Of a stretch of 64,000 bases of DNA, positions 1 through 64,000 are shown in pieces. Both the position numbers and the translations under genes were made by a program. Below the pieces are notes generated by a model. It saw only the letters and a list, made by a program, of their open reading frames with translations. It was not told the DNA's origin and made no database searches. The DNA is from Gemmatimonas sp. (GTDB lineage: Bacteria > Gemmatimonadota > Gemmatimonadetes > Gemmatimonadales > Gemmatimonadaceae), in the NCBI GenBank assembly GCA_013822425.1, contig PNKL01000002.1, positions 62,001-126,000 on the forward strand, in the 5' to 3' direction. Positions within the stretch are counted from its first letter, which is position 1; the number at the start of each line of letters is the position of its first letter.

Positions 1-60
1 ATCGCGGTCAATTCGGTCGAGAAGTGACGGATCGGGGTGTTTCCGAATATTATTCGTCAT
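1..60 (-). CDS. Lrp/AsnC family transcriptional regulator, N-terminal fragment (cut by window edge)
   Basis: An ATG on the minus strand at 60-58 opens a frame that is still open at the window edge. The 20 visible residues (MTNNIRKH, then LLDRIDRD) match the start of Lrp/AsnC regulators, in which LDxIDRxIL introduces the DNA-binding helix-turn-helix. It is divergent from a PLP-dependent Cys/Met enzyme 62 bp away, an arrangement known for mdeR-mdeA-type pairs, so control of that neighbour in response to an amino acid is a reasonable inference. Only the extreme N terminus is present; the ligand-binding domain lies outside, so the family call rests on a short motif and on context. Confidence 0.55.
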   Translation of the reverse strand, partial: MTNNIRKHPDPSLLDRIDRD

Positions 61-68
61 CTATCGGT

Positions 69-99
69 TTGTCTGGAGGATAGTGCTAATATAACACTA
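69..99 (+). promoter_or_regulatory. Candidate promoter and Lrp-type operator between the divergent genes
   Basis: The 19-bp imperfect palindrome TAGTGCTAATATAACACTA (81-99) pairs at seven of nine positions, with perfect TAGTG/CACTA ends. It carries the YAG...CTR edges seen in Lrp-family sites, although Lrp sites are usually 15 bp. It overlaps a plausible -10 (TATAAC, 90-95) with a weak -35 (TTGTCT, 69-74) 15 bp upstream. It is a distinctly AT-rich patch in GC-rich DNA. The regulatory role is inferred from position and symmetry. Confidence 0.4.
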
Positions 100-122
100 G
101 AAATCAGAACAAGGAGCTGACC

Positions 123-1343
123 ATGGACAAGGCCTTCGCCACTCGTGCGGTCCACGCCGGGCGCCAGGACTTCATGAAACTGGGCGTGCACGCGCCGCCA
201 CTCGACTTCAGCTCCACCTACCCGACACCCGACCTCGACATCGCCGCGCGCTCGTTCGACAGTCTCGTCGCCGGGGACCTTCCGATCGACGGGAGCTTCA
301 TCTACCAGCGGCTCTTCAATCCGACGACCGACCGGTTCGAACGCGCCCTCGCCGAACTCGAAGGGGCCGAAGACGCCGCCGCCTTCGCCTCGGGGATGGC
401 CGCCTTCAGTGCCGTGCTGCTCGCCGCCAAGTCGCGAGGCACGCACGTCGTCGCGGTGCGTCCGATCTACGGCACCGCCGACCACCTGCTCACGTCGGGG
501 ATGCTCGGCATGGCCGTGACGTGGACCACGCAGGACGCCATCGCCGAAGCGCTGCGTCCCGACACCGCCCTCGTCGTCATCGAGACGCCGGCGAATCCGA
601 CGCTGGAACTGGTGGACATCACGTCGGTCGTGCGGCAGGCGGGTTCGGTGCCGGTGATGGTGGATTCGACCTTCGCCACGCCGGTGCTGCAGCGGCCGCT
701 CGCGCTCGGCGCGGCCCTCGTGCTGCACAGCGCCACGAAGTTCCTCGGCGGACACGGTGACCTCCTCGCCGGTGTGGTCGCGGGACCGCACGCGCTGGTG
801 CGCGACATCAAGCATGTGCGCGCCGCCACCGGGGGGTTGCTGCATCCGCTCGCGTCATACCTGTTGCACCGCGGCGTCCCCACGCTTGCGCTGCGCGTGG
901 AGCGTGCCCAGGCCACCGCGACGCTGCTGGCGGAAAGGCTCGCCGATGACCAGCGGGTCGCGGGTGTGCGCTACCCCGCACTGCCCGGGCAGGATCCGCG
1001 CGCGCTGCTCGGCCGCCAGATGCAGGGTCCTGGCAGCGTGCTCTCGTTCGAGCTGGCGACTGAGGATCCGGCCGTGATGCGTGACTTCCTCGGCACGCTC
1101 GAGATCATCACGCCGGCCGTGAGCCTCGGCTCCACGGATTCCCTCATCCAGCCGCCAGCGGCCCTGACGCACCGCGTCGTGGATCAGCAGGCGCGTGAGG
1201 CCGTGGGTGTGGGTCCGGGACTGCTTCGACTGAGCGTTGGCCTGGAGGACGCGCGCGACCTGTGGTGCGATCTCGACCACGCCCTGGCCGAGGTATCGTC
1301 GCGGCTGGAACTCCGCGACCGGGCGCTGATACTGGCACCGTAG
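123..1343 (+). CDS. PLP-dependent Cys/Met metabolism enzyme (cystathionine gamma-synthase/lyase or methionine gamma-lyase family)
   Basis: This 406-residue protein is a full-length member of the Cys/Met metabolism PLP-enzyme family (fold type I), which forms or cleaves C-S bonds at the gamma or beta carbon of sulfur amino acids in the cytoplasm. Visible family features are the FNPTTDRFE segment near residue 65, the IYG tyrosine that stacks on the cofactor, the D of VMVDSTFATP that holds the pyridine nitrogen, and SATKFLGGHGD with the Schiff-base lysine. The ATG has a good ribosome site (AAGGAG) 5-10 bases upstream. The residue after IYG is T rather than the Cys of classical methionine gamma-lyases, so the exact reaction is left open. 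A divergent Lrp-like regulator suggests control by an amino acid. Confidence 0.9.
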   Translation: MDKAFATRAVHAGRQDFMKLGVHAPPLDFSSTYPTPDLDIAARSFDSLVAGDLPIDGSFIYQRLFNPTTDRFERALAELEGAEDAAAFASGMAAFSAVLLAAKSRGTHVVAVRPIYGTADHLLTSGMLGMAVTWTTQDAIAEALRPDTALVVIETPANPTLELVDITSVVRQAGSVPVMVDSTFATPVLQRPLALGAALVLHSATKFLGGHGDLLAGVVAGPHALVRDIKHVRAATGGLLHPLASYLLHRGVPTLALRVERAQATATLLAERLADDQRVAGVRYPALPGQDPRALLGRQMQGPGSVLSFELATEDPAVMRDFLGTLEIITPAVSLGSTDSLIQPPAALTHRVVDQQAREAVGVGPGLLRLSVGLEDARDLWCDLDHALAEVSSRLELRDRALILAP

Positions 1344-1532
1344 CGCACCCGAAGGGCAGATTGCGAAGCGCTCTCAAGTAGCGGACCCGGTGGACAGGAA
1401 GCCCGGCTTCCGTCATTTTACATAGATGTTCCCGGGCAGGCGCAGCGTACTGCGCGGGGGCACCGCGACCAGAAGGTTTCCAGACGTCGCCGCCGTCGCG
1501 GGCGGCCCTGCACTTCGCTGCCGAGGAGCCTC

Positions 1533-3023
1533 ATGACGGTTGCGGCACTTCCCCTGATCATTCAGGGAGGCATGGGCATTGCCGTTTCCAATTGGAAACT
1601 GGCGAGTGCCGTGGCTGCCGCCGGGCAGTTGGGCGTGATCTCCGGGACCGCCCTCGATTCCGTCTTCGTGAGACGGCTCCAGGATGGTGATCCGGGCGGC
1701 GCGATCCGCCGGGCGCTGGCGAACTTCCCCAAGCCCGAGGTCGCCACCGAGATCCTGCGCAAGTACTTCAAGCCGCACGGCCGTGCGCCCGACGAGCCGT
1801 ATGCATCGCTGCCGATGTACAAGCAGGCGGTGAGCAAGTTCCGCGAGCAGGTGACGATCGCGGCCAACTACGTCGAGGTCTGGCTGGCCAAGGAAGGGCA
1901 CGGCGGACGGGTGGGCATCAACCTGCTGACCAAGGTGCAGATGCCCACGCTGCCGTCGCTGTACGGCGCCATGCTGGCCGGCGTGGACGTGGTGCTCATG
2001 GGCGCCGGCATTCCCCGCGAGATTCCCGGCGCGCTCGACGCGCTTGCGGTGCAGGCGCCTGCCGTGCTCAAGCTCGACGTGGACCAGGCCGCCGGACAGC
2101 AGTTCACGCTGTCCTTCGACCCGGCCGAGCACGGCATGACCGACGTGGCGCTGAAGCGTCCGCAGTTCTACGCCATTGTGTCGTCGCATACGCTGGCGAC
2201 GAACCTGTCGCGGAAGGCGACCGGCAAGGTGGACGGCTTCATCGTCGAGGGCGCCACCGCCGGTGGGCACAATGCGCCGCCGCGCGGCGCCCTGCAGTTG
2301 AACGAGCGGGGCGAGCCCATCTACGGCGAGCGGGACGCATGCGACCTGGCGGCGATGCGCGAGTTGGGCGTCCCGTTCTGGCTGGCGGGGAGCTTCGGGT
2401 CTCCCGACGGACTGCAGCAGGCGCTGCGGGAGGGCGCGGCCGGCATTCAGGTGGGCACGGCCTTCGCGTACAGCGATGAATCGGGCTTCGCCCCCGAGGT
2501 GAAGCGGCAGGTGCTGACGGACGTGGCGGAGGGGCGGGCGAGCATCTTCACCGATCCGCGCGCGTCGCCCACGGGCTTTCCGTTCAAGGTGGTCCGCACG
2601 CCCTCCATCGCGCAGCAGGACGACACGCGCGAGCGCTGCTGCGACCTGGGCTACCTGCGCACGGCCGCGCTGCGCGAGGACGGACGCCTCGTCTATCGCT
2701 GTTCCGCGGCGCCGGTGCGCGAGTACACGAACTCCGGCGGGACCGAGGAGGACACCGTGGGACGCCGTTGCCTGTGCAACGGGCTCATGGCGGTGATCGG
2801 ACTCGGGCAGTTGCGCAAGAACGGCAAGGTGGAGCCGCCCATGATCACGAGCGGCGACTACGTGATCGAGCTGTCGCACGTCGCGCGGGGGCGCACGTCG
2901 TACAGTGCGGCCGAGGTGCTGGCGTACCTGTTGGGCGAGCCGGCGGCCACGTCGGCGCTCGTCGAGGAGCCGGCAGCCACGTCGGCGTACGTCGAGGAGC
3001 CGGCGGTCGCGACGACCGCATAA
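1533..3023 (+). CDS. Nitronate monooxygenase-like FMN protein (2-nitropropane dioxygenase/FabK-like TIM barrel)
   Basis: A 496-residue protein starting PLIIQGGMGIAVSNWKLASAVA, the signature N terminus of the nitronate monooxygenase/FabK family of FMN-binding TIM barrels. Further landmarks are EGATAGGHN, in the place of the catalytic/FMN GGH loop, WLAGSFG and GAAGIQVGTAFAY, which normally bind the FMN phosphate. Unlike typical 320-360-residue members it has a long C-terminal part with several cysteines (ERCCDLGY, YRCSAAP, RRCLCNG) and ends in a repetitive EEPAATSA tail encoded by a 30-bp tandem repeat. The substrate cannot be told from sequence; the cysteine-rich extension could bind a metal or an Fe-S cluster, but that is a guess. 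It stands alone between the Cys/Met enzyme and the receptor gene. Confidence 0.8.
   Translation: MTVAALPLIIQGGMGIAVSNWKLASAVAAAGQLGVISGTALDSVFVRRLQDGDPGGAIRRALANFPKPEVATEILRKYFKPHGRAPDEPYASLPMYKQAVSKFREQVTIAANYVEVWLAKEGHGGRVGINLLTKVQMPTLPSLYGAMLAGVDVVLMGAGIPREIPGALDALAVQAPAVLKLDVDQAAGQQFTLSFDPAEHGMTDVALKRPQFYAIVSSHTLATNLSRKATGKVDGFIVEGATAGGHNAPPRGALQLNERGEPIYGERDACDLAAMRELGVPFWLAGSFGSPDGLQQALREGAAGIQVGTAFAYSDESGFAPEVKRQVLTDVAEGRASIFTDPRASPTGFPFKVVRTPSIAQQDDTRERCCDLGYLRTAALREDGRLVYRCSAAPVREYTNSGGTEEDTVGRRCLCNGLMAVIGLGQLRKNGKVEPPMITSGDYVIELSHVARGRTSYSAAEVLAYLLGEPAATSALVEEPAATSAYVEEPAVATTA
2937..3006 (+). repeat. In-frame 30-bp tandem repeat encoding the EEPAATSA tail
   Basis: Two nearly identical 30-bp units (2937-2966 and 2967-2996) and a third partial unit encode the last residues of the nitronate monooxygenase-like protein. 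The length keeps frame, so unit gain or loss would only alter tail length. Confidence 0.8.
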
Positions 3024-3225
3024 CCGGGCCGCCGGCCGGACTACGGCCTGGCTAACGCACGGGCGCGACGCGCTGTAGGCAGCAGGCGGAAACAGCGTCG
3101 TGCGTCCCTGCGTATTCTGAAAGGTTGTGCGCGTCAGTGCGTAAACCGTTGCCGGCCCGTCCGGTCCTAACGGTGTGGTCGATGCGCGCTGCTCGGTCAG
3201 GACTTCTACCCGCTGACTCTACTCG

Positions 3226-6200
3226 ATGCCCTTCAAGAGCGTCTGTCCTTTCATTGCCATCACTGCCGCTGTCGCACTGGCGATGAGCCTCCCGTCCGTC
3301 GCGTCCGCGCAATCCGTCGATGTCATTCGCGGGCGGGTCGTCGGCGAGGACTCCGTCGCCATTGCCGGGGCCCGCGTTCAGGCCGTCTCGCTGAGCGGCA
3401 ACGTGACGCGCCGCGCGCTCACCGACAACAGCGGCCGCTTCACGATCACGTTCCCCAACGGGGACGGCGACTACATGGTGACGGTACAGGCCATCGGGTT
3501 CACGATGAAGCGCTTCCAGGTGAAGCGCACGGCGGACCAGGAGATCCTGATCGCCGACGCCAGGCTGTCGCGCGCGATGACGGAGCTCGAGGCCGTGCGC
3601 GTGACACCCGGCGAGCGCACGCGGGCGGTGCGCGACGACCGCCAGCCCGACATCTCGGGCACCGAGCGCAACGTCGCGGCGGCCAACGTCTCGGCCGGCG
3701 ACGCGGGCAACATCGCCGCAATGGCCGCGTCGCTGCCCGGCGTGACGCTGGTGCCGGGGACGGCGGGCGACCCGTCCGGTTTTTCGGTGCTCGGCCTGAC
3801 GCCCGACCAGAATGCGACCACGCTGAACGGTGGCTCGTTCGGCGGCGCCGACGTTCCCCGTGATGCCGGCGTCTCGAGTTCGCTCTCGACCAGCCCGTAC
3901 GACGTGTCGCGCGGTGGCTTCTCCGGGGCGCAGTTCAACATCCGCTCCCCCACCGGCAACAACTTCACGACGCGCACCAACTCGCTCAACCTCGACGCGC
4001 CGTCGCTGCAGTGGACCGACCGCGCCGCGCAGGCGCTCGGCCAGCAGTTCACCAACGTGTCGCTGGGTGGCCTGCTCTCGGGGCCGGTGAAGATCGACGA
4101 GGCCTTCTACAATTTCTCGTACCAGTTGGGCCGCCGCGCCAACGACCTGCAGACGCTGCTCAACACGTCGTCCACGGGGCTTGTCACGAGCGGCATGAGC
4201 CCCGACTCCGCCGTGCGGCTCCTCGGCATCCTGCGCGCCAAGGGCATTCCGCTGTCGCCGCGCGCCTCGGTCAGCAACCGCTACACCGACAACGGCTCGC
4301 TGCTGGCGACCCTCAACATCGCGCCGACGGGCTCGCGCACGGGAGCGGCGTACGCGTTGACGTTCAACGGCTCGGCCAACCGCAGCGCGCCGGTGGGCGG
4401 CTCGATCGGCGAGTTGCCGGGACACAGCGGCGAACGCACCGGCTACAACGGCGGGGTGCAGGGGCGTCACTCGGCGTATTTCGAGTCGGGCCTGCTGTCC
4501 GGCTTCCTGTCGGAGACCAACATCACGCTCAGCGGGTCGCGCAACGAGGGGAATCCGTACTACGACCTGCCAAGCGGCACCGTGCGCGTCACGTCGCAAC
4601 TGCCGGACGGCACGACGGGCGTTCGGTCCGTGCAGTTCGGCGGCAGCACGTTCCTGGACAACGCGCAGGACAACTCGGTTCTCGGGTTCGTCAACACCCT
4701 CTCGTGGTTCTCGCGGAACAACAAGCACCGGATCAAGCTCTCGACCGAACTGCGCCGCGCCGCGTTCGACGAGGACCAGACCACCAACCGGCGGGGATCG
4801 TTCAGCTTCCTGTCGCTGGCCGACCTCGAGAGTGGGCGGGCGGCGTCGTTCTCGCGCCAGCTTTTGCCGCGGGTGCGCAGCGGGGCACAGACGGTGGGCG
4901 CCCTCTCCATCGGCGATGCCTGGCGCAAGTCGAACGACCTGCAGATCCAGTACGGCGTGCGCGTGGACGGCAATGTCTTCAGCGCGGGGCCGACGGAAAA
5001 CCCGGACCTCGCGCGGCGCTTCGGTGCCGACAACAGCTTCGCGCCGAACCACGTCTACGTGAGCCCGCGGCTCGGCTTCTCGTGGCAGTACGGACAGGGC
5101 GCGCAAATCCCGGGTTTCGAGGGCGCCATTCGCGGGCCCCGCGCGGTCGTCCGCGGCGGCGTCGGCGTCTTCCAGAACCTGCCGCAGTCGACGCTCCTCG
5201 GCGCCGCGCTCGACAACACCGGTCTCGCCTCGGCCGTGCAGCAGCTGAACTGCGTGGGCACCACCGTGCCATCGCAGGATTGGGGCGGCTGGCTGAGCAA
5301 CCCGGCCTCCGTGCCGGCGGCGTGCGCCGACGGATCGGTGACGTCGCCGTTCACGAACGTTGCCCCCAACGTGTCGTTCTTCGCCAAGGACTGGCAGGCG
5401 ACGCGCAGCGTGCGCGGCAACCTGCAGTGGAACGGCCCGGTGGCGAATGGCCGCTACACGGCGAACGTGGACCTCACCTACTCGCGGAACCTGAACCAGC
5501 CGGGCAACTACGACCTCAACTTCGCCGGGGTGAGCCGCTTCACGCTCGCGAGCGAGGGCGGGCGTCCGGTCTTCGTTCCGCTGACGAGCATCGATCCCGT
5601 GTCGGGCCTGTCGGCGCCACGTGCGTCGCGCCTGTACCCGGAGTACAACGCCGTCAACGAGGCACGCTCGGACCTGCAGTCGGAGTCCAGGCAGTTTTCG
5701 GTGCGCCTGATGCCGATGACGTTCAACTCCAAGCTCGGATGGAACATCGGCTACGTGTACGGCGACGTGCGTGAGCAGTACCGGGGCTTCCAGAGTACGA
5801 CGGGCGATCCGCGTGCCGTGGCCTGGTCGCGGTCCGCGGCCGCCGCCAAGCACCAGGTGCAGTATTCACTGAACTACAACTTCTTCGACGCCATCCGCGT
5901 GAATTGGTTCGGCAACGTGCGTTCCGGCACCCCGTACACGCCGGGCGTCGCGGGCGACGTGAACGGCGACGGGCTCTACAACGACCGCGCGTTCGTTGCC
6001 GATCCCGCAAAGACCGTGGACCCGGCACTGGCCGCGGCGATGCAGTCGCTCATCAGGAGATCGACGGGCAGCGCCAAGCGCTGCCTCGAGTCGCAACGGG
6101 GTCGCCTGGCCGATCGCAACAGCTGTCAGGGACCGTGGACGCACACCGCCTTCCTGAGCGTCTCGTTCAACCCCATCAAGCTCCACCTCCCGCAACGGGC

Positions 6201-6981
6201 GAACATCCAGTTCCAGGTCAGCAACCCCATTGGCGCGGCCGACCTGCTGCTGCACGGCGAGGAGAACCTCCGCGGCTGGGGGCAGACGGTGCAGCCCGAC
6301 GCCACGCTGCTGTACGTGCGCGGCTTCAATCCGTCCACCGGGTACAAGTATGAGGTGAACCAGCGGTTCGGCTCCACCAGACCGTCGCAGACGATGATCC
6401 GTCAGCCCGTCACCGTGACGGCGATGATGCGCTTCGACCTCGGCCCGCCGCGCGAGCGGCAGCTGCTTACGCAGCAGCTCGACCGCGGTCGCCGCCTCGC
6501 GGGGCAGAAGGTGTCGGAAGCGCAGCTCAACGCCATGTACGGCGCCGGTGGCGTCACCATCAACCCGCTCGCGATGATCCTGCGCCAGACCGACAGCCTC
6601 CGGCTCACCTCGGCGCAGGGCGACAGCCTGGCGACAATGAATCGCGCGTACATGATCACGCTCAATCGCCTGTGGGCGCCCGTCATCAAGGAACTGGCCG
6701 GGTTGACCGACAACTACAGTCACGACGAGGCGTACGCGCGGTACAAGAAGACCCGTGAGGCGTCGGTGGACGAGCTGCTGAAGGTGGCGCCACGCGTGAA
6801 GAACGTCCTGACGCCGGCGCAGCGCCGCAAGCTCCCCGCGCTCGTGGCGGCGCACCTCGATCCGTGGTACCTGCAGTCCATCCGCTCCGCCACGGTGGGC
6901 GGCACGGCGGGCGGTCCGTTCATGTTCATGGGTGGCGGTGCGGGCGGTCCGGGCGTCCAGCAGATCATGATTTCGCGATGA
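3226..6981 (+). CDS. TonB-dependent receptor-like outer membrane protein with carboxypeptidase-regulatory domain and C-terminal LTxxQ-type helical domain
   Basis: A 1251-residue outer-membrane protein. Residues 1-28 are a signal peptide ending in ASA. Residues about 32-115 form a carboxypeptidase-regulatory-like beta-sandwich (VIRGRVVGEDSVAIAGARV). A plug-like region follows (about 140-250), then a long beta-barrel rich in aromatic strands to about 1090, as in Oar/SusC-like receptors. No clear TonB box was identified. The end is unusual: residues 1127-1210 are predicted helical and contain LTSAQ and LTPAQ, the LTxxQ motif of Spy/CpxP-type periplasmic proteins, before a GGG-rich tail. A large-substrate import role is inferred from family. 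No strong ribosome site precedes the ATG. The stop overlaps a possible start of the following secreted protein (ATGA), so the two genes are probably coupled. Confidence 0.85.
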   Translation: MPFKSVCPFIAITAAVALAMSLPSVASAQSVDVIRGRVVGEDSVAIAGARVQAVSLSGNVTRRALTDNSGRFTITFPNGDGDYMVTVQAIGFTMKRFQVKRTADQEILIADARLSRAMTELEAVRVTPGERTRAVRDDRQPDISGTERNVAAANVSAGDAGNIAAMAASLPGVTLVPGTAGDPSGFSVLGLTPDQNATTLNGGSFGGADVPRDAGVSSSLSTSPYDVSRGGFSGAQFNIRSPTGNNFTTRTNSLNLDAPSLQWTDRAAQALGQQFTNVSLGGLLSGPVKIDEAFYNFSYQLGRRANDLQTLLNTSSTGLVTSGMSPDSAVRLLGILRAKGIPLSPRASVSNRYTDNGSLLATLNIAPTGSRTGAAYALTFNGSANRSAPVGGSIGELPGHSGERTGYNGGVQGRHSAYFESGLLSGFLSETNITLSGSRNEGNPYYDLPSGTVRVTSQLPDGTTGVRSVQFGGSTFLDNAQDNSVLGFVNTLSWFSRNNKHRIKLSTELRRAAFDEDQTTNRRGSFSFLSLADLESGRAASFSRQLLPRVRSGAQTVGALSIGDAWRKSNDLQIQYGVRVDGNVFSAGPTENPDLARRFGADNSFAPNHVYVSPRLGFSWQYGQGAQIPGFEGAIRGPRAVVRGGVGVFQNLPQSTLLGAALDNTGLASAVQQLNCVGTTVPSQDWGGWLSNPASVPAACADGSVTSPFTNVAPNVSFFAKDWQATRSVRGNLQWNGPVANGRYTANVDLTYSRNLNQPGNYDLNFAGVSRFTLASEGGRPVFVPLTSIDPVSGLSAPRASRLYPEYNAVNEARSDLQSESRQFSVRLMPMTFNSKLGWNIGYVYGDVREQYRGFQSTTGDPRAVAWSRSAAAAKHQVQYSLNYNFFDAIRVNWFGNVRSGTPYTPGVAGDVNGDGLYNDRAFVADPAKTVDPALAAAMQSLIRRSTGSAKRCLESQRGRLADRNSCQGPWTHTAFLSVSFNPIKLHLPQRANIQFQVSNPIGAADLLLHGEENLRGWGQTVQPDATLLYVRGFNPSTGYKYEVNQRFGSTRPSQTMIRQPVTVTAMMRFDLGPPRERQLLTQQLDRGRRLAGQKVSEAQLNAMYGAGGVTINPLAMILRQTDSLRLTSAQGDSLATMNRAYMITLNRLWAPVIKELAGLTDNYSHDEAYARYKKTREASVDELLKVAPRVKNVLTPAQRRKLPALVAAHLDPWYLQSIRSATVGGTAGGPFMFMGGGAGGPGVQQIMISR

Positions 6982-7013
6982 CGCAGTTTGCTCCCTTTCC
7001 TCAACGTGCATCC

Positions 7014-8342
7014 ATGTCACTCCGACTCTCCTCCGTACTCGCGCTGGCGGCCCTCGCCGTGCCGCTCGCCGCGCAACAGTCCCTGCCGCCCGTGCGCCCG
7101 CTCGGGCCCGTCACGCAGGTCTCACCCGCTGACCTCCTGGGTTCGGTGTCGGCCGTGCGGCCACTGCCGGGCGGCGGCGCCATCGTCAACGACCTGACGC
7201 GCCGGCAGCTCATCGTGCTCGACGCCGACTTCAAGCTGAAGTCGGTGATCGCCGACACCACGCCCGCCACGGCGAACGGCTATAGCAGCCGCATCGCCGG
7301 GCTGATGGCGTACAAGGGTGACTCGTCGCTGTTCATTGACCCGCAGTCGCTCTCCATGCTCGTGATCGACGGCCACGGAGAAGTGGTGCGCGTGATGGCG
7401 GTGCCGCGGCCGCAGGACGCGAACTTCATGATTGGCGGGCCGTTCGGCACGCCGGGCGTGGACCCGCAGGGCCGCATTGTCTACCGCGGCTTCGTACGGC
7501 CGAACATGAGCGGGATGAACCTGGGCGGCCCGCCGCAGCCGGGACAGGCGATGCGCGCGCCGACGATGGCCGACACGGCGCCGATCTTCCGCGTCAACCT
7601 CGCCACGCGCGCCCTCGACACCGTGACGTATTTCAAGATTCCCAACGCACAGGTGAGCATGACGCAGGACGACCGCGGCGCCATGCGCATCAGCATGATG
7701 ACCAACCCGATGCCGGTGGTGGACGACTGGGCGCTCATGCCCGACGGGCGTATCGCGGTGGTGCGCGGCAAGGACTACCACGTGGACTGGCTCAACTCCG
7801 ACGGCTCGTGGACGTCGACGCCGAAGATCCCGTACAACTGGGAGCGCCTCGACGACGATGCCAAGGAGAAGTTCATCGACTCGGCCAGGGTGGAGGCCGA
7901 GAAGCAGCGCGAGAACATGAACCGCGCCCTGCAGAGCGGCGTCAACAACGCGAACGCCGCGCTGGGCGGCGCGGCCGGCGGCCAGCCGATGCGCATCGAA
8001 CTGCGCTTCGACGGTGGTGGTGGTGGCGGACGGCCGCAGCAGGGCGTCCAGCAGATTTCCGCGCCGAGCATCAACTTCGTAAGTTCGAAGGAACTGCCTG
8101 ACTACCGGCCGGCCTTCCGTCAGGGGGCGGCTCGTGCCGATGACGACGGGAACCTGTGGGTGCGCACGACGCAGCCGAGCGACGCGGGGCCGATCTACGA
8201 CGTCATCAACGCCAAGGGCGAGCTGGTGGACCGCGTCAAGCTGCCGTTCGGCCGCGTGATCTCGGGCTTCGGCAAGGGCGTCGTGTACATGGGCGTGCAG
8301 GACGACAAGGGCGCGCGGTTGGAGATGGCTCGAGTCAAATGA
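7014..8342 (+). CDS. Secreted six-bladed beta-propeller-like protein
   Basis: A 442-residue protein with a clear signal peptide (MSLRLSSVLALAALAVPLAAQ). The body shows recurring propeller phrases: VDPQGRIVYRG, LMPDGRIAVVRG and GNLWVRTTQ, each a strand-turn-strand with a D-G/N turn, as in NHL/6-bladed propellers. A low-complexity Gly/Asn/Gln stretch lies near residues 300-350. An alternative ATG at 6978 overlaps the receptor stop (ATGA) and would put 12 extra residues before the signal peptide; the 7014 start gives the more canonical leader. The gene directly follows the receptor on the same strand, so a role as its surface or periplasmic partner is possible. Function is not recognised. Confidence 0.75.
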   Translation: MSLRLSSVLALAALAVPLAAQQSLPPVRPLGPVTQVSPADLLGSVSAVRPLPGGGAIVNDLTRRQLIVLDADFKLKSVIADTTPATANGYSSRIAGLMAYKGDSSLFIDPQSLSMLVIDGHGEVVRVMAVPRPQDANFMIGGPFGTPGVDPQGRIVYRGFVRPNMSGMNLGGPPQPGQAMRAPTMADTAPIFRVNLATRALDTVTYFKIPNAQVSMTQDDRGAMRISMMTNPMPVVDDWALMPDGRIAVVRGKDYHVDWLNSDGSWTSTPKIPYNWERLDDDAKEKFIDSARVEAEKQRENMNRALQSGVNNANAALGGAAGGQPMRIELRFDGGGGGGRPQQGVQQISAPSINFVSSKELPDYRPAFRQGAARADDDGNLWVRTTQPSDAGPIYDVINAKGELVDRVKLPFGRVISGFGKGVVYMGVQDDKGARLEMARVK

Positions 8343-8474
8343 AGATTCAGGATTTGGATCTAGGATTGCGATAGAGATTGCGATTGAGGACAGCGACCAG
8401 CGATTGCCGTATCGCTGGTCGCTATCTTGTATCGAAGTCATGAATCGTAGTCCTAGGTCCAAATCCTCAATCAG
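8343..8474. repeat. Palindromic intergenic element, GATT-type 6-7-mers (copy A1)
   Basis: The whole gap between two convergent stop codons is one inverted structure. The left arm (8344-8390) reads GATTCAG, GATTTGG, ATCTAG, GATTGC, GATAGA, GATTGC, GATTGAG. The right arm, read on the minus strand, has GATTGAG, GATTTGG, ACCTAG, GACTAC, GATTCAT. The outer 29 bases (8344-8372 against 8444-8472) agree at 25 positions after reverse complementing, and a perfect 13-bp hairpin sits in the middle. Related sequence occurs at 38.2 and 48.6 kb. The right arm runs into the rhodanese stop codon. Confidence 0.85.
8392..8423. terminator. Perfect 13-bp hairpin, candidate bidirectional terminator
   Basis: AGCGACCAGCGAT (8392-8404) and its exact reverse complement (8411-8423) flank a 6-base loop between two convergent genes. 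No strong T run follows on either strand, so intrinsic termination is plausible but unproven. Confidence 0.6.
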
Positions 8475-9451
8475 TTGTCTGGCCTCGTTGGTCCCGTCTC
8501 CACCGGTAGCTCACTCCGTGTCGACCAATCCTGGTACGACCCGTCGTAGAGCAGCACGCGGTAGCCGAGGGAGCGCGCCGCGAGGAGCATGGCACTCGCC
8601 TGCTGTCCGGTGTGGCAGTAGCCGATGATGAGGTCACCCGGCCGAACCCCGGCCGCGGCGAAGGCCGCCGCCAGCTCCGAGGCTGGCCGGATGCGGAAGT
8701 TGGCGTCGGTCAGCGTGGACCAGACGACGCTCCTCGCGCCCGGGATGCGTCCCGCGCGCTGCGGCGCCTGCGCGCTGCCTCCGGCACGGGCGCCCGTGTA
8801 GAACACCGTGTCGCGCGCGTCCACAATTGCCACGCCCGGTGCGCCGAGCATCGAGTGCACGTAGCGGGCGTCCACGACGAAGTTCCTGATCCGCAGCGGC
8901 GTCAGCACGCTGACGCGCGCGCGCGACGTCTCCGCCGACGTGGCATGGCCGGCCGCGGTCCACGCCCCCATGCCGCCGTCAAGCAGCGATGCGCGCTCGC
9001 CGAATCCGGCATACGTCAGCGTGAGCAGGATGCGCGATGCCTGGTAGACCATGTCCTTGGCATAGTAGACGATCACGCGGGAATCGTCGGAGATGCCGAG
9101 GGCGGCGAGTCGTGCAAGCAGCGTATCGGCGCTGGGCATCTCGACGCCGAGCCCGGGACCGCTCCGGTCACCGATGGAGAGATCGGCGACGCTCGTGAGT
9201 CGCGCGCCCGGAATGTGTGCCGCGGCGTACTCCGGCGCGGGCCCCACGTGCAGCAGCACGAGATTCGGATCGTTCAGGTGCTGCGCCAGCCACGCAACGC
9301 TCACGAAGAGCGGCGCACGCGGGTCGGGCGCCGCCGGGGGAAGCGGCTGGGGCGGAGCGACGGCCTGCGACCGGGCGGCCAACGGTGCGCACAGGGCCAG
9401 GGCCAGCAGGAGGTGCAGGCGGCGTCCGGAGGGTCTCTTGGTGATCGTCAT
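8471..9451 (-). CDS. Secreted two-domain rhodanese (sulfurtransferase)
   Basis: A 326-residue protein with an N-terminal signal peptide (LLLALALCAPLAARSQA), hence periplasmic or secreted. Two rhodanese domains follow (about 45-175 and 185-318). The second has the active-site loop GYCHTGQQA with the sulfur-accepting cysteine. The equivalent loop in the first is VYYAKDMVYQ, with no cysteine, so that domain should be catalytically dead, as in tandem thiosulfate/3-mercaptopyruvate sulfurtransferases. EYAAAHIPGA and GRIPGARSVVW are typical domain landmarks. The gene is divergent from the M28 peptidase. The donor and acceptor are unknown. Confidence 0.88.
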   Translation of the reverse strand: MTITKRPSGRRLHLLLALALCAPLAARSQAVAPPQPLPPAAPDPRAPLFVSVAWLAQHLNDPNLVLLHVGPAPEYAAAHIPGARLTSVADLSIGDRSGPGLGVEMPSADTLLARLAALGISDDSRVIVYYAKDMVYQASRILLTLTYAGFGERASLLDGGMGAWTAAGHATSAETSRARVSVLTPLRIRNFVVDARYVHSMLGAPGVAIVDARDTVFYTGARAGGSAQAPQRAGRIPGARSVVWSTLTDANFRIRPASELAAAFAAAGVRPGDLIIGYCHTGQQASAMLLAARSLGYRVLLYDGSYQDWSTRSELPVETGPTRPDN

Positions 9452-9590
9452 GATCGAGTGTACCCATATGCCCCATGCGTCGACAAGGTCCAGTCGCAGT
9501 CAGCATTGAACACTGACGGGCTTTCCTCCGTAGATGGGCAGTCGGTCGGCATCATCCGCCCGGCTCGCCAGCACCACATGAGGACTCCAC

Positions 9591-11414
9591 GTGATCCGTC
9601 CCTTCTTCACTGCCCGCGCGGTCATCGCGCTCGCGGTCACCGCCAGCGTGCTCTCCGCGCAGTCCAGGTCCGCCGCGTCGAAGGTGGTGTGGCCCGACGA
9701 GGGGCCGGCCACCTGGGCGCCGCGCCCGACCGTCAGCGCCATCACGGCGAACGACCTGCGCACGCGGCTCTACGGCATCGCGGACGACTCCATGCAGGGG
9801 CGGCGCATCGGCGAGCTCGGCAACTACAAGACCACCGACTACATCGCGCGCGAGTTCAAGCGCATGGGGCTCAGGCCCGCCGGCGACAACGGTACCTACT
9901 TTCAGGTCCTGCCCTTCGGCCCGCTCGGCTACGACAGCACGTCCTCGATCCTGTTGGCGGGCGGCGTATCGCTGGAACGCAGCAGGGACTGGGTGCCCCT
10001 CGTCCCCAACGCCGCCGGATCCAATGGTGGCAAGGCAAACTTCGCGGGCGTGCCGACGATCTTCGCCGGCCAGTGGGGCGACACGGTGGCGCTCGACCCC
10101 GCGATGATTCGCGACAAGGTGGCGGTCTTCCTGATGCCCCCGGCGGCGCCCCGGCCGGTGCCCGCGCTGCTGCGCTGCGACTCGGTGCCCGACCGGTTCG
10201 GTGCGCAGGCGGCGGCGCTCGTCGAAGCCTCGACGCCACGTCCGGCAACGCGCCCGGTCCCCGCCGGTATTGCGCGCGACACGCGCGCCCAGGCCGCCGG
10301 CGCCGTCGCGGTGGTGCTCATCAGCCAGGATGTCATTCCGGCGACCATGGTGACCGCCGCGTGGACGAAGCGTGGCGCGATGCAGCCGGCGCCGGCGCCG
10401 TCGGCGGCCGCGGCCATTGCGGCGGCGGCGATCACGCGTCCCGTGGCTGCCCGGCTTTTCGGCAAGGGCGTGGACCAGCTGACCGCCGGCGACGGCGGCC
10501 AGTCGCTCACCGCGCAGTGGAGCCATGACTGGACGATGTCCGCCACCCTGGCGCGCAACGTCGTGGCCATCAAGCCTGGCGCCGACCCGGCCCGCGCTGC
10601 GGAGTACGTGCTCCTCGGCGCGCACAACGACCACATGGGAGCCGTCGCCGCCATCGACCACGATTCGGCGCGCGCCGTCAACATGGTGACGCGGCGCCAG
10701 GGGGCCAACGATCCCGTCTGCCGCCCGACCGCCGATCAGCAGCGCCGCATCGACTCGCTCATCGCCCGCGCGCGCGGCATTCGTCCCATCCGCCGCGATT
10801 CCATCATGAACGGCGCCGACGACGACGGCTCGGGGACCGTCGCGCTGCTCGAAATCGCCGAGCAGTTCGCGGCCGGGAAGCCGGCGCGCTCTATCATCTT
10901 CGTGTCACATCAGGGTGAAGAGGCCGGCATGCTCGGGTCGAAGTGGTTCGTGGACCACCCGACGGTGCCGCTCAAGGACATCGTGGCCGCCCACAACATC
11001 GACATGCTCGGCAAGGGGCGCGTGGAAGAGGTGAAGTACGGCGGTCCCGCCAGCATCCAGACGCTGGGCGCGCGCCGGCTGTCGCGCGAGTTCGGCGACG
11101 TGATCGACAGCGTCAACGCCGTGCGCAAGGAAGTGATGGCCATCGACAAGTCGTGGGACGTGACCGCGAACCCGATGAACCGCTTCTGCCGCAGCGACCA
11201 GGTGAACTACGTGCGCAAGGACATCCCGGTCACGTACTTTTCGCACGGCTACTCGCTCGACTACCACATGGCGACCGACGAGCCGCAGTACATCGATTAC
11301 GAGCATGCCGCGCGGTCAAGCCGGTTCATCCACGACATCATGATGGCGCTGGCGACGCGAAAGACGCGGCCGGTCATCACCGGCAACGACCCGGCGTATC
11401 CGCGCTGCCGGTAG
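9591..11414 (+). CDS. Secreted M28 family metallopeptidase
   Basis: A 607-residue protein with signal peptide MIRPFFTARAVIALAVTASVLSAQ. The M28 di-zinc site is intact: LGAHNDHMG (His and Asp), NGADDDGSG (bridging Asp), SHQGEEAGMLGS (catalytic Glu and ligand Glu), NIDMLGKG and, near the end, YHMATDEPQYIDY (final His). A long insertion between about residues 100 and 320 fits a PA-like lid domain, common in M28 aminopeptidases of the Q/S type. It probably removes N-terminal residues from peptides in the periplasm or outside the cell. With the two S9 enzymes in this window it suggests a peptide-scavenging lifestyle. Confidence 0.9.
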   Translation: MIRPFFTARAVIALAVTASVLSAQSRSAASKVVWPDEGPATWAPRPTVSAITANDLRTRLYGIADDSMQGRRIGELGNYKTTDYIAREFKRMGLRPAGDNGTYFQVLPFGPLGYDSTSSILLAGGVSLERSRDWVPLVPNAAGSNGGKANFAGVPTIFAGQWGDTVALDPAMIRDKVAVFLMPPAAPRPVPALLRCDSVPDRFGAQAAALVEASTPRPATRPVPAGIARDTRAQAAGAVAVVLISQDVIPATMVTAAWTKRGAMQPAPAPSAAAAIAAAAITRPVAARLFGKGVDQLTAGDGGQSLTAQWSHDWTMSATLARNVVAIKPGADPARAAEYVLLGAHNDHMGAVAAIDHDSARAVNMVTRRQGANDPVCRPTADQQRRIDSLIARARGIRPIRRDSIMNGADDDGSGTVALLEIAEQFAAGKPARSIIFVSHQGEEAGMLGSKWFVDHPTVPLKDIVAAHNIDMLGKGRVEEVKYGGPASIQTLGARRLSREFGDVIDSVNAVRKEVMAIDKSWDVTANPMNRFCRSDQVNYVRKDIPVTYFSHGYSLDYHMATDEPQYIDYEHAARSSRFIHDIMMALATRKTRPVITGNDPAYPRCR

Positions 11415-11451
11415 GCGGGCCAACGACGAGAGGCGCGGCCATCCGGATTAT

Positions 11452-11623
11452 CCCTTCTTCACCACGGAGCTCACGGAGGTAAACGGAGGACCACGGAGTA
11501 CTACAACCACTTGGGGGAACGACGTTTCGTCACGCAAAATCCGCGTAACGCTCGCTGTTCCCCCAAGAAGTAGCAGTGCTCCGTGGCCCTCAGCCGTTCC
11601 GTGCGCTTCGTGGTGAAAAAGTC
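11452..11623. repeat. Palindromic intergenic element, CACGGAG type
   Basis: Between convergent genes, the left arm (about 11452-11505) repeats CACGGAG/ACGGAGG units (CCACGGAG, TCACGGAGG, AACGGAGGA, CCACGGAG). The right arm (about 11568-11623) repeats them in reverse complement (CTCCGTGG, TTCCGTG, CTTCGTGG). An 11-bp perfect inverted repeat, CTTGGGGGAAC (11510-11520) against 11557-11567, lies inside. The plan is the same as the GATT-type elements but the unit differs. Confidence 0.75.
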
Positions 11624-11692
11624 CAGCGTGTCGGCTCAGTCCCCCCGCGCCTCTCGTCGTTCAATGCCGCGGCGCAGGCCGCTCGAGCTGCC

Positions 11693-12097
11693 CTACTTGA
11701 TCTTGGCTGCGGCCTTGAGGCGGGCGCGCATGCTGAGGAGCGCATCGGCCGCGTCGGCGTTCTTCTTGGTGATGTCCTCGAGCAGGGTGAGCGCGACGCC
11801 GTCATCCTCGACCAGCGTGGGCTCGGGTCCGAGGCGATGGCCGAAGCCCGTGTGACGGCCTGGATCGATGACCAGCTCGTTCTTCAGCGCGATGTCGTCC
11901 GTCCCGAAGCGAACGCGCACGACGCAGAACTTCTTTCCGGCCTTTTCCATGTATCCGAAGCAGAGGCCGTCGGCGCTCGCGGGCCACGCGGGCATGGCGT
12001 GGACCTTGCCGTCGGTTCCCTCGAAAGATGAAAACCCGGGGGTGACGCGGCCGAAGTTGCGCTCGAAGCCGCCATGGTACATGAAGCAGTGTCGCAT
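11693..12097 (-). CDS. Conserved-looking hypothetical protein (134 aa)
   Basis: An ATG at 12097 gives a 134-residue soluble protein beginning MRHCFMYHGGFERNFG and ending in a basic KAAAKIK helix. The frame stays open upstream, but the extra residues are Arg/Pro-rich read-through of a repeat-bearing spacer, so the shorter start is preferred. No signal peptide, membrane segment or motif is recognised. It is convergent with the M28 peptidase and divergent from a methyltransferase. I cannot assign a family. Confidence 0.55.
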   Translation of the reverse strand: MRHCFMYHGGFERNFGRVTPGFSSFEGTDGKVHAMPAWPASADGLCFGYMEKAGKKFCVVRVRFGTDDIALKNELVIDPGRHTGFGHRLGPEPTLVEDDGVALTLLEDITKKNADAADALLSMRARLKAAAKIK

Positions 12098-12155
12098 GGA
12101 TGGGGGGAAAGGGGTGCCACAAACTTGCTGTCCCGCGCGGAGGATGACAACCCGC

Positions 12156-12198
12156 CGCCTCCGGGGTGTCGCCTCCGGGGAGTGTCGCCTCCGGGGAG
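12156..12198. repeat. GTGTCGCCTCCGGGGA short tandem repeat
   Basis: About two and a half copies of a 16-bp unit (CGCCTCCGGGG-TGT, CGCCTCCGGGGAGTGT, CGCCTCCGGGGAG) lie in the spacer between the hypothetical gene and the methyltransferase. Confidence 0.65.
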
Positions 12199-12312
12199 CC
12201 GGGTCGGTAGCCGCCCTTCGCCGCCGGGCCCCGCCGGCGTGCGTGTCCGGGGTGCCCCGATCGAGTAGCTTGTCCGTATCGTTCGACGGTTCGCCGCGCA
12301 CCCGGAACTCCC

Positions 12313-12906
12313 GTGACCCAGCCTGCGATTGACGAAGCGCTTCGTGCGCGCCTGCGCGACCTCTGCGCGGCGGGGTGGGAGTTCTTCGAGCGGTTCGACC
12401 GCACGGTGCGCGAGCGCGGCTTTCACGCGTTCATCGCGTCGGAGTATGAGGTGGTGCAGGAGACGCTGATCGCCCACCGCGCGCCGGGGCTGACGTTCAT
12501 CGAGCTCGGCTCCGCCTCCGGCGTGATCACCATCATGGCCGACCTGCTCGGCTACGACGCGTGCGGCATCGAAATCGACCACTCGCTGGTGGCCACCGCG
12601 CGCGACCTCGCGCAGCGGTTCGACTCGAAGGCGCGCTTCGTGGCGGGGAGCTTCTTCCCGGCGGGGTACAAGTACCGCGCGGCCGACGGCGAGGTGCGCA
12701 CCGGCACGCTGGGCGAGGGCACGTCGGGCTACCTCGAACTGGGACGCGCGCTCGATGACTTCGACGTGGTGTTCGGCTACCCGTGGGGCGGGGAGGAGCC
12801 GGTGCTGCTCGACCTCATGAAGCGGTACGGCAACCCGGAGTCGCTGCTGCTCATGCACAGCGTCAACGACGGCGTGTTGGCGTACCGCGGCGGGAAGCGG
12901 GTGTAG
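12313..12906 (+). CDS. Class I SAM-dependent methyltransferase-like protein
   Basis: A 197-residue soluble protein with a Rossmann methyltransferase core. TFIELGSASGVITIMADLL is motif I (the SAM-binding glycine loop) and ACGIEIDHSLVATAR is motif II with the acidic residue expected to hold the ribose. DDFDVVFGYPW would be motif IV. The N-terminal helices precede the fold as in many small-molecule methyltransferases. The substrate is unknown. The ATG follows the stem-rich spacer directly. The gene is convergent with the amidase, with only 8 bp between the stops. Confidence 0.65.
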   Translation: MTQPAIDEALRARLRDLCAAGWEFFERFDRTVRERGFHAFIASEYEVVQETLIAHRAPGLTFIELGSASGVITIMADLLGYDACGIEIDHSLVATARDLAQRFDSKARFVAGSFFPAGYKYRAADGEVRTGTLGEGTSGYLELGRALDDFDVVFGYPWGGEEPVLLDLMKRYGNPESLLLMHSVNDGVLAYRGGKRV

Positions 12907-12914
12907 GGCGCGAC

Positions 12915-14639
12915 CTACTTCAGCGGCGGCGGCACCCGCTTCCTGGTGGCCTGCTCAAACGCGAACGCGAGTTCGATGAGCCGCGGCTCGCTGCACGCCA
13001 CCCCGGTGAAGCTCACGCCATAGGGCGATGGCTTCGCGTCGAAACCGGGAGGGAAGGCCGGGGTCGGCGCGTTGGGGATCGTGCCGAACGGCACGAGCAC
13101 CGTGGGATACCCCGGCTTTGCGGCGATCGACGCGCTGGACGGACCCGGGAAGAGCAGCGCATCGAGCTGCTGCTCGCGCATGACCTGCGCGATGCCGTGC
13201 GTCCCACCGAGATCGACATCCTTGGCCCGGTCGGCCTCATACTTCGCCCGGTCGGCGATGGTGTCCTGCTCATCGGAGATGTCGAGCAGCGACTGTCCGT
13301 ACTTGATGGCGCCGCGCGGCGCGTTCTGGAGGTTGAAGTAGCGCAGGTCGGTGAGCGTCTTGATGGGCGTCGCGCTGCCCAGCGAGGCCAGCCACGCGTT
13401 GAAGTCGCGCTTCATCCCGTAGGCGAACACCGTCGAGCAGTTCGCGTTGTGTCCCTTTCGCTGGCCGATGCCGCCGCAGGTCCCCCACAGCAGGAGGTTC
13501 CTCGACGAATCGGCGGTGACGATGCTCGGGATGTTCGCCGAGTCCACGATCACCGCTCCCTCCTTCCGTAGGAGATCGATCACTTCCTTCATCATTGCCG
13601 CCTGCGCCGGCTCAAGTCCGCCGCGCGGACGTCCAGCGCCGGCCACGACGACCGGTTCGTAAAACGACGCGCGCGGGATGCCGATGCGCGCGCCCTTGAG
13701 CGCGTCGCGCTTGAGATGCGGGCGGTAATCGCGGTTCGGCGGGGGCGTGCAGGCCTTCGTCGCCGGGTCGTTGGGATCGGGCTGCGCCCCTTCCATGGCG
13801 CCGAGCATGATGGCGGCGTCCTCGACCGTGCGCGCCATGGGCCCGGGCGTGTCCTGGTCCGCGGTGATCGGGATCACGCCGTAGCGACTGATGCGTCCCA
13901 CCGTGGGCTTGATGCCGGCGAGCATGTTCTGGTTGGTCGGGCTCAGGATCGACCCCGACGTTTCGGTGCCGACGCTCGCCGCCCACAAACTGGCGGCGGT
14001 GCCGATCCCGGAGCTGGAGCCGCCGGTGAACAGCGCCGGCCGCCCGTCATTGAACCCGGCGCGCGGATCGGGGCGCGGGTCGTACGGATTCAACCCGTAG
14101 CCGCCGAGGGCGCTGTAGTTGGCGGGCATCGGCGTGGGACTGCCGGCCACCCAGTTGGCGAGCTCGGTCATCACGGTCTTCGCGATGATGATGGCGCCGG
14201 CGTCCTTCAACTGCTTCGTCAGCGTCGCCTCGTACGGCGGCACCAGGTCCTTGAACGCCAGCGCGCCGCCCGTGGTCGGCATGTTGGTGGTGTGGATGTT
14301 GTCCTTGAGCGCCACCGGAATGCCGTGCAGCGGGCCGCGCACCTTGCCCTGCGAGCGCTCGCGGTCGAGCGCATCCGCCTCGGCCAGCGCGGTGCGGCTC
14401 ACCGTGATTGTCGCGTTGATCTGCTTGTCGTACGTCGCGATGCGCGCCAGATAGAGGAGCACGAGGTCGCGCGATGTCAGGCGTCCGTCGGTGAGCGCGG
14501 CCTGGAGCTGGGGGATCGTGGCTTCGACGACATCGAACGGGGCGCGTGCCGGCGGGGGTACGGGACGGCGCTGGGCGAGCGCGGGAGCGGCGAGCACGGC
14601 GGCGGACGTCACGAGAACTGCGAGCGCGCGAGAGGTCAT
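12915..14639 (-). CDS. Secreted amidase (amidase signature family)
   Basis: A 574-residue enzyme with an N-terminal signal peptide (VLVTSAAVLAAPALAQ). The amidase-signature catalytic triad is visible: Lys in VALKDNIH, the cis-Ser in the GGSSSG loop, and the nucleophilic Ser in GTETSGSIL. Family members hydrolyse carboxamides such as peptide or fatty amides; a secreted form of this length resembles the Gram-negative exported amidases. A 90-bp tandem repeat lies just upstream of the start and may sit in its promoter. The specificity cannot be predicted. Confidence 0.9.
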   Translation of the reverse strand: MTSRALAVLVTSAAVLAAPALAQRRPVPPPARAPFDVVEATIPQLQAALTDGRLTSRDLVLLYLARIATYDKQINATITVSRTALAEADALDRERSQGKVRGPLHGIPVALKDNIHTTNMPTTGGALAFKDLVPPYEATLTKQLKDAGAIIIAKTVMTELANWVAGSPTPMPANYSALGGYGLNPYDPRPDPRAGFNDGRPALFTGGSSSGIGTAASLWAASVGTETSGSILSPTNQNMLAGIKPTVGRISRYGVIPITADQDTPGPMARTVEDAAIMLGAMEGAQPDPNDPATKACTPPPNRDYRPHLKRDALKGARIGIPRASFYEPVVVAGAGRPRGGLEPAQAAMMKEVIDLLRKEGAVIVDSANIPSIVTADSSRNLLLWGTCGGIGQRKGHNANCSTVFAYGMKRDFNAWLASLGSATPIKTLTDLRYFNLQNAPRGAIKYGQSLLDISDEQDTIADRAKYEADRAKDVDLGGTHGIAQVMREQQLDALLFPGPSSASIAAKPGYPTVLVPFGTIPNAPTPAFPPGFDAKPSPYGVSFTGVACSEPRLIELAFAFEQATRKRVPPPLK

Positions 14640-14708
14640 GGTTCGGGCGGCGTGAGGAAAGAGCGGTGCGGGCCAGCAGAAGATGCAGCGCGCGCGCCGC
14701 TGCGGAAA

Positions 14709-14798
14709 GGACGCGCCGACGCCGGACGCGCCGACGCCGGACGCGCCGACGCCGGACGCGCCGACGCCGGACGCGCCGACGCAGGACGCGCCGACGCA
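14709..14798. repeat. Six-copy 15-bp tandem repeat upstream of the amidase
   Basis: Six consecutive units of GGACGCGCCGACGCC (the last two end in GCA) fill 14709-14798, immediately upstream of the amidase start (14639, minus strand). The copies are almost identical, which points to recent slippage expansion. Confidence 0.9.
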
Positions 14799-14844
14799 TT
14801 GTCGAGTCTGGCCGCCCGAACGAGGCAGCGCGCGGTGCGCGCGG

Positions 14845-15258
14845 TCACGGCTGCGCGGGACCCGAGGAGAATGTCGCGCGGATAGCCTCGCTCACGCGGG
14901 TGAGCCGTCCGGTCGCGCGGTTGACGGGGCACCACACGGTCCGCGCCTGCGCCAGCAGGTGTCCGTCGGCCGCACGCCGGATCTCGGTGTGCCGTTCGAA
15001 GCGGTGCGAATCCGCGGTTCCCACCCAGGTGCGCGCGAGGATCGCGTCGCCGGGCAGGGCGGGGTGCTTGTAGTCGATCTCGTGCCGCACCGCGACCCAG
15101 GCGACCTCGGCCCGCTGCTCAGGCGTGGCGGCGGTGGACCAGTGCGCGATCGCGACATCCTGCACCCAGCGCAGGTAGACGACGTTGTTGACGTGCCCCA
15201 GTTCATCGATGTCGGCCGGGACGATGGTGCGCGGCAGTTCGAAGACCTCACGGGACAT
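14845..15258 (-). CDS. Acyl-CoA thioesterase, 4-hydroxybenzoyl-CoA thioesterase-like hotdog fold
   Basis: A 137-residue single hotdog-fold protein. The segment DIDELGHVNNVVYLRWVQD is the hallmark of the FcbC/YbgC thioesterase family, with the catalytic acid in the position corresponding to D of DxxGHVNN. VRHEIDYKHPALPGDAI and ERHTEIRRAADGHLLAQA are the expected following strands. It should hydrolyse an acyl-CoA in the cytoplasm. Its ATG overlaps the stop of the upstream VapC toxin gene by one base (TGATG), so it is translated from the same message as the toxin-antitoxin pair. Confidence 0.85.
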   Translation of the reverse strand: MSREVFELPRTIVPADIDELGHVNNVVYLRWVQDVAIAHWSTAATPEQRAEVAWVAVRHEIDYKHPALPGDAILARTWVGTADSHRFERHTEIRRAADGHLLAQARTVWCPVNRATGRLTRVSEAIRATFSSGPAQP

Positions 15259-15653
15259 CAGTACAGGCGCTCGAGCCCGGCCACCGCATCGAATCCGGCG
15301 TCGAAGCTCAGTACGGTGTCGGCCCCGCGCCGCTTCATCACCGCGACGTGCAGGGCGTCGCGCGCCGACATCAGCGGGCGCGTGGCGAGGACGTCGCGGG
15401 CGTTGGTCACGTCCGCCGATTCGATGGGAAAGACCTCGTCCACCAGGCCGAGGAGGGCGTCAAGCGCCGGCTGGATGGCGTCGGGCCGCCGGATGGCCAC
15501 GTACCGGTGCAGGATCTCCTGCATCACCTCGGCACTGGTCACCATCCGTTCGCCGCGGCTGATGCTCCGCTCGATGGCGGTGCGCGCCGCATCCTTGTTC
15601 GGATGCGGCGCGCCGACGAGGTACATGGGGATGTTGGAGTCGACGAAGATCAC
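15258..15653 (-). CDS. VapC-type PIN-domain toxin
   Basis: A 131-residue PIN-domain protein that starts [12 protein letters not shown] with the first catalytic Asp (D5). The conserved Glu (E46, [11 protein letters not shown]), a third acid (D99, [10 protein letters not shown]) and a fourth (D118, LSFDAGFD) follow, so the Mg-dependent ribonuclease site looks complete. VapC toxins cleave specific RNAs and are held inactive by a co-expressed antitoxin. The antitoxin gene lies just upstream with a 4-base overlap (ATGA), and a thioesterase gene is coupled downstream. Confidence 0.88.
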
Positions 15654-15904
15654 GGCTCGCTCCCGAGATACCCGCGCTCGATCTCGGCGAGCATACAGTC
15701 AATATCGGCCGTCGGGTACGCGTGCCGTGCCGCCTCACGGACGGCGGCGAGCTTGCGGCGCGGGTCGATGGCCGGCTCGTCGCGCCGGGCCGCGCGCAGT
15801 GCCTGCCGCACCCACTCGGCCACCGTCATGCGGTGGCGTCGGGCGATGCGGCGGATCTCGGCGAACTCCGTCTCGTCGAGGAGGACTTGCAGGCGATGAC
15901 TCAT
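15650..15904 (-). CDS. VapB-type ribbon-helix-helix antitoxin
   Basis: The ATG at 15904 gives an 84-residue protein whose first half ([20 protein letters not shown], then [17 protein letters not shown]) is a typical ribbon-helix-helix DNA-binding domain. The acidic C-terminal tail ([14 protein letters not shown]) would wrap the PIN toxin. It precedes and overlaps the toxin gene. The palindrome ACTCAT-ATGG-ATGAGT covers its start codon and is a natural candidate for autoregulation. The frame stays open upstream, but the added residues are not protein-like. Confidence 0.8.
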
Positions 15905-15914
15905 ATGGATGAGT
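15899..15914. promoter_or_regulatory. Palindrome over the antitoxin start codon
   Basis: ACTCAT (15899-15904) and ATGAGT (15909-15914) form a perfect 6-bp inverted repeat with a 4-base spacer, centred just upstream of the antitoxin ATG. This is the usual place for a toxin-antitoxin autoregulatory operator. Confidence 0.45.
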
Positions 15915-16103
15915 ATAGCAGGCATATGTGGAGGAGTAAAGGGGGTGGGCCGGGCGAGGAAGACAATCTGCGTGCCGACGCGGACCGGTCTGTCATCGTT
16001 CCGGCGCGGCCTGAACCATTTTATCGCCTGGCCGCCACGAAACGCCCCACCGGCCCCATGCGTAGTTTCTCCGGTAGCCCGCGACGTCCCATTCGAGGCC
16101 CCG

Positions 16104-16730
16104 ATGCCACAAGCCACCGTTGAAGTCCCCCAAGCTCAGACCCCGGTCGCGCCTGGACGCGCCGCGCCGACCGCCACCGAGATGTACGAGGCGGCGCGAC
16201 TCGCGCGCGGCGAGCTGCGAAATCAGCGGGACGAGCTGCTGAGCGATCGCGCGAGCGTCCGCGACCAGCTCACCGAGGCGACCAAGGAGGTAGACACGAA
16301 GGGATTGGAAGGACGCCTCGCCGTTCTCGATGCGCGCATCGCGGACGTCGAGAAGCAGTTGGCGGTGGCCGATCTGCAGGTCGCCAACCGGGCGGCGATT
16401 CCGGGCGTGGTCGTGGAGAAGCCGAGCAACGCGCCGGATCCGGAGGAGATCGTCGCGATGGCGATGGGCTTCTCGCTCGTGCTACTCTTTCCCCTGAGCG
16501 TCGCCTACGCGCGCCGTATCTGGCGGCGCTCCGCCGCGCCGCCGGCGCTGCCGCCCGAGTTCAACGACCGCATGTCGAACCTCGAGCGCGGCATCGAGGC
16601 GGTCGCTATCGAGGTGGAGCGCTTGGGCGAGGGACAGCGGTTTGTCACCCAGTTGCTCGCCGACGCGGACCACCGGCGACAGTTGCAGCCGGTGCCGGTC
16701 GATTCGGGGAAGAGTGGCCGCGAGTTGTAG
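16104..16730 (+). CDS. Hypothetical coiled-coil membrane protein
   Basis: From the ATG at 16104, preceded by a GAGG ribosome site, this is a 208-residue protein. Residues about 25-95 are charged and helical ([16 protein letters not shown] and similar), a likely coiled coil. Residues about 114-137 form one transmembrane helix ([20 protein letters not shown]) flanked by Arg. Residues 155-185 are a second helical region. No signal peptide or enzyme motif is seen. The frame is open further upstream but that part is not protein-like. The function is not recognised; the design resembles small structural or scaffold membrane proteins. Confidence 0.65.
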
Positions 16731-16737
16731 CGCGCGC

Positions 16738-17679
16738 TCAGTAGCCGCGGTCGCGGTCGACCACCCGGCGCGGCAGCCGCCCCTGCTCGAGGTCGGCGAG
16801 GCACTCGAGAAAGCCGTCCACGGCGCCGGCCACCGTCGTCGGGCCCGAGCAATGCGGTGAGATCATCACGCGCGGGTCGTCCCACAGCGGCGACGACGCG
16901 GGCAAGGGCTCGACGGCGAAGACATCGAGCGCGGCGCCGCGCAGCCATCCGCGGTCCAGCGCCTCGGGTAGCGCGGGCTCCTCCACCACCGAGCCGCGTC
17001 CCGCGTTGAGCAGCACCGCGCCACGGCAGCGTGCCATCACGTCCTGCGAGAACAGGCCGCGCGTCGCTGGCGTGTCGGGGAGCGCAAGCACGATCCAGTC
17101 GGCGTCGCCGACCAGCCGGGGGAGCGCATCCACGGCGTGCATCGTGCGGAAAGCCGGATGTTCGGCACTCCCCGAGCGCGACACGCCGGTGACGATGACC
17201 CCGACCGCGACGAGCGCGGCCGCGATGGCGCCACCGACGTCGCCCGTACCGACGACCAGGGCGCGCGTGCCCGCCACGCGCCGCGCGTCGCGCGGCGCCC
17301 ACCGATGGTCGCGCTGCGCGACCGCCAGCTCCGCGAGCTGCTGCTGAACGGCGAAGATGCGCGCCACCGTCCATTCGGCGATGGCCGGCCCGAACGACTC
17401 CGGCGTGCGCGTCAGGAGAATGGCGGCTTCGAGCGCCGGGGGCGCGAGCCACGAGTCCACGCCGGCGCCCGTGCAATGGACCCAACGCACGCTGCCGAAC
17501 GTTGCCGCGCCCGGCGGGCGCTTGAAGCCGACGTAGGTATCCGCCCACCGGAGATCCTCGTCGGTCACGTCGGTGTGCGCGGCGCCGCGGCACTCCAGGT
17601 CAGGGCGACGGGCGTGCAGCGCCGCGACGACTTCGTCGTGCGACCTCGTGGCCACCAGAATGCGGCGTGGCAGGTGCAT
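16738..17679 (-). CDS. D-2-hydroxyacid dehydrogenase (NAD(P)-dependent)
   Basis: Starting at the ATG at 17679, a 313-residue protein of the D-isomer-specific 2-hydroxyacid dehydrogenase family. VVGTGDVGGAIAAAL is the nucleotide-binding glycine motif. LLNAGRGSVV carries the substrate-binding Arg, a Glu/Asp pair follows (AALDVFAVEPLP), and MISPHCSGPT provides the catalytic His. It interconverts 2-oxo acids and D-2-hydroxyacids in the cytoplasm; the substrate is unknown. It is convergent with the coiled-coil membrane protein (7-bp gap) and divergent from an aldo/keto reductase across a spacer that contains a triplicated 14-bp repeat. Confidence 0.87.
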   Translation of the reverse strand: MHLPRRILVATRSHDEVVAALHARRPDLECRGAAHTDVTDEDLRWADTYVGFKRPPGAATFGSVRWVHCTGAGVDSWLAPPALEAAILLTRTPESFGPAIAEWTVARIFAVQQQLAELAVAQRDHRWAPRDARRVAGTRALVVGTGDVGGAIAAALVAVGVIVTGVSRSGSAEHPAFRTMHAVDALPRLVGDADWIVLALPDTPATRGLFSQDVMARCRGAVLLNAGRGSVVEEPALPEALDRGWLRGAALDVFAVEPLPASSPLWDDPRVMISPHCSGPTTVAGAVDGFLECLADLEQGRLPRRVVDRDRGY

Positions 17680-17757
17680 ACGCTCCGGGTGCGCGGGATA
17701 CGATCCCGAGAAAATCGTTGCGGGGCGTCGGCCGGGCAAGCGAGTTGCGTGCTTCCC

Positions 17758-17799
17758 GTTGAGCGCTCCCTGTTGAGCGCTCCCTGTTGAGCGCTCCCT
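17758..17799. repeat. Triplicate 14-bp repeat in a divergent promoter region
   Basis: Three perfect copies of GTTGAGCGCTCCCT (17758-17771, 17772-17785, 17786-17799) lie 36 bp upstream of the aldo/keto reductase start. Each contains the palindrome AGCGCT. Confidence 0.85.
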
Positions 17800-17835
17800 T
17801 GTCCGACGTGGGCGGCCGGCGCATCTTCCCGCGCC

Positions 17836-18807
17836 ATGAACACCCGTCCCTTCGGCCGCGTGGGGTGGCCCGTCGCTCCGCTCGGCTACGGCATGTGGGG
17901 GCTCGCGAATTGGTCGGGGACCGACGAGCAGGCCGTCGGAGACGCGCTCGAAGCGGCCGTCGCCGCCGACGTGACGTTCTTCGACACGGCCTGGGGCTAT
18001 GGCCGCGGCGCGAGTGAGCGAATCCTCGGTCAGCTCGTGCGGGCGCACCCCGAACGCCGGCTCTACACGGCCACCAAGCTGCCGCCCAGGAACCTGCAGT
18101 GGCCGTCGCGGCGCGAGTTCACGCTCGACGACTGCTTCCCGCCCGACCACATCCGCGAGTATGCCGAGAAATCACTCGAAAACCTCGGACTGCCCCGCAT
18201 CGACCTGCTCCAGTTCCACGTGTGGGAGGATGGCTGGGCGCGCGACGAGCGCTGGCAGCGCGCGATGGACGACCTGCGGCGGGAGGGACTGATCACCGCC
18301 GTCGGAGTCAGCGTCAACCGGTGGGAGCCGTGGAACTGTCTCGACACGCTGCGCACGGGCGCGGTGGATGCGGTCCAGGTGATCTACAACGTGTTCGACC
18401 AGGCGCCCGAGGACGAACTCTTTCCGCTGTGCCAGCAACTCGGCGTTGCGGTCATCGCGCGCGTGCCGTTCGATGAAGGTTCGCTGGCCGGTCAATTGCG
18501 CGCCGATTCGTCGTTCCCCGGAGGGGACTTCCGCCGCATCTACTTCGGCCCAGAGAACCTCGGCCCCACGGTAGCGCGTGTGGACGCACTGGGCGCGGCG
18601 CTCCCCGCCGATCGATCGCTGGCCGAGACCGCGCTTCGCTTTGCGATCTCGCATCCGGCGGTCCACACCGCGATTCCGGGGATGCGACGCCCGTCGCACG
18701 TGCGGGCGAACGTCGACGCAGTGGAGCGGGGTGCGCTCGCGCCACCGGACATCGCACTGCTGCGCGGGCACCGGTGGGACCGCACGCCGGCACCCTGGAG
18801 CCTCTGA
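17836..18807 (+). CDS. Aldo/keto reductase
   Basis: A 323-residue TIM-barrel oxidoreductase of the aldo/keto reductase superfamily. The catalytic tetrad can be followed: Asp and Tyr in FFDTAWGYGRG, Lys in TATKLPP and His in LLQFHVWED. C-terminal segments (ALRFAISHPAVHTAIPGMR) match the NADPH-phosphate loop of YajO/YghZ-like members. It would reduce aldehydes or ketones with NAD(P)H in the cytoplasm. The ATG lies just downstream of a short repeat block. No operon partner is seen; the next gene is convergent, with a strong hairpin between them. Confidence 0.9.
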   Translation: MNTRPFGRVGWPVAPLGYGMWGLANWSGTDEQAVGDALEAAVAADVTFFDTAWGYGRGASERILGQLVRAHPERRLYTATKLPPRNLQWPSRREFTLDDCFPPDHIREYAEKSLENLGLPRIDLLQFHVWEDGWARDERWQRAMDDLRREGLITAVGVSVNRWEPWNCLDTLRTGAVDAVQVIYNVFDQAPEDELFPLCQQLGVAVIARVPFDEGSLAGQLRADSSFPGGDFRRIYFGPENLGPTVARVDALGAALPADRSLAETALRFAISHPAVHTAIPGMRRPSHVRANVDAVERGALAPPDIALLRGHRWDRTPAPWSL

Positions 18808-18823
18808 CAGGTCGGGGACGGCG

Positions 18824-18855
18824 CGGCGGCGCGCACCTCGCGATGCGCGCCGCCG
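18824..18855. terminator. GC-rich 12-bp hairpin between convergent genes
   Basis: CGGCGGCGCGCA (18824-18835) and its exact reverse complement (18844-18855) enclose an 8-base loop between the aldo/keto reductase and the dehydrogenase-like gene. It is a likely shared transcription stop, although no T tract follows. Confidence 0.6.
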
Positions 18856-18884
18856 GTTCACGCCGCCGGTTCACGCCTGCGGGC

Positions 18885-20063
18885 TCAGCCGTAGATCTGC
18901 TGCATTGCCTCCGTCATCGTCTGGGCGTAGCCGCCCGCGATGACATGCCGCGTGGCCTGCTCGCCCGGCGCCTCGAGCGCGCGCGCCGCGTCGTACATCG
19001 ACTCGATGCGGAACGCATCGCCGGACAGGTGGCTGAGGTACTCCTCAGCCGCCGTGAGGTAGCCCATCATCCCCGCGCACTCGCAGGGGCAGAACACCTT
19101 CTTCGCCTTCCGCAGCACCTCCTCGTCGGCCGGGTCGGGCATGACGAGATTCTCGGAGCCGTTGATGACGCGCAACCGTTCGTTCGCGGCGCAGCGTGCC
19201 ACCGTGGCGGTGTCGAGCGAGCCGCCCGCGGCGTTGAGCACGAGCGCATCCATCGGCTGTGCGAGGAAGGCGTCCTTGCCGCCGGCGTCCCAGCACCGCA
19301 CGCCTCGGCTCTCGAGCCTGGCGCGAATCTCGGCCTTCGCCTCCACCACCAGCGGTGTCGCGCCGTCCGTCAGCAGGCGGTCGACGATGTGCAGGCCGAT
19401 GTTGCCGGCGCCGATGAGCCCGACCACCGCTCCCTTGAGCGGAATGCCGGCCCCCTTCAACTGGCCGACGAGCATCCAGTAATTGCCCTCGGCGGTCGGG
19501 GCGCCCGTGTCGGCCACGACACTGCCCTTGTACTGCTCGTTCAGGTAGCGCAGCGAGCCGGTCTTGCCGTCGCTCATGATGCCGTGGCCGAGATCCTGTC
19601 CCGTGGTGAGGAAGAACCCCGTGTGCTCGACATCATGGAAGCATGCGATCGCGAAATCGAGCAGCTCGCGGTCGTGCGGCTCGCCGACGCGCGAACCCGG
19701 CGTTGGCTTCATGACGCACTTGCCGCCGACGATGCGCGAGAAGTCGCGCTTGACGTGCGGGCCTCCCACCTTGAGCAGGCGCGACCAGTAGACCTTCTCG
19801 TCCATGCCGATGGCGAGGTCAATGGCCTCGTGATCGGGGTTCCATCCCGGAATGCTGGTGCGGCTCTCGGGGGCAATGCGAAATCCCCCCAGCGACAGCA
19901 TGCGTGAGCCGGGCTGGGCGTAGGTGGCGATGCTGAGAATCCACGGTTCGGTGTCGTGCGCGTAGCGATAAACCCAGACACGCGCCGTCGGATGGCGTCC
20001 GATCTCCGGCGCAAGCTTGAGCGTCTCCTCGGGGGAGATCACGGTCTTCGAAAAGCCAGGCAT
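18885..20063 (-). CDS. Glu/Leu/Phe/Val dehydrogenase-like protein
   Basis: The ATG at 20063 gives 392 residues; the frame continues upstream but reads through the divergent promoter. The protein has an N-terminal substrate domain (MLSLGGFRIAPES, KVGGPHVKRDFSRIVGG) and a C-terminal Rossmann domain with GAVVGLIGAGNIGLHIVD. Both match the amino-acid dehydrogenase family that oxidatively deaminates amino acids with NAD. It is divergent from the 4-hydroxyphenylpyruvate dioxygenase gene, so a role in supplying an aromatic 2-oxo acid from Phe or Tyr is attractive but inferred. The classical glycine-rich KGG substrate motif is not obvious, so another substrate remains possible. Confidence 0.72.
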   Translation of the reverse strand: MPGFSKTVISPEETLKLAPEIGRHPTARVWVYRYAHDTEPWILSIATYAQPGSRMLSLGGFRIAPESRTSIPGWNPDHEAIDLAIGMDEKVYWSRLLKVGGPHVKRDFSRIVGGKCVMKPTPGSRVGEPHDRELLDFAIACFHDVEHTGFFLTTGQDLGHGIMSDGKTGSLRYLNEQYKGSVVADTGAPTAEGNYWMLVGQLKGAGIPLKGAVVGLIGAGNIGLHIVDRLLTDGATPLVVEAKAEIRARLESRGVRCWDAGGKDAFLAQPMDALVLNAAGGSLDTATVARCAANERLRVINGSENLVMPDPADEEVLRKAKKVFCPCECAGMMGYLTAAEEYLSHLSGDAFRIESMYDAARALEAPGEQATRHVIAGGYAQTMTEAMQQIYG

Positions 20064-20177
20064 TGGCGAGAAATGGCAAGTTGGGGAAACACGTGCGAGC
20101 GCAGGGATGCGCTGCAGCACCATGCTAAAGGTATGGCACGGCGTTGCGGGGCGGAACGCACGCGCGGTCGCAGCGGT

Positions 20178-20207
20178 TTGATGGCGTGTGGTGGCTGGCA
20201 TTACATT
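20178..20207 (+). promoter_or_regulatory. Candidate promoter of the hppD-hmgA operon
   Basis: TTGATG (20178-20183) and TACATT (20202-20207) are spaced by 18 bp and lie 48 bp before the dioxygenase start. Each box matches the sigma-70 consensus at four of six positions, so this is only a candidate. Confidence 0.3.
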
Positions 20208-20254
20208 GCGGTCGGGCGAACCCTGCCACTGTCCCTTCCCTCGTGGAGCCCCCC

Positions 20255-21379
20255 ATGGCCACGCTGACCGCGCCTGCCACGACCGAGCCGCACGACACCT
20301 TCCCGATCAATGGGACGGATTACATCGAGCTGTTCGTCGGCAACGCCAAGCAGAGCTCACTGTATTACCGCGCCGCTTTCGGATTTCAGTTACTCGGGTA
20401 TCGAGGCCCCGAGACCGGGGTGCGCGATCGCGCGTCCTACCTGCTCCAGCAGGGCAAGATCCGGATCGTGCTGACGACACCGATGCAGCCGGAGGGTCCG
20501 ATCGCCGACCACGTGCGCCTGCACGGCGACGGCGTGCGGGATTTGGCGTTCTGGGTGGATGACGCGCGTGACGCGTACGCGAAGGCGATCGAGCGCGGCG
20601 CCGAGTCGGCGCACCCGCCCGAGGTGATGAAGGACACGGACGGCGAGGTGGTGATCGCCGCGATCAGGACGTACGGCGACACCATCCACTCGATCGTCGA
20701 GCGCCGCAACTACCACGGCCTCTTCCTCCCCGGCTTCGTGGCCGTCACGCCGGAGTTCGCACCGCCGCCGGTGGGGCTGAAGTACGTGGACCACTGCGTG
20801 GGCAACGTCGAGTTGGGCAAGATGAACGCGTGGGTGGACTTCTACGCCCGGGTGCTCGGCTTCTTCAACCTCCTCACCTTCGACGACAAGGACATCAACA
20901 CCGAGTACTCGGCGCTGATGTCCAAGGTGATGAGCAACGGCAACGGGCGCATCAAGTTCCCCATCAACGAACCGGCGACCGGCAAGAAGAAGAGCCAGAT
21001 CCAGGAGTATCTCGACTTCTACAAGGGCCCGGGCGTGCAGCACATTGCCATGGCCACCGACGACATCATCGCCACGGTCAAGGCGCTGCGGGCGCGGGGC
21101 GTCGAATTCAACCAGACGCCGACCACGTACTACGACACGCTGCAGGCGCGCGTGGGGAAGATTGACGAGGATCTCGCCACCCTGCAGGCACTCGGCATCC
21201 TCGTGGACCGCGACGACGAGGGGTACCTGCTGCAGATCTTCACCAGGCTGGTGCAGGATCGTCCCACGCTCTTCTTCGAGATCATCCAGCGCAAGGGCGC
21301 CAAGGGCTTCGGCAAGGGGAACTTCCAGGCGCTCTTCGAGAGCATTGAACGCGAACAGGCGCTGCGGGGGAACCTCTAG
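20255..21379 (+). CDS. hppD: 4-hydroxyphenylpyruvate dioxygenase
   Basis: A 374-residue enzyme from the ATG at 20255. It converts 4-hydroxyphenylpyruvate and O2 to homogentisate and CO2 using non-heme Fe(II). The two vicinal-oxygen-chelate halves are present, and the iron ligands are visible in the second half: H180 (YVDHCVGN), H263 (GVQHIAM) and E342 (FFEIIQRKG). The C-terminal [19 protein letters not shown] helix that gates the active site is intact. The homogentisate dioxygenase gene begins at the very next base (TAG then GTG), so the two consecutive steps of tyrosine breakdown are co-translated. Confidence 0.96.
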
Positions 21380-22561
21380 GTGCCATTCTACCACACACTC
21401 GGGCAGGTACCGCGCAAGCGGCACACGGCCTTTCGCCGTCCCGATGGCGGGCTCTACAGCGAGCAGCTGATGGGCAACGAGGGCTTCACGGGGCCGTCCG
21501 CTCTGCTCTATCACATCCACCCGCCCACGACAGTGCTCTCGGTGCGCCGGCTGCGCGACATCACGTGGGAGAAGGACCCGGATCTTGCACTGCGCCACCG
21601 GCATTTCCGTACACGCCAACTTGCCAAGGGCGGCTCGCCGACGCTCGATCGCATTCCGTTGCTCTTCAACAACGACATCGCGATGCTGTGGTCGGAGCCG
21701 GACGTCGCGGATGCGCACTTCTTCCGGAATGCACAGGCGGACGAGGTGGTGTACCTCGCGGAGGGGGCAGGGACGCTCGAGTCGCAGTTCGGCTTCCTGC
21801 CGGTGAAGCCGGGCGACTACGTGGTGCTCCCGCGCGGCATCATGCACCGCTGGCGATTCACGGCGCCGGCGAAGATGCTGATCATGGAAAGCCGCGGCTA
21901 CGTGCGCACGCCGAAGCGCTATCGCACCGAGTTTGGACAGATCGCCGAGGGGGCGCCGTACAGCGAGCGCGACTTCCGGCGCCCGACGGAGCTTGTGACC
22001 TTCGACGAGAAGGGGGAGTTCCCGGTGATCGTGAAGCAGTACAACGGGCTCACCGAGATGGTGCTCGACCACCATCCGTTCGACGTCGTCGGGTGGGACG
22101 GCTTCTTCTATCCCTGGGCGTTCAGCATCCACGACTTCGAGCCGATCGTCGGGCGCATCCACCAGCCGCCGCCGGTGCACCAGACGTTCCAGGGCGACGG
22201 GTTCGTCATCTGCTCGTTCTGCCCGCGGCCGTACGACTTCGATCCCGCGGCCGTGCCGGCGCCGTACGCGCACAGCAACGTGGACTCCGACGAGGTGCTC
22301 TTCTACGCGTCGAGCGAGTTCATGAGCCGCAAGGGGATCGAGTACGGTTCGATCACGCACCACCCCGACGGATTGCCCCATGGTCCGCACCCTGGCCGCA
22401 CGGAGGCGAGCCTCGGGGCCAAGGCGACCGACGAGCTTGCGGTGATGATGGATTCGTTCCGTCCGCTCCACGTGGCCAAGGCGGTGCTTCCCGCGGAGGA
22501 CACGGAGTACTACAGGTCGTGGGTGGATACCGGACCTGGCTTCAATCCCCCGACGTCCTGA
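21380..22561 (+). CDS. hmgA: Homogentisate 1,2-dioxygenase
   Basis: A 393-residue cupin dioxygenase that opens the ring of homogentisate to maleylacetoacetate. It starts with GTG directly after the hppD stop, with a GGGGGAA ribosome site inside the end of hppD. The iron site fits the shorter bacterial branch of the family: His and Glu in AHSNVDSDEVLFY and His in GLPHGPHPG. FDVVGWDGFFYPWAFSIHDFEP is a strongly conserved block of the family. The later pathway genes (isomerase, fumarylacetoacetase) are not in this window. A strong terminator follows. Confidence 0.93.
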   Translation: MPFYHTLGQVPRKRHTAFRRPDGGLYSEQLMGNEGFTGPSALLYHIHPPTTVLSVRRLRDITWEKDPDLALRHRHFRTRQLAKGGSPTLDRIPLLFNNDIAMLWSEPDVADAHFFRNAQADEVVYLAEGAGTLESQFGFLPVKPGDYVVLPRGIMHRWRFTAPAKMLIMESRGYVRTPKRYRTEFGQIAEGAPYSERDFRRPTELVTFDEKGEFPVIVKQYNGLTEMVLDHHPFDVVGWDGFFYPWAFSIHDFEPIVGRIHQPPPVHQTFQGDGFVICSFCPRPYDFDPAAVPAPYAHSNVDSDEVLFYASSEFMSRKGIEYGSITHHPDGLPHGPHPGRTEASLGAKATDELAVMMDSFRPLHVAKAVLPAEDTEYYRSWVDTGPGFNPPTS

Positions 22562-22566
22562 AGTGC

Positions 22567-22600
22567 CACGCGCCGCCTGCGGGCGGCGCGTGTAGTTTTG
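22567..22600 (+). terminator. Intrinsic terminator after hmgA
   Basis: CACGCGCCGCC (22567-22577) and its perfect complement (22582-22592) form an 11-bp stem with a TGCG loop, followed by TAGTTTT. This is the most convincing rho-independent terminator in the window. Confidence 0.8.
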
Positions 22601-22614
22601 GGGTGTCGAATCTG

Positions 22615-22649
22615 CCGTCCGCCGTCTGCCGTCCGCCATCCGCCATTCG
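22615..22649. repeat. CCGTCYG heptad array (first copy)
   Basis: Five degenerate 7-bp units in tandem: CCGTCCG, CCGTCTG, CCGTCCG, CCATCCG, CCATTCG. They end 4 bp before the aminotransferase ATG, so they occupy its leader. The same unit recurs at 58378-58412. Confidence 0.8.
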
Positions 22650-22653
22650 ATCT

Positions 22654-23829
22654 ATGCCTCGACTAAGTGCCCGCTTCGCGTCACTCCCCTCCTACATGCT
22701 GGCGTCCATTCCGCAAAAGAAGCGGGATCTCATCGCGCGCGGCATGGATGTCATCGACCTCGGGGCGGGTGATGCGGACCTTCCCGCGCCGCCGCGCGCC
22801 GTGGAAGCGCTCGTCGACGCGGCGCGGGATCCGGCGATGTCGCGCTACGGCTTTGGGCTGGGCCTCCCGGCCTATCGCGAGGCGGCCGCCGCGTGGATGG
22901 AACGGCGCTTCGGACAGCGATTCGATCCCCTGAGCGAACTCGTGCCCCTCATCGGGAGCAAGGAAGGGATCGCCCACCTCGCGCTCGCGTACCTCGAGCC
23001 GGGCGACGTCGCCATCATCCCGGATCCGGGCTACCTGGCCTATCTGGGCGGTACGCTGCTCAGCAACGCGAATCCGTACCTCTATGCCATCACGCCGCGC
23101 ACGGATTTCCTCGTGGACGTTGACGAGATTCCCGATGACGTGCGCGCGCGCGCGAAGCTCCTGTACCTGAACTACCCGAACAACCCGACGGCTGCCGTGG
23201 CGCCGCGCGACTACCTCAAGAAGGTGGTGGACTGGTGCGCCACGCACGACATCCTGCTCGTCTATGACAACGCCTACAGCGAGATGACCTTCGACGGGTA
23301 CGTGGCGCCGAGCATCTTCGAGATTGACGGTGCGCGCGAGGTGGCGCTCGAGTTCCACTCGCTCTCCAAGACGTACAACATGACCGGCTGGCGCCTCGGC
23401 TGGGCGGCGGGCGCCGCGAACTTCACGGCGCCGCTCGGCAACGTGAAGAGCTTCCTCGACACCGGCCAGTTCATGGCGGCGCAGCGCGCGGGGGTGGCGG
23501 CGCTTGAGAGCCATGCCGACTGGCTGCCGGGCAACCTCGCGATCTTTCGCGAGCGCCGCGACGCGGCGGTGGCGGCCTTCCGCGCCGAGGGGTTCAGGGT
23601 CGAGGCGCCCAAGGCATCCATGTACCTGTGGGTGCCGCTGCCCGCCGGCGTCGCCTCCCTCGAGTTCCAGGAGCGGCTGATGCAGGAGGAAGGCGTCGTC
23701 GTGCTCGCGGGCAAGGCGCTTGGCGACGGCGGCGAGGGGTTCTTCCGCGTTTCGTTCATCACGTCGCCGGCGCGGTTGGCTGACGCGGCGAAGCGGGCGG
23801 GACGCGTGCTGAAGCAGGTGACGAGGTAG
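22654..23829 (+). CDS. Class I/II PLP-dependent aminotransferase
   Basis: A 391-residue fold-type I aminotransferase. Landmarks are YGFGLGLPAYREAAA, the NYPNNPTAAV substrate/cofactor loop, VYDNAYSEM with the Asp and Tyr that hold PLP, and SLSKTYNMTGWRLGW with the Schiff-base Lys and the phosphate-binding Arg. The sequence resembles aspartate- and LL-diaminopimelate-type enzymes. Placed after the tyrosine-degradation genes it might feed or drain aromatic 2-oxo acids, but a terminator and a repeat separate it from hmgA, so co-expression is uncertain. The frame is open far upstream in error; the ATG at 22654 matches the family N terminus. Confidence 0.88.
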   Translation: MPRLSARFASLPSYMLASIPQKKRDLIARGMDVIDLGAGDADLPAPPRAVEALVDAARDPAMSRYGFGLGLPAYREAAAAWMERRFGQRFDPLSELVPLIGSKEGIAHLALAYLEPGDVAIIPDPGYLAYLGGTLLSNANPYLYAITPRTDFLVDVDEIPDDVRARAKLLYLNYPNNPTAAVAPRDYLKKVVDWCATHDILLVYDNAYSEMTFDGYVAPSIFEIDGAREVALEFHSLSKTYNMTGWRLGWAAGAANFTAPLGNVKSFLDTGQFMAAQRAGVAALESHADWLPGNLAIFRERRDAAVAAFRAEGFRVEAPKASMYLWVPLPAGVASLEFQERLMQEEGVVVLAGKALGDGGEGFFRVSFITSPARLADAAKRAGRVLKQVTR

Positions 23830-23832
23830 GCC

Positions 23833-23851
23833 CGCGGCGGCGGCCGCCGCG
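23833..23851. terminator. Short GC hairpin after the aminotransferase
   Basis: CGCGGCGG (23833-23840) and CCGCCGCG (23844-23851) form an 8-bp stem with a 3-base loop, just after the aminotransferase stop and before the next gene. It may act as a terminator or attenuator. Confidence 0.4.
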
Positions 23852-23890
23852 CTCCGACGCGGCGGCAGCGCCACAGAGGGGGAGGTTGCC

Positions 23891-24820
23891 GTGAACTATC
23901 GCAACGCGCAGGCGCCCAGTGCAGGTGTCATGATTCGGCCGCATCATTTCTCGGTGAACCCCGAGACGGCGGCGGACAACGCCTTTCAGCGGCCTGCCGC
24001 GCACGCCGACGCGTCATCGGTCGCGGCGCAGGCGCGCGCCGAATTCGACGCGGCGGTGGCCCGGCTCACTGCCGAGGGAGTGCGCATCCACGTCTTCGAG
24101 GATGTCGGCGGGCAGGGGACGCCGGATTCCGTCTTCCCGAACAACTGGTTCTCCACCCATCACGGCGGCCTGGTCGCGATCTACCCCATGTACTCGCCGA
24201 GCCGGCGACGCGAACGCCGCGCCGATGTGATCGACATGCTCAAGACCACCTACCGCGTGCAGGAGGTGGTGGATTTCTCGGGCCTCGAGCACGACGATCT
24301 CTTTCTCGAGGGCACCGGCGCCATGGTGCTCGATCATCTCGAGCGACTGGCGTACGTGAGCAGCTCGCACCGGGCGGATCCCATCGTGCTGGAGCGGTTC
24401 TGCACGATGTTCGGCTACGAACCGATGGCCTTCGCGACGGCCGACGCCGACGGGCGCCCAATCTACCATACGAACGTCATCATGAGCATCGCGACCGAGT
24501 ACGCGCTCGTTTGCCTGGACGTCATCACGGATCCGCGCCGTCGCGATGAGATCGCCGCGCGGCTCGCCGACAGCGGCCGCACGGTCATTCCCATCTCTCG
24601 CGAACAGGTCAGCGAATTCGCCGGCAACGCGCTCGAGATGACGGGAACGCACCACCGGGTGCTCGCCCTGTCGGACCGCGCCGCGGCGGCGCTGACCCGC
24701 GCCCAGGTGGCGACGATCGAGCGGAGTGCCACGCTCCTGCCGCTGCACGTCCCAACCATCGAGCGCGCGGGCGGGTCGGTGCGCTGCATGATTGCCGGGA
24801 TCCACCTGACCGCCAGATAA
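23891..24820 (+). CDS. ctlX: CtlX-type amidinohydrolase (citrulline utilization hydrolase-like)
   Basis: A 309-residue guanidino-group-modifying enzyme of the DDAH/arginine deiminase superfamily, closest to the CtlX group. It starts with GTG behind a strong AGAGGGGGAGG ribosome site. The pentein-fold motifs are all present: DSVFPNNWFSTH near the N terminus, FLEGTGAMVLDH, the catalytic His in YHTNVIMS, and the catalytic Cys near the C terminus (GSVRCMIAGIHL). Family members hydrolyse citrulline- or arginine-like compounds; the precise substrate here is inferred only from family resemblance. It is probably in one unit with the upstream aminotransferase, since only a small hairpin separates them. 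Confidence 0.82.
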   Translation: MNYRNAQAPSAGVMIRPHHFSVNPETAADNAFQRPAAHADASSVAAQARAEFDAAVARLTAEGVRIHVFEDVGGQGTPDSVFPNNWFSTHHGGLVAIYPMYSPSRRRERRADVIDMLKTTYRVQEVVDFSGLEHDDLFLEGTGAMVLDHLERLAYVSSSHRADPIVLERFCTMFGYEPMAFATADADGRPIYHTNVIMSIATEYALVCLDVITDPRRRDEIAARLADSGRTVIPISREQVSEFAGNALEMTGTHHRVLALSDRAAAALTRAQVATIERSATLLPLHVPTIERAGGSVRCMIAGIHLTAR

Positions 24821-25010
24821 TCACGCTTTCGGGTGCGCGGTGCTGCCGGCCTCGAGGTCGAACGCGCGCGCTCAGCGCAGGCTGTTCATCCAGGAGCGCA
24901 CTCATGGCGGCCAGTTCGGCGGCGTGCGGATGCGCAATCCAGGGCGCGGTGAGCGGCGGTTGTGGCGACGAGTGGCGCATCCGGCGGTGCCTCCCGCATA
25001 AAGCCGAGCC

Positions 25011-26417
25011 TGAGTTCCTTAGAGTCGCTGTTTGAGAGCGGTCACAAATGTGGAAAGTGGGATGCCGAGGGCCGCGGGGAGGTCGAACGGCATCAGATGC
25101 GCCGGCAACTGCTTGGCCGCTAGGTCGCGACGCTGAAGGCCCAATCGAGCCGGGCGGCGGTACTTCACGACCCCGTGGGAGAACAGCGCCTTGATGCGGA
25201 GGGCCTCAAAGGAGTAGCCCCGGCCGGCCCGGTCGACGTCACGAAGGTTCCGGTTCATCGCCTCGGTGAACGCGTTGGTGACGCCTTGCGTCGCGAAGAA
25301 GTTGAGAATCTCCGGCTCCCAGTTGGTGCTCGCCGTCAGCAGCGGCTTGAAGATCCGGGCGAGCTGGGGCGGCACGGCAGCCCGCCAGGCGTGGAGGGCG
25401 TTCCGCGCCCCGGCCTCCGTGTTCTCCTCCCAGATGTCGTAGAACTGCTCCTTGAGGTCGTAGGCGGTCCGCAGCTCGGGGATCTCGGCCAGCCACTCGG
25501 CCAACAACAGCTTCTGTTCGTCGCGGAGATGGACGGGACGGGCGAGCAAGACATGCCGGTTCCGCTTGATGAAGGCGCCCCGCCGCCGGCTGACTCGCTT
25601 CCCAACGAGCTTCCGCAGGGCGTCGAGGGATTGAGAGGCGAGCCGTTGGATGTGGAACTTGTCGACGACCGCAATGGCCGTCGGGAACACTAGCCTGGTG
25701 ACGGTGAGGTAGGGACGGTGCATGTCCATGGCCACGACCTTCACCCGTTCGCGGTGCTCGAGTCGCTGCAACGAGCGATAGACCAGATCGCGGGTGCGGT
25801 CCTCGAGGAAGTCGAGGATCAGCTTGTCGCCGATGTTCGTGAGCACGCCCCGTGCGCGACCACGGATATGCAGCGCGTCGATGCCGAGAATCGCCGGTGC
25901 CTGAAACACATGACGGGCCTCCATCCGCTCGGCGTAGGCACGGAAGACGTTGCGGCTGGTGCCCTCGGAAACCCCAACCTCCTCGGCCACGGCCACGTGG
26001 GTGCGTCGAAGCACCGACTGCTCGATGTGCTCGACCAGCCGCCGGGTCATCAAATGCCGGTCGTCAATATCCGGGGCGGGCTGCAGGAACGTTCCCCCGC
26101 ACGACCGACACTTGTAGCGCTGGCGCTGCCAGTCGATGACGACCGGCTTCCCGGCGTGCGTCGTGTCGTTCACGGCCTGGCGGATCACGCCGTGTCGGTA
26201 CAGGGCGCCGTCCGCGCCGCACTTCAGGCACGCGGCCGGCGTGTCGGCAAAGCGTGCGTCCACCCGATGACCGTGCACCTGCTCATGCGTGGCGAGAACC
26301 TCCCAGTGCTTCAGCCGCAGGAAGTCCGTCACGACCGCAGGCCCTCCCCAGCCGCCGCAGGCGAGCACACCAGACGCCACGGCGGGTATCCGCCCCCAGT
26401 CTGGCGACGAAGAACCC
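25011..26417 (-). mobile_element. ISL3-family insertion sequence (ends uncertain)
   Basis: The transposase gene fills most of this stretch. Read inwards, the right end (GGGTTCTTCGTCGCC at 26417-26403) and the left end (GAGTTCCTTAGAGTCGC at 25011-25027) are alike only with gaps. I could not see an 8-bp target duplication. The borders are therefore provisional. Confidence 0.4.
25019..26332 (-). CDS. ISL3 family transposase
   Basis: A 437-residue transposase from a GTG at 26332 that follows a GGGGAGGG ribosome site. The frame is open to 26419, but VTDFLRLKHWEVLA is the family's usual N terminus. An N-terminal zinc finger (CLKCG ... CRSCGG) and helix-turn-helix (VAEEVGVSEGTSRNVF) are followed by the DDE core: ILGIDALHIRG, VVAMDMHRPY, VVDKFHIQRLA, and the final Glu in NAFTEAMNRNLR. 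All motifs look intact, so the element may be active. It separates the amino-acid genes from the low-GC accessory patch. Confidence 0.92.
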   Translation of the reverse strand: MTDFLRLKHWEVLATHEQVHGHRVDARFADTPAACLKCGADGALYRHGVIRQAVNDTTHAGKPVVIDWQRQRYKCRSCGGTFLQPAPDIDDRHLMTRRLVEHIEQSVLRRTHVAVAEEVGVSEGTSRNVFRAYAERMEARHVFQAPAILGIDALHIRGRARGVLTNIGDKLILDFLEDRTRDLVYRSLQRLEHRERVKVVAMDMHRPYLTVTRLVFPTAIAVVDKFHIQRLASQSLDALRKLVGKRVSRRRGAFIKRNRHVLLARPVHLRDEQKLLLAEWLAEIPELRTAYDLKEQFYDIWEENTEAGARNALHAWRAAVPPQLARIFKPLLTASTNWEPEILNFFATQGVTNAFTEAMNRNLRDVDRAGRGYSFEALRIKALFSHGVVKYRRPARLGLQRRDLAAKQLPAHLMPFDLPAALGIPLSTFVTALKQRL

Positions 26418-26461
26418 ACGAGGGGTGGGCCGATCGCGCGCCCCGCACCGTCGCGTACCGA

Positions 26462-26674
26462 CTATCGCGTGGTTCTTGGAGGAACTTCCCCAGGCGCCAG
26501 CTCGCGGGCGCGCGTGGGAATGCCGAGGCGCTCGAAGAACGCACGCTCCACGGGATCGCGTGGCGGTCGCGTCACGCCCGTCCAATCCAGTCGAGCGACG
26601 GCGGGCAGCGTCTCGACGCGCTGGCGCTCAAGGTCAGCGAGAAACTCGGCGGTCGTGGGAAAGAGGCGATTCAT
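26462..26674 (-). CDS. Small hypothetical protein (70 aa), partner of the upstream nucleotidyltransferase-like gene
   Basis: A 70-residue Arg- and Pro-rich protein (MNRLFPTTAEFLADLERQ, then VERAFFERLGIPTRARE). Its ATG lies 3 bases after the stop of the preceding gene, a spacing that indicates one operon. The insertion sequence ends within about 45 bp of its stop, so the C terminus may have been altered by the insertion. No family is recognised. Confidence 0.5.
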   Translation of the reverse strand: MNRLFPTTAEFLADLERQRVETLPAVARLDWTGVTRPPRDPVERAFFERLGIPTRARELAPGEVPPRTTR

Positions 26675-26677
26675 GGC

Positions 26678-27481
26678 TCATTCAGGATGCGGGAGTCCGG
26701 GTGCTTCGTCAACGTCGAGAATGGCCGGCGGCGACGGATGTTCCGGCGTGACATCCGTCGCGTGCCCCCGACCGGCGGGCTCTGGCTCCGCCTGCACCCG
26801 CGGCGCGCGGAGTCGCCAGTAGAGATCCAGCAGCGCCGCCACCGTGACCGTCGGCGCATCATGTCCAAGCGCGAGCACCCGGAGTGCGTTGTACTCGCGG
26901 ACCACGTCCTCCGTCCGCGCCATCGGCGCAAACGACCCCATATCGAGGCGGTCCCCGATGGCGCCGATGATCGCGACCGCCTGCATGCCGTGCTCGGTAC
27001 TGCCCGTGTTCTTGAAGCTGCGCAACCGCTGCACGAGCATCGCCTCGAGGGAGAGCACCCGCAGCGGTGCCCTCGCCGTACCGATCAGCGCGACGGGCTC
27101 CTCGATACCCCCGCCGGGAAACTCAACCAGGCAGTTGCCGAGTGCCCAGTGTCGCCCCGATTCCTTCGAGAACCCCAGTCCCGCCATCACCGCCGCGATC
27201 TCCTCCATCGTCGGCCGGAGGCCCGTCGGCAACTCGAGCACGACATCCACATCATTCGACGCAATCACCGATGGGAGGTGCAACGCCAAGGCGCTGCCGC
27301 CCACCACGGTCGCTTGGACGCCCACCGCGGCGAAGGCCTCAGACACGATGACGGCGATCTCCGCGACCTCGGCGGCCTGCAACGGGGTGGCGGGGGGGCA
27401 TGCAGCTCGAGCCTCGCGGAACGATGCCGCGCGCGCGATGAGCTCCTTTGGAAGACTGCGCTCGCTGTCTGATTCGCCCAT
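26678..27481 (-). CDS. Nucleotidyltransferase-fold protein (DUF6036/AbiEii-like)
   Basis: A 267-residue protein with a minimal nucleotidyltransferase core: VVGGSALALHLP provides the GGSAL helix and SNDVDVVLELP the paired Asp residues that would bind metal. The middle part (VLSLEAMLVQRLRSFKNTGS, DVVREYNALRVLALG) is helical. Proteins of this fold appear in toxin-antitoxin and phage-defence modules (AbiEii, MNT) and in plain metabolic roles. Its immediate small partner and its position next to an insertion sequence make a defence or toxin-antitoxin module a reasonable but unproven reading. No HEPN RxxxxxH motif is visible. Confidence 0.6.
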   Translation of the reverse strand: MGESDSERSLPKELIARAASFREARAACPPATPLQAAEVAEIAVIVSEAFAAVGVQATVVGGSALALHLPSVIASNDVDVVLELPTGLRPTMEEIAAVMAGLGFSKESGRHWALGNCLVEFPGGGIEEPVALIGTARAPLRVLSLEAMLVQRLRSFKNTGSTEHGMQAVAIIGAIGDRLDMGSFAPMARTEDVVREYNALRVLALGHDAPTVTVAALLDLYWRLRAPRVQAEPEPAGRGHATDVTPEHPSPPAILDVDEAPGLPHPE

Positions 27482-27920
27482 CTCCCGCTCCCGCGCTGCA
27501 GGGCCCTGCCGCGTCGGCGCCCAGCGGTCAACGCCGCGTTGCTTTCCATCAACTTATACACACTTTTGCGATTTCACAAGTCACATACCACTCCCCAGCC
27601 AGGCCGCGATTCCACACTTTTGCGCAGAGCCACAAAATCTCACCCCCACGCCGCCGAAGGTAGCGCTCAACCGATCACGACCTCATAAAGCACGGCAGTC
27701 TCGGCGGGGTGGATCAAGCTCGTGAGAGGTAGTGGATCAAGCTCGTGAAAAACGACAAAGGCCTCTGCGTTCTCCAAGTGGCGGAGGCAGCACGACTCAC
27801 TCTTCATCTGCGGATGTGCTTCGAATGCGTCTGGTAGCAGGGCTCGTGGAGTGCTTGCGAACGCGTTCACGAACAGGCAGTAATCTCCGCCTCGCTGCTG
27901 TTCGCATGGGTTCGCACTGA
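27482..27920. other. Lower-GC spacer without a convincing gene
   Basis: About 440 bp visibly richer in A/T than the surroundings, between the nucleotidyltransferase gene and the Asp-box gene. It contains a 17-bp direct repeat, GTGGATCAAGCTCGTGA, at 27709-27725 and 27732-27748. A 94-codon frame on the minus strand (27667-27951) overlaps the end of the next gene, has no ribosome site and resembles no family I know, so I do not call it. Confidence 0.5.
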
Positions 27921-29204
27921 TCAAGGCGTGCGACGCGTCTGGGTGAAGCACGCAGCGCGAGTGATGACGAGCTTGGTGACTGGCAGTGACGATCTACCCT
28001 GAGTCTCGAACTCACTCCAGGTCATCACCACCGAACTCGGACCAACAGCATCAACGGTGCCAGCGCCGAAGGACGTCGGAACCTTCGACGCGAGCCAACG
28101 TCCTGACCACGTGCCACGCCACACGACGTGGTACGGGGCCGTGAACGAGCTCACCATATCTGCGGCCAGCTGCGCGACCATGTGGATGGTGCCAAGTTGA
28201 TCGACAGTCACCCTAAGGGTGCGCGCCGCGTGTGGCAGCTGATACGACGCCTGCTGTTGCCACGTGCGCCCCGCGTCCCGCGAGAGTGCAAGCCGCAGCG
28301 TCCGACCAATCAGCGCCTCCGACCCGTCAATCCAAACGAGGGCAAGACGTCGCGCGTCTAGCGCTAAGAGGTGTGGTTCATACGCCGGGACCGACACCGC
28401 GGGGCCCACCCGTCGGCCAGCAGTCCAGGTTCTTCCACGATCCGCTGAACGCTTGAGAAAGACGGTATTCCCTCCGGGCAACGCATTCGCCACGTACGTC
28501 TGCAGGTCCTCTCCATCACTCAGGCTGAGCACGTCAAAGTACAGTTCAGTCTGATCTGCCACGCTACTGGCTTGCCAACCGCTCCTCGTCCATCGCACGA
28601 TCTTGTCTGCCGCACGGAGCCATGGGCCGTCTGCACCGCGAGCCGGTTGCGAAACGCGCAATGGAACCCATGACGCCGCCGGTCCAAATCCAGGTACCGT
28701 GTGCAGTACGCTCCACGATTCGCCATTCCAGCTCGCAGAACGCAACGAATCCCGGCTCAGCAACGAATCGTCTGGCCCTTCGCTTCGCCAAAGAACGTCG
28801 ACTGTTCCAGTCGGTGTGGACGCCACGCGGAGTACCCGGTAGGCTCCCGTGTGCTCTGGAAGCGGAATTGGTACGCCAACGGCGCTTCCGACGAGCCGAA
28901 CGCCGAGGTGGATCGTCACGCTCGAGGCGGTGCCTCCGGGATGCGATGTGTCCACCACGATGGTGGGATAGCCCAACAGCATGATGCTCTTCCCGGTCGA
29001 TACCGCCTTCGCACCCTCGATGAACACGAGTTCACCGTGTGTCGAACGGAGGGGCTTGGCGCGGACATCTTCAGCGTCCCGACACCGCTTGAGCGCCGAT
29101 CTTCCTTCAGCAACGCCCGACACAGTAACGTCGGAGGTCGCCGAAGTAAGGGTTCTTTGCTGCGGAGCAATAACGGCCGCGAAGAGAAGAGCGGTGCGGA
29201 ACAC
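27921..29204 (-). CDS. Secreted Asp-box (BNR/sialidase-like) beta-propeller protein
   Basis: A GTG at 29204, preceded by a TGGAG ribosome site, opens a 427-residue protein with a signal peptide (MFRTALLFAAVIAPQQ). Two clear Asp-box motifs (SADRGRTW and SRDAGRTW) and several strand-turn repeats (AYEPHLLALDARRLALVW) mark a sialidase-type propeller. The catalytic Arg triad and Glu/Tyr of true sialidases could not be identified, so an enzyme role is unproven. The DNA is less GC-rich than neighbouring genes, which fits acquisition. The frame is open far upstream into a pseudogene; that extension is not part of this gene. Confidence 0.7.
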   Translation of the reverse strand: MFRTALLFAAVIAPQQRTLTSATSDVTVSGVAEGRSALKRCRDAEDVRAKPLRSTHGELVFIEGAKAVSTGKSIMLLGYPTIVVDTSHPGGTASSVTIHLGVRLVGSAVGVPIPLPEHTGAYRVLRVASTPTGTVDVLWRSEGPDDSLLSRDSLRSASWNGESWSVLHTVPGFGPAASWVPLRVSQPARGADGPWLRAADKIVRWTRSGWQASSVADQTELYFDVLSLSDGEDLQTYVANALPGGNTVFLKRSADRGRTWTAGRRVGPAVSVPAYEPHLLALDARRLALVWIDGSEALIGRTLRLALSRDAGRTWQQQASYQLPHAARTLRVTVDQLGTIHMVAQLAADMVSSFTAPYHVVWRGTWSGRWLASKVPTSFGAGTVDAVGPSSVVMTWSEFETQGRSSLPVTKLVITRAACFTQTRRTP

Positions 29205-29296
29205 GCAGACTCCAGGAGTGAGCTCAGGAACCGTCGAGCGGCGATCTCGCACGTCACGATTTGTCTGAACGGTACGCGGCCCGGCGGTGCTTGCCA

Positions 29297-29327
29297 AGTG
29301 ACCGCCTGTAACAGTGACCGCCTGTAA
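29297..29327. repeat. 15-bp direct repeat
   Basis: AGTGACCGCCTGTAA occurs at 29297-29311 and again at 29313-29327. It lies between the transposase fragment and the Asp-box gene and may be a rearrangement scar. Confidence 0.7.
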
Positions 29328-29402
29328 TCCACTCGTGTGTCGATATATCGACGATGACCGTTCCAGTTGATCCTGGGAAGGTCCAGATTCTCTGGAACTC
29401 GC

Positions 29403-29675
29403 CTCGGCGACCACCGCATCAAACGCGCGCATCGAAATCGTCGCACGGACCCGGCCGAACAGCGCGCCGCGGTGTACATCCCACGCGGCGATATACACGC
29501 ACGTGCCATGGCGTTTGTCGTCCGTCTCAACCCGCAGCGCATGACCCGGCGCGGGCGGCGTGATCGGATGCCGCAGGCGGCGAATGGGACTCTGGGTCTT
29601 CTCGTCCGCCGAGAGCACGAAGTCGAGCAGGCCGAGCGGTTTCCCCTGCCAGCATCGATGATACAAGTCCAATGC
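29403..29675 (-). pseudogene. IS630-type transposase fragment
   Basis: About 90 residues (LDLYHRCWQGKPL, VLSADEKTQSPIRR, TPPAPGHALRVETDD, YIAAWDVHRGALFG) match the middle of IS630-family transposases, including the first catalytic Asp in the SADEKT motif. The N-terminal helix-turn-helix part, the second Asp (normally in a WIVDNGSSH block) and the final Glu are missing, so it cannot be functional. It continues in frame from the truncated vapC upstream. Confidence 0.7.
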
Positions 29676-29876
29676 AAACGCCCGCAGGTGCTTGCGCAGG
29701 TGCCGGAACTGCCGCGGATCCCTGACGCCGGAGAGGATCTCCTGGCGCACCGGGCCAATCATCACAACCCGGCCTTCGCGAATCAGCTCGGCGAGTTCCC
29801 GCACGACGGGCGAGTCCCTCGGGTGCGCTCGTCGGAGCGCCAGCGACCACACCGAGGTGTCGATCAGCACCTTCAC
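29676..29876 (-). pseudogene. Truncated vapC (PIN-domain toxin) fused to transposase remnant
   Basis: A GTG at 29876 starts VKVLIDTSVWSLALRR, the typical PIN-domain beginning with the first catalytic Asp. IGPVRQEILSG supplies the conserved Glu. The similarity stops after RKHLRAF (residue 67) and an IS630 fragment continues in the same frame, so the C-terminal half with the remaining acids is lost. The upstream antitoxin remnant overlaps by four bases (GTGA), the standard vapBC junction. Confidence 0.75.
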
Positions 29877-30004
29877 GGCCGGCGGCGCTGCCGTTTGTAG
29901 TCGTACCTGGCGTCGAAGTCGACCGTGCCGATGCGACGGACGCCAGTTGCGGTGCGGCCAGCGACGTCCGGAGCAGCACTGCCGAACGGCTTCCGGTACG
30001 CCAC
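29873..30004 (-). pseudogene. vapB antitoxin remnant
   Basis: The frame overlapping the vapC GTG encodes 43 residues ending IGTVDFDARYDYKRQRRRP, similar in style to the C-terminal toxin-binding tails of VapB antitoxins. The DNA-binding N terminus is absent: an in-frame stop lies a few codons upstream, and the divergent S9 peptidase gene begins at 30051. It is short enough that an intact small gene cannot be excluded. Confidence 0.45.
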
Positions 30005-30050
30005 GCCGCGCCTGTACCTTCACCAACTACGCCATCGTTCCGGAGACCTG

Positions 30051-32285
30051 ATGCGCCGAGTCGTAGCCGTACTCGCCCTTGCCATGCCCCTCGCCGCGCA
30101 GCAGCCCGCGCCCGCCGCGGCGCCCGCCGCGGCGCCGCCGGCGCCGGCCCAAGCCGGTCCCCGCGCCTTCACGCCGAACGACTGGTACAAGGTCACCCAA
30201 CTCAGTTCGCCGGCCATGTCGCCGGACGGCAAGCTGGTGGCCTTTACCGTGACCACCGTCGTCGAGCGTGAGAACAAGCGGCACAGCGAGATATGGGCCG
30301 TGCCCACGGCGGGCGGCGCGCCGATGCGTTACACATCGCCGGGCTACGAGAGCTCGAGCCCGCGCTTCTCGCCCGACGGGAAGTACCTGTTCTTCACGTC
30401 CAACCGGCCAGGCGGGCGCGGCAGCACCTGGGCGCTGCGCATGGATCAACCGGGTGGCGAGGCGATGCAGGTGGAGAACTACCCGGTGGGTTCGGTGCCG
30501 GACGACAAGAGCTTCGCGGTCTTCACGGACGTGGTGGACACCACGGGGGGCGCCGGCGGCTTTGCGCGCGGCCCTGGCGGACGCGGCCCGGGCGGCGGGT
30601 TTGCCGCCCCTGGAACCGGTGCGGCCAATGCGATGGCCTTCCCGCCGTACGGTGCCATCACCAAACCCGTCGAGCCGGCGCGCTTCGATGGCCGCCAGAT
30701 CGTGAACTTCCCATATAAGGCCAACGGCATCGGGTTCGTTCCGAACCCGCGCGAGGCGCGGGTCATCAAGCCGCTGCAGATATTCACGCAGAAGTACGAC
30801 GGCTCCAGGCGCGTGCAGGTGACCGACACGCGCTACTCGCACACCCAGGCCGCGGTGTCGCCCGACGGCAAGTGGGTGGCCTTTGTCGCGGATGCGCAGC
30901 TCCGTCCGGATTCGGTGGTGGCCCAGGCCGCCGACTCGCTGGTCAAGCTGCCGTACGACGCCCTTCGGGACGAGGCGCCGCGCAACGACCGTGACATCTA
31001 CGTCATCCCGATCGCCGCCGGCGCACCGCGCAAGCTGGCCTCGCTGCAGGGTGACGAGAGCAACCTCGACTGGTCGCCCGACGGCAAGAAGCTCCTCTTC
31101 ATCGGCCGCGCCGAGCGCACCAAGAATGCCCGCCTGATGCTCATTGACGTGGCCGGTGGCGCACCGCAGAACCTCACCAACGGCTGGCAGTACGAGCCGT
31201 CCAGCGCCGAGTTCCTGCCGAACGGCGAGATCCTGATGAGCGCCGACATCGGCGCGCGCACCGCGCTGTTCACGGTGATGCCGAAGAACGGCCGGATGCG
31301 CGAGACGATCGGGGGCCGCCGGGTGTTCCGCGGCTTTTCGCGCGACGAGAAGGGCACGAAGGTGGCGTTCGTCGCGACGAGCGTCAGTTCGCCCACCGAG
31401 TTGTACATCGCCGACCTCGACAGCCGGAAGGACGGCCGGAATGACGGCAAGAACGAGCGGAAGCTGACGTCGTTCAATGACAAGGTGAACGCCGAGATCA
31501 CGTGGAGCGACGCCGAGAAGTTCACCTTCCAGGGGGTCGGCGGCCTGACCATCGAAGGGTGGGTGATGAAGCCGTTCGGCTATCAGGCCGGCAAGAAGTA
31601 CCCGCTGGTGCTGTATATCCACGGTGGGCCACACGCGCGCTACGACGAAGGCTGGTTCGACGAGTTCCAGAACCTCGCCGGCGCCGGCTTCATGGTGCTC
31701 TACACCAATCCGCGCGGCTCGAGCGGCTCGGGGGCCGACTTCACGTTCAGCACGCGCGGCCGCTGGTTTGCCGAGGACTACAGGGACCTGATGCAGGCCA
31801 CCGACATCGTGGCACAGCGGGCCGACGTGGACAGCACCCGCATGGGCGTCACGGGCGGCTCGTACGGCGGCGTGATGACTGCCTGGATCACCTCGCACAC
31901 CAATCGCTACAAGGCCGCCGAGGCCGACCGCATGATCAGCAATTGGTGGTCGTGGTACGGGTCGAGCGAGGCGCAGGGGCTCACCGAGTTTGAGTTCTTC
32001 GGCAAGCCATGGGAGAACCCGGCGATGTACGACTCGCTCTCGCCCATCCGCTACGTGACGCGCGTCAGGACGCCGACGCTGATCGTGCAGAGCGAGGAAG
32101 ACCACCGCACGCCCATGACGGACGCCGAGCAGTGGTTCATGGCGCTCAGGAAGCAGGGGGTGCCGGTCGAGTTCGTGCGGTACCCACGCTCCACCCACGA
32201 TCTCTCGCGCACCGGCGAGCCGTGGCTGCTCGTGGACCGGCTGGGCCGCCTGCGGCAGTGGTTCGCGCACTGGTTGACGCCGTAG
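30051..32285 (+). CDS. Secreted S9 family peptidase (acylaminoacyl/dipeptidyl peptidase type)
   Basis: A 744-residue protein with a signal peptide (MRRVVAVLALAMPLAAQ) and a Pro/Ala linker. The N-terminal half is a TolB/WD40-like propeller with repeated SPDGK turns (AMSPDGKLVAFT, FSPDGKYLFFTS, VSPDGKWVAFVAD). The C-terminal alpha/beta-hydrolase has the full S9 triad: Ser in GVTGGSYGGVMTAW, Asp in QSEEDHRTPM and His in YPRSTHDLSR. It cleaves short peptides, most likely in the periplasm. The ATG at 30051 is the start that yields the leader; the open frame upstream overlaps the decayed vapBC remnant on the other strand. Confidence 0.93.
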   Translation: MRRVVAVLALAMPLAAQQPAPAAAPAAAPPAPAQAGPRAFTPNDWYKVTQLSSPAMSPDGKLVAFTVTTVVERENKRHSEIWAVPTAGGAPMRYTSPGYESSSPRFSPDGKYLFFTSNRPGGRGSTWALRMDQPGGEAMQVENYPVGSVPDDKSFAVFTDVVDTTGGAGGFARGPGGRGPGGGFAAPGTGAANAMAFPPYGAITKPVEPARFDGRQIVNFPYKANGIGFVPNPREARVIKPLQIFTQKYDGSRRVQVTDTRYSHTQAAVSPDGKWVAFVADAQLRPDSVVAQAADSLVKLPYDALRDEAPRNDRDIYVIPIAAGAPRKLASLQGDESNLDWSPDGKKLLFIGRAERTKNARLMLIDVAGGAPQNLTNGWQYEPSSAEFLPNGEILMSADIGARTALFTVMPKNGRMRETIGGRRVFRGFSRDEKGTKVAFVATSVSSPTELYIADLDSRKDGRNDGKNERKLTSFNDKVNAEITWSDAEKFTFQGVGGLTIEGWVMKPFGYQAGKKYPLVLYIHGGPHARYDEGWFDEFQNLAGAGFMVLYTNPRGSSGSGADFTFSTRGRWFAEDYRDLMQATDIVAQRADVDSTRMGVTGGSYGGVMTAWITSHTNRYKAAEADRMISNWWSWYGSSEAQGLTEFEFFGKPWENPAMYDSLSPIRYVTRVRTPTLIVQSEEDHRTPMTDAEQWFMALRKQGVPVEFVRYPRSTHDLSRTGEPWLLVDRLGRLRQWFAHWLTP

Positions 32286-32305
32286 CGGGGACTGCCGCCA
32301 ACAAC

Positions 32306-32339
32306 ACGCGTGGCACCGCCGCACGCGTGGCACCGCCGC
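32306..32339. repeat. Duplicated 17-bp unit between convergent genes
   Basis: ACGCGTGGCACCGCCGC occurs twice in tandem (32306-32322, 32323-32339). CGCGTGGC of the second copy can pair with GCCACGCG at 32349-32356, so the region may also act as a two-way terminator. Confidence 0.65.
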
Positions 32340-32371
32340 GCCGGCTGCGCCACGCGAGTTCCTGCCCGTGG

Positions 32372-33850
32372 CTACCGGATGACTTCCCCTCGCTCGAAAT
32401 CGTACAGGGTGGCCTTGCGCAGCTGGAAGTACGCCTGCCAGTAGCTGCGCAGGGCCTGCACGTACGAGGCGAGCGCCTGGTCCTTCTCGCTCTGCGCGAT
32501 GTACAGGTTGTCAATGGTGATGCGGCTGATGCCGTAGCGGTTGAGCGCGACGTCAAAGCGCTTGGTCGCCACCGTGTCGGCCTTGGCCGCAATCTGCAGT
32601 GCGCGGCGCGCCTGCCCCAGTTGCAGCGCGGCGAACCGGGCATTGAGCTCGATCTGGTTGCGCAGGTTCTGGGCGCTGGCCTGCACCGAGCTGCGTTCCG
32701 CCTTGGCCGCCTGCACCTGCGCCCCGTGCGTCCCCCACTGCCAGACCGGGATCTGGACCCCCAGCTGCAACTGCTGTGCGTCGCGCAGGTCCTTGTAGGC
32801 AGCGGCCGCGGTGCCGGCCGTGTTGTTGTAGCCGTAGCTCACCTGCAGGGTGCCGCCGGCGCCGGTATTCCAGCGCGCCTCGCTCAGGGCGCGGTCGGCC
32901 TGCACCGTGTTCGCCTCGGCGTCGGTCATGCCCGCCGTGTTGCGCCGCGCCTGTTGCACCGCCAGCGTGGTGTCCGCATCGAACGACGGCACGCTGTCGC
33001 TGACGACGATGGAGACCGGCGTCTCGGGCGGCAGATTGAGCACGAGCCGGAACTGCGCCAGGGCCCGCTGGTGCGCGAGCAGGGCGTCGGCGAGCGATGA
33101 CCGCGAGCGCAACAGGGCCAGTTCGCTCTGCAGCAGGTCGTTCTCGCCGATCTTGCCGACCTCGAGCCGGCCCTTGTTCAACGTGAAGAGCGTGTCGTTG
33201 GTCGTCACGTTCTTCGACGCGTTGGCCACGGCGAGCGAGGTGCCGTGCACGTCGAAGAACGCATTCGTGACGGCCAGGGCCACGTCCTCGCGCGCCTCGA
33301 GGAAGCGGCGCTCCGCGAGGGAGATGCGCAGCGCCTGCTGACGAAGCTCCCACTTGTAGCTGTTGGCCCTGAGCAACGGCTGCGTCAGACTCACCTGCAG
33401 CGGCACGGACGACCACGTCCGACCGCCGGTGGCGCCATTCACCTGCACCTGATTGAGTCCTGACGCGATGTTGAGGGTCGTATTGGTCCAGGGGACGCGT
33501 TGCGCGATGGTGGCCGTCAGCCCCGCCGTCGTCTGCCGCAGCGGCCGGTACAGCGTGGTGCCGTCGGGCTGGATCACCGGCGTGATCGACCGCGTGATTG
33601 TCGGGACCGAGGTGCCGCCCACGGAGAGGGAGGGCAGATACTGGCTCGTGGCGACGTGATCGCGCGCCCGCGCCGCGTCGCGCGCGCCGAGCGCGATGCG
33701 GGCCTGCGGGCCCTGGTGCACCGCCATCGCCAGGGCGTCCCGCAGCGTGAGCCGCAACTCGCCCTGCGCGCGGAGGCGATGAGGCGTCCCCACGGCGGCG
33801 AGTGAGGCGAGCAGGCAGGCGGCCGTGCCCAGCGTGCGCGTTCGGTTCAT
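32372..33850 (-). CDS. TolC family outer membrane efflux protein
   Basis: A 492-residue protein with a signal peptide ending RLRAQ. It has two internally related halves of long helices, typical of TolC-type trimeric channels (RLTLRDALAMAVHQGPQ at the start; RFDVALNRYGISRITIDNLYIAQSEKDQALASYVQALRSYWQAYFQLRK at the end, quoted in short segments only for its LNRYG and ASYVQALRSYW motifs). It is the last gene of a HlyD-permease-TolC operon, 7 bp after the permease gene, and provides the outer-membrane exit duct. Confidence 0.9.
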   Translation of the reverse strand: MNRTRTLGTAACLLASLAAVGTPHRLRAQGELRLTLRDALAMAVHQGPQARIALGARDAARARDHVATSQYLPSLSVGGTSVPTITRSITPVIQPDGTTLYRPLRQTTAGLTATIAQRVPWTNTTLNIASGLNQVQVNGATGGRTWSSVPLQVSLTQPLLRANSYKWELRQQALRISLAERRFLEAREDVALAVTNAFFDVHGTSLAVANASKNVTTNDTLFTLNKGRLEVGKIGENDLLQSELALLRSRSSLADALLAHQRALAQFRLVLNLPPETPVSIVVSDSVPSFDADTTLAVQQARRNTAGMTDAEANTVQADRALSEARWNTGAGGTLQVSYGYNNTAGTAAAAYKDLRDAQQLQLGVQIPVWQWGTHGAQVQAAKAERSSVQASAQNLRNQIELNARFAALQLGQARRALQIAAKADTVATKRFDVALNRYGISRITIDNLYIAQSEKDQALASYVQALRSYWQAYFQLRKATLYDFERGEVIR

Positions 33851-33857
33851 GGGAGGG

Positions 33858-35261
33858 TCACTCGTAGCGAAGGCAGGTGATGGGGTCCTGTTGCGCGGCG
33901 CGATGCGCCGGCACGATGCCGAACGCGAGTCCGACGGTGCAGGACACGCCGAATGCGACGGCGACGGACAGCGGTGAGACGATGGTGTGAATGCCCGCGA
34001 GGCGCTCGATCGCGAAGCTGAACCCCCCGCCGACGAGAATGCCGGCGACGCCCCCGGTCATCGAGATGAGCACCGCCTCGGCGAGGAACTGCAGCAGGAT
34101 GTCGCGTCGCGTGGCGCCCATCGCGCGGCGCACGCCGATCTCCTTGATGCGCTCGAGGATGGAGGCGAGCATGATGTTCATGATCCCGATGCCGCCGACG
34201 ATCAGCGAGATGGACGCGATGGCGCCGAGCACCACGTTGAAGATCGTGCGCGTGCGCTGCTCCTGCTTGAGGAGCAGTTCCGGCACCGTCACCTCGAAGT
34301 CCACGACGCCGTTGTGCCGCCGCGCCATCATCCGCTGCACGACGTCGGCCACCGACGGGACCAGCCGCGCCTCGGCGACCCGCACGATGATGCGGTCCAG
34401 TTGGTTCATGTTGCGCTGCTCGGCGCGCACGGAGGGGTCCTCGGCCGCCGCCTCCGTGGGGCCCGTGTTCCCCTGCTCGCGTTTGGACGCCGCCTCGATC
34501 TCTGCCTGCGTCACGAGCGCCCGGTTGCGGTAGCGCAGCAACATCGTGGTCGCCGGCACGTACACGTCCATGTTGGCGTCGCGAATGCCGAGGCGCTGCG
34601 CGTTCTGCCCGCTGACCGTGCGGTCCTCGAGCACGCCGACGACGGTGAGCCAGTTCTGCCCGACCTTCACCGTCTGTCCCACCGGGTTCACCTGCGTGAA
34701 GAACCGCGATTTCACGCCGTGTCCGATGACCGCGACGAGCCGGCCGTGGACCACCTGCTCGGGCGAAAACGCGCCCCCCTCGGCGATGCGCAGGTTCATG
34801 ATGCGGAAGTAGCTCGTGTCCACGCCGACCAGCTTCGCCGACCGATGCCGCCCCTCGCGCGTGATGAGCGTGTTGAGCACGATCTCCGCGCTCGACGCGT
34901 CCACGTCGGGGATGACCGCGCGGATCGCCTGCGCGTCGGCGTAGCGAAGCCCCGGCGTGAACTTCTTCGGCGTCGCCGCCTTCTCCTCCGTTACCACGCC
35001 CTCCTTCTGCTCAACGAGCGGCGTGACGATGATGTTGTTGGTGCCGAGCAGGCGCATCTGCGCGAGGATCTCCTGCTCGGCCCCCTTGCCGATGGCGAGC
35101 ATGGCAATGACCGACGCGACGCCGAAGAGAATGCCGAGGGAGGTGAGCGCCGCGCGCGCCTTGTTGTGCCCGACCGCTTCGACCGCCGTGCGAAACGCGA
35201 AGGTCAGGTGCGCGACGATTTCCGCCCGCCGCGCAGCGAGAGACCGCAGGTCGAGTGCCAC
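33858..35261 (-). CDS. MacB/FtsX-type ABC transporter permease
   Basis: A 467-residue inner-membrane protein: an N-terminal transmembrane helix (ALTSLGILFGVASVIAMLAIG), a large MacB-like periplasmic core domain (about 70-320), and three C-terminal helices with the FtsX signature region (ERIKEIGVRRAMGATRRDIL). MacB proteins couple ATP hydrolysis to periplasmic conformational change for export through TolC. This one lacks the fused N-terminal ATPase domain of true MacB, and no ATPase gene is in the operon. It lies 4 bp after the HlyD-type adaptor gene. Confidence 0.9.
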   Translation of the reverse strand: MALDLRSLAARRAEIVAHLTFAFRTAVEAVGHNKARAALTSLGILFGVASVIAMLAIGKGAEQEILAQMRLLGTNNIIVTPLVEQKEGVVTEEKAATPKKFTPGLRYADAQAIRAVIPDVDASSAEIVLNTLITREGRHRSAKLVGVDTSYFRIMNLRIAEGGAFSPEQVVHGRLVAVIGHGVKSRFFTQVNPVGQTVKVGQNWLTVVGVLEDRTVSGQNAQRLGIRDANMDVYVPATTMLLRYRNRALVTQAEIEAASKREQGNTGPTEAAAEDPSVRAEQRNMNQLDRIIVRVAEARLVPSVADVVQRMMARRHNGVVDFEVTVPELLLKQEQRTRTIFNVVLGAIASISLIVGGIGIMNIMLASILERIKEIGVRRAMGATRRDILLQFLAEAVLISMTGGVAGILVGGGFSFAIERLAGIHTIVSPLSVAVAFGVSCTVGLAFGIVPAHRAAQQDPITCLRYE

Positions 35262-35265
35262 GCGC

Positions 35266-36675
35266 TCAGCCCTTGCGCGGCGGTGAGGCCACCTTGCCGG
35301 CCGTTCCTCCGCGTGCGTCGGGCGCGGGACCGCGCGGGGTCACGGGCACCGTCTTGCCCCCCGTCGCGGTGTCGCCGCCCGGCGCCGGCACGCCCGCCTT
35401 CGACCCGGGGAGGCGCTCGAGGCCGAGCTTGTCCTTGTCGGCCGGCGGAGAGAGGAGCACGCGGTCGCCCTCCTCGAGGCCGCGCGTGATGACGACTTCG
35501 TCGTCGTTCATCGCGCCTGGCTCGACCTCCTGCTTCGTGACGCGCACGCGCCCCTTCTTGAACACGTACGGCACCCCGTTCTCATTCATCAGGGCTTCCA
35601 GCGGGATGTGCAGCACGTTCGGGATGGCCTTCGTTTCGATGGTGTTCCCGGTCGTCATGCCGGGGCGGAGCGTCGTGTCGGGCCGCTCCACGCTGATCTT
35701 GACCTCGAACACCTTGGCGTCGGAATTGGGGCGCTGCTCGCCCACGCCGGCCACCGCGGTCACCTTGCCCGTCAGATGCTTGCCGGGGTCGGCATCGAGC
35801 GTGATGGTCACCGGCTGGCCCACGGCGAGCTTGCGCACGTCAATCTCGTTCACGTACGTCTGCGATTCCATGATGGACATGTCGGGGAGCGTGGCGACCG
35901 CCGGCTCCCACGGACTTACCTGGCTGCCCACGGTGCGCTTCTTCCCCTGCCAGTCCTTGATGTAGATCACCATGCCGGGGCCGGGTGCCTTGATGGTGAA
36001 GTTTCCCATCATTTCCTGCACGATGCGCAGCCGGTTTCGCTGCCGCTCGAGGTCCGATCCCACCTCGCGCATCTTCGCCCGCGCCTGCTCGGTCTTGGTT
36101 TTCAGGTCCATCGAGTCCTGTTTCAGCGTGCGGAGCGCCTTCTCGTATTCGATCTCCGTCTGCCGGCGGACGCTCGGCGCCTCGAATTTCGACTGGTCGC
36201 GCGCCAGCTTCTTCTCCTCGAGGGTCAGGGCGGCGGTGTGCAGGTCCTCGCGCGCCTTGGAGAGATTCAGCACCGAGTCGAGCGAGGCCTGCTCGTTCTG
36301 CGCTTCCGCCTTTTGCAGGGCGAGGTTGACGTCGGCCAGCTTGGTGGCCACCGGCGCCCGGTCGAGTTCGGCGACGACGTCCCCTTCCTTCACCACGGTC
36401 CCTTCCGGCACGATGGAGAGAATCTTCACGCCGTTCCATACCTCGGCCTGCTGCATGTTCGGCGGGCCCGAGATATTCACGAACTTCGGGGCACGCAACT
36501 CGCCCGAGGTCGTGACGGTGATCTTGAAGTCGCCGCGCTTCACCTGCGCGGTCACGACATCGTCCGTGGGCGCCGCGCCGCGGGCCAGTAGCCAGGCCGA
36601 AGGCAGCCCGAGCAGCAGGGCGATGGCGATCCACAGGGACTTCCGGATCCGAAGCAGACGCTTGAGAATATCCAT
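35266..36675 (-). CDS. HlyD/MacA-type periplasmic adaptor
   Basis: A 469-residue membrane-fusion protein. Residues about 13-32 are the membrane anchor (LWIAIALLLGLPSAWLLARG). A split lipoyl domain (GDFKITVTTSGELRAP, IVPEGTVVKEGDVVAELD) flanks a long coiled-coil hairpin (about 105-215). Beta-barrel domains follow (VGQPVTITLDADPG, LRPGMTTGNTIETK), then a Pro/Gly-rich tail. It connects the permease to TolC. As the first gene, its upstream spacer (36676-36881) should hold the operon promoter. Confidence 0.9.
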   Translation of the reverse strand: MDILKRLLRIRKSLWIAIALLLGLPSAWLLARGAAPTDDVVTAQVKRGDFKITVTTSGELRAPKFVNISGPPNMQQAEVWNGVKILSIVPEGTVVKEGDVVAELDRAPVATKLADVNLALQKAEAQNEQASLDSVLNLSKAREDLHTAALTLEEKKLARDQSKFEAPSVRRQTEIEYEKALRTLKQDSMDLKTKTEQARAKMREVGSDLERQRNRLRIVQEMMGNFTIKAPGPGMVIYIKDWQGKKRTVGSQVSPWEPAVATLPDMSIMESQTYVNEIDVRKLAVGQPVTITLDADPGKHLTGKVTAVAGVGEQRPNSDAKVFEVKISVERPDTTLRPGMTTGNTIETKAIPNVLHIPLEALMNENGVPYVFKKGRVRVTKQEVEPGAMNDDEVVITRGLEEGDRVLLSPPADKDKLGLERLPGSKAGVPAPGGDTATGGKTVPVTPRGPAPDARGGTAGKVASPPRKG

Positions 36676-36881
36676 GGCGGTGGCGGGAAAGGGCCGGTCG
36701 GGTGCGGCACGTGAGACAGTCGTTTAGACACGGCGAGCGCCCGAAGCGTTCCGCCGGGCATCGCGGCGTAAGGTCAGGTAACGTACTCAACCCAGCAGTC
36801 TACTGCCTACCTGGGCCAGGCAGCCCGCCGATTGCCCTCGGCCGCGCTCCGGCCGCGCTCCGGCGCGCGGACGCCGCGCGC

Positions 36882-38150
36882 TCAGGGCCTTCGCGCGACG
36901 ACGCCTCCCTTCATCACCATCACGACGTGCCGCACGGCGCGAATCTCCCGCGTCGGATCCCCCGTCACCGCCACCAGATCGGCGAGCAGGCCAGGGGCCA
37001 CGCGGCCGACGCGATCCTCCCAGTGCAGCAGCCTCGCGTTGCCCGACGTCGCGGCCCTCATGACGGCGAGCGGCGTCATCCCGTAGTCGACCATGAGTTC
37101 CATCTCGCGCGCATCATCGCCGTGGGGATAGACGCCGACGTCGCCGCCCACGCACATCGTCACGCCGGCGGCCAGTGCCGCCATGAACGAGGCGCGCTTG
37201 GCGACGATAGCGGCAGGCTCAGGTTCGACGCCCTTCTTCCAGCCGGCGTACTGCCGGGTCGCGTCGCCGGCGGCGAGTGTCGGGCAGAAGGTGACGCTGC
37301 GTTCCGTCATGAGCCGCCACGTGTCGTCGATACCGCCGTCGCCGTGCTCGATGGACTCGACGCCGGCCATGATGGCGCGCCGCATTCCCTCGGGCGTGCT
37401 GGCGTGTGCCACCACCGCGCGGCCGCTGCTGCGCGCCACCTCGACGATGGCGCGCAGCTCGGCCTCGGTGAACGTCGGCATCGCCTCGCCGCGCGGCCCC
37501 CAGCGGTAATCGGCGTAGACCTTCACCCAGTCGGCCCCATGCGCAATCTGGTCGCGGGCCACGCGCATCACACCGTCGATTCCGTCAGCCTCCTCGGCGC
37601 CCTGCGGCGGATCGAAGCTGAAGTCGGTGCGCCGCGGCGCGTAGCTGCCGGTGACGAGCATCGCCCGCGTGGTCACGACCATGCGCGGGCCCGGGATGAT
37701 CCCCTGGTCAATCGCCTGCTTGAGCCCGACGTCGGCGTAGCCGGCCCCCTCCGTGCCGAGGTCGCGCACGGTGGTGAAGCCGGCCATCAGCGTCGCACGC
37801 GCATGATTGACGGCGCGCGCCGTGCGCAGCGCCAGCGGTTCGCGCAGCACCTGGTCGTTCCACGGCGTCTCGTTGTACGGATGCAGGAAGAGGTGCGTGT
37901 GCGCCTCGATCATCCCGGGGATGAGCGTCGTGCCCGGCAGGTCAACGACCGCGGCGCCCTTGGGCACGCCCACCTGCGCGGCCGGGCCCACGGCGGCAAT
38001 GCGATCGCCGCGCACCAGCACCGTCCACCCGGAGGAAGGTGCGTCGCTGGTGCCGTCCCAGACGGCCGCGGGCCGGAGGAGCAGCAGGGAATCGCGCGTC
38101 TGCGCCGCGAGCGGCGCGGCGAGGAATGCCAGCAGGAGGAAGGCACGCAT
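36882..38150 (-). CDS. Secreted amidohydrolase family protein (imidazolonepropionase/prolidase-like)
   Basis: From the ATG at 38150 this is a 422-residue protein with signal peptide MRAFLLLAFLAAPLAAQ. The metal-dependent amidohydrolase barrel is visible: PGMIEAHTHLF (HxH), the Lys of DWVKVYADYRWG that is usually carboxylated, His in AVVAHASTPEG, His in ESIEHGDGG, and the catalytic Asp in CVGGDVGVYP. Exported members hydrolyse Xaa-Pro dipeptides or related amides. A single-armed GATT-type repeat lies directly upstream and may form part of its leader. Confidence 0.87.
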   Translation of the reverse strand: MRAFLLLAFLAAPLAAQTRDSLLLLRPAAVWDGTSDAPSSGWTVLVRGDRIAAVGPAAQVGVPKGAAVVDLPGTTLIPGMIEAHTHLFLHPYNETPWNDQVLREPLALRTARAVNHARATLMAGFTTVRDLGTEGAGYADVGLKQAIDQGIIPGPRMVVTTRAMLVTGSYAPRRTDFSFDPPQGAEEADGIDGVMRVARDQIAHGADWVKVYADYRWGPRGEAMPTFTEAELRAIVEVARSSGRAVVAHASTPEGMRRAIMAGVESIEHGDGGIDDTWRLMTERSVTFCPTLAAGDATRQYAGWKKGVEPEPAAIVAKRASFMAALAAGVTMCVGGDVGVYPHGDDAREMELMVDYGMTPLAVMRAATSGNARLLHWEDRVGRVAPGLLADLVAVTGDPTREIRAVRHVVMVMKGGVVARRP

Positions 38151-38164
38151 GGTCAACTCCGACG

Positions 38165-38241
38165 GTTCAGTCGTGACGCCAGTCGCGAATCGCAAGCCTG
38201 GATCGACATCCCAATCGCGATCCTGAGTCCAGATCCTCAAT
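38165..38241. repeat. GATT-type repeat, single arm (copy A2)
   Basis: Read on the minus strand the stretch gives GATTGAG, GATCTGG, ACTCAG, GATCGC, GATTGGG, GATCCAG, the same unit order as the arms at 8.3 and 48.6 kb. No opposite arm is present. The TGA stop of the DUF502 gene is formed by the first unit (GATTGAG). Confidence 0.75.
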
Positions 38242-38791
38242 CGAGCTTCGGAAGGTCCGTCACGCCACCCGACACCACGAACGCCATGAACTCCGCGCTG
38301 TCGGCCGCCAACGGCGTCACGCGGCGGGCGTGGACCAGCAACAGCTGCCCCGAGAAGTTGTACGAGTGTGGGCAGTAGACGGCGACATGCGCGTCGAGGC
38401 CGAGCCTCGCCAGGGCGGGCTGCGTGATGAAGCCGAGCATCCTGGGGCTGTCACCCTCGCCCAGCGCCACGAGCACCGGCTTGTCGAAGCGCTTCTTCTC
38501 CCCGACGAACGCGCTCAAGAGGTCCTTGGTCGCGGTGTAGAGCAGGCGCACGAAGGGCAGTTTGTTGAGCACGTCCTCCAGCATGCTCACGGCGCCGCGC
38601 GTCAGGATGCTCGAGCCGAGGGCACCGACGAGCGTGATGAGCGCGATGGTCGTGACAAAGCCGACGCCGGGAATCGAAATCCCAAGCCAGCCGTCGACCT
38701 GCGTGAACACCGTGAAGGAGACCCAGACGGTCACCACCAGTGGCACGGTGAGCACCAGACCGCGGAGGAAAAAGCCAAGGAGCCGTTTCAT
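38237..38791 (-). CDS. DUF502 family membrane protein
   Basis: The ATG at 38791 gives 184 residues matching the DUF502 family: two N-terminal transmembrane helices (LLGFFLRGLVLTVPLVVTVWV; GFVTTIALITLVGALGSSIL), then a soluble domain with the family's PFVRLLYTATKDLLSAF and VYCPHSYNFSGQ segments. Its function is not established. It is divergent from the large S9 peptidase gene (97 bp between starts). Confidence 0.82.
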   Translation of the reverse strand: MKRLLGFFLRGLVLTVPLVVTVWVSFTVFTQVDGWLGISIPGVGFVTTIALITLVGALGSSILTRGAVSMLEDVLNKLPFVRLLYTATKDLLSAFVGEKKRFDKPVLVALGEGDSPRMLGFITQPALARLGLDAHVAVYCPHSYNFSGQLLLVHARRVTPLAADSAEFMAFVVSGGVTDLPKLD

Positions 38792-38888
38792 GGAGGTCCC
38801 GGGACAGCAAAGGTGGCAGGCGATGCGTAGCTTCTGCAGGGCGTCCGTCGCCCTGCCCGAAGAAGATAACTCTCCAACCCAGCCCGCG

Positions 38889-41768
38889 ATGAAGACCCGC
38901 CACCTTGCCCTCGCCACCGCGCGCGCCCTGCTCTTCTGCCTGGTCGCCGTGCCCCTCGCCGCGCAACCCAAGCGCGCCATCACGCAGGACACCTACGACC
39001 TGTGGCGCTCCATCCAGGGGGCGACACTGTCGCCCGACGGGAAGTTCGCCATGTACACCGTCTCGCCGGTGGTTGGTGATGGCGAGGTTGTCATTCGCGC
39101 CACGGGGGCCGCTGCGGAGTGGCGGTTCGCGCGCGGCTACACCGGCCGGCCACAGCTGGTGCCGTCGGCCGACTCCGCCGTGCTCTTCAGCGCGCCGCCG
39201 GCCCAGTTCAATGCCAGCTCGACGACCGCCGCATTCATTGGCTACGCGCCGCGCGCCGACTTTGAGGCCGCGCGCAAGGCGAAACCCCGTTCGCTGCCCC
39301 AGCCGCGTACGTCGCTGACGATCGTGACGCTCGCGGACGGCAAGGCCGAGGTGATCCCGCGCGTCCGCTCGTTCCGGTTCGCGCGTGAGGGCGGCAAGTA
39401 CCTCGCCTATCTGATGGAGGCGGACACCGCGGCTCCCGGGAGCGGCGGTGGCGCCGCACCGACGGCAGGGGCGGCGGGTGGACGCGGCGGGGCGGCGGGT
39501 GGCGCCCGCAGCGACCCGGCGGCACCGCTGATGCTGCGCGACCTGACCGCCGGCCAGGAACTCCAGATTGACGACGTGACGTCGTACCTGTTCGACGAGA
39601 ACGAGACGGTGCTCGTCTACGCGACGACGTCCGCCGACAGCACGAAGTCCGGCGTGCACGTGCGCGCCCTCGCGACGGGCACGGTGACCACGCTGGCGTC
39701 GGGGAAGGGCAACTACCGTTCGGTGGCTGTGGACCGCCAGGGAACGCAGGTGGGGTTCGTCACCGACCGCGACGACGCGGCGGCCGCCAAGCCGAAGTTC
39801 GCGCTTTACTACGCCTCGCTGGTGCCCGCCAAGGGACGGAAGGGCCCCGTAGTCGCCACCAAGGTGGTGGACGCGGCGATGGTCGGCACAGACCAGCTCA
39901 TCGCCGACCGCGGGCGCGTGGACTTCGTGCGCGACGGCGCCGCGCTGCAGTTCGCGCTCGGGCCGTTTCCCATCGACAGCATCCCCGCCGACTCACTGGC
40001 CGACAAGGCGATCTACGACCTGTGGCACTGGAAAGACACGCAGATCATGCCGATGCAGAAGGTCACGGCAGCGCGCGAGCGCAACCGCACCTGGACGGCC
40101 GTCTACCATCCGGCGCTCAAGACGTGGGTGAAGCTCGGCAACGATTCCCTGCGCCAGGTCACGGTTGCCGACAACGGCAAGGTCGCGCTCGCGCTCAATC
40201 CCGTGCAGTACGCCATCGAGCAGACATGGGGTGAAGGCGGAAACGACGTGTACGTGCTCGACGCGGCGACCGGCGCGCGCACGCTGGTGACCCGGAAGCT
40301 CGACGGCGCCCAGCTCTCGCCGGGCGGCAAGTACGTGACCTTCTTCCGCGACGGCCAGTGGTTCTCGCACGCGACGGTGGGGAACAAGCAGGTCGAGATC
40401 ACGGCCGGCATCAAGGACGTGAAGTTCGCGAACGAGCTGTTCGACATGCCGGACGAGCGGCCGTCCTATGGACTCGGCGGCTGGACGACGGATGATGCCC
40501 GCGTGCTGGTCTATGACCGGTATGACGTCTGGGAAGTGGATCCGGCCGGTGTGGCGGCGCCGCGCAATGTGACCGCCGGCGCGGGACGGGCGAAGAATGT
40601 CACGTACCGCGTGGTGAACCTCGATACCGAAGACCGCTTCCTGAATCCGGCAGAGCCGCTGATGCTCCGCGCCTTCAACAACACGAACAAGGAAAGCGGC
40701 TACGCGCAGGCGAAGCTCGGCGCGAGCGCCGCTCCCGAAACGCTCGTGATGGGCCCCAAGAACTACGCCGGGCTCCAGAAGGCACGGAAGGCGGCGCAGT
40801 ACCTCATGACGCAGCAGACGTATCGCGAGTTCCCGGACCTGTGGACGGGCGCGGCCCTGAATGCGGTGAGCAAGATCTCCAACGCGAATCCGCAGGACGC
40901 CGAGTATCCGCGCGGCACCGTGGAGCTGGTACAGTGGCTCAACGACGACGGTGTCCCGCTGCAGGGCATGCTGTTCAAGCCCGAAGGCTTTGATCCGAAC
41001 AAGACGTACCCGCTCATCGCGTACTTCTACGAGCGGCTCTCGGACGGCCTGCACAACTACTACGCGCCGTCGGGGCGCAATACGATCAACCCGCTCGTGT
41101 ACAATGCGCTGGGCTACCTGGTCTTCATGCCCGACATCGTGTACACCGATGGCTTCCCCGGACCGAGTGCCGCCAAGGCGATCATCCCCGGCGTGCAGTC
41201 GCTCATCGCCCGTGGCTTCGTGGATTCCAAGAAGCTCGGCATCACGGGGCAGTCGTGGGGCGGGTACCAGACCAACTACGTGATCACCGCGACCAGCATG
41301 TTCGCGGCGGCCGTGCCAAACGCCACGGTGGTGAACATGACGTCGGCGTACGGCGGCATCCGCTGGCAAAGCGGGCTGTTGCGCACGTTCCAGTATGAAC
41401 GCTCGCAAAGCCGCATCGCCGGGTCGCTCTGGCAGTATCCGGAGCGGTTCATCGAGAACTCGCCGCTCTTCAGGCTCGACCGCGTCACGACGCCGGTGCT
41501 GTTCATGGCGAATGACAATGACGGCGCCGTGCCGTGGTACCAGGGGATCGAGTTCTACGGGGCGATGCGCCGCCTGCAGAAGGAGGCGTACCTGGTGGTG
41601 TACAACGGCGACGAGCACAACCCCACGAAGCGCGCCAACCAGAAGGACATCGACCGCAAGATGCAGGAGTTCTTCGGGGCCAAGCTGCTCGGCCAGGCGG
41701 AGCCCGACTGGATGAAGCACGGGATTCCGTATCTCAAGAAGGGGCAGGATCAGTTGAACCGCAGATAG
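38889..41768 (+). CDS. Secreted S9 family peptidase, large type
   Basis: A 959-residue protein with a signal peptide (ARALLFCLVAVPLAAQ). A long N-terminal propeller region has repeated DG turns (TLSPDGKFAMYT, LSPGGKYVTFF). The C-terminal alpha/beta-hydrolase has Ser in GITGQSWGGYQTNY, Asp in ANDNDGAVPWYQG and His in YNGDEHNPTKR, so the catalytic triad is complete. A Gly/Ala-rich low-complexity insert near residues 180-210 is unusual. It should cleave oligopeptides in the periplasm. It is a second, larger paralogue of the enzyme at 30 kb. Confidence 0.92.
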   Translation: MKTRHLALATARALLFCLVAVPLAAQPKRAITQDTYDLWRSIQGATLSPDGKFAMYTVSPVVGDGEVVIRATGAAAEWRFARGYTGRPQLVPSADSAVLFSAPPAQFNASSTTAAFIGYAPRADFEAARKAKPRSLPQPRTSLTIVTLADGKAEVIPRVRSFRFAREGGKYLAYLMEADTAAPGSGGGAAPTAGAAGGRGGAAGGARSDPAAPLMLRDLTAGQELQIDDVTSYLFDENETVLVYATTSADSTKSGVHVRALATGTVTTLASGKGNYRSVAVDRQGTQVGFVTDRDDAAAAKPKFALYYASLVPAKGRKGPVVATKVVDAAMVGTDQLIADRGRVDFVRDGAALQFALGPFPIDSIPADSLADKAIYDLWHWKDTQIMPMQKVTAARERNRTWTAVYHPALKTWVKLGNDSLRQVTVADNGKVALALNPVQYAIEQTWGEGGNDVYVLDAATGARTLVTRKLDGAQLSPGGKYVTFFRDGQWFSHATVGNKQVEITAGIKDVKFANELFDMPDERPSYGLGGWTTDDARVLVYDRYDVWEVDPAGVAAPRNVTAGAGRAKNVTYRVVNLDTEDRFLNPAEPLMLRAFNNTNKESGYAQAKLGASAAPETLVMGPKNYAGLQKARKAAQYLMTQQTYREFPDLWTGAALNAVSKISNANPQDAEYPRGTVELVQWLNDDGVPLQGMLFKPEGFDPNKTYPLIAYFYERLSDGLHNYYAPSGRNTINPLVYNALGYLVFMPDIVYTDGFPGPSAAKAIIPGVQSLIARGFVDSKKLGITGQSWGGYQTNYVITATSMFAAAVPNATVVNMTSAYGGIRWQSGLLRTFQYERSQSRIAGSLWQYPERFIENSPLFRLDRVTTPVLFMANDNDGAVPWYQGIEFYGAMRRLQKEAYLVVYNGDEHNPTKRANQKDIDRKMQEFFGAKLLGQAEPDWMKHGIPYLKKGQDQLNRR

Positions 41769-41796
41769 CGGCAGAGTACGGCAGAGTACGGCGGGG
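41768..41796. repeat. GGCAGAGTAC short tandem repeat
   Basis: Just over two 10-bp units (GGCAGAGTAC GGCAGAGTAC GGCGG) start at the S9 peptidase stop. There is no matching opposite arm. Confidence 0.6.
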
Positions 41797-41873
41797 GTCC
41801 GGCGCCTGGGGCGGCCGGGACCTCTGGCGTTGTGGCTCGGTAGCGGGCAGCGTTGGAGAGCGGGTGGCACCAC

Positions 41874-41908
41874 TTGTAAAATACTATAGCGCGATATAGT
41901 ATTATATA
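41874..41908 (+). promoter_or_regulatory. AT-rich palindromic operator/promoter of the DUF302-thioredoxin operon
   Basis: AATACTATA (41880-41888) and TATAGTATT (41895-41903) form a 9-bp perfect inverted repeat around GCGCGA. A plausible -35 (TTGTAA, 41874-41879) lies to the left and TATAGT or TATTAT to the right could be the -10, so a dimeric regulator bound here would cover the promoter. It is a sharp AT island in GC-rich DNA, 23 bp before the first gene. Confidence 0.5.
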
Positions 41909-41926
41909 AACTCAACCAGAGACCCC

Positions 41927-42337
41927 ATGACCACCAAGACTCCCTACGGAATTACCGTCCAGCTCCGCAAGCCGTTCGAGGCCGCCGTCGAGGCCGCGCG
42001 CGCGGCGCTGGCCGCCGAGGGGTTCGGCATCCTCATGGAAGCCGATCTCAAGGCGACCTTCCAGAAGAAGCTCGGCGCCGAGCACACGCCGTATGTCATC
42101 CTCGGCGCGTGCAGCCCGCGCGATGCATTCGACGCCCTGAAGCTCGAGCCCGACCTCGGCCTCCTGCTGCCGTGCAACGTCATCGTGCGCGACGCGGGGA
42201 ACGGCCAGTCGCACGTGGCCGCCCTCGACCCCGTCGTCCTGCTCGGCCTGACCGGCAACACGGCGCTGGCGCCGGCCGCCGCTGCCATCCAGGAGCGACT
42301 TTCGCGGGCGATGGCCTCGCTCGCGGCGCTGCCATGA
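41927..42337 (+). CDS. DUF302 domain protein
   Basis: A 136-residue soluble protein of the DUF302 family (TPYGITVQLRKPFEAAVEAA, AALAAEGFGILMEADLKAT, YVILGACSPRDAFDALK, LGLLLPCNVIVRD). The family is often near redox or metal-stress genes; its biochemical role is unknown. The two cysteines (GACSP and LPCNV) are conserved features of the family. The stop overlaps the thioredoxin start by four bases (ATGA), so the two are translated together under the palindromic promoter upstream. Confidence 0.88.
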   Translation: MTTKTPYGITVQLRKPFEAAVEAARAALAAEGFGILMEADLKATFQKKLGAEHTPYVILGACSPRDAFDALKLEPDLGLLLPCNVIVRDAGNGQSHVAALDPVVLLGLTGNTALAPAAAAIQERLSRAMASLAALP

Positions 42338-42792
42338 ACGCCTCCGCCACGCAACCGGTCGCGTCGGCGGTGGTGGGCTGCCCCTTCTGCGATACGCTCA
42401 ACCGCGTCTCACTCGGACGGCTCGACAACCGGCCCAAGTGCGCGGAGTGCCAGAAGCCGCTGCTGCTCGACCGCCCGGTCTTTGCCAAGGACGAGTCCCT
42501 CTCGAGGGTGATCAGCGGCGCCACGGTGCCGGTGCTCGTCGACTTCTACGCCGACTGGTGCGGGCCGTGCAGGATGATGGCGCCGGTCCTCGATGAGCTC
42601 GCGACGGAGCGCGCCGGCGAGTTGCTGGTGGTGAAGGTCAATTCGGACCAGAACCCCGTATCGCCGCAGCATTTTGGTGTGCGCGGCATCCCGACGCTCA
42701 TCGTTTTTCGTGACGGTCAGGAAGTCAGGCGGCAGGTCGGCTTCGCGCCGAAGGCGCAGCTGGCGGCGCTGATTGACGGCTCGACGCGCTAG
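42334..42792 (+). CDS. trxC: Thioredoxin with N-terminal zinc ribbon (thioredoxin 2 type)
   Basis: A 152-residue protein. The first 45 residues hold a CPFC...CAEC zinc ribbon, characteristic of thioredoxin 2. The thioredoxin fold follows with the redox-active WCGPC and the cis-Pro loop GIPTLIVF. It reduces protein disulfides in the cytoplasm; the zinc-bearing form is usually linked to oxidative stress. Coupled to DUF302 and sharing its palindromic promoter, it fits a stress-inducible operon. Confidence 0.92.
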   Translation: MNASATQPVASAVVGCPFCDTLNRVSLGRLDNRPKCAECQKPLLLDRPVFAKDESLSRVISGATVPVLVDFYADWCGPCRMMAPVLDELATERAGELLVVKVNSDQNPVSPQHFGVRGIPTLIVFRDGQEVRRQVGFAPKAQLAALIDGSTR

Positions 42793-42802
42793 TCGTTCGC
42801 CG

Positions 42803-43705
42803 TTACCGCCCGCCAAACGGCTTGGACGGCACGGTCTTCAGATACATCCAGAGTGCGCGGATCTCGTCGTCGGTCATCTGCTTGGTGGCGCGCACCGGCA
42901 TCAGCGTGTCGATCGGGACGTTGCCAGGGCGAATCCCCTCGCGCAAGGCGCGGAAGAAGTCCTCTTCGGCGTAGTGCCCGATGCCCGCTGGCGTGAGGTT
43001 TGACGCGGGCTTCCAGTCGGGCGGCGTTCCCGGGATCTTGCCGCCGGAGAGGCCCGGTCCGTGGCAGCCGGTGCAGCCGCCGACGTTGGCGAGATAGCGG
43101 CCGTACTCGACGGACACCGCCATCGGGACGGGGGCCGGATGGGTGTCATGATTCACCTGCTCGGCCGGGACGAGCACGAGGTCGCCCTTGAGGTACAACG
43201 CACGACCGATCGGGCCGATGCTGTTGGGCACTGATTCACGGTCCACCGGCGGCACCGACTTGAGGTACGCAATCATCGCCGCAAGGTCCTCGTCGCTGAG
43301 CCACTCGTACTCCAGCGACGGCATGAAGAGGAGGCCGTCGCCGTTGGGTCGCACGGCGTGGCGGATGGCCCGTTCCCAGTCGAGGTCGGTGTAGGCGGCG
43401 CCGATGCCGCCATTGCCGCGCGTCAGGTTGGTCGCGTAGAGGCGCGCGACGGGCGGCGCGTCGATGAACTGTGCGCCGCCGAAATCGGCCCCGTGGCAGT
43501 CCCCGCATTTCGAGATCGCGACAGCCATGTGCTTGCCGCGGACGAGCGCGAGGGAATCGGTGGGAATGCTGACCGAGTGCGCGGCGACGGTCCACCTGTG
43601 GTCGAGCCTGCGCTGGGACACGAAGTACAACGTGCCGCCGGCGACGATGACGAGCACCACGACGCCGCCGACCGCCCACGCCGCGGCGCGAAGGATCTTC
43701 TTCAT
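42803..43705 (-). CDS. Membrane-anchored diheme cytochrome c
   Basis: From the ATG at 43705, a 300-residue protein with an N-terminal anchor helix (AAAWAVGGVVVLVIVAGGTLYF) and two class I cytochrome c domains. The heme sites are KCGDCHG and GCTGCHG, and Met ligand candidates occur in LFMPSLEYEW and LMPVRAT. It is an electron carrier on the periplasmic face of the inner membrane. It resembles the cytochrome subunit of membrane alcohol/aldehyde dehydrogenases, but no dehydrogenase gene is adjacent. Convergent with trxC (10-bp gap) and divergent from the decarboxylase gene across a tandem repeat. Confidence 0.88.
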   Translation of the reverse strand: MKKILRAAAWAVGGVVVLVIVAGGTLYFVSQRRLDHRWTVAAHSVSIPTDSLALVRGKHMAVAISKCGDCHGADFGGAQFIDAPPVARLYATNLTRGNGGIGAAYTDLDWERAIRHAVRPNGDGLLFMPSLEYEWLSDEDLAAMIAYLKSVPPVDRESVPNSIGPIGRALYLKGDLVLVPAEQVNHDTHPAPVPMAVSVEYGRYLANVGGCTGCHGPGLSGGKIPGTPPDWKPASNLTPAGIGHYAEEDFFRALREGIRPGNVPIDTLMPVRATKQMTDDEIRALWMYLKTVPSKPFGGR

Positions 43706-43769
43706 ACAGGGGGCCTCCGAAGGAGAATGAAACGACGGGGGATTATGCACGGCGGGCGGCCCGGCGTCC

Positions 43770-43834
43770 ATCGCGGTGCCCGCAACATCGCGGTGCCCGC
43801 AACATCGCGGTGCCCGCAACATCGCGGTGCCAGC
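43770..43834. repeat. 17-bp tandem repeat in the divergent spacer upstream of speA
   Basis: Three perfect copies of ATCGCGGTGCCCGCAAC (43770-43786, 43787-43803, 43804-43820) and a degenerate fourth lie between the cytochrome and decarboxylase starts. Confidence 0.88.
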
Positions 43835-43910
43835 ACGCGGTGCCCGCACGGCGCGCCGGCGGTTTCGCCTATCGCTTCTGATGCCCGTGCTCGATACGTT
43901 TCGTGTACTG

Positions 43911-45865
<1,955 letters not shown>

Positions 45866-45869
<4 letters not shown>

Positions 45870-47179
45870 CATCGCCGTGGGCCCTCCTCGCCGCTCCCGC
45901 GAGCGGCGGCCCGGACATTTCCGGGCTGCTGCTCACGCTGGCCGCGGTACTCGCCGCGACGAAGATCGTCGGGGCGCTGGCCCGGCGTATCGGCCAGCCC
46001 GCGGTGCTCGGCGAGCTCGTCGCCGGCATCCTGCTTGGCGGCTCGGTGCTCGGCGTGCTCGACCCCGGCGAGCCGGTGCTCAAGACGCTCGCCGAACTGG
46101 GCGTGCTGATCCTGCTCTTCGAGGTCGGGCTTGAGACCGACCTGCGGGCGCTGCGCCGCGTGGGCGGCGTGGCGCTCGCCGTCGGCGTCGCGGGCATCGT
46201 GCTTCCCTTCGCTGGCGGCTACGCGGTGGCGACGGCGTTCGGTGCTTCGCCCATCACCGCGCTTGTCATCGCCGCGGCGATGACCGCCACTTCCATTGGC
46301 ATCTCGGCGCGCGTGCTTGGCGACCTCGGGCGATTGAAGACGGATGAAGGGCAGATCGTGCTCGGCGCGGCCGTCTTCGACGACGTGATGGGGCTGGTGA
46401 TCCTCGCGGTGGTTGGCGGCATCGCCGCCGGCGCGGGGGTGACGACGGCGGGCGTGACCTCCACCGCGCTGGTCGCCATCGGCTTCGTGGTCGGCGCGGT
46501 GGCGCTGGGCGCGTTCGTTGCCCGCCCGCTGATGGCGGCGGTCGCTCGTGTGCGGGTGGCCGGCACGGTTGGTGTGACTGCGATCGTCTTCGTCTTCGTG
46601 ACGGCGGCCGTCGCGGCGAAGGTCGGCTCGGCGATGATCATCGGCGCGTTCGCGGCGGGGCTCGTGCTGCACGACACGCCGCAGCGCCACGAGATCGAGC
46701 AGTGGGTGACGTCGCTCGGCCACGTGTTCGTTCCCGTCTTCTTCGCGATGGTCGGCGCCGAGGTGGACCTGCGAGCGATGGCATCAACGCAGGCGCTGGG
46801 ACTTGGCGCGGCGCTGATCGCCGTGGCGGTGGCGGGCAAGGTGATCGCCGGCTTCGCCCCGTGGTGGTTCAAGGGGCAAAAGCTGCTCGTGGGTGTGGCG
46901 ATGGTGCCGCGCGGCGAAGTCGGCCTGATCTTCGCGCAGATGGGAGTCGCCGCGGGGGTGCTGGCCGGCGGCGAGTTCGGCGCGGTGATTGCGATGGTGG
47001 TGGTGACCACGTTCCTCACGCCGTCGTGGCTTGGCGCGCTGAGCGGGCCGCCGCCGGGTGGGCGCGGCGACGGTGACGACACGAGCGGGTTGAACGAACT
47101 CGTGGCGGAGGGTGCGCCGGCGCCTCTCCCGCAGCGCGCTACGGTGCAACGGCGCAAGCTCGGCGGCGACGCCTCGTAA
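45866..47179 (+). CDS. CPA2-type cation:proton antiporter
   Basis: A 437-residue polytopic protein with about 12-13 hydrophobic helices. RIGQPAVLGELVAGILLGGSVLG, VLILLFEVGLETDL and FDDVMGLVILAVVGG are hallmark segments of the Na/K:H exchanger (CPA2) family, with the paired acidic residues DD of the ion site. A short hydrophilic tail follows; there is no RCK/TrkA-N domain. It starts inside the arginine decarboxylase stop codon, so decarboxylation (which consumes protons) and antiport are co-produced. A joint role in pH homeostasis is an inference. Confidence 0.9.
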
Positions 47180-47229
47180 TTCCGTGCGCTCGTGCCTTCA
47201 TCCACAGAGACACGAGTCAACGAACCGAC

Positions 47230-47838
47230 CTACCGCGCCGCGTACCGCTTGGCTACCTCGGCCCAGTTCACCACGTTCCACCACGCGTCGATGTAGTCCG
47301 GGCGGCGGTTCTGGTACTTGAGGTAGTACGCGTGCTCCCACACGTCGAGGCCGAGCACGGCGTGCGTGCCATCCATGAGCGGGTTGTCCTGGTTCGCCGT
47401 GCTCTCGATGGTCAGCGCCCCGTCACGTCCGGCGACAAGCCACGCCCAGCCCGAGCCGAAGCGGCCCGTGCCGGCGGCCTTGAACGCGTCGCGGAACTTC
47501 GCGAAATCACCCCAGGTCTTCGTGATGGCCGCGCCCACATCACCCGTCGGCTCCCCGCCGGCGTTCGGTGCCATCAGCTCCCAGAAGAGCGAGTGGTTCC
47601 AGTGGCCGCCGCCGTTGTTCCGCACGGCGGTGCGCACCGCCTCGGGCACCTGCGCGATGTTCCGGCAGAGGTCGCCCAGCGTCCAGTTGCCCAGTTCCGG
47701 CGCCTTCTCGATGGCGGCGTTCAGGTTGGTGACGTACGCGTTGTGGTGCTTGCCGTGGTGGATCGTCATCGTCAGCGCGTCAATGTGCGGCTCGAGCGCG
47801 GTGGCGGCGTAGGGCAGGGGAGGAAGCGTGTGAGCCAT
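47230..47838 (-). CDS. sodA: Superoxide dismutase, Mn/Fe family
   Basis: A 202-residue enzyme that dismutates superoxide. The metal ligands are in place: His in [13 protein letters not shown], His in [12 protein letters not shown], and Asp and His in [20 protein letters not shown] and the Gln in STANQDNP favour the manganese form, but metal choice cannot be fixed by sequence alone. There is no signal peptide, so it should be cytoplasmic. Convergent with the antiporter gene. Confidence 0.95.
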
Positions 47839-47871
47839 GGGCGGGTCTCCGGGGGGCTGCAGGTTGGTACC

Positions 47872-48528
47872 TTAATCTACCAAGTCGGGCACTGATGCGC
47901 TGCGCGAACGGCGTCCCTTCCACCATCCCCAGAGTCCCGGCGAAATGGAGAGCAGGATGATGCCGATGACAAGGGCCTCGACGTGCTTTTCGAGCCCCGG
48001 GACGAGCCGCACCACGTAGTAGCCGGTGAGCAGCATCGACCAGATCCAGGCCAGCCCGCCGATGACATTGTAGAACAGGAAGGTCCGATAACGCATATGC
48101 GCCGCGCCCGCGACAACTGGCGCGAAGGTGCGTGCGAACGGCATGAACCGCGCCAGGATGATCGCCTTGCCGCCGTGTTTCTCGTAGAACGCCTGGGCGG
48201 CAAGCAGGTGTTCCCGCTTGAACCAGCGCGAGTCGGGCCGCTGGAACAGCGCGTCCCCCGAGCGGCGGCCGATGCTGTACGCGACGCTGTCGCCCGCGAT
48301 GGCGGCGATGCTGCACCAGACGCCAAGGGTCCAGACGTTGAGCGGCACCAGCCCTTCGCGCTGGGCGGCAAAGAGGCCGGCGGTGATCAGCAGCGAGTCG
48401 CCGGGAAGAAACGGGAACAGCAACCCGGTCTCGATGAAGATGATGAGCGTGATGCCACCGGTGCCGGCCCACGCCACCAGGGCATGCAGGTCGCGGAGCT
48501 TGTGGATCAGGTCGAGGAGGAAGTCCAT
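47872..48528 (-). CDS. DedA family membrane protein
   Basis: From the ATG at 48528, a 218-residue DedA/SNARE-associated (VTT) protein. Landmarks are IIFIETGLLFPFLPGDSLLITAG near the start, GDSVAYSIGRRSG, FYEKHGGKAIILARFMPFARTFAPVVAG with the two functionally important Arg residues, and YNVIGGLAWIWSMLLTGYY. DedA proteins are linked to undecaprenyl-phosphate or phospholipid movement across the inner membrane. An alternative ATG at 48546 would add six residues and brings the start next to a repeat element. Confidence 0.9.
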   Translation of the reverse strand: MDFLLDLIHKLRDLHALVAWAGTGGITLIIFIETGLLFPFLPGDSLLITAGLFAAQREGLVPLNVWTLGVWCSIAAIAGDSVAYSIGRRSGDALFQRPDSRWFKREHLLAAQAFYEKHGGKAIILARFMPFARTFAPVVAGAAHMRYRTFLFYNVIGGLAWIWSMLLTGYYVVRLVPGLEKHVEALVIGIILLSISPGLWGWWKGRRSRSASVPDLVD

Positions 48529-48550
48529 AGCGGGGGAATCTAGCATGCGC

Positions 48551-48707
48551 GATGACGATTGAGGATTTGGACTCAGGATTACGATTCAGGACCACGACCG
48601 AGGATTCCGATTGGCGACTACGGTTTGCCGACGGGGGATCTCAATCGCCCATCGCGATCATCAATCGCAATCCTGAATCGCAATCCTGAGTCCCAATCCT
48701 CAGTTAT
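48551..48707. repeat. Palindromic intergenic element, GATT-type (copy A3)
   Basis: The spacer between two divergent genes is one inverted structure. The left arm reads GATTGAG, GATTTGG, ACTCAG, GATTAC, GATTCAG, GACCAC, GACCGAG, GATTCC. The right arm on the minus strand reads GATTGGG, ACTCAG, GATTGC, GATTCAG, GATTGC, GATTGAT. The stretch 48558-48591 matches the reverse complement of 48671-48704 at 31 of 34 positions. Unlike copy A1 it covers two promoter regions. Confidence 0.85.
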
Positions 48708-48716
48708 CTTCTCCCC

Positions 48717-49517
48717 ATGTCCCTCCTCGACCACCTCTCCGTCGTCTTCCTCTACCCGCAGGACCCCGTCAACATCGCCGCCACCGTGCGGGCGATGAAG
48801 AACATGGGGGTGCACGACCTGCGGCTCGTGCGGCCGTGTCCGTACGATCCGTTCCGGATCGAAGGCGTGGCGCACGACACGCGCGACATCGTGGAGCGCA
48901 TTCGCCACTTCGACACGCTCGACGAAGCGCTGGCCGACTGCGGTCGCGTCGTGGGGTTCGCCGGGAAGCGACGGTCGGCCAAGTGGGAGCGGCTGGGGCC
49001 GCGCGCCGTTGCCGAGCGGCACCTCCCGGACCTCGAGGCGGGGCATCGCGTCGCCCTCCTCTTCGGCCAGGAGGACCACGGCCTTCCCAACGAGGCGCTC
49101 GACCGCGCGCAGGTGCTCTGCCTGATCCCCACCACCGAGCACTCCTCGCTGAACCTCGCGCAGGCGGTGCTGGTGGCGCTCTATGAGTTCCACGTCGCCG
49201 CCGGCGACGCGACGCGCAAGGTCGAGGCGCATCGGCACCAATCGGGACCCGCCACGCACGAGGAGTGGGAGCGCCTGTTCGCCGACACCCAGGCTGCACT
49301 TGACGCGATCGCGTTCTTTCGAACGCGGAATCCCGAACTCGTCATGCGCTCCATCCGAAGCCTTGCGTTCCGCGCAAAGCCCGACGAGCGCGAGGTGACG
49401 ATGCTGCGCGCCGTGGCGATCGAGGTGCTCCGCACCATTGACCGGCTCACCCGCGGACTTGCGAAGGGGCCGTGGCGGCGGCGCGATGACGGCGGCGCTC
49501 CCGAGGACGCCGGCTGA
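48717..49517 (+). CDS. trmJ: tRNA/rRNA methyltransferase of the SPOUT (TrmH/TrmJ) family
   Basis: A 266-residue SPOUT methyltransferase. PVNIAATVRAMKNMGV is motif 1, ALLFGQEDHGL is motif 2 and TTEHSSLNLAQAV is motif 3, which together form the knotted SAM-binding site. The order and C-terminal helical extension fit TrmJ, which 2'-O-methylates nucleotide 32 of tRNAs. Annotation to that exact target is by family resemblance. Its promoter region is occupied by a palindromic GATT-type element. Confidence 0.82.
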   Translation: MSLLDHLSVVFLYPQDPVNIAATVRAMKNMGVHDLRLVRPCPYDPFRIEGVAHDTRDIVERIRHFDTLDEALADCGRVVGFAGKRRSAKWERLGPRAVAERHLPDLEAGHRVALLFGQEDHGLPNEALDRAQVLCLIPTTEHSSLNLAQAVLVALYEFHVAAGDATRKVEAHRHQSGPATHEEWERLFADTQAALDAIAFFRTRNPELVMRSIRSLAFRAKPDEREVTMLRAVAIEVLRTIDRLTRGLAKGPWRRRDDGGAPEDAG

Positions 49518-49684
49518 CGCGCGAACACGGGCGCGCCCCTTGACGGCGATGCCTGAAGTCCGCCTCACACGAGTTCGCCGCTTCGCCTTGCGCACATCTA
49601 TACAGGCGGTGAAATTCCCTCGTTTGCTCAGCCACACGTGCGCGCGCGTGTGCCCCGAGACCCCTCTCTCCCGGACGACATCCG

Positions 49685-50416
49685 ATGACGGGACGCAGGA
49701 AGTGGCTGGTGATCACCGGCGGCGTGGCGATTGGTCTCGCCTCGACGCTGCTGTCTGCCTATGCCGGCAACGACCAGACCGCCGCCGTTGCGGCGGGTGC
49801 CACCGAGACGGCGACGCAGAAGGCCAATCGCGAAGCCGTCGGCAAGGCCAAGCCCGGCCCGTGGGGCTATAGCGGGGCGTCGGGATATACCAACTATCTG
49901 GGGCAGGGCACCGGCCGCTCGCCGGCACAGCCCGTCAAGTTCCCGCACCCCGTGCACGTGAACACGCTGCAGATGAATTGCGTGTTCTGTCATTCCGCGG
50001 CCTTCAAGTCGCCCGATGCGGGACTTCCGGCAGTGGCCAGCTGCATGGGCTGCCACACGATCACCGCGATCGACCGCCCGGAAGTGAAGAAGGTCGCGGA
50101 GGCGTTCAACAAGAAGCTGCCGATCGCGTGGGTGCGCGTGCACAAGGTGCCGGAATACGTGCGCTTCCCGCACGTGCGGCACGTCTACGCCGGCGTCACC
50201 TGCCAGGCCTGCCACGGGCAGGTGCAGAACATGGAGCAGGTGTTCCAGTACGCCTCGCTCAACATGGGCTGGTGCGTCTCCTGCCACGTCAACGGCTACT
50301 CGCGCGCCGAAGGCATGCGGGCCGCCGGCTACGAGCCCGATTCGGCCGCCCTGGCCGACGAGCGCAAGGGCGTGCGCAAGGTCGCGTCCTACGACTGCGC
50401 CAACTGCCACTACTAG
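49685..50416 (+). CDS. actA: Alternative complex III subunit ActA, pentaheme cytochrome c
   Basis: A 243-residue membrane-anchored cytochrome with an N-terminal helix (WLVITGGVAIGLASTLLSAYAG). Five c-type heme sites are visible: CVFCH, CMGCH, CQACH, CVSCH and CANCH, the number expected for ActA. In alternative complex III it passes electrons from the quinol-oxidising core towards cytochrome or oxidase acceptors. It is the first gene of actABCDEF, and the 167-bp spacer upstream should hold the operon promoter, although I could not identify clear boxes. Confidence 0.95.
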   Translation: MTGRRKWLVITGGVAIGLASTLLSAYAGNDQTAAVAAGATETATQKANREAVGKAKPGPWGYSGASGYTNYLGQGTGRSPAQPVKFPHPVHVNTLQMNCVFCHSAAFKSPDAGLPAVASCMGCHTITAIDRPEVKKVAEAFNKKLPIAWVRVHKVPEYVRFPHVRHVYAGVTCQACHGQVQNMEQVFQYASLNMGWCVSCHVNGYSRAEGMRAAGYEPDSAALADERKGVRKVASYDCANCHY

Positions 50417-50426
50417 AGACCGACGC

Positions 50427-53501
<3,075 letters not shown>

Positions 53502-53514
53502 GGGGGCGCGGACG

Positions 53515-54945
53515 ATGGCAACCATCGCCTACGAACCACGGCGGCCCAACATCTCGTCGGCCAACGTGCAGCTCCCGGCGGTCCGGGACTACGAGCAGGT
53601 CGACGAAGACATCATCGCCACGCTCAGGCCCACCAAGGCCTGGTTCCTGATGCTGATGACCGCGGTCGCCTGCCTGGCGCTCGGGGTCAGCGCGTTCCTC
53701 TACCAGCTGCACCAGGGGCTGGGCGTGGCGGGGTACAACCCGCCCGTGATGTGGGGCGTCTACATCATCACGTTCGTCTTCTGGGTCGGTATCGGCCATG
53801 CCGGCACGCTGATTTCGGCCATCCTGTACCTGTTCCGCGCGGGCTTCCGGACGACGATCTACCGGTGCGCCGAAGCGATGACGGTCTTCGCCGTCATGAC
53901 CGCCGGGTTGTTCCCGATCATCCACCTCGGGCGGCCGTGGAAGTTCTTCTGGCTGATTCCGTACCCGAACTGGCGCCTCCTCTGGCCGCAGTTCAAGTCG
54001 CCGCTCGTCTGGGACGTCTTCGCGATCTCGACGTACCTGACCATCTCGACGACGTTCCTCTTCGTCGGCCTGATCCCGGACATCGCGGTGCTGCGCGACC
54101 GCGAGACAAACCCGGTGCGCAAGCGCATCCTCGCCTTCCTGTCATTCGGCTGGCGCAACACCGAGCGCGAGTGGCGGCACTTCGCCCGCGCGTACCTGTT
54201 CCTTGCCGCGGTCAGCACGCCGCTGGTGCTGTCGGTGCACTCGGTGGTGTCCTTCGACTTCGCGATGGCGATCACGCCGGGCTGGCACACGACGATCTTC
54301 CCGCCCTACTTCGTGGCCGGCGCGATCTTCTCCGGCATCGGGATGGTCTTCACGATCATCATCCCGATCCGCAAGTGGTTCCGGCTCCAGCACTACGTGA
54401 CGATCAACCATCTCGACGCGGCGGCGAAGCTCTGCCTCACCACGTCGATGATCGTCGGGTGCGCCTACCTCATCGAGTTCTTCATCGCCTGGTACGGCGG
54501 TGTGCAGGTCGAGCAGGACTACTTCTGGAACCGCGTCTTCGGCCAGTGGTGGTGGGCGGCCTGGATCATGCTCACCTGCAACATGATCCTCCCGCTCTCG
54601 CTCTTCTCGCAGAAGCTGCGCCGCAACCCGGCCTGGCTCTGGATCCTGTCGATCTTCATCAACATCGGCATGTGGTTCGAGCGCTTCGTGATCGTCGTCC
54701 CGTCGCTCTCGCACGAGTTCGAGCCGTGGCAGTGGACGACGTATTCGCCGACGTGGGTGGACTACTCCATCCTCCTCGGTTCGTTCGGCTGGTTCTTCAT
54801 GTGGTTCCTGCTCTTTGTCCGGCAGTTGCCCGTGGTCGCCATCTCCGAAACCAAGGAGATCGTGCCGCCGCGCGTCCGGCATGCGCACGTGCACACGCCG
54901 GAGGATGCCGAAGACTTCGAACCCCAAACGGGACGGGCCCACTGA
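53515..54945 (+). CDS. actC: Alternative complex III subunit ActC, NrfD-type membrane protein
   Basis: A 476-residue integral membrane protein of the NrfD/PsrC family with about ten helices (AWFLMLMTAVACLALGVSAFL, VYIITFVFWVGIGHAGTLISA, and so on). This subunit is expected to form the quinol site together with the Fe-S subunit. It starts 13 bp after actB and its stop overlaps the actD start (TGATG). Confidence 0.95.
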   Translation: MATIAYEPRRPNISSANVQLPAVRDYEQVDEDIIATLRPTKAWFLMLMTAVACLALGVSAFLYQLHQGLGVAGYNPPVMWGVYIITFVFWVGIGHAGTLISAILYLFRAGFRTTIYRCAEAMTVFAVMTAGLFPIIHLGRPWKFFWLIPYPNWRLLWPQFKSPLVWDVFAISTYLTISTTFLFVGLIPDIAVLRDRETNPVRKRILAFLSFGWRNTEREWRHFARAYLFLAAVSTPLVLSVHSVVSFDFAMAITPGWHTTIFPPYFVAGAIFSGIGMVFTIIIPIRKWFRLQHYVTINHLDAAAKLCLTTSMIVGCAYLIEFFIAWYGGVQVEQDYFWNRVFGQWWWAAWIMLTCNMILPLSLFSQKLRRNPAWLWILSIFINIGMWFERFVIVVPSLSHEFEPWQWTTYSPTWVDYSILLGSFGWFFMWFLLFVRQLPVVAISETKEIVPPRVRHAHVHTPEDAEDFEPQTGRAH

Positions 54946-55445
54946 TGCGCGGCGTCCTCGGTCATTTCAAGGAGTTGGACAGCGCGGTGGACGCCATCAC
55001 CGAGCTCAAGACGGCGCGCCTCGGCGACGTGACAGTGTTCACGCCGACGCCGCGGCACGAGTTCGAGCACGCGCTGCAGCCGCCACGCAGCCCGGTGCGC
55101 AAGTACATGCTCTTCGGCGGCCTGGCCGGGTGCGTGTTCGGCTTCTGGATCCCGATCTGGGCGTCCAACTACTGGCCCCTCGTCGTCGGGGGCAAGGCGA
55201 TCGGTTCGTGGATTCCGTACACGATTTTCGGCTTCGAGGTCTTCGTGCTGATTGGCGCGCTCTCCACGGTGGCCGGCCTCTTCATTCACGCGGGCATCCC
55301 GCGCCTGACCATGATGGTCGGCTACGATCCGCGCTTCAGCCGCGGTGATTACGGCATCTGGGTGGAGTGTCCGCCGGATCGCTTCGCGTCCGCCGAGGCG
55401 TTGCTCCGCAAGCATGGGGCGGTGGAGGTGCGCGGTGAACGCTAA
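54945..55445 (+). CDS. actD: Alternative complex III subunit ActD (DUF3341)
   Basis: A 166-residue protein from the ATG at 54945 with two transmembrane helices (YMLFGGLAGCVFGFWIPIW; TIFGFEVFVLIGALSTVAGLF) and flanking soluble parts, matching the DUF3341/ActD family. The opening FKELDSAVDAITEL is family-typical. It overlaps actC by one base and actE by 11 bases. Confidence 0.93.
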   Translation: MRGVLGHFKELDSAVDAITELKTARLGDVTVFTPTPRHEFEHALQPPRSPVRKYMLFGGLAGCVFGFWIPIWASNYWPLVVGGKAIGSWIPYTIFGFEVFVLIGALSTVAGLFIHAGIPRLTMMVGYDPRFSRGDYGIWVECPPDRFASAEALLRKHGAVEVRGER

Positions 55446-56154
55446 GCGCCTGCTTCGCCACGCGGCCCTGGCCGTGCTCCCGCTCGCGCTCGGCGCGTGC
55501 GGCACCTGGCTCTCGGACTTCAAGCAACAGCCGTCGGTCGGACCGTGGCAGGTGTTCAATCCCGATTCCGCCGAGACCAAGGGCTTCCGCGGCAACCCCA
55601 GCGGATCGGTCTCGACCAACGGCACGTTCATGCCGGCGTGGGTCGTGTCGTACGGCGTGCTGCCCAACGTCATCGACTCGATGTCGACGCTCGCCAATCC
55701 CGTGCCCGCCGACTCGGCGTCGCTGCACCGTGGGCGCGTCGAGTATCAGATCAACTGTGCCGTGTGCCACGGTCGCGCCGGCAAGGGCGACGGCGAGGCG
55801 ACCAAGCTTGGCATGGTGCCGATGCCGCTCGTGTCGGAGCGCGCCAAGAACTTCACGGACGGCTACATCTGGGGCATCATCCGCAACGGCCGCGGCCTGA
55901 TGCCGTCGTACAACCGCATCGAGGAAATGGATCGCTGGGATGTCGTGAACTACGTCCGCGCCGTGCAGGGCAAGGTGGCGGGAGTGGTGCCCGACACGAC
56001 GCCGGCCGGCCGCCCCGGTGAGACGGGAGACAAGCTCCCCGGCTTCACGCCGATCGGTCCCACCCGCAACGCGGCGTTCGCGCGGCCGATCGTGACGGCG
56101 ACGCCGAAGACCGCGAACGGCGCGGCGCAGACCAAGACTGAGGGCCACGACTGA
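55435..56154 (+). CDS. actE: Alternative complex III subunit ActE, monoheme cytochrome c lipoprotein
   Basis: A GTG at 55435 gives 239 residues with a lipoprotein signal (LAVLPLALGAC) and one heme site (NCAVCHGRAG). MPSYNRIEEMDRW offers the distal Met. This subunit probably hands electrons to the oxidase or a soluble carrier. The frame is open further upstream inside actD but only this start gives the leader. The C terminus is Pro/Thr-rich and flexible. Its stop overlaps the actF start (TGATG). Confidence 0.93.
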   Translation: MNAKRLLRHAALAVLPLALGACGTWLSDFKQQPSVGPWQVFNPDSAETKGFRGNPSGSVSTNGTFMPAWVVSYGVLPNVIDSMSTLANPVPADSASLHRGRVEYQINCAVCHGRAGKGDGEATKLGMVPMPLVSERAKNFTDGYIWGIIRNGRGLMPSYNRIEEMDRWDVVNYVRAVQGKVAGVVPDTTPAGRPGETGDKLPGFTPIGPTRNAAFARPIVTATPKTANGAAQTKTEGHD

Positions 56155-57497
56155 TGAGCGCCCACGAATCTCCCGCCCCGTCGCGCGAACGCGTGCTCGC
56201 GGGCATCAACAAGCCGATCCCGGCGGTCATCAAGCAGGCGTTTCTCGCCATGTTCGTCGCCGGTTTCGCCGTGCTCGCCTACGGCATCGTCCGCGGCAAC
56301 GGCCGCGCATGGCAGGCGTTTCACGTCAATTGGCTGTTCTTCACGACCATCTCGTCGGCGGCGGTCATGTTCGTCGCCGTGCAGCGCATCACCACGGCGC
56401 GCTGGTCGCGCTCGGTGATCCGCATCATGGAGGGCTTCGCCGCCTTCCTGCCGTTCGCGTTCATCTGCCTGCTGCTCACGGTGTTCGTGGGGAACAAGTA
56501 CGTGTATCCGTGGTGGGACCTCCCGGGCACCGGGGAACTGATTCCGGAGAAGGACCTCTACCTCAGCCACGGATTCTTCTGGGCGCGCTCCCTCGGCGTC
56601 ATGGGCGTGCTGGTGGCGCTGCAAGTGTGGTACGTGTGGACGTCGGTGCGGCTCGACGTCGGCGTGAGTCCCGAGGGTGGCGCCCCCTGGGCGGCCGGCA
56701 TCCGGGCGGCGATGCGCCGCAACTTCGGCGAGGAGCGGCGCGAGCTGCACTCGACGCACAGCCGGCAGGGGTGGATGGCGGTGGTCATGGCGCTCGTCTT
56801 CGGCCTCGGCTGGTGCGTGCTGGCGTGGGACCACTCGATGTCGCTCGACTGGCACTTCTTCAGCACGATGTACGCGTGGCAGGTCTTCATGGGCGGCTGG
56901 CTGGTGGCGCTGATGATCTTCAGCGGCCTCGTGCGCTGGTTCAATCACCACCTGACTGCGCACGACCTCATCACCGAGAAGCAGTACCATGACATCGGCA
57001 AGCTCTGCTTCGCGTTCACCGCGTTCTGGGGCTACCTGACGTTCTCGCAGTACCTGGTGATCTGGTACGGCAATCTGCCGGAAGAGACCCACTTCTTCAC
57101 GCTGCGGTTGACGGGCGCGTGGACGAACATCACGGTGGCGGTGGCGGTGCTGACGTTCCTGCTGCCGTTCTTCGGCCTGCTGAGCGTGAAGGCCAAGGTA
57201 TGGACGCCGAGCATGCTGTTTTTCGCGGCGTGCTCCTTCGTTGGCCTCTGGCTGGCGCGCTACACCGAGGTGTATCCGTCCATCTATGGACCGCGCACGG
57301 CCGCCGAAGAGCCGCCGCTGGGCACGTGGGAACTCGCGCTGTTCGTCGGCTTCCTGGGGGCGTTCGGCTGGCTGTACGCCCAGTTCATGGACGGCTTCCC
57401 GAAGATGCGCGTCTTCCTGATGACGTCGCCGTACCGCGACGAGGTGCAGGTGCCGTGCGACCCGAAGACGATGGAGCCGTTACCCGCTCACGAGTGA
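56154..57497 (+). CDS. actF: Alternative complex III subunit ActF, NrfD-like membrane protein
   Basis: A 447-residue polytopic protein with about ten helices, paralogous to ActC (VNWLFFTTISSAAVMFVAVQR, GWCVLAWDHSMSLDWHFFSTMY, FWGYLTFSQYLVIWYGNLPEET). It completes the core of complex III. No cytochrome oxidase gene follows in this window: the next items are a repeat array and an inserted small gene. Confidence 0.95.
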   Translation: MSAHESPAPSRERVLAGINKPIPAVIKQAFLAMFVAGFAVLAYGIVRGNGRAWQAFHVNWLFFTTISSAAVMFVAVQRITTARWSRSVIRIMEGFAAFLPFAFICLLLTVFVGNKYVYPWWDLPGTGELIPEKDLYLSHGFFWARSLGVMGVLVALQVWYVWTSVRLDVGVSPEGGAPWAAGIRAAMRRNFGEERRELHSTHSRQGWMAVVMALVFGLGWCVLAWDHSMSLDWHFFSTMYAWQVFMGGWLVALMIFSGLVRWFNHHLTAHDLITEKQYHDIGKLCFAFTAFWGYLTFSQYLVIWYGNLPEETHFFTLRLTGAWTNITVAVAVLTFLLPFFGLLSVKAKVWTPSMLFFAACSFVGLWLARYTEVYPSIYGPRTAAEEPPLGTWELALFVGFLGAFGWLYAQFMDGFPKMRVFLMTSPYRDEVQVPCDPKTMEPLPAHE

Positions 57498-57516
57498 GAT
57501 CGTGCGAGCGGAGAGT

Positions 57517-57582
57517 GATGGTAGGTGGTAGAGGGTAGATGGTAGGAGGTAGGTGGTAGATGGTAGATAGTAGAGGGTAGAT
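57517..57582. repeat. Left heptad array (GATGGTA/GAGGGTA units)
   Basis: Nine consecutive 7-bp units begin 19 bp after the actF stop: GATGGTA, GGTGGTA, GAGGGTA, GATGGTA, GGAGGTA, GGTGGTA, GATGGTA, GATAGTA, GAGGGTA, then GAT. It is the reverse-complement counterpart of the array at 58107-58208. Confidence 0.92.
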
Positions 57583-57584
57583 CG

Positions 57585-57619
57585 GGCGGCGGATCAAGCG
57601 GTGTCGTTGATCCGCCGCC
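57585..57619 (-). terminator. 13-bp hairpin across the stop codon of the four-helix-bundle gene
   Basis: GGCGGCGGATCAA (57585-57597) and its exact reverse complement (57607-57619) enclose a 9-base loop. On the minus strand it covers the last codons and the stop of the small gene, so it may end its transcript. There is no T run. Confidence 0.55.
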
Positions 57620-57968
57620 TTGCGTTTCGCCGGACGGCTTGCAGGAGGCGAACCAGCCTGGGGGCGAGGTTGTCCACTTTCAACTTCAGCACGCTGAGTT
57701 GCTCCGGTGAAAGCAAGCCAGCGTCGCATGCCACCTGCAGGTGGTTCTCAGTCTCCTTGGCAGAAGCGAGCGCAATGGCGATGTAGCGCGCAAACACCGC
57801 CTGCGACTCGCTGCCGGCGCCCTCGGCGAGATTCGCTGGAATCGCGCGGGCGGCGCGGAGCAACTGGGCGCGAAGGTCTCGATCACTGACCGACGCGCCC
57901 ACCACGTGGCACGCCAAGGCCAAGTCGCGTGCCTGTTCGTACACCTTGAGCTTGTGCAGCGGGTACAT
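57594..57968 (-). CDS. Four-helix-bundle protein, 23S rRNA intervening-sequence (S23/IVP, Avd-like) family
   Basis: A 124-residue basic protein matching the S23/IVP family: LHKLKVYEQARDLALA at the start, the hallmark LRAQLLRAARAIPANLAEGAG in the middle (shown in part: ANLAEGAG), then ASAKETENHLQVACDAGLLS. These proteins form pentameric four-helix bundles and include Avd of diversity-generating retroelements; many members have no known role. Here there is no reverse transcriptase or rRNA gene nearby. The gene sits alone between inverted heptad arrays, in opposite orientation to the act and ccm operons. The reading frame is intact. Confidence 0.9.
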   Translation of the reverse strand: MYPLHKLKVYEQARDLALACHVVGASVSDRDLRAQLLRAARAIPANLAEGAGSESQAVFARYIAIALASAKETENHLQVACDAGLLSPEQLSVLKLKVDNLAPRLVRLLQAVRRNARRRINDTA

Positions 57969-57973
57969 GCGAC

Positions 57974-57999
57974 AAGATCGCGCGCGCGACGGCGATCTT
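57974..57999. promoter_or_regulatory. Inverted repeat in the leader of the four-helix-bundle gene
   Basis: AAGATCGC (57974-57981) and GCGATCTT (57992-57999) form a perfect 8-bp stem, 5 bp upstream of the gene start on the minus strand. It could hide the ribosome site or bind the protein. Confidence 0.4.
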
Positions 58000-58106
58000 C
58001 CTCACCAATCGAACGCGTTGCGAAACGTTGTATTGCCGAGGGGTCGGACGACCGCGGCACCTGTTGGCGGGGTACCAGCATGGCCGCGTTGTAATCCGTC
58101 GCCGAT

Positions 58107-58208
58107 CCTCTACCCTCTACCCTCTACCCTCTACCCTCTACCCTCTACCCTCTACCCTCTACCCTCTACCCTCTACCCTCTACCCTCTACCCTCTACCCT
58201 CTACCATC
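58107..58208. repeat. Right heptad array (TACCCTC units)
   Basis: Thirteen perfect TACCCTC units (58111-58201) and a final TACCATC (58202-58208), preceded by a partial unit. The terminal TACCATC is the exact reverse complement of the outermost unit on the left (GATGGTA). Inwards, the inverted similarity continues: 57580-57596 and the reverse complement of 58092-58108 agree at about 14 of 17 positions with one gap. Confidence 0.95.
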
Positions 58209-58247
58209 TGCCCTTCACACCCCTCGGCACTTAGATTTGAGCACGAC

Positions 58248-58320
58248 GGGGCGTTAGCTCAGCTGGGAGAGCATCCGGTTTGCAACCGGAAGGTCATCGG
58301 TTCGATCCCGATACGCTCCA
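58248..58320 (+). tRNA. tRNA-Ala (anticodon TGC)
   Basis: A 73-base tRNA without encoded CCA. The 7-bp acceptor stem GGGGCGT/ACGCTCC contains the G3-U70 pair that is the identity mark of alanine tRNA. D arm, anticodon stem TCCGG/CCGGA with loop TTTGCAA (anticodon TGC at 58281-58283) and T arm (ATCGG TTCGATC CCGAT) all fold. It follows the right heptad array by 39 bp. Confidence 0.97.
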
Positions 58321-58326
58321 CTCGCA

Positions 58327-58356
58327 CGCGGGGGTCGGCAACTGCCGATCCCCGCG
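58327..58356 (+). terminator. Hairpin terminator after tRNA-Ala
   Basis: CGCGGGGGTCGGC (58327-58339) pairs with GCCGATCCCCGCG (58344-58356) over 13 bp with one G-U, loop AACT. It starts 7 bases after the tRNA end. Confidence 0.7.
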
Positions 58357-58377
58357 TTGTGCGTCGTGGCACGATAA

Positions 58378-58412
58378 CCGTCCGCCGTCTGCCGTCCGCC
58401 GTCCGCCGTCTG
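58378..58412. repeat. CCGTCYG heptad array (second copy)
   Basis: Five tandem units: CCGTCCG, CCGTCTG, CCGTCCG, CCGTCCG, CCGTCTG. The unit is that of the array before the aminotransferase at 22.6 kb. It lies between the tRNA terminator and the ccm operon. Confidence 0.85.
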
Positions 58413-58522
58413 GTTTGACGCAACCCCTTATTTAACATCATGTTGTGGTGTCAGGTAAAGCCGTACATTTTATCGGCGTCCTGCGGCTGGAAAACAAGGG
58501 TGCAATTGCCCTGATTTCTGGC

Positions 58523-59263
58523 GTGTCGACATCAGCCCCCCTCTTGTCACCTGACCTCGCGCTTGATGCGCGCGGGGTGGCGCGCCGGTTCGGCGCGCGC
58601 TGGGTGTTGCGCGGGGTCCAGCTGCAGGTGCGCGCCGGCGAGATGGTCGGCCTCCTTGGCCACAACGGCTGCGGCAAGAGCACCTTCATGCGCATCGTCG
58701 CGACCCTGCTCAAGGCGTCAGCCGGCGACTGCTTCGTGTACGGATCGGACGTCAAGACCGCGGGCGACGACGTGCGGCACCACGTGGGGTTCTTCTCTCA
58801 CGTGCCGGGGTTGTATGACGACCTCTCGGCGCGCGAGAACCTGGCGTTCGCCGCCACCATGCTTGGCTTTCCGTCGGCCGACATTGACGCTGCGCTCGAG
58901 CGCGTCGGCCTCACGCACGTCACGCACGAGCGGGTGCGCGGCTTCTCCGCCGGCATGCAGCGGCGGCTGTCGCTGGCGCGGCTGATCCTCCAGCGGTCGC
59001 GCCTCCTGCTGCTCGACGAGCCGTACAACAACCTCGATGTCGCCGGCATCGCCCTGATGAACGCCTTCATTCGCGAGTTGAATGCGGCGGGTGGCGCGGC
59101 GCTCGTGGTGCTGCACGACCTCGTGCCCGCAGCCGGGGTGCTCGACCGCACGGTCATCATCCGCGACGGGCGCGTGCATGCGCCCACGCCCGACGACCTG
59201 GCACACGACGGTGCGTCGCCGCAAGCGATCACGCTGCCGGCCGGCGCGGCGGGAATCTCCTGA
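58523..59263 (+). CDS. ccmA: Heme exporter ATP-binding protein CcmA
   Basis: A 246-residue ABC ATPase, first gene of the System I cytochrome c maturation operon. Walker A (GHNGCGKST), signature (FSAGMQRRLSLARL), Walker B (LLLLDEPYNNLD) and the switch His (LVVLHDL) are all present. CcmA with CcmB powers release of holo-CcmE. The start is uncertain: the frame is open from a GTG at 58445, but residues before 58523 (also GTG) do not resemble the family. The AT-rich stretch 58425-58480 probably holds the operon promoter. Confidence 0.9.
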   Translation: MSTSAPLLSPDLALDARGVARRFGARWVLRGVQLQVRAGEMVGLLGHNGCGKSTFMRIVATLLKASAGDCFVYGSDVKTAGDDVRHHVGFFSHVPGLYDDLSARENLAFAATMLGFPSADIDAALERVGLTHVTHERVRGFSAGMQRRLSLARLILQRSRLLLLDEPYNNLDVAGIALMNAFIRELNAAGGAALVVLHDLVPAAGVLDRTVIIRDGRVHAPTPDDLAHDGASPQAITLPAGAAGIS

Positions 59264-59949
59264 TGGCGTTCAGCGACGACGTCCGGCGCATCCGCGCGAT
59301 CGTGTGGAAGGACCTCACCACGGAGCGGCGCTCCAAGGCGGGCTTCAACTCCGTCGCGTCGCTCGGCGTGACCATCCTGGTGCTCTTCGGCCTTGCGCTC
59401 GGGCCCGACGGCAAGGCGCTGCACGATGCCGCGGCCGGCGCCCTCTGGCTGGCGATCCTCTTCGCCGGCGTGCTGGCGTTCAACCGCTCGTACCAGGTGG
59501 AGCTGGACGGCGGCGCGCTCGAGGCGCTGCTGCTCTACCCGGGCGCGCGCTGGGCGATCTTCGCCGGCAAGCTGATCGCCAACCTGATCTTCGTGACGCT
59601 GATGCTCGTCATCGTCGTCGCGGTGGGGATCGTGCTCTTCTCCGTGGACGTCCCGGCGACGTGGCCGCGGATCGTCCTCATCATGATGCTCGGCGTCGTC
59701 GGCATCGTGTCGCTCGGCACCTTCTACGCGGCGATGTCGAGTCGCAGCCGCGCCCGCGAGGTGCTGCTTCCGCTGCTCCTGTACCCGATGCTCATTCCGG
59801 TGCTGCTCGCCGCGATGTCGGCGACGAAGGCCCTGCTGTTCGGCGACGTCATGAACGAAGCCGGCGCCTGGATGCAGATGCTGGTGATCTTCGATGTCAT
59901 CTTCCTGGTGGCGACCTTCCTGGCTTTTGAATACGTGATCGAGGTCTGA
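59263..59949 (+). CDS. ccmB: Heme exporter membrane subunit CcmB
   Basis: A 228-residue inner-membrane protein with about six helices (SVASLGVTILVLFGLALG, LWLAILFAGVLAFNRSYQVEL, IVLIMMLGVVGIVSLGTFYAA). RAIVWKDLTTERRSK and GGALEALLLYPGARWAIFAGK are typical of CcmB. The ATG shares a base with the ccmA stop (TGATG). Confidence 0.93.
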   Translation: MAFSDDVRRIRAIVWKDLTTERRSKAGFNSVASLGVTILVLFGLALGPDGKALHDAAAGALWLAILFAGVLAFNRSYQVELDGGALEALLLYPGARWAIFAGKLIANLIFVTLMLVIVVAVGIVLFSVDVPATWPRIVLIMMLGVVGIVSLGTFYAAMSSRSRAREVLLPLLLYPMLIPVLLAAMSATKALLFGDVMNEAGAWMQMLVIFDVIFLVATFLAFEYVIEV

Positions 59950-59956
59950 TTCCCGC

Positions 59957-60670
59957 ATGTTCCCCGCGCACCCAAACCAATTCGGACCGCCCAAGCCGGC
60001 GCCGGCCTGGCTCGGCTGGCTGGCGTTCCTCTTCTTCGTCTTCGCACAGGTCTTCTCCGTCGTAACGTCGCCCGCCGATGCCATGATGGGGCACCTGCAG
60101 AAGAACATGTATGTGCACGTCCCCGCCGCGTGGGTCGCCTTCGGCGCGTTCGGCGTCGTGCTGGTGGCGTCGCTCTACTTCCTGTGGAGGGACGATGAGC
60201 GCGCCGACCTGCTGGCCGCGTCGTCCGCGGAGGTCGGGTCCCTGTTCTGCGGCCTCACGCTGGTGCTCGGCATGCTGTGGGGGCGCCCGACCTGGGGCGT
60301 CTGGTGGTCCTGGGACGCACGCCTGACGACCACGCTGGTGCTCTTCCTGATCTTCGTGGGGTACCTGGCGCTGCGCTCCTTCGTCGAGGACCCGCATCGG
60401 CGCGGGCAGTGGAGTGCGGCGGTGGGCATTCTCGGGGCCATCAACGTCCCGATCGTGTGGATGTCTGTGCAGTGGTGGCGCACGCTGCACCAGATCCAGA
60501 GCAATCCGCGGGGACTGTCACCGGTGTACCTGCGGGGACTGCTGCTCAACGTGGCGGCATTCACGCTGCTCACGATCTGGTTCATCTGGCGCCGGTACGA
60601 AGCGGCGCGATACGAGCGCGCCGCGGAACACGCGGCGCAGGCGGCGGCGTTGGGAGGGTACAATGCCTAG
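59957..60670 (+). CDS. ccmC: Heme handling protein CcmC
   Basis: A 237-residue polytopic protein of the heme-handling family. The tryptophan-rich periplasmic loop WGVWWSWDARLT is intact, as are flanking His candidates (MYVHVPAAWVAF; RTLHQIQSN) that bind heme on the periplasmic side. CcmC passes heme to CcmE. It starts 7 bp after ccmB and overlaps the next small gene by 8 bases. Confidence 0.95.
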   Translation: MFPAHPNQFGPPKPAPAWLGWLAFLFFVFAQVFSVVTSPADAMMGHLQKNMYVHVPAAWVAFGAFGVVLVASLYFLWRDDERADLLAASSAEVGSLFCGLTLVLGMLWGRPTWGVWWSWDARLTTTLVLFLIFVGYLALRSFVEDPHRRGQWSAAVGILGAINVPIVWMSVQWWRTLHQIQSNPRGLSPVYLRGLLLNVAAFTLLTIWFIWRRYEAARYERAAEHAAQAAALGGYNA

Positions 60671-60821
60671 CGGAATGGCAGGCGGCGGTGTTGGCTACGT
60701 GGTGGCGTCGTACGTCATCACATGGGTGGTGCTTGGGGCCATGCTGATGCGCACGGTGAGTTCGGTGCGCCGCGCCCGGGCGGAATACGATCAGGCAGCC
60801 AAGGGAGAGTTCAGGACATGA
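60663..60821 (+). CDS. ccmD: Small heme-exporter accessory protein CcmD
   Basis: A 52-residue protein with one transmembrane helix (YVVASYVITWVVLGAMLM) and a basic C-terminal tail (RTVSSVRRARAEYDQ). Position between ccmC and ccmE, size and topology all fit CcmD, which stabilises the CcmABC-CcmE complex. It overlaps ccmC by 8 bases and ccmE by 4 (ATGA). Confidence 0.88.
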   Translation: MPSGMAGGGVGYVVASYVITWVVLGAMLMRTVSSVRRARAEYDQAAKGEFRT

Positions 60822-61270
60822 CAACGAAGAAGACCAAGTGGGGCGCGATGACTGCGGTCGGCGTCCTCGTGATCGCGTTCGGCTGGCTCATCTACGGCGG
60901 CCTCGACAGCAACGTGGTGTACTTTCTCACGCCCAAGGAGTTGCTGGCCAAGGGCGCCGACGGGTACGACAAGCCGATGCGGCTCGGCGGCCAGGTCAAG
61001 CCGGGGTCGGTGGTGTGGGACGAGCAGAAGCTCGACCTCCGCTTCGCCGTCACCGACGGCACCGGGGAGGTCGTCGTGCACTCCAAGGGCGCGCCGCCGC
61101 AGATGTTCAAGGACGGTCAGGGCGTGGTGGTGGAGGGGCGCTACGGGCCCGACGGCGTGTTCAAGAGCACGAGCGTGATGGTAAAGCACTCCAACGAGTA
61201 CAAGGCGCCGGCCAAGGGTGAACGCCCGTCGGACATGTACAAGTCCCTGATGAAGAGCCCCGCCACATGA
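60818..61270 (+). CDS. ccmE: Periplasmic heme chaperone CcmE
   Basis: A 150-residue membrane-anchored OB-fold protein. The anchor is MTAVGVLVIAFGWLIYGGL. The family segments YFLTPKELLA, MRLGGQVKPGSV and VVVEGRYGPDGVF are present, and VKHSNEYKAP holds the His that attaches heme covalently (family motif HxxEY-like) with its Tyr axial ligand. It delivers heme to CcmF. It overlaps ccmF by four bases. Confidence 0.95.
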   Translation: MTTKKTKWGAMTAVGVLVIAFGWLIYGGLDSNVVYFLTPKELLAKGADGYDKPMRLGGQVKPGSVVWDEQKLDLRFAVTDGTGEVVVHSKGAPPQMFKDGQGVVVEGRYGPDGVFKSTSVMVKHSNEYKAPAKGERPSDMYKSLMKSPAT

Positions 61271-63261
61271 CGCGCCTGCTGGCCTTCAATTCCATCGTCG
61301 TCGCGCTCGCCGTGACGACGCTCGGGGCGATCTTCGGCCCGATCGCCGTCCGCAAGGGGCGTCGCGACTGGCTGATGTACCTGTACGCCGCCGTCTACAC
61401 CAACTTCGCGCTGGTGACGTTGTCGACCCTTGCCCTGGTCTATGGGCTCGTGTCGCACGACTTCAGCATTTCCTACGTGGCACAGGTCGGCAGCCGGGCG
61501 ACGCCGACGTTCTATACGATCATCTCGCTCTGGGGTGCGCTCGAGGGGTCCATCGTCTTCTGGGCGTGGGTGCTCGCGCTGTATGCGGCCGCGGTGGTCT
61601 GGTTCAACCGCAAGCGGGAAGGAAACCTGGTGCCGTACGCCGCCGTGACCCTGCTCGTGGTCGCGCTCTTCTTCCACATCCTGCTGGTCGGGCCGGCCAA
61701 TCCGTTCCTGCCGGTCTTCCCGGTGCCATTCGACGGTCCGGGGCCGAACCCGCTGCTGCAGAACCACATCCTGATGGGTGTGCATCCGCCGCTGCTCTAC
61801 CTGGGCTACGTCGGTCTCACGGTGCCGTTCGCGTTCGCCGTGGGCGCCATGCTCTCCGGCGAAGTGGCGGACGACGGCTGGATCCGAATCACGCGCCGCT
61901 GGACGATCTCGGCGTGGGCCTTCCTCACCGCTGCCATCGTCGCCGGCATGTGGTGGTCGTACGAAGTGCTCGGCTGGGGCGGATACTGGGCGTGGGATCC
62001 CGTGGAGAACGCGTCGTTCATGCCGTGGCTGACCTGCACCGCGTACCTGCACTCGGTGATGGTGCAGGAGCGCCGCGGCATGCTGAAGCTGTGGAACCTG
62101 AACCTGATGGTCGGCACCTTCGTGCTGACGATCCTCGGGACGTTCCTCACGCGCTCGGGGATCATTTCCTCGGTGCATGCCTTCACGACCGGCACCATCG
62201 GCTACTACTTCCTTGCCTTCATCGCCGTCGTGCTCGTGGCCACGCTCTTCCTGGTAGCGGGCAACAGCGACAAGCTGGCGTCGGACGGGCGGCTCGATGC
62301 GCCGCTGTCGCGCGAGACGGCGTTCCTGCTGAACAACCTGTTCTTCACCGTCTTCATGTTCACGGTGCTGATCGGCACGCTGTTCCCGCTGGTCGCCGAG
62401 GCGGTGCGCGGCGTGAAGGTCAGCGTGGGTGAGCCGTTCTTCAACAAGATGACGCTGCCGATGATGGTGGCGCTGATCTTCCTGATGGGCGTGGGACCGG
62501 CGCTGCCGTGGAAGAAGGCGGCGGGTGCAGAGCTCAAGGGCAAGCTGCTGCCGGGAGTCATCGTCGGCGTGGTGTTTGCCGTGGCGGCGTTGGTGGCTGG
62601 CGCACGCAACGGCTACTCGGTGCTCGCCTTTCTCTTCGCGGGCTTCGCGCTGGGTGTGAACGTCCAGGAGTTCGTGCGCGGCGCCAACGCCCGCGTGAGG
62701 GCGCACGGCGAGTCATGGCTCGTGGCGCTGTCGCGCCTGGTGAGCGGCAACCGCCGCCGGTACGGCGGATACACCGCGCATATCGGTGTCGTGCTCGTCA
62801 CGCTCGGCGTCGCGGGGTCGTCCACTTTCAAGCAGGAACAGGAAGCCACGCTCAAGCCCGGCGAGACGATCACGGTCGCCGGTCACACGCTGCGATTCAA
62901 GCGCGCCTGGGGGCGTGAGGAGCCGCAGCGGCAGGTCATTGGCGCCACCATGGAGTGGATGGACGGCGATCGGGTGCGTGCCACGATCGAGCCGCGGATG
63001 AACTACTACCCGACGCAGGAATCACCGGTGCCGACACCAGATGTGAAGAGCACGCTGCGCGGCGACATCTACCTGAACCTGATGGCGTTCAAGCAGGACG
63101 GGTCGAACGTCACGGTGAAGGTGATCTGGGAGCCGCTGGTGCCGTGGATCTGGCTGGGTGGCCTCGTGCTCTGCATCGGCGCCATCATTGGCGTGCTGCC
63201 GGAGCGGAAGCGCCCGGCGAGCGCACCGGTGGCGCCGGCGCTTGCGGAGGGGCAACCGTGA
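61267..63261 (+). CDS. ccmF: Cytochrome c heme lyase subunit CcmF
   Basis: A 664-residue polytopic protein. The WWD domain GGYWAWDPVENASFMPWL lies in a periplasmic loop, and VHPPLLYLGYVGLTVPFAFA, RSGIISSVHAFT and GGYTAHIGVVLVTLGV are all family landmarks, with His residues that coordinate heme. CcmF ligates heme from CcmE to apocytochromes. The stop overlaps the next start (GTGA). Confidence 0.96.
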   Translation: MTRLLAFNSIVVALAVTTLGAIFGPIAVRKGRRDWLMYLYAAVYTNFALVTLSTLALVYGLVSHDFSISYVAQVGSRATPTFYTIISLWGALEGSIVFWAWVLALYAAAVVWFNRKREGNLVPYAAVTLLVVALFFHILLVGPANPFLPVFPVPFDGPGPNPLLQNHILMGVHPPLLYLGYVGLTVPFAFAVGAMLSGEVADDGWIRITRRWTISAWAFLTAAIVAGMWWSYEVLGWGGYWAWDPVENASFMPWLTCTAYLHSVMVQERRGMLKLWNLNLMVGTFVLTILGTFLTRSGIISSVHAFTTGTIGYYFLAFIAVVLVATLFLVAGNSDKLASDGRLDAPLSRETAFLLNNLFFTVFMFTVLIGTLFPLVAEAVRGVKVSVGEPFFNKMTLPMMVALIFLMGVGPALPWKKAAGAELKGKLLPGVIVGVVFAVAALVAGARNGYSVLAFLFAGFALGVNVQEFVRGANARVRAHGESWLVALSRLVSGNRRRYGGYTAHIGVVLVTLGVAGSSTFKQEQEATLKPGETITVAGHTLRFKRAWGREEPQRQVIGATMEWMDGDRVRATIEPRMNYYPTQESPVPTPDVKSTLRGDIYLNLMAFKQDGSNVTVKVIWEPLVPWIWLGGLVLCIGAIIGVLPERKRPASAPVAPALAEGQP

Positions 63262-63887
63262 ACTGGAAACGAGCCTCGATTGCCGCGGCCACGGCCGCGC
63301 CCGTCATCGGGCTTTTCGCCTGGGGGCTGACGCGCGACCCGAACAGCATCCCGTCGCCGTTGCCCGGGCGCGAGGCGCCAGCGTTCACCCTGCAGGTGTT
63401 CGCGCCGGGCCAGGGCGAGCTGTCGCGGCCGGTGGGCGACTCCGTGCGCCTGACCGACCTGCGTGGCAAGGTGGTGGTGCTGAATTTCTGGGCCTCGTGG
63501 TGCCTCGCCTGCCGCGACGAGCACAGTGCGCTCTCGGACGTGGCGCAGTCGTATGCGGGACAGCCCGTGCAGTTCCTTGGCGTGCTGTACAACGACGTCC
63601 CCGACAAGGGGACGGCATGGATCGCCGAAATGGGCGGCCAGTCCTATCCGTCCGTTGACGATCCGGGGGCGCGCGTGGCGATTGACTACGGCCTCTACGG
63701 CGTGCCCGAGACATTCTTTCTCGACGCGACCGGACGCGTGGCCTACAAGCACACTGGCCCGGTGACGCCGCGCGTGCTGCGGTACAAGGTGGATTCGCTC
63801 ATGGCGGCGGCACGGCAGGCCGCGGCGGCGCCCGCGGCGCCCGCCGCGGACACGGGCGCGAACACGAAGGCGGGGAAGGTCCAATGA
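63258..63887 (+). CDS. ccmG: Thiol:disulfide oxidoreductase CcmG/DsbE
   Basis: A 209-residue membrane-anchored thioredoxin-fold protein from a GTG start. The N-terminal helix (SIAAATAAPVIGLFAWGL) anchors it to the periplasmic side. The active site is NFWASWCLACRDEH, and GVPETFFLDATG has the cis-Pro. It keeps the CxxCH cysteines of apocytochromes reduced. An Ala-rich tail after residue 180 is an extra. Confidence 0.93.
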   Translation: MNWKRASIAAATAAPVIGLFAWGLTRDPNSIPSPLPGREAPAFTLQVFAPGQGELSRPVGDSVRLTDLRGKVVVLNFWASWCLACRDEHSALSDVAQSYAGQPVQFLGVLYNDVPDKGTAWIAEMGGQSYPSVDDPGARVAIDYGLYGVPETFFLDATGRVAYKHTGPVTPRVLRYKVDSLMAAARQAAAAPAAPAADTGANTKAGKVQ

Positions 63888-64000
63888 CGAACGCACGGAC
63901 TCTTTCGCGCACCTTGATGGGCGCGGCGGCGGTGTTGACGCTCTCGGGCGGCGTGCTGCAGGCGCAGGCACCGGAGCTGCCAGCGGCGCCGCAGGGCGCG
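63884..64000 (+). CDS. Next ccm operon gene, probable CcmH (cut by window edge)
   Basis: An ATG that overlaps the ccmG stop (ATGA) opens a frame running off the window. The 39 visible residues are a signal peptide (LMGAAAVLTLSGGVLQAQA) and the beginning of a Pro-rich linker. CcmH follows CcmG in this operon type, so CcmH is the expectation; the redox motif itself is not in view. Confidence 0.6.
   Translation, partial: MTNARTLSRTLMGAAAVLTLSGGVLQAQAPELPAAPQGA

Follow-up and report, generated by a model that had tools for sequence, protein, structure and literature searches.

An intergenic palindromic repeat family linked to an S23 gene in Gemmatimonadota

ERIC and other intergenic imperfect palindromes are about 130 bp long and occur in multiple copies between genes. 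In REPIN-RAYT systems, each type of repeat has next to it a single-copy gene that is not itself mobile (Bertels and Rainey 2011, PMC3116915). In Coxiella, the 23S rRNA intervening sequence (IVS) has an S23 ORF in a long inverted-repeat stem, and GACAGAT heptamers are repeated in tandem next to this ORF; how rRNA intervening sequences arose has been described as unclear (PMC4990558). S23/IVP proteins are common and their crystal structures are known; no function is assigned to them in the literature surveyed, and searches of an open-access library found no report that links S23 genes to repeats.

Here we analyse element A1, a two-armed 13-mer palindrome at positions 8343..8474 (no strand assigned) of a 64-kb window, the window being the whole stretch of DNA analysed. 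On balance, A1 probably belongs, as a copy without a gene, to a non-autonomous repeat family of REPIN-like type. The cognate gene of this family would be S23-A, which is single-copy and vertically inherited and is itself enclosed by a pair of the same arms.

Position, arms and fold of element A1

Analysis of the window revealed that A1 occupies a convergent gap. The upstream gene (7014..8342, + strand), without a Pfam match, ends in TGA at 8340-8342, abutting the element, and A1 sequence starts at 8344 (GATTCAGG). On the other side, the AATC at the right end of A1 (8472) overlaps the stop codon of the downstream gene (8471..9451, - strand), which encodes a rhodanese (PF00581). A1 itself is gene-less. 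The palindrome is imperfect; its two arms, inverted relative to each other, measure about 62 bp and comprise five degenerate 13-mers each (GATTGAGGATTTG GACTCAGGATTGC ...). The arm model identified the left arm at 8344..8405 (+ strand; GATTCAGGATTTG GATCTAGGATTGC ...; E 3e-14) and the right arm at 8411..8472 (- strand; GATTGAGGATTTG GACCTAGGACTAC ...; E 2e-14); the first 22 nt of the right arm are the same as the S23-A arm of the source genome. The two arms form a 54-pair stem, within which an innermost perfect 13-bp stem with a 6-nt loop (8392..8423, no strand assigned) consists of AGCGACCAGCGAT at 8392-8404 and ATCGCTGGTCGCT at 8411-8423. Folding of A1 as RNA gave a minimum free energy of -80.5 kcal/mol (z -12.9), and none of 200 shuffled sequences folded equally well.

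These results confirm two claims of a preliminary description of this locus, namely that a palindrome fills the convergent gap from the stop of one gene into the stop codon of the other, and that it holds a perfect 13-bp hairpin. The inverted arms of that description were also found; however, instead of random 6-7-mers they show a 13-bp (7+6) period. No Rfam match was obtained at A1 and no rRNA match in the 64-kb window; the element lies between protein genes and not in a 23S rRNA helix. Elsewhere in the window, near-perfect tandem repeats of 15 bp and 17 bp are present at 14694-14797 and 43769-43835.

Copies, insertion sites and inheritance of the repeat family

An arm profile run over collected regions of the source genome, G000 (Gemmatimonadota), revealed about 66 copies, of which 35 have two arms and about 31 are solo arms; copies were gathered by search and from the regions around the matches, and degenerate ones may be missed in this number. 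A whole-genome search with A1 as query gave 67 matches, and a 15-mer pattern matched 124 times compared with twice for its reversed control. Alignment of 88 arms of G000 yielded the consensus GATTGAGGATtTG GActcAGGATtgC GATtnAGGATnnC GATTnAGGATtgC GATTggCGATng, again five degenerate 13-mers. The genome-wide count of copies and their positions relative to genes, which the preliminary description had called for, thus gives about 66 copies where it had considered that only three might exist. Of the two recurrences that it listed in the window, the one at 48.6 kb is indeed a two-armed copy (A3, 48557..48705, no strand assigned, between divergent genes), while the one at 38.2 kb is a single arm and no palindrome (A2, 38181..38242, - strand, E 1e-15).

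Family copies are intergenic. With genes called by a simple codon-usage caller, so that gene ends are approximate, the distance from an outer end to a gene start or stop has a median of 6 bp and is at most 20 bp for 74 of the 100 scorable ends, compared with only 4 of the 32 inner ends of solo arms. Of 64 scorable gene contexts, 43 are tandem, 13 convergent and 8 divergent. These numbers bear on the view that the elements are bidirectional intrinsic terminators of convergent genes. The convergent gap and strong stem of A1 would fit such a role, as would the GC-rich perfect hairpin (GGGGCGCC...GGCGCCCC) that is central in several two-armed copies (for example G000 C55, C1:75857 and C9:75616), as if the arms had formed around a terminator hairpin. 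However, only the 13 contexts above are convergent, divergent and solo-arm copies exist, no T-run is consistent among copies at the element ends, and at the empty site described below the gene retains a GC hairpin of its own next to the inserted element. We therefore regard a terminator function as very improbable.

Matches to the family were found in 10 of the 11 genomes of the genus and in none of 10 genomes sampled elsewhere in the family and the order, all of other genera. A scan of 85,000 species with a 23-base pattern found matches in Gemmatimonadota records only. A viral origin was considered and rejected: the single pattern match in viral contigs was unsupported by the arm model, and the viral contigs held no S23 relative of the query.

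Comparison with related species revealed that A1 is present at the orthologous gap in two of them, G005 and G001, which indicates that old copies are vertically inherited. The preliminary description had named identical copies at orthologous sites in distant relatives as evidence against its reading, and this is borne out in part: orthologous copies do exist, but they are not identical. Across the three species the motif reads CTAG, then CTCAG, then ATCCGG, with both arms shifting together, and the hairpin is conserved through two-sided changes at 11 of its 54 pairs. Such compensatory change is paralleled within G000, where the two arms of one element are more alike than arms of different elements; none of 10,000 permutations gave arm covariation within elements as strong at positions 13-26. 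Among the collected regions, G000 and G005 share 17 filled sites, often with the same solo or double state, a count biased by the fact that most regions of the relatives were picked for containing an element. Many copies therefore appear to be old and inherited and not recently mobile. One clean empty site was found on comparing G000 (C39, about 4419-4541) with G005; the element there lies at a stop codon, between a gene and that gene's own GC hairpin. Shared sites together with at least this one clean empty site indicate that the copies have been mobile over a long time scale and were then inherited.

According to the main rival explanation, the hairpins are host-owned RNA structures with a role at the transcript level (in mRNA end protection, in RNase III processing or in termination), S23-A being a coevolving RNA-hairpin-binding partner, and the family, once mobile, is now kept for function. 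The very stable hairpin, its compensatory change at the A1 site in three species and the 17 shared sites are consistent with this role, as is the position of the outer ends within 20 bp of genes, 49 at stop codons and 25 at starts. S23 genes are also found in RNase III-cut IVS RNA stems of other bacteria (PMC4990558). On the other hand, all gene orientations are represented, including the 8 divergent gaps; about half of the copies are solo arms, unable to form the long hairpin; and presence varies among species, as the empty sites show. We consider this explanation unlikely, although less so than the other alternatives discussed here.

S23-A and the arms of other S23 genes

The element at G000:C9:22744-23374 encloses an S23/IVP gene (22773-23249, - strand), namely S23-A, with its stop codon inside the 3' arm in G000. 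It is the only gene found between family arms and has no transposase domain. The protein scored 48.8 bits against PF05635 (gathering score 33.8) and 57.3 against TIGR02436 of NCBIfam (threshold 24), which places it in the S23 family. A predicted model of the G009 protein, of moderate confidence (pLDDT 70.8), had the S23 crystal structures 2GSC and 2RLD as best fold matches and suggests a four-helix bundle; 4DWL (Avd) was among the weaker structural matches.

S23-A is present as a single copy at the same locus, bracketed by the same kind of arms, in 10 of the 11 genus genomes. In one genome, G003, S23-A and the repeats are jointly absent: no S23-A was found, and three separate queries each gave 0 elements. 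At 87% completeness, this assembly may have missed the gene; the lack of a single element in 3.2 Mb cannot be explained by incompleteness. That nearly all related species have the same repeat on both sides of one conserved S23 gene suggests a role of S23 proteins in spreading or maintaining repeats of this kind.

Joint evolution of S23-A and the dispersed copies predicts that the S23-A arms of other species match their own genome most, and this was borne out. An arm from the S23-A locus of G004 gave 56 matches in G004 and 4-25 in other genomes with S23-A, and an arm from that of G008 gave 59 in G008 and 2-28 in the others. In a separate sample of arms, not picked by own-species queries, arms were closer to the S23-A motif of their own species by 7-mer similarity (permutation p 0.004) and in an exact-motif version (p 0.058), these values not being fully independent because the species are related. 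In G000 and G010, dispersed arms resemble the S23-A arms of their own genome only loosely, in a small sample of non-independent species. On contig C17 of G009, a 9-kb stretch has at least three strong copies of the arm type of G004 (87-90% identity); this cluster may reflect transfer or a mis-binned contig.

The window has its own S23/IVP gene at 57594..57968 (- strand), a paralog of subfamily E that is the cognate of a different 7-mer repeat family and not part of A1. Its arms consist of GGTAGAN heptamers (GGTAGAG; 57517..57581, + strand) and, inverted, of CCCTCTA heptamers (58107..58214, + strand). This unit (57517-58214) is directly followed by tRNA-Ala (58248). An orthologous unit is present in all genus genomes checked, often with a different heptamer (GGTAGAC, GGGAGAT, GGCAGAT, GGATGGC and others). 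Since the window's S23 gene belongs to subfamily E with heptamer arms and the arms of A1 are of S23-A type, A1 belongs to a sister repeat family. The earlier suggestion that A1 is a gene-less relative of the S23 unit therefore stands as to kinship, as the same arms bracket an S23 gene in G000 and nine relatives; the parent, however, is S23-A and not the S23 gene of the window.

Analysis of S23 genes across the genus revealed inverted arms above the maximum of the controls at 44 of 54 S23 genes, compared with 0 of 48 control genes. These arms are mostly short-period tandem repeats, the unit of which varies by subfamily: a 13-mer in A, mixed G-rich units in B and C, 8-11-mers in D and 7-mers in E, with arms mostly absent in F. 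In other genera of the class, arms were found at 20 of 24 scorable S23 genes by a near-identical score. On plasmids, inverted short repeats flank all seven cyanobacterial S23 genes inspected and one of Gemmatirosa, one of these cases being borderline. In two cyanobacterial plasmids, pANA02 of Anabaena and pPg_01 of Pseudanabaena, cas6 and cas4 of a CRISPR locus flank an S23 gene that has inverted heptamer arms.

Another dispersed family, in which the 11-mer AGAGAAACAAC forms inverted runs, outnumbers the A1 family (317 pattern matches in G000) and tracks S23 subfamily D. It gave 38-317 matches in seven genomes having S23-D with AGAG-type 9-11-mer arms, in three of which the S23-D arms are a variant unit, and 0-2 in four others; these counts are only indicative, since the reversed control is not clean: when reversed, the pattern still matches this repeat.

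The arms of different S23 subfamilies also bear on whether A1 belongs to an ordinary MITE family of some transposase, S23-A having merely been captured between two copies long ago. The inverted repeats, their dispersal between genes and the existence of an empty site agree with this view. However, target duplications of 2-8 bp were found at none of the 35 two-armed copies, and a single capture cannot explain why several unrelated S23 subfamilies, and cyanobacterial S23 genes, are bracketed by different tandem-repeat arms. No parent transposon with the same ends and a transposase was found, S23-A being the sole gene between arms. This explanation is accordingly quite improbable. Of the label MITE-like in the preliminary description, the gene-less kinship holds; a MITE in the strict sense is not indicated, given the missing duplications and the lack of a known transposase.

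Proposed mechanism and comparison with described systems

The linkage of arms to S23-A, their joint absence, the covariation of arms, species-specific matching and insertion are observed; in the preferred reading, S23-A would be the agent of dispersal. The protein, which probably forms a pentameric ring as other S23 proteins do, may bind the hairpin as single-stranded DNA or RNA and help to copy or re-write arms at gene ends. It would probably use host replication or repair enzymes, because S23 is without a known catalytic site, and old copies would then persist as hairpins between genes. Against this reading, S23 proteins have no known catalytic activity, so that the activity proposed is putative, and the absence of target duplications leaves the family without this hallmark of transposition. 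S23 could instead be a passenger or a hairpin-binding regulator.

More tentatively, and with somewhat less confidence than for A1 itself, S23/IVP proteins may form a widespread class that acts in trans on palindromic and short-period tandem repeats, spreading or homogenising them, with one repeat per S23 lineage. This would account for the Gemmatimonadota repeats, the cyanobacterial heptamers and the origin of the 23S rRNA IVS. With a repeat family assigned to each S23 lineage, in two phyla at least, the function of S23 and the origin of the IVS become simple questions of binding and insertion.

Two other candidate drivers were rejected. RAYT (Y1_Tnp, PF01797) is present in two of the 11 genus genomes and complete in neither, one gene being cut at a contig end and the other having an internal stop, and a reverse transcriptase gene is present in one of the 11. 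Neither can therefore be the general driver.

Like ERIC, the A1 family is about 130 bp long, intergenic, palindromic and multi-copy; it differs in sequence and phylum and in having 13-bp periodic arms and a linked gene. As in the 23S rRNA IVS, an S23/IVP ORF lies between terminal inverted repeats in the S23-A units, whereas the units described here are found between protein genes and have many gene-less relatives. The Avd protein of diversity-generating retroelements has the same four-helix fold (4DWL); Avd, however, needs a reverse transcriptase, which is encoded in only one genus genome, and an Avd-like route is accordingly unlikely.

REPIN-RAYT is the closest working model. The family resembles it in its dispersed extragenic palindromes, which occur as inverted doublets (35 here) and singlets (about 31 here), in the single-copy, distinctive gene per repeat type that adjoins its own repeats (S23-A, in 10 of 11 genomes), and in the presence of several types per genome. 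It differs in that the cognate gene is S23/IVP and not a Y1 tyrosine transposase, in having arms of about 62 bp built from 13-bp tandem units and not short REP hairpins, and in that RAYT is nearly absent from the genus. As the required RAYT is missing, the family does not belong to REPIN-RAYT, while the likeness in behaviour holds; the link between S23 and its repeats, if true, would tie bacterial repeat populations to a non-transposase protein.
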